Positions 1 to 20,107 of a stretch of DNA of 20,107 nt are shown here, piece by piece. The DNA is from a virus, in the IMG/VR virus record IMGVR_UViG_3300033571_002347, positions 1 through 20,107 of that record, one strand, 5' to 3'. How positions within the stretch are numbered: position 1 is the stretch's first letter; every line of letters starts with the position of its first letter. The notes under the pieces are model-generated. The model worked only from the letters and a program-made list of their open reading frames with translations. It was not told where the DNA came from and searched no databases. The position numbers were made by a program, and so were the translations under genes.

Positions 1-1
1 A

Positions 2-256
2 ATGACTGTATGGTACTCACGTCAAATCATGGATGTAGGTGCTTTAACTGATGAATTAGAAGTGCCACAACGTTGGTATGAAGCTGTATGCATGATGTTA
101 GCTCATAGAATGGCTTTATCATTGCCACAAGTTCCTATGGATCGCATTCAGTATTTAGAGAAAATGGCAGCTCAATATCTTAATGATGCAGAACAAGAAG
201 AAAGAGATAGATCGCCAATTTATTTTGCGCCTAACATAAGTGTATATACTAGATAA
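2..256 (+). CDS. Head-tail joining / tail-completion type protein, 3' fragment
   Basis: This is the last 84 codons of a gene that almost certainly begins left of the window. The ATG at base 2 has no room for a ribosome site and the text reads like the interior of a longer protein. The pattern of W-Y-x-R-x-I followed by DVGALTDELEVPQRW and a helix rich in LA, then a terminal PIYFAPNIS, matches my recollection of a roughly 200-aa family found between the capsid and tail genes of many uncultured phages. These resemble P22 gp4-like or tail-tubular-A-like connector proteins. The stop codon overlaps the next start (TAATG), so the two genes are probably co-translated. The family call comes from memory of the pattern, not a search. 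Confidence 0.6.
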   Translation: MTVWYSRQIMDVGALTDELEVPQRWYEAVCMMLAHRMALSLPQVPMDRIQYLEKMAAQYLNDAEQEERDRSPIYFAPNISVYTR

Positions 257-624
257 TGCCAAAATGGTTAGATACAAGAGGGCTTTCAACGATTGCGATA
301 GCTGTATGTGATCGTTGCAAGATGAAGAGACCACTTGCTGAGCTCTCATCAGATTTTAATTTCCCTGGTTTAAGAGTATGCGGTCAAGGTTGCAAAGACC
401 AAATGGATCCATATCGTCTTGCTGCACGCAAAACAGAACGTATCAATTTAAGATTTCCACGCCCAGATGTAAGCATAGCTACAACACCTAATGAACTTAT
501 TACAGGCGAATATGGTGGTTATATCATATCTACTGAAGGCAATACACAACAAATACAAAATGATGGTAACTTGGATGGCTTAAGAACTACGCCGCCATTA
601 TTGCCAGAACAATCTCAGGACTAA
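256..624 (+). CDS. Small cysteine-rich (zinc-ribbon-like) phage structural protein
   Basis: This is a 122-aa protein. Four cysteines, C18-x2-C21 and C42-x3-C46, probably hold a metal ion. The segment between them carries the FPGLRVC signature, and DPYR follows at about residues 51-54. Small proteins with CDRC...GLRVC motifs commonly lie between head-completion and tail genes in phages of this type; their role is unknown but is likely virion assembly. The second pair is CxxxC instead of the usual CxxC, one residue longer. The C-terminal 60 residues are polar and rich in T, N, Q and P and look unstructured. The start overlaps the previous stop by one base and the stop lies one base before the next ATG. 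Confidence 0.7.
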   Translation: MPKWLDTRGLSTIAIAVCDRCKMKRPLAELSSDFNFPGLRVCGQGCKDQMDPYRLAARKTERINLRFPRPDVSIATTPNELITGEYGGYIISTEGNTQQIQNDGNLDGLRTTPPLLPEQSQD

Positions 625-625
625 A

Positions 626-3600
626 ATGGCAAACGTACAGATAACCCAATTACCTAATGCCAACCCTCTTGTAGGTAACGAGCAAGTACCTATAGTCCAA
701 AGCGGTATTACCGTAAAGACTACTACTGGTGCTATTGCGGCCGCTTCAGGCCCATTATTAAATGCTGATTTTGTATTAGTTAATTACGACCCATTATTCC
801 CAAATAGCAGATACTTAAGCACTGTTCTTCCTATTGACTATGTAGACAATGGTCCTGGTTCTAATATTGTTATTTCATTAAGAAATTCAAATGTAGTTCC
901 TGGATCATATACAAACGCTAACATCACTGTTAACTCAAAAGGTATTATTACTGCAGCGTCTAGCGGAACTGGACCTACAGGTACCGTTTCTCAAATTAAT
1001 ACAGGCACTGGTCTTACTGGTGGACCAATTACAACCACTGGAACTATTTCTATTGATCCTACTGTAACAGCTACACTTACAGACGCACAAACACTTACAA
1101 ACAAAACAATCAGTGGTGCAAGCAATACGCTTACTAATATTGGTAATGCATCACTTACAAATGATTCTGTTACATATAACGGCGTAACCGTGGCACTAGG
1201 TAGTTCTGGAACTATCACCGCTGCAAATCCTTTTTCATTATCTACAGGCACAGGTTTAACTGGTGGGCCTTATAATGGATCATCAGCCGTAACAATAACG
1301 ATTGATTCTACTGTAGCAACACTTTCAGGAACTCAGTCATTTACTAATAAAACAATTAACGCGTCGCTTAATGCAGTAACAAATATTCCAAATGCATCAC
1401 TAGATAACAGCACCATTACAATCAACAGTACGCCTATAAGCTTAGGTGGCACTGCTACTATTACCGCAACCGTTGCAAATCCACTTACAATCGGCACAGG
1501 TCTTTCTGGCACAAGCTTTAATGGATCAACTGCAGTCACGATTGCGATTGACTCTACGGTTGTAACGCTTGCTGGATCACAAACACTAACCAATAAATCA
1601 ATTAGTGGTGCAACAAATACATTAACAGCTATTCCTAATGCAGCGCTAGATAACAGCTCTATTACAATTAATGGAAGCCCTGTAAGCCTTGGTGGATCTA
1701 TTAGTGTCACTGCATCTATTGACGCATTAACTATTGGCACAGGCCTTACAGGAACAAGCTATAACGGAACGGCTCCTATAACTATAGCTGTTGATACCAC
1801 TTTAGTTGCTACAACAAACAATTCAATTACATTTACTAATAAGTCAATTAGCGGATCAACCAATACATTAAGTAATATTGGTAACAGCTCGCTAACAAAT
1901 AGCTCAGTTACATTTAATGGAACTGCAGTAAGCTTAGGTAGCTCTGGAACAATTACTGCAGTAAATCCAAACGCATTAACAATTGGTACTGGACTTACTG
2001 GCACATCTTATGATGGCTCAAGTGCAGTTACAGTGACGATTGACTCTACTGTAGCTACACTTACTGGCACACAAACGCTTACAAACAAAACACTTACTGA
2101 TCCAATTGTATCTACATTACTTCAAGTTTGGGGTTCTGGTGTTACATCATACACGCCATTTACAACAGCACTGCAAGCAGTTGTAGCTAATGCTAATGAT
2201 TATAAAGAGGTTTATGGTGTCAACTTAAATAGCGGTTCTGATGCCTCATTTGACTTTGTGGCTTACAACGACGCCTCAGACGTCAACTCATACTTTATTG
2301 ATATGGGTATGAACAGCTCAGGATTTAACTCTGTTACCTATCCAATATTTACGCCTAATTCTGGTTATGTATATACAGGCGGAGGATTAACTGGTCAATC
2401 TGCTAACCTATTTATAGGTACAAGCAATGCAAATAGCGACTTACTTTTCTTTACTGGCGGCGTTCAAACAACTGATGTTCGCTCAAGAATTAAAGGAAAC
2501 ACAGGTAATTTCTTAATCAATACATCTACAGATAATGGATATAAGCTTGCTGTAAATGGCACAACTAATTTTACTGGTGCTGCATTATTTGGTTCTACAG
2601 TCACACTAAATGCTGATCCTGTTTCAGCTTTACAAGCAGCTACAAAACAATATGTAGACAATCAAGTTACTGCTGGCTTACATATTCATGATCCAGTGCT
2701 AGCAGAAACAACAGGCAATTTAAATGCCGCATACACACAAGGCGGAACTACATTTAATATCACAGACATCACAGGAACTAATACTGTTACAACTTCAGTA
2801 AATCATGGGCTGTCTGTTAACGATCAAATTTGGTTATATACCACAGCAGGAAATGGCTTGGTCATTAATACTGCGTACTTTGTATACTCAACTCCAGCAC
2901 TTAATCAACTTACTTTATCGCTTACTTTTGGTGGTGCTGAGATTTCAGGTCTTACTAATGCTTCAGGTCTAGCATATAACACTCGCGCTAATTCTGGTGT
3001 TGGTTCAAAACTTACAAATGCTGGAGCCCAGACTGCTTTAGTCATAGATAACGTTGCGATGACCGTGGGCGATAGAGTCATGGTTAGATTGCAAACTACA
3101 GGATATGAGAACGGTGTATATGAAGTAACTGATATAGGCTCTGGTTCAACTAATTGGGAGTTAGAGCGCGCATCTGATTCAAACCAAGTTAACCCTGCTA
3201 ATACTAATGGCGTAGGCACAGGTGACTATTACTATACTAGAGATGGTGACTTAAACGCAGGTGACTCGCATGTATTGACTACCGCACCTAACACCATGAT
3301 TCTTGGGTATACAACTTTAACCTATACTCAATTTAGTGGAGGTGTGATCTATGTGGGCGCAGCACCTATTAGCGTTACTGGACAAACTATATCACTTACA
3401 GGAACAGTGGCTGCAACAAACGGCGGTACAGGCACAAACACAGTCACAACAGGTGATTTACTTTACGGCTCTGCTGCAAATACATGGTCTAAATTACCAT
3501 TAGGATCTGCATACAAGTCACTCATTGTTAATGCTGGTGGCACACAACTAGAATGGAACTCAGTACCTCTTAATCAAACAAACGCCGTATCAGGCCAATT

Positions 3601-4570
3601 AAGTGTAAGTAATGGTGGCACTGGCGCGGCTACATTAACTGGTTATGTTTCTGGTAATGGAACTTCTGCATTCACAGCGTCAGCAACTATACCTACTACA
3701 GACCTATCAGGAACAATTAGTAATGTTCAATTAGCTAACAGTTCAATCACCATTAATGGTAGCTCTATAAGCTTAGGTGGATCTGCTACAGTTACTGCAA
3801 ATACTACAAACTCATTGACATTTAATAATAGTGGCACTGGCGCTGCTTCAGGCACTACATTCAATGGTTCTGTTGCGCAAACTATATCTTACAATACATT
3901 AGGCGCTCCAAAGGCTGATGGTACTGGCGCTACTGGTACATGGGCTATAGACATTTCTGGAAATGCAGCTACTGCTACAACAGCTACAACCGCTACAACC
4001 GCTACAACTGCTACAAATATAGCTGGTGGCGCTGCTAATTCAATACCATATCAAACAAGCGCTAGCACTACATCATTCATATCTATTGGCTCAAACAATC
4101 AAGTTTTAACTGTAGTTGCAGGGGTTCCAGCATGGTCTACACCAGGAGCAGTTTCAGCTGTAACCACATTTAGTGCAGGCACTACAGGATTTACGCCGAA
4201 TACAGCTACTTCTGGCGCTGTCACATTATCTGGCACATTGAATGTATCTCATGGTGGTACTGGAGTTACAAGCATTACTGGCATTGTTTATGGTAACGGA
4301 ACCTCAGCATTTACGGCCGCAACCGCATCCGATGTAGTGACATTGATAGGCACAACAGCCGTTACAAACGCTACTAATGCTGTTGACGCAACGAACGCAA
4401 CAAATACTAATATCACTGACGATACAACAACAAACGCGACAGTTTACCCAACTTGGGTGACTAATAATACAGGTAACTTACCGCAAAAAGTTACCTCAAC
4501 AAAATTGACTTTTAACCCGTCAACTGGTGTGTTAACATCAACTGGCGGTATATCTGGAGGCTCGTTCTAA
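626..4570 (+). CDS. Large repetitive tail fibre / adhesin (1314 aa)
   Basis: The N-terminus (ITQLPNANPLVGNEQVPIVQ, then a TTTGAI stretch) is a typical phage fibre anchor seen at the start of many podovirus fibres. Residues 127 to about 492 hold four full and one partial copy of an 81-83-aa beta-rich repeat, each opening GTGL[TS]G and containing TLTNK, NxxL and SLGxxxTIT elements. The middle (about 660-930) holds AATKQYVDNQV and VMVRLQTTGYENGVYEV segments like those of other fibre shafts. Further GGTG...GNGTSAFTA repeats begin near residues 996 and 1209, with an Ala-Thr microsatellite near 1115-1131. The protein ends in GGISGGSF. No catalytic or autoproteolytic chaperone motif was recognised. 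It is probably a trimeric host-binding fibre; the receptor is unknown. Confidence 0.85.
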   Translation: MANVQITQLPNANPLVGNEQVPIVQSGITVKTTTGAIAAASGPLLNADFVLVNYDPLFPNSRYLSTVLPIDYVDNGPGSNIVISLRNSNVVPGSYTNANITVNSKGIITAASSGTGPTGTVSQINTGTGLTGGPITTTGTISIDPTVTATLTDAQTLTNKTISGASNTLTNIGNASLTNDSVTYNGVTVALGSSGTITAANPFSLSTGTGLTGGPYNGSSAVTITIDSTVATLSGTQSFTNKTINASLNAVTNIPNASLDNSTITINSTPISLGGTATITATVANPLTIGTGLSGTSFNGSTAVTIAIDSTVVTLAGSQTLTNKSISGATNTLTAIPNAALDNSSITINGSPVSLGGSISVTASIDALTIGTGLTGTSYNGTAPITIAVDTTLVATTNNSITFTNKSISGSTNTLSNIGNSSLTNSSVTFNGTAVSLGSSGTITAVNPNALTIGTGLTGTSYDGSSAVTVTIDSTVATLTGTQTLTNKTLTDPIVSTLLQVWGSGVTSYTPFTTALQAVVANANDYKEVYGVNLNSGSDASFDFVAYNDASDVNSYFIDMGMNSSGFNSVTYPIFTPNSGYVYTGGGLTGQSANLFIGTSNANSDLLFFTGGVQTTDVRSRIKGNTGNFLINTSTDNGYKLAVNGTTNFTGAALFGSTVTLNADPVSALQAATKQYVDNQVTAGLHIHDPVLAETTGNLNAAYTQGGTTFNITDITGTNTVTTSVNHGLSVNDQIWLYTTAGNGLVINTAYFVYSTPALNQLTLSLTFGGAEISGLTNASGLAYNTRANSGVGSKLTNAGAQTALVIDNVAMTVGDRVMVRLQTTGYENGVYEVTDIGSGSTNWELERASDSNQVNPANTNGVGTGDYYYTRDGDLNAGDSHVLTTAPNTMILGYTTLTYTQFSGGVIYVGAAPISVTGQTISLTGTVAATNGGTGTNTVTTGDLLYGSAANTWSKLPLGSAYKSLIVNAGGTQLEWNSVPLNQTNAVSGQLSVSNGGTGAATLTGYVSGNGTSAFTASATIPTTDLSGTISNVQLANSSITINGSSISLGGSATVTANTTNSLTFNNSGTGAASGTTFNGSVAQTISYNTLGAPKADGTGATGTWAIDISGNAATATTATTATTATTATNIAGGAANSIPYQTSASTTSFISIGSNNQVLTVVAGVPAWSTPGAVSAVTTFSAGTTGFTPNTATSGAVTLSGTLNVSHGGTGVTSITGIVYGNGTSAFTAATASDVVTLIGTTAVTNATNAVDATNATNTNITDDTTTNATVYPTWVTNNTGNLPQKVTSTKLTFNPSTGVLTSTGGISGGSF
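1004..2103 (+). repeat. 81-83-aa tandem protein repeats in the large fibre
   Basis: Repeat units begin at 1004, 1247, 1493, 1736 and 1985, giving lengths of 243, 246, 243 and 249 bases, with the fifth unit cut short near 2103. Every unit opens with GTGL and then has ID[ST]T or IDPT, TNK[ST]I or TNKTL, and in the full units N..L followed by SLG and T[IV]T. Nucleotide identity is visibly looser than the protein pattern. The array is therefore an established beta-repeat shaft and not a recent duplication. Confidence 0.85.
3968..4017 (+). repeat. 9-base GCTACAACN microsatellite in the large fibre
   Basis: The bases repeat gct-aca-acN with a 9-base period and encode Ala-Thr-Thr units. The same Ala-Thr tract follows SGNAAT-type segments in other phage fibres and probably forms a flexible or coiled linker. 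Because the unit is a multiple of three, gain or loss of a copy would alter length without breaking the frame. Confidence 0.75.
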
Positions 4571-4581
4571 GAGAAAAAATT

Positions 4582-5637
4582 ATGGCACAAACTGGCTACA
4601 CGCCTATTTCGTTGTACTATAGTACAACAACAACAAATGTCCCCTCTGCTGGTAATCTAGTAGATGGTGAGTTAGCTATTAACACGGCTGACGGTAAACT
4701 ATTTTATAAAGACAACTTAGGTGCAGTTCAAGTTATTGCATCTAAAGCCTCTACAACAAATGTAAGCTCATTCCAAACATCATTAAGTGGATTAACACCA
4801 AGTACAGCGACTACGGGTGCTGTGACTTTGGCAGGTACACTAGGTGTTTCATCTGGCGGTACAGGAACATCTACAGCGTTCACTACAGGTTCAGTTATAT
4901 TTGCTGGTGCATCTGGTACATACACACAAGACAATGCTAACTTCTTTTGGGATGATACTAATAATTACTTAGGGATTGGTACTGCGAGTCCTGGAAGTAT
5001 ATTAGATGTTCAAGCTACAAGCGGTGTAAGTATGTTTAGACTTACTGCTACAACTGGCACTAACGCTGTTTATAGTAGATATAGCAATACAGGTGGATTT
5101 TTATTTTTAGGTCGTGATAACAGCGCTGGCACTGATTTTGGTTCAGCATACTCCGCAGGTATATGGTCAACTGGCGGATACCCAATGTTATTTGCTACTA
5201 ACTCCACAGAACGTATGCGTATCCACGCTTCTGGTGGTGTATCTATCGGAACAACTACAGACCCAGGCGCTGCTGACTTACAAGTGGCAGGTGCAATCGT
5301 ATCCACAAGAATTGAACCAAGATCACTTGCTGCAGCTTCAACTTCTGGCACGGTCACTCCAAATTCAGACTTATATGATCAAGTTAACTACTTACTTACT
5401 GGCACAGCAACGTTTGCAGTTCCAAGTGGAACGCCTACAAACGGACAAAAATTATCAATTCGCCTATATGCAGCATCAACACAAACCGTATCATGGACGA
5501 CAACAGCTGGTGGTTACAGAATTATTGGCACAACATTGCCATTATCTGTAGCAGCAGGTAAAACTATTTATGTTGGCTGTGTATACAATTCAACTGACTT
5601 ATTCTGGGATGTTGTTGCAGTAGCAACACAAGCGTAG
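4582..5637 (+). CDS. Second tail fibre protein (351 aa)
   Basis: The start lies 11 bases after the large fibre stop, with only a weak purine-rich site (GAGAAAA). The N-terminus contains GELAINTADGKLFYKDN, a common phage fibre anchor motif. Residues about 61-95 copy a segment near the C-terminus of the preceding fibre (the TGAVTL.GTL.VS.GGTG block). Residues about 120-235 (YLGIGTASPG, TERMRIHASGGVSIGT) resemble the region just ahead of the fibre tip in many phages. The C-terminal 75 residues (PTNGQKLSIRL, IYVGCVYNSTDLFWDVVAV) match a widespread small C-terminal fibre domain. It probably assembles with or next to the large fibre. Confidence 0.8.
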   Translation: MAQTGYTPISLYYSTTTTNVPSAGNLVDGELAINTADGKLFYKDNLGAVQVIASKASTTNVSSFQTSLSGLTPSTATTGAVTLAGTLGVSSGGTGTSTAFTTGSVIFAGASGTYTQDNANFFWDDTNNYLGIGTASPGSILDVQATSGVSMFRLTATTGTNAVYSRYSNTGGFLFLGRDNSAGTDFGSAYSAGIWSTGGYPMLFATNSTERMRIHASGGVSIGTTTDPGAADLQVAGAIVSTRIEPRSLAAASTSGTVTPNSDLYDQVNYLLTGTATFAVPSGTPTNGQKLSIRLYAASTQTVSWTTTAGGYRIIGTTLPLSVAAGKTIYVGCVYNSTDLFWDVVAVATQA

Positions 5638-5649
5638 AAAGGTTAGTAT

Positions 5650-5931
5650 ATGTCTATATGCGCTGTTATTGAAAACAATGTAGTTATCAATATGATTATT
5701 GCAAATGCAACAGACTCATCGCCCGATGGGGAGTTTCTTGTAGAGGTCCCGTATGATTTGCCAGTGATGATTGGTAACACATTTGTAGACAATGTTTTTT
5801 ACACAAAAGATGGATTAGTAGTTGAGCCTTATCCAAAAGAATTGCAAGAGGTTATTCAAGAAATAGAAGTCATCGATGAAGAGGCAACTGCTGTGTCTGA
5901 TGAAATTATAAATTTAAAGGCAATTGAATAA
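5650..5931 (+). CDS. Small adhesin-associated protein (93 aa), function unknown
   Basis: A good ribosome site (AAAGG) precedes the ATG and the stop overlaps the next ATG (TAATG). The N-terminal half begins CAVIENNVVINMIIA, then has FLVEVP and a second strand-rich stretch. Small phage proteins with this 'index, valine-rich strand, EVP' opening are common beside fibre genes and are sometimes labelled fibre-assembly or fibre-accessory proteins. The C-terminal third is acidic and probably helical (EVIQEIEVIDEEATAV). There is no signal peptide or membrane helix. Its position between two adhesins suggests a chaperone or a connecting role, but that is inference only. Confidence 0.65.
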   Translation: MSICAVIENNVVINMIIANATDSSPDGEFLVEVPYDLPVMIGNTFVDNVFYTKDGLVVEPYPKELQEVIQEIEVIDEEATAVSDEIINLKAIE

Positions 5932-8900
5932 TGGCAATGTCATTTGTTGCAGCGGGAGCATTTGCTACAGGCACAAGTCCAGTAGTACCTGTCCCTGCGG
6001 GTTATGCGGCTGGGGATGTGTTTTTTGTTTTTTATACAGGTCAAGTAGCTACAACAGCACCAGCTGGATGGACTGCGCTTATTGAACAAGGGACTGGTAG
6101 GTTCTTATCTGTATATTATAGAAAAGCTACAAGTTCAGAATCTAGTGTTACTTTTACAACTGCTACTGACGCTACTGTTCGGGCAGTAATGGTTGCATAC
6201 AGAGGAGTTGCATCCTTTACTCCCACAGCTGTCTCATCGATTCGTACAGGGTCATCAACAACCGCACAAACTCCTTCATTTGCACACAACTCGCCAGGCG
6301 GTGAGTATCCTTGGATGATAAGTGCGTTTGTAACAGATGATACTAACGCTAATAGTTTTACGACCCCAGCAAGTACAACACTTAGAGCAAGCGCTAATAC
6401 GACAACTGCCATTAACGGGATGTTGATTGTTGATGCAACAACTCCGTTTACTACATATGCTTCAATAAGCTCTACACTATCATCAACTAATCCTTGGGCT
6501 ACTGTAGTTATTGGGTTGTATCCACAGAGAGATTGTTATTGGGTTGGTGGTACAGGGAATTGGACAGACGCATCTAAATGGTCAATATCTTCAGGAGGCC
6601 CTGGAGGGTATGGTGCGCCTAGCGGTTTTAATACATTTAATTCTGATACAACGACTATAGATAGCAATTCAGGTACGGGTACAATTACTGCCACAGTTAC
6701 TAATACTGTTATATATGCGCCAGTATTTACAGTATCTGCAACACAAGCGTTAAACCTTAATATTGTTTTTGGAGCAGGAACTTTTGGTGAGTTCAATGCG
6801 TATTCAAATGCTACCTTTCCCTCTAGCGGAAGTTTTACTATAACAGCTTCTGGATATCTCACTCCTAACAACAATAATCCTCGCGGTGGTATTGTTGTAA
6901 GTGGAACGTTAACTGCTAACAATACTGTACTGCCTGTGTTAAATGTAGCTGGAACTTGTACATTAGGTAGCAATCTAACTGTAAATGGGCCTATATATCA
7001 TATTTATGGAACGTTTGATACCAGCTCATCAGGAAATTACACTGTTTCAGCGACACAATATTTTTCAAATAATAATAGCTCTAGTAAAACTTTAAATTTA
7101 AACGCATCAACAGTTAATCTTAGTAGAAATTATGTATCATCATTTGAAGAAGCTCCTTTTTATGTAACCTTTAGTGGAGGTTACACTTTAAATGCTGGCA
7201 CCTCTACTGTTAATTTTACAGGAACGTCTCCATACATTTTTTCAACGGGTGTTGGGCCATTAACTTTTTATAATATAGCGTTTACAAATACAGCAATAAC
7301 TAATATTTTCATTAACAGCTCTTCAATGACAGTAAATAACTTAACTGTAACTTCTAGAGCATCGGATGGAATCATACTTCTTAACCCAGCTAATACAACG
7401 GTTAATGGAACTTTAACATTAGGTAGTGCTAATAGTCCTACAAAAAGAATTTTCGTCCAAGGAGGTGGGTCACTTAGCGCAGCAAGTATTGCAGCATTGT
7501 CAGATGTTGATTTTAGATTCGTTACAGCGGCAGGTGCATCATCTCCGTGGTCAGGCACTAGATTAGGTAATGCTTTAAACAATACAAATATCACATTTGA
7601 TGCTGGTAAAACAGTTTATTGGAATCTTGCTGGAACTCAGAACTGGTCATCAACTGGCTGGGCTACAACAAATAATGGAACACCTGCGGCTAATAACTTT
7701 CCACTAGCTCAAGATACTGCTGTGTTTACAGAAGCAGGAGCTGCTGGAACTATTACTTGGGATGCAGATTGGAACGTTGGTACCATTCAAATGGCTGATG
7801 GAGTGTCTAACAGAACCACAGCATTTACTATTGATGGAACTAATACAGTTAGCAGTTATGGCTCAATAAATTTTTTCTCTGGTTTAAATTATAGCAATAC
7901 GGGGAGCATTAATTTTCGTGGCTCTGGTGTAACTCAAAACATAAACTTTGCAGGGAAAACCATAGGTTCATTCTCAGTAAGTGCGTCAGGCGGAAGTGTA
8001 ATATTACAAAACGATATTATATCTAGTGGATCTGGTAGTTTAAGTTCTGGTACGTTTAACGCAAATGGGTATGATGTTACATGCACTGCGTTTTTTGGTT
8101 CGGGTTCTACCACAAAAACATTAACAATGGGTTCAGGTACTTGGACATTATCTGGAACTGGAACTGTTTGGGATTTAGGTGCAAACTTAACATTTAATGT
8201 TAATACAGCAAACATTGCATTATCTGATACATCTACAACATCAAGAACTTTTGCAGGCGGGGGATTAACTTATAACAACCTCAATATCGGCGGAACTACT
8301 GGCACCTCTGTACTGACAATCTCTGGCGCTAATACTTTTAACACCCTATCTTCTAGTAAAACAGTAGCACATACAGTTGAATTCGCTGCAAATCAAACCA
8401 TTGTAAACTGGTCAATTAGTGGTTCAGCAGGTAACCTTGTTACTGTTGATAGTTCGGTAGCTGGAACACAACGTAATATTGTAATTACAAATAAAACTAC
8501 TAGCATAGATTATTTGGCTGTACAAGATATTAACGGCACGAACATTAACCCAATTACATTTTGGGTTGGTGCTAACTCTACCAATAATAATAACAACAAT
8601 AACGTTGCATTTGCAGATGGAGCAACCAATGAAGCGTACGTTATTACTAGCGGCACATCTTGGACTGCTCCTGCTGGCTTTAATGCTGCTAACAATTTTA
8701 TCTATTTAATCGGTGCTGGCGGTGGTGGCGCTGGTTCTGCACATGCTACTACTATATATAGAGCTGGTGGTGCTGGTGGTGGAGGTGGCGCATATACTAG
8801 ATTAACAAATGCTCCATTAACTCCAAGCACTTCTTACACAATTGCAATTGGCGCTGGTGGCACTAGTGGAATAGGAAATACAGGAACTACAGCAGCTTCT

Positions 8901-9647
8901 GGTGGGGGTGCTGGCGGCCAAACAACATTAACTATTGGCGGAACAACATATCGTGCAAATGGCGGTAGTGGTGGCACTGCTACTGCTGGCCCTTCTTTTG
9001 CTGGTTCTACTGGCGGTGCTGGTGGTCTAGCTCAATCTATAACTGGAATACTTACAGCTGCTTTTGCTGGTGGTACTGGTGGCGCGGGTTCTACTTCATC
9101 AACTAATACTTTCCACTCATCAGGCGGTGGCGGTGCGGGTGCTGGTGGCCCAAATGGTATTGGTGGTAACGGTGGTACAGGTAGCGGAGGTAGTAACATT
9201 TCTGCCATAGCTGGCGGTGGTGGCGGTGGTAATGGTGGCGGCACTGCTGGTGGTAATGCAGTATCTGGCACATCTGGCGCTGGCGGAAATAACTCGTTTG
9301 GAATAGGTGGTGCTCCTGCAACCCCATCTAGCGGCACTCCTACATCTGGGTTCTCAGGTGGTGGTGGTAGCGGTGGAACTGGCAACGGCTCAAGATTGCC
9401 TGGAAGTGGTGGTGCTGGCGCTGATATTTTAGGTGCCGTTGGTGGTGGCGGTGGTTCTGGTGGTAGAAGTTACAGCCAAAATAATACAGCTTCTGCTGGA
9501 CTTTATGGTGGTGGTGGTGGCGGTGCAGGTGGCATTGGTGGATCATCTCCAGTCGTATATAACGGTGGCGCTGGCGCGCAAGGCGTGATTATTGTAACAT
9601 GGACTATAGCAGCAGGTGCTACAAGTAACTATTTCCTACTATTTTAG
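5931..9647 (+). CDS. Chimeric adhesin with glycine-rich C-terminal domain (1238 aa)
   Basis: Residues 1-197 form a beta-rich domain of a kind recurrent in phage adhesins (PAGYAAGDVFFVFYTG, PAGWTALIEQGTGRFLSVYY, VAYRGV). Two modules follow that open with a YW...NW signature: CYWVGGTGNWTDASKWS at residues 202-218 and VYWNLAGTQNWSSTGW at 562-577. Each is followed by long Asn/Thr/Ser-rich strands that look like a parallel beta-helix. A run of seven Asn lies at 885-891. Residues about 928-1222 are dominated by GGxGG runs and probably fold as packed polyglycine helices, as in phage receptor-binding tips such as the S16 gp38 adhesin; the family link is inferred. The end (GGAGAQGVIIVTWT) is the usual close of this domain. 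It is likely a receptor-binding protein. Confidence 0.8.
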   Translation: MAMSFVAAGAFATGTSPVVPVPAGYAAGDVFFVFYTGQVATTAPAGWTALIEQGTGRFLSVYYRKATSSESSVTFTTATDATVRAVMVAYRGVASFTPTAVSSIRTGSSTTAQTPSFAHNSPGGEYPWMISAFVTDDTNANSFTTPASTTLRASANTTTAINGMLIVDATTPFTTYASISSTLSSTNPWATVVIGLYPQRDCYWVGGTGNWTDASKWSISSGGPGGYGAPSGFNTFNSDTTTIDSNSGTGTITATVTNTVIYAPVFTVSATQALNLNIVFGAGTFGEFNAYSNATFPSSGSFTITASGYLTPNNNNPRGGIVVSGTLTANNTVLPVLNVAGTCTLGSNLTVNGPIYHIYGTFDTSSSGNYTVSATQYFSNNNSSSKTLNLNASTVNLSRNYVSSFEEAPFYVTFSGGYTLNAGTSTVNFTGTSPYIFSTGVGPLTFYNIAFTNTAITNIFINSSSMTVNNLTVTSRASDGIILLNPANTTVNGTLTLGSANSPTKRIFVQGGGSLSAASIAALSDVDFRFVTAAGASSPWSGTRLGNALNNTNITFDAGKTVYWNLAGTQNWSSTGWATTNNGTPAANNFPLAQDTAVFTEAGAAGTITWDADWNVGTIQMADGVSNRTTAFTIDGTNTVSSYGSINFFSGLNYSNTGSINFRGSGVTQNINFAGKTIGSFSVSASGGSVILQNDIISSGSGSLSSGTFNANGYDVTCTAFFGSGSTTKTLTMGSGTWTLSGTGTVWDLGANLTFNVNTANIALSDTSTTSRTFAGGGLTYNNLNIGGTTGTSVLTISGANTFNTLSSSKTVAHTVEFAANQTIVNWSISGSAGNLVTVDSSVAGTQRNIVITNKTTSIDYLAVQDINGTNINPITFWVGANSTNNNNNNNVAFADGATNEAYVITSGTSWTAPAGFNAANNFIYLIGAGGGGAGSAHATTIYRAGGAGGGGGAYTRLTNAPLTPSTSYTIAIGAGGTSGIGNTGTTAASGGGAGGQTTLTIGGTTYRANGGSGGTATAGPSFAGSTGGAGGLAQSITGILTAAFAGGTGGAGSTSSTNTFHSSGGGGAGAGGPNGIGGNGGTGSGGSNISAIAGGGGGGNGGGTAGGNAVSGTSGAGGNNSFGIGGAPATPSSGTPTSGFSGGGGSGGTGNGSRLPGSGGAGADILGAVGGGGGSGGRSYSQNNTASAGLYGGGGGGAGGIGGSSPVVYNGGAGAQGVIIVTWTIAAGATSNYFLLF
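8712..9600 (+). repeat. Glycine-rich low-complexity coding tract
   Basis: The reading frame is full of GGT, GGC and GGA codons that give GGGGAG, GGAGG and GGTGG blocks, over about 295 residues. The tract is noticeably G-rich compared with its AT-rich surroundings. Its reverse strand therefore shows long proline-rich open frames, which are artefacts. Confidence 0.85.
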
Positions 9648-9655
9648 TAGAGGAA
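9632..9655 (+). other. Hairpin spanning the adhesin stop codon (possible weak terminator)
   Basis: CTACT at 9636-9640 pairs perfectly with AGTAG at 9646-9650 around a five-base loop. The stem extends outward to TTTC/GGAA-type pairs with one bulged A and one G-U pair. It has no following run of T, so a classic intrinsic terminator is not supported. It sits exactly at the boundary between adhesin and lysis genes and could stabilise or attenuate the transcript. Confidence 0.35.
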
Positions 9656-9710
9656 AATTGTCAAAAGTTAAGTTATACTTGGGACGCTTTTTAACACATA
9701 AAGGAAGATT

Positions 9711-9875
9711 ATGAACAACAAATTAGAACTATCACTAGACTTAGCAAACAAGATTACAGGGTATTTAGGTACTAGACCCTATCAAGAAGTTTTTCATTTA
9801 ATCACAGCTCTACAAGAGGCTGCTAAAGAACAAGGATTAGTAGCTCCTCAAGAAGAGACTAAAGAAGAAGAATAA
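9711..9875 (+). CDS. Small conserved phage protein (54 aa), function unknown
   Basis: A strong ribosome site (AAAGGA, five bases before ATG) precedes this gene. It opens NNKLELSLDLANKITGYLGT, continues with a helix containing RPYQEVFHLITALQEAA, and ends in an acidic KEEE tail. Similar very small proteins with an 'L-x-L...YLGT-P-Y-E-V..LI.AL' pattern occur ahead of lysis genes in many phages; I do not know a function. It has no membrane segment and is probably two helices. It is the first gene after the 63-base gap, and its stop overlaps a following ATG (TAATG). Confidence 0.75.
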   Translation: MNNKLELSLDLANKITGYLGTRPYQEVFHLITALQEAAKEQGLVAPQEETKEEE

Positions 9876-9937
9876 TGTCGGAAGAAAGCAAGATTATTCC
9901 GATCAGAAATTTGAACAACGGAAGAACAAGGAAATAG
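9875..9937 (+). CDS. Possible 20-codon mini-ORF between two lysis-region genes
   Basis: The ATG overlaps the previous stop, as at real gene junctions here, and the frame runs 20 codons (MSEESKIIPI...) to TAG two bases before the next ATG. A TCGGAA...TTCCGA inverted repeat lies inside it. It may only serve to carry ribosomes to the next gene. No homology is recognised, and it could be spacer sequence. Confidence 0.25.
   Translation: MSEESKIIPIRNLNNGRTRK
9878..9902 (+). repeat. Inverted repeat TCGGAA / TTCCGA
   Basis: Arms at 9878-9883 and 9897-9902 are perfect six-base complements around a 13-base loop. The element is short and may be chance or a weak RNA hairpin between the two 54-aa genes. 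Confidence 0.35.
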
Positions 9938-9939
9938 AT

Positions 9940-10104
9940 ATGTCGGGCCCAGTAGAAAAAGTTGATCATCGTCTAAGTACGCATGAAGAAGTTTGTGCAT
10001 TACGTTATGAGGCGATCAATGCTCGTCTTAAAAGATTAGAAAGTATTCTTATGGCTTCTGCTGGCGCCATCATCATTTTATTATTAAGTATTGTGTTGAA
10101 ATAA
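9940..10104 (+). CDS. Small coiled-coil plus single-TM lysis-region protein (54 aa)
   Basis: AAGGAA six bases upstream supports this start. Residues 1-36 are polar and helical (VEKVDHRLSTHEEVCALRYE and then RLKRLE). Residues about 37-53 are a strongly hydrophobic helix (ILMASAGAIIILLLSIVL) ending in Lys. This layout recalls XhlA/hemolysin-like small membrane proteins and other accessory lysis proteins that sit just before a holin. The gene ends one base before the holin ATG, so a role as antiholin, holin partner or membrane-anchored regulator is plausible. No lipobox or spanin-type signal is seen. Confidence 0.75.
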   Translation: MSGPVEKVDHRLSTHEEVCALRYEAINARLKRLESILMASAGAIIILLLSIVLK

Positions 10105-10105
10105 T

Positions 10106-10471
10106 ATGGATCCAATAACTATGTTAACAGCTTTTGCTCCAGTTGTAGTTGACTTGGGCAAATCTATTATTAATAAATTTATAGCACCTGATCAATTTAA
10201 ACCTGCCACGATTGAACAATATGTCAAGATGAAACAAATTGACCTAGACTTTTTTAAGGTCATGAATGAAGCTGGTGGTGGTAATCCATCATATCCATGG
10301 GTAGAAGCTGTGATAAGGCTCATGCGCCCTACAATAGGCTTTCTTGTACTTTCTACATGGGTCATTATGCATCTTAATGGTACAGCAACACACGAAGTAG
10401 ATAATTTTGCAAGTGCAGTTGGTTTCTATTTATTTGGCGAACGCTCATTGATGCACATTAAAAAGAAATGA
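10106..10471 (+). CDS. Holin, 3-TM superfamily
   Basis: This 121-aa protein has a hydrophobic N-terminus (about 2-23), a polar middle with KMKQIDLDFFKVMNEA, and two strong membrane helices: about 65-90, around PWVEAVIRLMRPTIGFLVL, and about 97-113, around FASAVGFYLFGER. It ends in KKK. The W-V-x-A...RP...T pattern and the closing F-x-L-F-G-[ED]-R are typical of the 'holin of 3TMs' family. It would open the inner membrane to the endolysin. The ATG follows the previous stop by one base, and its TGA overlaps the endolysin ATG (ATGA), giving the classical holin-endolysin order. Confidence 0.8.
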   Translation: MDPITMLTAFAPVVVDLGKSIINKFIAPDQFKPATIEQYVKMKQIDLDFFKVMNEAGGGNPSYPWVEAVIRLMRPTIGFLVLSTWVIMHLNGTATHEVDNFASAVGFYLFGERSLMHIKKK

Positions 10472-10902
10472 AGCTAAGCCCAAACTTTACTTTAAAGGAG
10501 TTAACAGACAGTGAAATTGCAGAACGCAAAGGATTGGATAACACGCCAAGTGAAGAAGTTAAAGCAAATCTTGTTAGACTTGCTCGCTTCCTTGAAGAAG
10601 TAAGAAAATTATTAGGAAGACCTATTATAGTTAATTCTGCATATAGGTCTTTAGAAGTAAATAAAGCTGTAGGTGGTAAGCCTACGTCACAACATGTATT
10701 AGGATGCGCCGCAGATATTAGAGTGCCTGGCATGACACCTAATGACATAGTAAAAGAAATTTTAAAAAGCAACATTGAATATGACCAAGTGATCAGAGAG
10801 TTTGATTCTTGGGTGCATATTTCAATACCAAGAAATTTTGCAGATAAGCCAAGAAAAATGGCTTTAATTATTGATAAATCTGGAACGAGGAATTTTGTAT
10901 GA
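10468..10902 (+). CDS. Endolysin, peptidase M15 (zinc D-Ala-D-Ala carboxypeptidase-like)
   Basis: This 144-aa protein opens NFTLKELTDSEIA, as usual for the M15A-type endolysin fold. The core NSAYRSLEVNKAVGGKPTSQ precedes the zinc site: H76 (in SQH), D83 (in AADI) and H117 (in WVHIS), with E111 nearby as a probable catalytic acid. It would cleave peptide cross-links in host peptidoglycan. No signal peptide or separate cell-wall-binding domain is present, so it needs the upstream holin. The length is normal for single-domain phage M15 enzymes. Both ends are ATGA overlaps. Confidence 0.9.
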   Translation: MKLSPNFTLKELTDSEIAERKGLDNTPSEEVKANLVRLARFLEEVRKLLGRPIIVNSAYRSLEVNKAVGGKPTSQHVLGCAADIRVPGMTPNDIVKEILKSNIEYDQVIREFDSWVHISIPRNFADKPRKMALIIDKSGTRNFV

Positions 10903-11534
10903 CAGTCGCAGCAGTAATGACATATGACAGTTTAGTTGAAAACATTCAATCATACTTAGAGCGTACAGACACAGCTACATTAAGTAAGATACCTCTTTTC
11001 ATTATGTTAGCAGAGCAAGTCATTGCTTCTCAAATTAAGTTTTTAGGTAACTTAACAGTTGTTGAATCAAACATGACTGCTAGTAACCCTATCATCAATA
11101 AACCAGTTCGCTGGCACAAAACAGTTTCAATGAACGTTACAATCGATGGTGTTAAGCAGCCTGTATTGCTTCGCAAATATGAATACTTAAGAGAATATTG
11201 GCCAGATCAATCACAAACAGATGTACCTAAATTTTACTGTGATTACGATTACGAAAACTGGTTAGTAGCTCCTACACCAGCAGATAACTTTGATTTTGAA
11301 GTGTTGTATTACGAACGTGTACAGCCACTAGATTCATCCAATCAAACTAACTGGTTCACTCAATACGCACCACAAGCTTTGCTTTACGGTTCTTTATTAC
11401 AAGCTATGCCATTCCTTAAGAACGATGAGCGTACACCTATTTGGCAAGCACAATATCAAGCTATCATGCAAACACTTAAAGCTGAAGATGTTCAACGTAT
11501 CGGTGATCGTCAAGCCACTGTATTGGATACTTAA
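10899..11534 (+). CDS. Tail adaptor protein (SU10/P22 gp4-like)
   Basis: This 211-aa protein opens with MTYDSLVENIQSYLERTDTA (residues 7-26) and continues with IPLFIMLAEQ. It then has W-H-K-T-x-S-M-N, RKYEYLREYWPDQSQTD, a DYDYENWLVAPTPADNF strand, VLYYERVQPLD, NQTNWFTQYAP and AMPFLKNDER. These motifs fit the phage adaptor family that docks between portal and nozzle in SU10-like podoviruses (P22 gp4 and T7 gp11 are functional analogues). The order adaptor, fibre, nozzle supports this. The family call is from recalled motifs, not from a search. ATG at 10899 overlaps the endolysin stop; a second in-frame ATG at 10917 could be an alternative start. Confidence 0.8.
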   Translation: MTVAAVMTYDSLVENIQSYLERTDTATLSKIPLFIMLAEQVIASQIKFLGNLTVVESNMTASNPIINKPVRWHKTVSMNVTIDGVKQPVLLRKYEYLREYWPDQSQTDVPKFYCDYDYENWLVAPTPADNFDFEVLYYERVQPLDSSNQTNWFTQYAPQALLYGSLLQAMPFLKNDERTPIWQAQYQAIMQTLKAEDVQRIGDRQATVLDT

Positions 11535-12769
11535 TGCCATCATATATCTCACCGTTTACTGGAGACGTAATACAGGCAACTGATGTAAGCTACGCGGCTT
11601 ATACGCTTACAACAAATCTCCAACTTGACTGGCCTTCAAATACTATACCGCCAGAAAGTCCAGCTGCACGTATTATGGATATCACACCAGGTGCTGGCTA
11701 CTTAGCTATGCCGCCTGCAAATCAGGTATCAGTAGGTCAAGATGCATTAATTCGTAACTTAGGTGGATCATCATTTAACGTTAGAAACTACACTGGCGGA
11801 ACTATTGTTTCTGTTGCTGCAGGCAAATCAGTTTATATTTATGTCACAGACAACAGCACTACAACTGGCACTTGGGGAGTTATTGATTTTGGTGCGGGCA
11901 CATCAGGCGGAACTGCATCAGAACTTGCAGGCCTTGGTTTACTTGCCATATCAACTACACTTAATCAAGCACATCCAGTAGACACATTCCTTACTGGCTA
12001 TACATTTGTAGCAGCAGATCGCGCACAAAATAAATTGTGGACTGGTGGATCTGGTACAGTCAACTTACCTCTTGCATCTACTCTAGGCGACAATTGGTTT
12101 AGTATTTTAAAAAACAATGGCACTGGTACATTAACAATAAATGTAGCTTCACCAGATACCATTGACTTGCAAGTTAGCAAAACAGTTAACCCTGACGAGT
12201 CAGCATTCATTATGTGCGATGGCACACAATACTTTACTGTAGGCTACGGACAAAGCCCTAACTTCTTATTTACAGCACTTGTTAAATCAGTATCAACTGG
12301 CACCGTTGTTTTAACTACTCAAGAAGCTACATCTGTTATTCAAGAATATGTTGGCAATCTTACAGGTAACGTTACCGTTGTATACCCGCCTGTAGTAGCG
12401 TTTTATGTTATTAGTAATCAAACTACAGACAATGGTTTTTCTTTAACTATTACAACAGCAACTCCTGGTGGTGCTACAGTAGCTATTCCAGTAGGCCAAC
12501 AAGCAACAGTTATTACTGACGGTGTAAATTTTTATAACGCTAACACAGTGCAAGCTGGCGGATCAACATCTCAGCTTGTAGATGGAAGCCAAAGTGTTCC
12601 GTCATTAAGTTTTATTAACGAGCCATCAACTGGTATGTATAGACCAGGCGCAACTAATATTGGATTTACAGTGATTGGTAGTGAAGTGTTAAATATTGAC
12701 ACCAATGGCATTCAAGTCACTGGCACAGGAAATTTTGATGGTGGCATTTCAGGTGGAGACTTTAATTGA
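11534..12769 (+). CDS. Fibre-like tail protein beside the nozzle (411 aa)
   Basis: The N-terminal 120 residues (SPFTGDVIQATDVSYAAYTL, PAARIMDITPGAG, LAMPPANQVSVGQDALIRNL) match a domain widely found right after the adaptor gene in uncultured podovirus-like phages. The middle is Thr/Gly-rich beta structure (NKLWTGGSGTVNLP, SAFIMCDGTQYF). The C-terminal 70 residues (SLSFINEPSTGMYRPG, then a GFTVIGSEVLNIDTNG-type stretch) resemble fibre tip-proximal segments. The end is GGISGGDFN, nearly the same as the end of the large fibre. It may be a fibre or plug attached to the nozzle. It is coupled to both neighbours: the start overlaps by one base, and the stop overlaps the TTG start of the nozzle. Confidence 0.65.
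   Translation: MPSYISPFTGDVIQATDVSYAAYTLTTNLQLDWPSNTIPPESPAARIMDITPGAGYLAMPPANQVSVGQDALIRNLGGSSFNVRNYTGGTIVSVAAGKSVYIYVTDNSTTTGTWGVIDFGAGTSGGTASELAGLGLLAISTTLNQAHPVDTFLTGYTFVAADRAQNKLWTGGSGTVNLPLASTLGDNWFSILKNNGTGTLTINVASPDTIDLQVSKTVNPDESAFIMCDGTQYFTVGYGQSPNFLFTALVKSVSTGTVVLTTQEATSVIQEYVGNLTGNVTVVYPPVVAFYVISNQTTDNGFSLTITTATPGGATVAIPVGQQATVITDGVNFYNANTVQAGGSTSQLVDGSQSVPSLSFINEPSTGMYRPGATNIGFTVIGSEVLNIDTNGIQVTGTGNFDGGISGGDFN
12755..12768 (+). promoter_or_regulatory. Ribosome site GGAG and TTG start for the nozzle gene
   Basis: GGAG at 12755-12758 is seven bases before TTG at 12766-12768. The TTG shares bases with the stop TGA of the upstream gene, mirroring the ATGA overlaps elsewhere in the window. 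The next in-frame ATG is about 110 codons downstream, so TTG is the likely start. Confidence 0.65.
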
Positions 12770-14784
12770 CAAGAAAAGTTTTTGCACTTGATACCCAGCC
12801 TGGCATTCAAAGAGATGGTACGCTAACCGACAAAATTTATTATGAAGATGGTCGTTGGGTAAGATTTCAACGTGGTCGTCCAAGAAAAATTTTAGGCTTC
12901 CGTGAAATTACTGCATCTTTAGCAGGCCCTAGCCGCGGTATATTTCTTGATCCTAATGACGGATTTAATAACATTTTTAGTGGATACAATGATGGACTTC
13001 AAGTTGTAGCTATTAACGATGTTGGTATTGGCTCTGGGATATTAGATTTTACCTTAACTGGATTTACTCCAAACAATAATAATCTTTGGCAGATGGATTC
13101 AGAGTTTGATTCAGGCGGAACAAATCAACAAACACTAGTAGCACATCCTGGACAAAATTTAGCAAAAATTGATAACACAGTAGATACACGTGTATTAGGT
13201 GGTGATATTAACGGAACTTCCTTATCTCCTATTGGAGTATTTACAGCAGCTGGATCAACTAATACAACAACTACAATTACACTTGGCGCAATCAATCCTC
13301 TTGTAGGCCCTGGTCAGTTAGTCACTGACTCTGGAGGAAATATACCTCCTGGAACCACAGTCGTATCTGTAACAGGAACATCTGTTGTTATATCAGCCGC
13401 AGCCACAGGAACAACAGTAAGTAATACATTTACTTTTGATAACGAAATATCAGTATCAGGCGGTGTAGTAGTTTTACATCCCTATACATTTGTATACGGT
13501 AATAATGGCCTTATAAAAAATTGTGCTGCAGGAAATCTTGATGACTGGGTTTCAGCAGACGCCAACGAAACAAACGTATCAGCTACAAAAATAGTCAAGG
13601 GACTTCCTGTTCGAGGCGGTTCTAATGCTCCTTCAGGTCTCTTCTGGTCTCTTGACTCCCTTATTCGCGTATCTTATGCGCCTACTACAATTACAGCTGG
13701 TAACACTGCAACTACGTTCTTTTGGCGATACGATATCATATCATCTCAATCATCTATTCTCTCATCATCATCAGTGATCGAGTATGACGGTATTTACTAC
13801 TGGTGTGGCGTTGATAGATTCTTGCTATACAACGGTGTTGTAAAAGAAATTCCAAATACATTTAATCAAAACTATTTCTTTGATAACCTTAATTACGCAC
13901 AACGTCAAAAAGTTTATGCAACAAAAGTTTCTCGTTACGGAGAAATTTGGTGGTTCTATCCACGCGGCAACTCTACAGAATGCAATGACGTAATTATTTA
14001 TAACGTTCGTGAAAACGTTTGGTATGACGCTGGACAAGCTTTAGGTGCAAGACGATCAGCTGGTTACTTCTCTCAAGTTTTCCCTTACCCAATTAATGCG
14101 AGCTGGGAAATTAATGCAACTGGTGGTGTTAACGCATTTAATATTGTAGACGCTGGCTCTGGATATACAGACGGAGTTTACCCATACGAAGTGTTAGAAA
14201 ACAATGATGGAAACGTTACAGCAATTGCTACAATTACAGTAGCTGGTGGAATTGTAACTCAAGTAGTTATTACATCGCACGGTGTGGACTATTCAATTGG
14301 TGATATTTTAACTGCGCCTACGCTTCCTGGTGGAACTGACTTTGAAATTATAGTCACATCGCTGATGAGCTATGTATCTTTATTCCAACATGAAATTGGT
14401 ACAGATGCTATCTATACAGGCCCGTCAGGCGTTATTCAAACAGCCGTTCAAAGTTATTTTGAAACATCTAATTTGGGATGGGTATCAGGTGGGCCATCAC
14501 AACAATCTCCAGTGGGGGACAATTACTGGCTAAGACTAGAGCGTGTTGAGCCTGATTTTGTTATGACTGGCAATATGACTTTAACTGTAACAGGTAGACC
14601 ATTCGCCCAATCAGACGATCAAGCATCAAGCCCATATACGTTTAATCAAGACACATCAAAAATTGATATGCGTGAACAACGAAGAGAGCTAAGATTGAAG
14701 TTTGAAAGTAATGTACTTGGTGGTAACTATCAAACTGGTTACATCATGTTGAACGCAGATGTCGGTGACGTGAGACCTTACTAA
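12766..14784 (+). CDS. Tail nozzle / tail-tubular-B-like protein (672 aa)
   Basis: The opening (ALDTQPGIQRDGT, then YYEDGRWVRFQRGRPRKILGF) is the typical start of short-tail nozzle or packaged-DNA stabilisation proteins, functional counterparts of P22 gp10 and T7 gp12. Propeller-like strands follow, including SGLFWSLDSLIRVSY, SSVIEYDGIYYWCGVDRFLL and KVSRYGEIWWFYP. Two regions look inserted: about 160-225, which is Thr/Val-rich with PPGTTVVSVTGTSVVISAAA, and about 450-533, which has DAGSGYTDGVYPYEV and ATITVAGGIVTQVVITSHG. The end returns to family pattern (DNYWLRLERVEPDF, REQRRELRLKFESN, GGNYQTGYIMLNADVGD). The TTG start overlaps the previous stop. The protein would form the distal tail tube that gates DNA release. 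Confidence 0.75.
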   Translation: MTRKVFALDTQPGIQRDGTLTDKIYYEDGRWVRFQRGRPRKILGFREITASLAGPSRGIFLDPNDGFNNIFSGYNDGLQVVAINDVGIGSGILDFTLTGFTPNNNNLWQMDSEFDSGGTNQQTLVAHPGQNLAKIDNTVDTRVLGGDINGTSLSPIGVFTAAGSTNTTTTITLGAINPLVGPGQLVTDSGGNIPPGTTVVSVTGTSVVISAAATGTTVSNTFTFDNEISVSGGVVVLHPYTFVYGNNGLIKNCAAGNLDDWVSADANETNVSATKIVKGLPVRGGSNAPSGLFWSLDSLIRVSYAPTTITAGNTATTFFWRYDIISSQSSILSSSSVIEYDGIYYWCGVDRFLLYNGVVKEIPNTFNQNYFFDNLNYAQRQKVYATKVSRYGEIWWFYPRGNSTECNDVIIYNVRENVWYDAGQALGARRSAGYFSQVFPYPINASWEINATGGVNAFNIVDAGSGYTDGVYPYEVLENNDGNVTAIATITVAGGIVTQVVITSHGVDYSIGDILTAPTLPGGTDFEIIVTSLMSYVSLFQHEIGTDAIYTGPSGVIQTAVQSYFETSNLGWVSGGPSQQSPVGDNYWLRLERVEPDFVMTGNMTLTVTGRPFAQSDDQASSPYTFNQDTSKIDMREQRRELRLKFESNVLGGNYQTGYIMLNADVGDVRPY

Positions 14785-14785
14785 T

Positions 14786-15034
14786 ATGGCACTAGCAGTC
14801 ATATACGATCCAAGATTTCACACTTTTAATTCATGGGCGTGTCTTATGGTTGAAGCATATGGTGGTCAGCAATTAGCAATACCAGGCGATGAAGATGAGT
14901 GGAAAAATTGGGCGGTAGGGTTAAAAGCAATTGATATTTTTGCTAACGAGGGTATACCAGGCCCTTACATTTATGAAAACTGGCAAGACTGGGCTGAAGC
15001 TTTAGTTAATGCCGTAAACCAAAGGGTAGCATAA
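14786..15034 (+). CDS. Small conserved phage protein (82 aa), function unknown
   Basis: The start is one base after the nozzle stop and the stop overlaps the next ATG. The sequence is rich in Trp and acidic residues (FNSWACLMVEAYGGQQLAIP, DEDEWKNWAVGLKAIDIF, YENWQDWAEALVNAVNQRV), suggesting a compact three-helix fold. Proteins with this 'WA..L..I..F...G.P.P..Y..W..WA..L' rhythm occur after the nozzle in related uncultured phages, so a structural or tail-assembly role is plausible. No catalytic motif is seen. Confidence 0.75.
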   Translation: MALAVIYDPRFHTFNSWACLMVEAYGGQQLAIPGDEDEWKNWAVGLKAIDIFANEGIPGPYIYENWQDWAEALVNAVNQRVA

Positions 15035-15465
15035 TGGAAGAAAATCAAAAAAATTTAATAGAAGAAAACGAAGACGATAATTACGAAGAAATGTCTACAC
15101 AAGACATTGTGCGACAAAGCATAGAAAGAACTCAACCAGGCGTAGACTGGGAAGAGGTATACGCTTATATGTACCATGGATTACAATCCCCTAATTTTAG
15201 ATTATTACGTAGACGCAACTCTTTATTATTTTTTCAAGTGACACCCCCAGTTGCAAGAAATCTTCATCTATTTACTGTTGATGACCAAAAAGAATTAAAA
15301 ACTTCAATGCAAGAATTTTTTAAAGCATTAAAAATTGCTGGATATAAAAAAGGTGTTGGTGAAGTAGAAAATCCAACAGTTCTTAGACTTATGAGAATGG
15401 CTGGCATTAAACTTAAAGAGCAAAAAACAGCTGATGGATATCACTTTGAAGTGGAGATTAAATAA
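15034..15465 (+). CDS. Conserved phage protein (143 aa), possible acetyltransferase-like fold
   Basis: An acidic leader of about 25 residues (EENQKNLIEENEDD) precedes a domain with DWEEVYAYMYHGLQSPNFRL, a strand LLFFQVTPPVARNLHLFTVD, a helix LKTSMQEFFKALKIAGYKKG, then LRLMRMAGIKLKEQ and a final strand HFEVEIK. The alternation of strands and helices and the 'viewed parameter in, GYKK out' layout is reminiscent of GNAT-like small phage proteins, but the acetyl-CoA loop is not evident. I would therefore not call enzyme activity. AAAGG upstream and the TAATG overlap support the start; M20 is an alternative. Confidence 0.7.
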   Translation: MEENQKNLIEENEDDNYEEMSTQDIVRQSIERTQPGVDWEEVYAYMYHGLQSPNFRLLRRRNSLLFFQVTPPVARNLHLFTVDDQKELKTSMQEFFKALKIAGYKKGVGEVENPTVLRLMRMAGIKLKEQKTADGYHFEVEIK

Positions 15466-17747
15466 TGGGCGGCGTCGTTAAAGGTGTAGTAAACGTTGTA
15501 AAAAGCGTAGTAGGCGGTGTGGTTGATACCGTTAAAAACATTATTAAAAATCCTCTGCCAGCGATTGCATCATTTGCGCTTAGTTACTTTGCTCCTGGAA
15601 TAGGAACTGCATTAGCTGGTAAATTAGGTATAGCAAAAGATCTGGGAATTATGGCCGTTAGGTCTGTTGGTAGTGCTGCAATTACTGCGCTTAACGGTGG
15701 AAGCATGAAGAACATTCTTACTGCTGGATTAATGCCAGTTGTGATGTCTCCAGCTGTTCAAAAATCTGTATTTGGCGCTATCGGATTAAAAGATTTTAGC
15801 ATTACTGGTGAAGGCGGAATCCTTGCCGACAACCCTATAATAAATGGTATTGGCAATGTGCTTGGTAACGGAGAGATTGCTAACATTATTAAAAACGCCG
15901 CTGGTGCTGCAACCATTGGTGGAGCTATTGCATTAGTGACAGGCGATGATATTAAGCAAGCTGCATTAGGCGCTGGAGTAAACTCAGTTACAGGCAATAT
16001 ATTAGGTAAGATGTTTAATTCCATTAAGAGTGCTGTAACAACATCAGATAAGCTTGCAGCTGATTATAAGAATACGCAAACACAAGCCCAAGCATTACTA
16101 GACAAGAATCAAAACTTACAAAGAATTACTGCATTACAACAAGATCAATACACACAAGCTCAAGCAATTAATAAAGATATTGAAGCATTTAAAAAATTAG
16201 AAGCAACTATTAATTCTGGAACGTATACTCAAGCACAAGTAGATCAAGCAAATGCATTGGCCGATAAAATTAACAATGTAGCTTATCCGAAATATGAAAA
16301 GACTAGCAGCTTCATACAGCAAATGATTGATGCCAATAAGCAAGATTACAATCAGCTTAATACTTTAAGTTCGAACATGTCTGGTATATCTGATTCTTAT
16401 GAACAAATAATTTCAGACATTCAAGATCAATATACAGAATATGTTATTTCAGAAGAAGTTCCAAAATATCAAGAATTGTACACAGAACAAAAAGCTGCAC
16501 TACAATCTGGCGACCTTGCAAAAGCTACTTCATTACAAACACAGATGGATGAAATAAAGAGTTATATTCGAACATCAGATTATAACGGTACATTACCATC
16601 TAATATTTCTGGTCGTATCGATTTCGGTAGTAAACGCAAGCCGCTTGGTTTTCTTGGAGGTAGTGAAGCTAGCAGAATACAAGCTAAAATTGATCAACTT
16701 ACAGGGCAAGCGCCATCAACATCACCCAGAATATTAAAATTGTTTCCTAACCTTTCTAGACCTCAAGATCCAGCAAATCAGAAAGTAACACAGCTTACAA
16801 AAGACATAGAAAGACTACAAACAAGACTACAAACTGCTTTAGTTGATGGGGATATGAATACAGTAGCTTCAATTAAAAGCCAAATTATTGCAAAAAATAA
16901 TGAGTTGGAAGCAGCAATTCCAGAAGCTCAAAAATATAATACTGAGCAAGTTAAAATTTTACAAGCTCAATTAGACGCTGCACAAAATAAAGAATTAATG
17001 TCGGAAGTTCCTAAAACAGCTGTTTCTAACCCAAGTTTTATTGAAGCATTTTTAAAGACTGTTCCTGCAGATATATTAACTACAGCGCTTACATCAAGCA
17101 TTACTAATGCATTGCTAGGTAATGATTTAGACTCAGCTAGAAGAGCTGTTCGACAAGCTCAAAATCCACCTAGACCACCTAGACCACCTGTTACACCTCC
17201 TACAACTCCAGGAACAGGCGGAGGTACTACTACACCTCCAGGCGGCGGAACTACTGTAACTCCTCCTCCTACTAAGGTTGATGTAACAAAATTAACTCCA
17301 ATTAACTTTGACCCAAAAACTGGAACTACTACACCTATTACACCTACAACGCCTACAACACCAATAGTACCTACAACACCAACTACACCGCCTACAACCC
17401 CTACAACACCTACAACCCCAACTACGCCTGTTACACCGCCTACCACGCCAACAACGCCTACAACACCTTCTGGTGGACTACCCACAACTGGAGGAACTAC
17501 TGGCACTACAACTGGCGGATTAGGTTCAACAACAGCGCCTACAAAGGTTGATATTAGCACCTTGACACCTTACACTGGTTCAGTTAACTTTGGAACATCG
17601 GGGAATCAGCAGTCTGGATTAGGTTCTGTTTCTACACCAACAACCACTCCAACGAGCACAGGAAGCACTGCTCCGCAGAAAGTTGATATTAGTACATTAA
17701 CCCCAGTAACAAATCCAAACTTGTTACCGACTAGCTTAAGAACTTAG
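15465..17747 (+). CDS. Probable internal virion / ejection protein with Pro-Thr C-terminus (760 aa)
   Basis: Residues 1-30 are an amphipathic Gly/Val/Lys repeat (GGVVKGVVNVVKSVVGG). They are followed by hydrophobic, Ala/Gly-rich helices to about 190, which look membrane-active. Residues about 190-560 are mostly long coiled-coil helices rich in Q, K, E and D, with breaks near 380-430. The C-terminal 200 residues are disordered: PRPPRPP, a TTP/TPT tract (about 620-669), Gly/Thr linkers and three copies of KVD[VI][ST][KT]LTP at 604, 694 and 739. This layout fits ejection proteins packaged in short-tailed phages, but no transglycosylase or protease domain is visible. The stop is seven bases before the next ATG. 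Confidence 0.6.
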   Translation: MGGVVKGVVNVVKSVVGGVVDTVKNIIKNPLPAIASFALSYFAPGIGTALAGKLGIAKDLGIMAVRSVGSAAITALNGGSMKNILTAGLMPVVMSPAVQKSVFGAIGLKDFSITGEGGILADNPIINGIGNVLGNGEIANIIKNAAGAATIGGAIALVTGDDIKQAALGAGVNSVTGNILGKMFNSIKSAVTTSDKLAADYKNTQTQAQALLDKNQNLQRITALQQDQYTQAQAINKDIEAFKKLEATINSGTYTQAQVDQANALADKINNVAYPKYEKTSSFIQQMIDANKQDYNQLNTLSSNMSGISDSYEQIISDIQDQYTEYVISEEVPKYQELYTEQKAALQSGDLAKATSLQTQMDEIKSYIRTSDYNGTLPSNISGRIDFGSKRKPLGFLGGSEASRIQAKIDQLTGQAPSTSPRILKLFPNLSRPQDPANQKVTQLTKDIERLQTRLQTALVDGDMNTVASIKSQIIAKNNELEAAIPEAQKYNTEQVKILQAQLDAAQNKELMSEVPKTAVSNPSFIEAFLKTVPADILTTALTSSITNALLGNDLDSARRAVRQAQNPPRPPRPPVTPPTTPGTGGGTTTPPGGGTTVTPPPTKVDVTKLTPINFDPKTGTTTPITPTTPTTPIVPTTPTTPPTTPTTPTTPTTPVTPPTTPTTPTTPSGGLPTTGGTTGTTTGGLGSTTAPTKVDISTLTPYTGSVNFGTSGNQQSGLGSVSTPTTTPTSTGSTAPQKVDISTLTPVTNPNLLPTSLRT
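17274..17705 (+). repeat. Three KVD[VI][ST][KT]LTP motifs in the 760-aa protein
   Basis: Copies lie at 17274-17300 (KVDVTKLTP), 17544-17570 (KVDISTLTP) and 17679-17705 (KVDISTLTP). Each is preceded by a Thr/Pro linker (PPPT, APT, APQ). They are short conserved islands in otherwise low-complexity sequence, as expected of linear docking motifs. Confidence 0.8.
17325..17470 (+). repeat. Thr-Thr-Pro coding repeat tract
   Basis: Irregular 9-base units (ACN ACN CCN) encode about 50 residues of TTP and TPT with occasional I, V and extra P. The third codon bases vary from unit to unit. It is probably an extended linker in the 760-aa protein. Confidence 0.8.
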
Positions 17748-17754
17748 GATAAAT

Positions 17755-20079
17755 ATGGCAACGACTTTAACTACCCCATTAATGAGCCAACCAACTGGCG
17801 CTCCAATTACATCTCCAGGAAGCGGAACTGGTGCCATTCCTAATGTAAATTATCAAACTCAAACAACAGACAACACAGCCGCTGGAGCTTTATTGGGTGG
17901 ATTAGCTGGTTTAGCTTTAAGTAAAGCATTTAGAGCTCCTGCTGGCGGAAATAGACAACAAGGCCCTAGACCTGTAGATACTCCTAACGTTGCTGGAATT
18001 GCACCTAAAAAGCCAACTCAAGGAGGGACAGTTAGTGTTGCAACTCCGTCAGGAACTCCTGTTGGCGGTGGCGCAAGTGGAGCAGTTGGCGGTCTAGCAT
18101 TTCCTAAAGGAACAACGCAAGCACAAGTTGACGCATATTATGGCAAATCAAACGGTCAATCTAATTACGTCGTTTCAGGCGTAAATTCATCTAATGGTGA
18201 TGTGATTGCCCAACCTAATACAAATATTGGCGGCGGCAATTTAACTGGTACTGGCGCAGGCCCTTCAGAAACATTAACACCTCCTTCAGATCAAACAGCT
18301 GGAAGTTATTTCCAAGACCCTTATGGAAACATTTATGATGGTGATGGTAATCTTTACGCGGTCAAAAGCGGTGGTACTTACTTTGTAAAAGATTCTTCAT
18401 CTTCTGATTCATGGATCAACGCAAACAACCCACAACAAGTTATTACAACTGACGAGCTATATAGTGTTACTGGCGGCGGTTTTGAATCTCCAGATATATC
18501 AATTCCAGATATTGATGTTGGCGGTAGTGATTGGGATTACTCAAACAATGATCTTTACTACCCAACAGATCCATATGAAAACTGGACACCTCCTGATGAC
18601 AATAGCTATTACACACCTCCAACAGATGATACAAACTATTATCCTGATTTTGGTGGCTACCAACCAGGTACGTCTGATGATTACACAGGCGGCGGATGGG
18701 ATCCATCATCCTTCTTTAAAAAAGGCGGATTAGCAACTCCATTGTATAAAAAAGGTGGTTCAGTTAAAGGCTACGCAGATGGCGGAATAACAACAACATC
18801 TGTATTGGATACAGTTGGCAATCTTGTAACAAACCCTTTAGTTCTTGGTGCAGGCGCTGGCGCTCTATTAGGTAACTTATCAGGCGGAAGCACTAATCAA
18901 GTTAACCAAGGTATTGACATGTCTGAGCTTGGTTTAAACCCAAGAACAACAACGTTTGGTATGGGCCCTGCAAATTTTGTGCCTTACGAAGAATATAGTC
19001 AGCCATATGCATTAACTACATCTCCAATAGGTGGATTAGGTAGCGCAACATATCAGCCTACAATACCTAATTTACCAGCAATGAGCACAACTGGTGGAAC
19101 AACAACTCCAACAACAACTGGTGGCATGACAACTGAACAGTTGACTGCATTAATTAATTCTATCTTAAATCAAAATACTACTGGCGGTGGCACAACTACT
19201 GGTGGAGGAACTACCACAGGAGGTGGTACGACTACTGGTGGAGGCACCACAACAGGAGGTGGCGCCACAACTGGTGGAGGTACAACTACAGGTGGTGGAA
19301 CGACCACTGGAGGTGGAACAACAACACCGCAATACTATACAGACGGACAAGGTAATATCTACGATGCTAACGGAAACTTAGTTCAAGCAGCAACTACCAC
19401 TGGAGGAACCACTACGGGTGGCACTACTACGGGTGGTACAACAACTGGCGGAACAACAACTCCACAGTATTATCAAGATGCTAACGGAAACATTTATGAC
19501 GCTAATGGAAATTTAGTTAGAGCTGTAAATACTGGAGGTGACGATGACGATGACGATGATGATCGTAGTCGTGAGCGTGAACGTGATCGCAAAAAAAAAT
19601 TAGAGCGCGAAAATAGAAGAAACAGAGTAAGAAATGCATCATACACTTATGGATCTAGAGTAAACCCATCAGAAGTGTTGGGCTCATCAAGCCCTCTTAA
19701 TTCGTTTTTAGGAAGGTTTGGTAGAAGAAGATCTACAGGTACAGGAATGGCCCAAGGCGGATTAGCACATGATATGCATCCTGATAACATTGTAGACCAT
19801 GTACCTATTATGGATGGCCGACATGATTACAGAGCTGGAGCTCGAGTAGAAGGTGCTGGTGATGGTCAGTCAGATGATATTCCAGCAATGCTTGCAGACG
19901 GTGAATACGTGATTGATGCTGAAACAGTAGCGCAATTAGGTAACGGATCTAATAAAGCTGGTGCTAAAGTGCTAGATGAATTTAGAGAAAATATTCGCGC
20001 ACATAAACGCAGCGCACCACTACATAAAATACCGCCAAAGAGTAAATCTCCATTGGCTTATCTCAAAGGAGCTAAATAA
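17755..20079 (+). CDS. Large modular virion protein with GGGTTT, GNIYD and GEYVI domains (774 aa)
   Basis: An AGGA site lies five bases before the ATG. A hydrophobic helix occupies residues 42-59 and another Ala/Gly/Leu one about 360-378. A KKGGLATPLYKKGGSVKGYA motif lies near 322-342. Three copies of a YGNIYD..GNL-type motif begin near 185, 527 and 572. Eight GGGTTT units and four GGTTT units separate the later copies. An Asp8 run (596-603) is followed by an Arg/Lys/Glu-rich block to about 625. The C-terminal 70 residues (DDIPAMLADGEYVIDAETVA, LGNGSNKAGAKVL) form a domain common in phage structural and internal proteins. I infer a structural or ejected role and see no enzyme motif. The stop overlaps the next ATG. 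Confidence 0.6.
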   Translation: MATTLTTPLMSQPTGAPITSPGSGTGAIPNVNYQTQTTDNTAAGALLGGLAGLALSKAFRAPAGGNRQQGPRPVDTPNVAGIAPKKPTQGGTVSVATPSGTPVGGGASGAVGGLAFPKGTTQAQVDAYYGKSNGQSNYVVSGVNSSNGDVIAQPNTNIGGGNLTGTGAGPSETLTPPSDQTAGSYFQDPYGNIYDGDGNLYAVKSGGTYFVKDSSSSDSWINANNPQQVITTDELYSVTGGGFESPDISIPDIDVGGSDWDYSNNDLYYPTDPYENWTPPDDNSYYTPPTDDTNYYPDFGGYQPGTSDDYTGGGWDPSSFFKKGGLATPLYKKGGSVKGYADGGITTTSVLDTVGNLVTNPLVLGAGAGALLGNLSGGSTNQVNQGIDMSELGLNPRTTTFGMGPANFVPYEEYSQPYALTTSPIGGLGSATYQPTIPNLPAMSTTGGTTTPTTTGGMTTEQLTALINSILNQNTTGGGTTTGGGTTTGGGTTTGGGTTTGGGATTGGGTTTGGGTTTGGGTTTPQYYTDGQGNIYDANGNLVQAATTTGGTTTGGTTTGGTTTGGTTTPQYYQDANGNIYDANGNLVRAVNTGGDDDDDDDDRSRERERDRKKKLERENRRNRVRNASYTYGSRVNPSEVLGSSSPLNSFLGRFGRRRSTGTGMAQGGLAHDMHPDNIVDHVPIMDGRHDYRAGARVEGAGDGQSDDIPAMLADGEYVIDAETVAQLGNGSNKAGAKVLDEFRENIRAHKRSAPLHKIPPKSKSPLAYLKGAK
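19183..19326 (+). repeat. Eight 18-base GGGTTT coding repeats
   Basis: Eight contiguous six-codon units encode GGGTTT (unit five is GGGATT). All eight differ in nucleotide sequence, and neighbouring units differ at most third positions. The tract is probably a flexible linker. Confidence 0.9.
19402..19461 (+). repeat. Four 15-base GGTTT coding repeats
   Basis: Four contiguous five-codon units encode GGTTT between the second and third GNIYD motifs. They are shorter relatives of the GGGTTT array just upstream. Confidence 0.85.
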
Positions 20080-20107
20080 TGGCTGATCTATTTCAAGGTT
20101 CGCTACT
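20079..20107 (+). CDS. Start of the next virion gene (partial)
   Basis: AAAGGAG ends seven bases before an ATG that overlaps the previous stop (TAATG). The first residues, MADLFQGSL, resemble the N-terminus of another large structural or internal protein that often follows in related phages. Only nine full codons are visible, so the product cannot be named. Confidence 0.6.

Follow-up and report, generated by a model that had tools for sequence, protein, structure and literature searches.

This locus raises the question of why a nine-residue motif is kept three times in the disordered tail of a phage protein, and what it might bind. The window, that is, the whole stretch of DNA analyzed, is a 20,107-base virus record. 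It encodes P0001, whose tail carries the motif KVD[VI][ST]xLTP, and, directly downstream, the 774-aa protein P0002. The initial annotation had proposed that such islands bind a partner, with the portal, the nozzle and P0002 as candidates. The genes upstream and the segments of P0001 are listed below.

10899..11534, + strand: SU10-type adaptor, P0008 (PF24175, E 6.8e-21; PDB adaptors)
12766..14784, + strand: nozzle-like tail protein, P0005 (PDB 8zkk nozzle gp16, E 1e-6; phrog_3287)
14786..15034, + strand: 82-aa protein between nozzle and cassette, without a named family
15034..15465, + strand: 143-aa protein immediately before P0001, without a family match above threshold
15465..17747, + strand: P0001, 760-aa motif-bearing protein, putative ejection or internal virion protein (ORF, translation, cassette context)
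15465..15989, + strand: N-terminal conserved segment of P0001, residues 1-175, VKNIIKNPLPAI type (matched in the single-gene relatives L129 and L130)
15999..17003, + strand: predicted long-helix region of P0001, residues 179-513 (AlphaFold2 model, overall mean pLDDT 46)
17160..17744, + strand: disordered P/T/G-rich tail of P0001, residues 566-760 (composition, AlphaFold2)
17274..17300, + strand: motif copy 1, KVDVTKLTP, residues 604-612 (pattern match)
17544..17570, + strand: motif copy 2, KVDISTLTP, residues 694-702 (pattern match)
17679..17705, + strand: motif copy 3 (terminal), KVDISTLTP, residues 739-747, followed by VTNPNLLPTSLRT and the stop codon (pattern match)

The motif copies and the gene context of P0001

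Pattern matching returned the three copies of KVD[VI][ST]xLTP, spaced by 90 and 45 residues, exactly as the initial annotation had given them. Its description of the tail as disordered and of low complexity was also borne out: residues 566–760 contain 67 Thr, 42 Pro and 22 Gly, TPTTPTTP repeats are abundant, and most of the tail has a pLDDT below 50 in an AlphaFold2 model of P0001 built from 16 sequences (mean pLDDT 46). The placement of this tail in the virion is suggested by the gene context. Shuffling whole P0001 produced at least one full match to the motif in 1 of 20,000 shuffles, and shuffling the tail produced one in 0 of 20,000. In amino acids, copies 2 and 3 are the same; in nucleotides they differ at six positions, all synonymous, in six of the nine codons. 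They are therefore no fresh DNA duplication but old copies maintained at the protein level. A chance match was ruled out by the shuffles, by these synonymous codon differences and by the profile scan described below. The motif extends beyond nine residues: terminal copies mostly run on as VT[DN]xxxLxx[LI] toward the C terminus, and internal copies mostly as [YFV]TG.

AlphaFold2 predicted a three-residue helical turn alike in every copy (residues 607–609, 697–699 and 742–744); confidence is a little higher near copies 1 and 3. A model of P0001 and P0002 read through as a single chain (8 sequences, mean pLDDT 41) placed a short helix downstream of the terminal copy and showed neither a strand nor docking at the motif. 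Both models are of poor quality, and neither points to a partner. A PDB profile search of the P0001 family gave weak matches only (best E 0.005), named mostly as coiled-coil proteins.

The function of P0001 was approached through its neighbors. In Escherichia phage SU10, gp20–gp24 count as ejection proteins because they are lost when the genome is released, gp20 being the transglycosylase, and these proteins are unresolved in the virion cryo-EM, according to excerpts of PMC9509320. Sequence relatives of SU10 gp20, gp22 and the nozzle gp17 were found among the loci studied here. The gene after P0002 in relatives is gp22-like (SU10 gp22 versus the L079 protein, E 7e-6), and this direct neighbor matched the DNA ejection protein family phrog_4287 weakly (E 0.0023). 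An SLT domain was found in 6 of 12 searched records, including the motif carriers G001 and G004, where it lies just downstream of the cassette; for the window, the transglycosylase gene falls beyond the end, and the complete cassette is seen in relatives. As this nozzle-to-transglycosylase cassette is related to the SU10 ejection genes, P0001 is probably an ejection protein, and the same gene context makes P0002 probably another. P0001 had no PHROG or NCBIfam match and reached Pfam DUF7760 below threshold only; none of the PHROG, NCBIfam, Pfam and tblastn searches linked it to a known ejection protein. Neither P0001 nor P0002 had an SU10 match among the best 30 rows listed. Since ejection proteins diverge strongly (excerpts of PMC8954989), the missing match lowers only the claim that P0001 belongs to the ejection proteins.

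Several further features of the region were recorded. The end of the 143-aa protein (15034–15465) appeared GNAT-like in fold by eye. Some relatives have extra genes after the nozzle and before the P0001 homologue. They encode an acyl-carrier-like protein in which a DSL site is present (L081; TIGR00517, weak, E 0.0016), a beta-ketoacyl-ACP synthase (L006; TIGR03150, E 4.6e-27, and PF02801, E 4.1e-15) and a protein of about 147 aa with no named family. Loci with the acyl-carrier/synthase insert include L006 (3935–5780), L081 (10224–12065), L107 (11252–13072) and L093, among others; lipid modification of an ejection protein is a guess. L107, from a spring metagenome, also encodes at 14997–16235 a phage protein with a run of CCSCCCSCCC-type cysteine repeats.

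Recurrence and conservation of the motif

Relatives were retrieved in three ways: (a) with the nozzle as query, giving 80 loci; (b) with a degenerate DNA pattern for VD[VIM]xxLTP[VIM]T[DN] in viral contigs and prokaryote genomes; and (c) with a family alignment using N-domain patterns only, the motif being unused, giving 31 loci. The DNA pattern found 16 loci in viral contigs, 15 of them in the P0001 gene family and one (L098) outside it. In 84,980 bacterial and archaeal genomes it found seven loci, six in frame and unrelated and one (L104) without a displayed frame. None of the seven was seen in a relative, and the idea that the motif is a general bacterial word was rejected. The motif-free N-domain retrieval brought in four carriers new to the set (L113, L117, L120 and L124), together with non-carriers: L128, L132 and L133, which are 314–315-aa P0001 homologues without tail or motif, and the single-gene loci L129 and L130.

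A profile built from 32 motif instances was then scanned over 7,104 reading frames (1,000,200 residues). Matches above 10 bits in the phage loci fell exclusively in the P0001 family, and reversed sequences never exceeded 8 bits. Between 8 and 10 bits, five distinct forward words were found, one in the P0001 homologue of L022 and four in other frames, where they appear chance-like. That L022 homologue closes with another short repeat, ALTPVPKPTGMLTPVTKPTGILTPV, perhaps a decayed motif tail or a parallel version of it. Searches of 50,697 phage records by tblastn gave no match with P0001, with the C-terminal 24 residues of a carrier or with the L113 homologue, and the literal words VDVSTLTP, VDISTLTP and VDVSKLTP were absent from the literature searched.

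Across the 26 distinct proteins collected, with a pattern that permitted 17–39 residues, the terminal copy invariably starts 22–27 residues before the C terminus; further upstream, these proteins have zero to two matched copies at spacings of 16–91. In a 16-sequence alignment, between-clade identity was 0.75 for the last copy, without gaps, compared with 0.56 for copy 1, 0.49 for copy 2, 0.42 for the N domain and 0.22 for the coiled body. Among close relatives, pN/pS was 0.18 for motif codons, 0.24 for the remaining alignable tail and 0.47 for the body, so that the motif stands out little from the rest of the tail at short range. One close relative, L003, has partially lost the motif, its last copy having decayed to RADINTLTP.

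Taken together, the AlphaFold2 model, the 26 proteins and the between-clade identity reveal a conserved island within disorder, the hallmark used here for a short linear docking motif. Its constant distance from the protein end, kept even in distant relatives, makes the motif a probable docking or packaging tag. Recurrence, C-terminal position and conservation thus support the earlier proposal that the islands bind a partner, and leave the choice among its candidate partners to be weighed below.

Gene arrangement and the downstream protein

Motif carriers are always the upstream half of a two-gene arrangement, and relatives with a single gene at this position are without the motif. L129 and L130 make this visible within one chain, which matches the N domain of P0001 (E 1e-5 and 2e-5) and has the P0002 T region at its end. 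For the remaining single-gene relatives, gene position and the T region decided the class. A script classed 121 loci, duplicate contigs included, as 39 two-gene with the motif, 6 two-gene without it, 24 single-gene (L018 wrongly among them), 2 unclear and 50 unclassified. Read by frame, L018 has a P0001 homologue preceding the gene with the T region; it is a two-gene locus without the motif and entered the 47-row count below as such, and L019 keeps the single-gene class given by the script. Two-gene relatives without the motif include L018, L022, L043, L045, L063 and L066, which shows that splitting does not require the motif. The presence of the motif in homologues, on which its earlier reading hinged, is the rule among two-gene homologues; it fails in single-gene relatives and in some two-gene loci, and is eroded in L003.

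Mapped onto a nozzle tree with 51 rows, the motif requires five changes, at least three of them forced by supported branches, compared with a mean of 17.2 for shuffled data. L006 has a nozzle whose best segment is 73% identical to that of the window, yet it has a single gene and no motif, so motif presence tracks the cassette and not the nozzle.

The features of P0002 are as follows.

17755..20079, + strand: P0002, 774-aa downstream protein, lower half of the two-gene arrangement
18304..18354, + strand: G module 1, YFQDPYGNIYDGDGNL
18910..18951, + strand: loosely motif-like conserved site, GIDMSELGLNPRTT
19330..19380, + strand: G module 2, YYTDGQGNIYDANGNL
19465..19515, + strand: G module 3, YYQDANGNIYDANGNL
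19870..20076, + strand: C-terminal T region, SDDIPAMLADGEYV / SDDIPAMLADGEYVIDAETVAQLGNGS ... KSPLAYL (common to single-gene relatives)

Of 19 carriers examined, 13 were read as having both genes in one frame, with a TAA stop and the next ATG within 12 bases. Alignment of eight carriers through the stop showed that the second protein starts with MAL[PS]Q...[VI]D[PQ]xxLN[LI][ST]G. The core of this boundary unit, VDPSTL, is also the core of internal motif copies such as KVDPSTLTPYTG; the N-terminal VDPxxLNLSG unit is missing from P0002 of the window, L002 and L003. P0002 has a second site of this loose kind, [VI]D[ML][ST]x[LIV]...PRTT, present in 15 of the 44 proteins with a T region and in four proteins outside this class. 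Words of the form [VI]D[VIPML][ST]x[LIV] were observed 27 times in T-region proteins, with 1.2 expected from shuffles, and 24 times in other proteins, with 15.6 expected. The T region itself has a weak match to tape-measure families known from long-tailed phages (phrog_6090, E 3.3e-6). Because VDPxxLNLSG starts the downstream protein in many carriers, the motif array seems to cross the gene boundary. Judging from these sequences, an array across the boundary with a fission inside it, or a fusion in the single-gene relatives, seems to be the simplest picture.

The G modules of P0002 share the consensus YYxDxxGNIYDAxGNLV. With G-module calls assigned by hand, the 47 rows comprised 20 with both motif and G modules, one (L014) with the motif only, none with G modules only and 26 with neither; for the two-gene rows alone, the corresponding numbers were 20, 1, 0 and 6. 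Rows dropped before the 47 were the 50 unclassified loci of the 121, short or duplicate nozzles (51 left), and L059, L078, L092 and L124, in which P0002 was incomplete or the class uncertain. L124 and L123 (the contig of L092) show a G-like module in the alignment and would add to the cell with both. The tree leaves three to four independent contrasts, two of them concordant, which is too few for a test of the motif against the G modules. In L014, L018, L022, L043, L045 and L063, a G-like module ends the gp22-like protein instead.

Candidate partners and known systems

We put at roughly even odds (about 0.5) that the motif is an array of docking or targeting peptides joining the split halves of an ejection protein to a shared partner. 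The phages concerned are uncultured, short-tailed and SU10-like, and one to three such short peptides would sit in the disordered C-terminal tail of their probable ejection protein. The main site would be the last copy at the C terminus, VD[VI]SxLTPVT[DN]xxxLxx[LI], and the internal copies may add avidity. In related phages the probable ejection protein is a single chain; here, the array would tie its upstream half to a partner presumably common to the downstream half, which in many cases starts with VDPxxLNLSG. Both halves would thereby be placed together, perhaps while the ejection complex assembles in the head. A terminal docking or targeting peptide would explain the fixed end position, the flexible linker and the optional extra copies. 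For the partner, we favor one shared by both halves over P0002 or the shell or scaffold, and these over the portal or nozzle.

The proposal that P0002 itself is the partner, with the tail docking directly on it, perhaps on its G modules, and clasping both halves, we regard as doubtful. The motif and G modules do occur together in 20 of the 47 rows, with G modules never alone and the motif alone once, but the tree holds few independent contrasts; the read-through model, which contained both motif and G modules, showed no pairing, at low confidence; and L018 and L022, which lack the motif, carry a G-like module in their gp22-like protein. Moreover, P0002 bears a motif-like unit at its start in many relatives, which makes a shared third partner at least as fitting. 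We consider it rather unlikely that the motif is a capsid- or scaffold-targeting tag loading P0001 into the procapsid, like T4 or encapsulin tags. An extreme C-terminal site after a flexible linker, with extra copies, in a probable internal protein, would suit such a tag, and T4 IPIII enters the head via its first 10 residues alone (excerpts of PMC9026906). The encapsulin peptides LTVGSLRR and GGSENTGGDLGIRKL (excerpts of PMC11190991) also loosely resemble the C termini LPTSLRT and LKSLGIA, but this resemblance was judged by eye and spans few residues; besides, the T4 tag is N-terminal and single-gene relatives manage without the motif.

Anchoring on the portal or tail channel appears improbable. 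The nozzle and adaptor genes lie just upstream and T7 gp7.3 on its nozzle offers a precedent (excerpts of PMC11784390), but motif presence does not track the nozzle, and L006, with its close nozzle and no motif, makes the nozzle named in the initial annotation a less likely partner. A functionless expansion of low-complexity repeats is disfavored and very improbable: the abundance of TPTTPTTP, the variable copy number and spacing, and a constraint in close relatives only slightly above that of the remaining tail would fit it, but not the fixed C-terminal position, the 75% between-clade identity without gaps or the purely synonymous differences between copies 2 and 3. Least probable is a recognition site for a head-maturation protease. 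The T4 head protease processes internal proteins (excerpts of PMC9026906) and repeated short words could conceivably serve as cleavage sites, but the sequence bears no sign of cleavage.

A bolder reading, which we regard as a long shot, is a phage-side cargo-loading code, in which one VDxSxL address word, repeated and present on both halves across the gene boundary, would bind the interior of the HK97-fold shell or the scaffold. If true, such a code would let an ejection protein split into two genes with co-packaging kept. The loading and arrangement of ejection proteins in short-tailed phages are poorly known, and a conserved tag of about 22 residues, gained and lost among related cassettes, offers a small testable handle on loading. 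If it is a loading tag, the motif tail could also serve to carry other proteins into these heads.

Docking and targeting peptides of virions are known as a kind; this motif and its association with a split ejection protein were not found described in the literature searched. The cassette resembles that of SU10 (Kuravirus) in its position downstream of nozzle and tip genes and in its relatives of gp20, gp22 and gp17, but none of SU10 gp17–gp24, which were compared, has the VDxSxL pattern or the T region. In T7, the C-terminal loop of the small ejected protein gp7.3 is anchored on the nozzle tail ring (excerpts of PMC11784390); there the partner is known, and the likeness to P0001 is one of C-terminal position. 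The capsid targeting sequence of T4 is likewise a short terminal peptide that brings internal proteins into the head, but is N-terminal, cleaved and of other sequence in the account excerpted from PMC9026906. Encapsulin cargo-loading peptides, short and terminal as well, direct proteins into an HK97-fold shell (excerpts of PMC11190991). A few C-terminal residues are loosely alike, and coat binding by P0001 is hypothetical; if it were true, the VDxSxL code would be a viral counterpart of these encapsulin cargo peptides.
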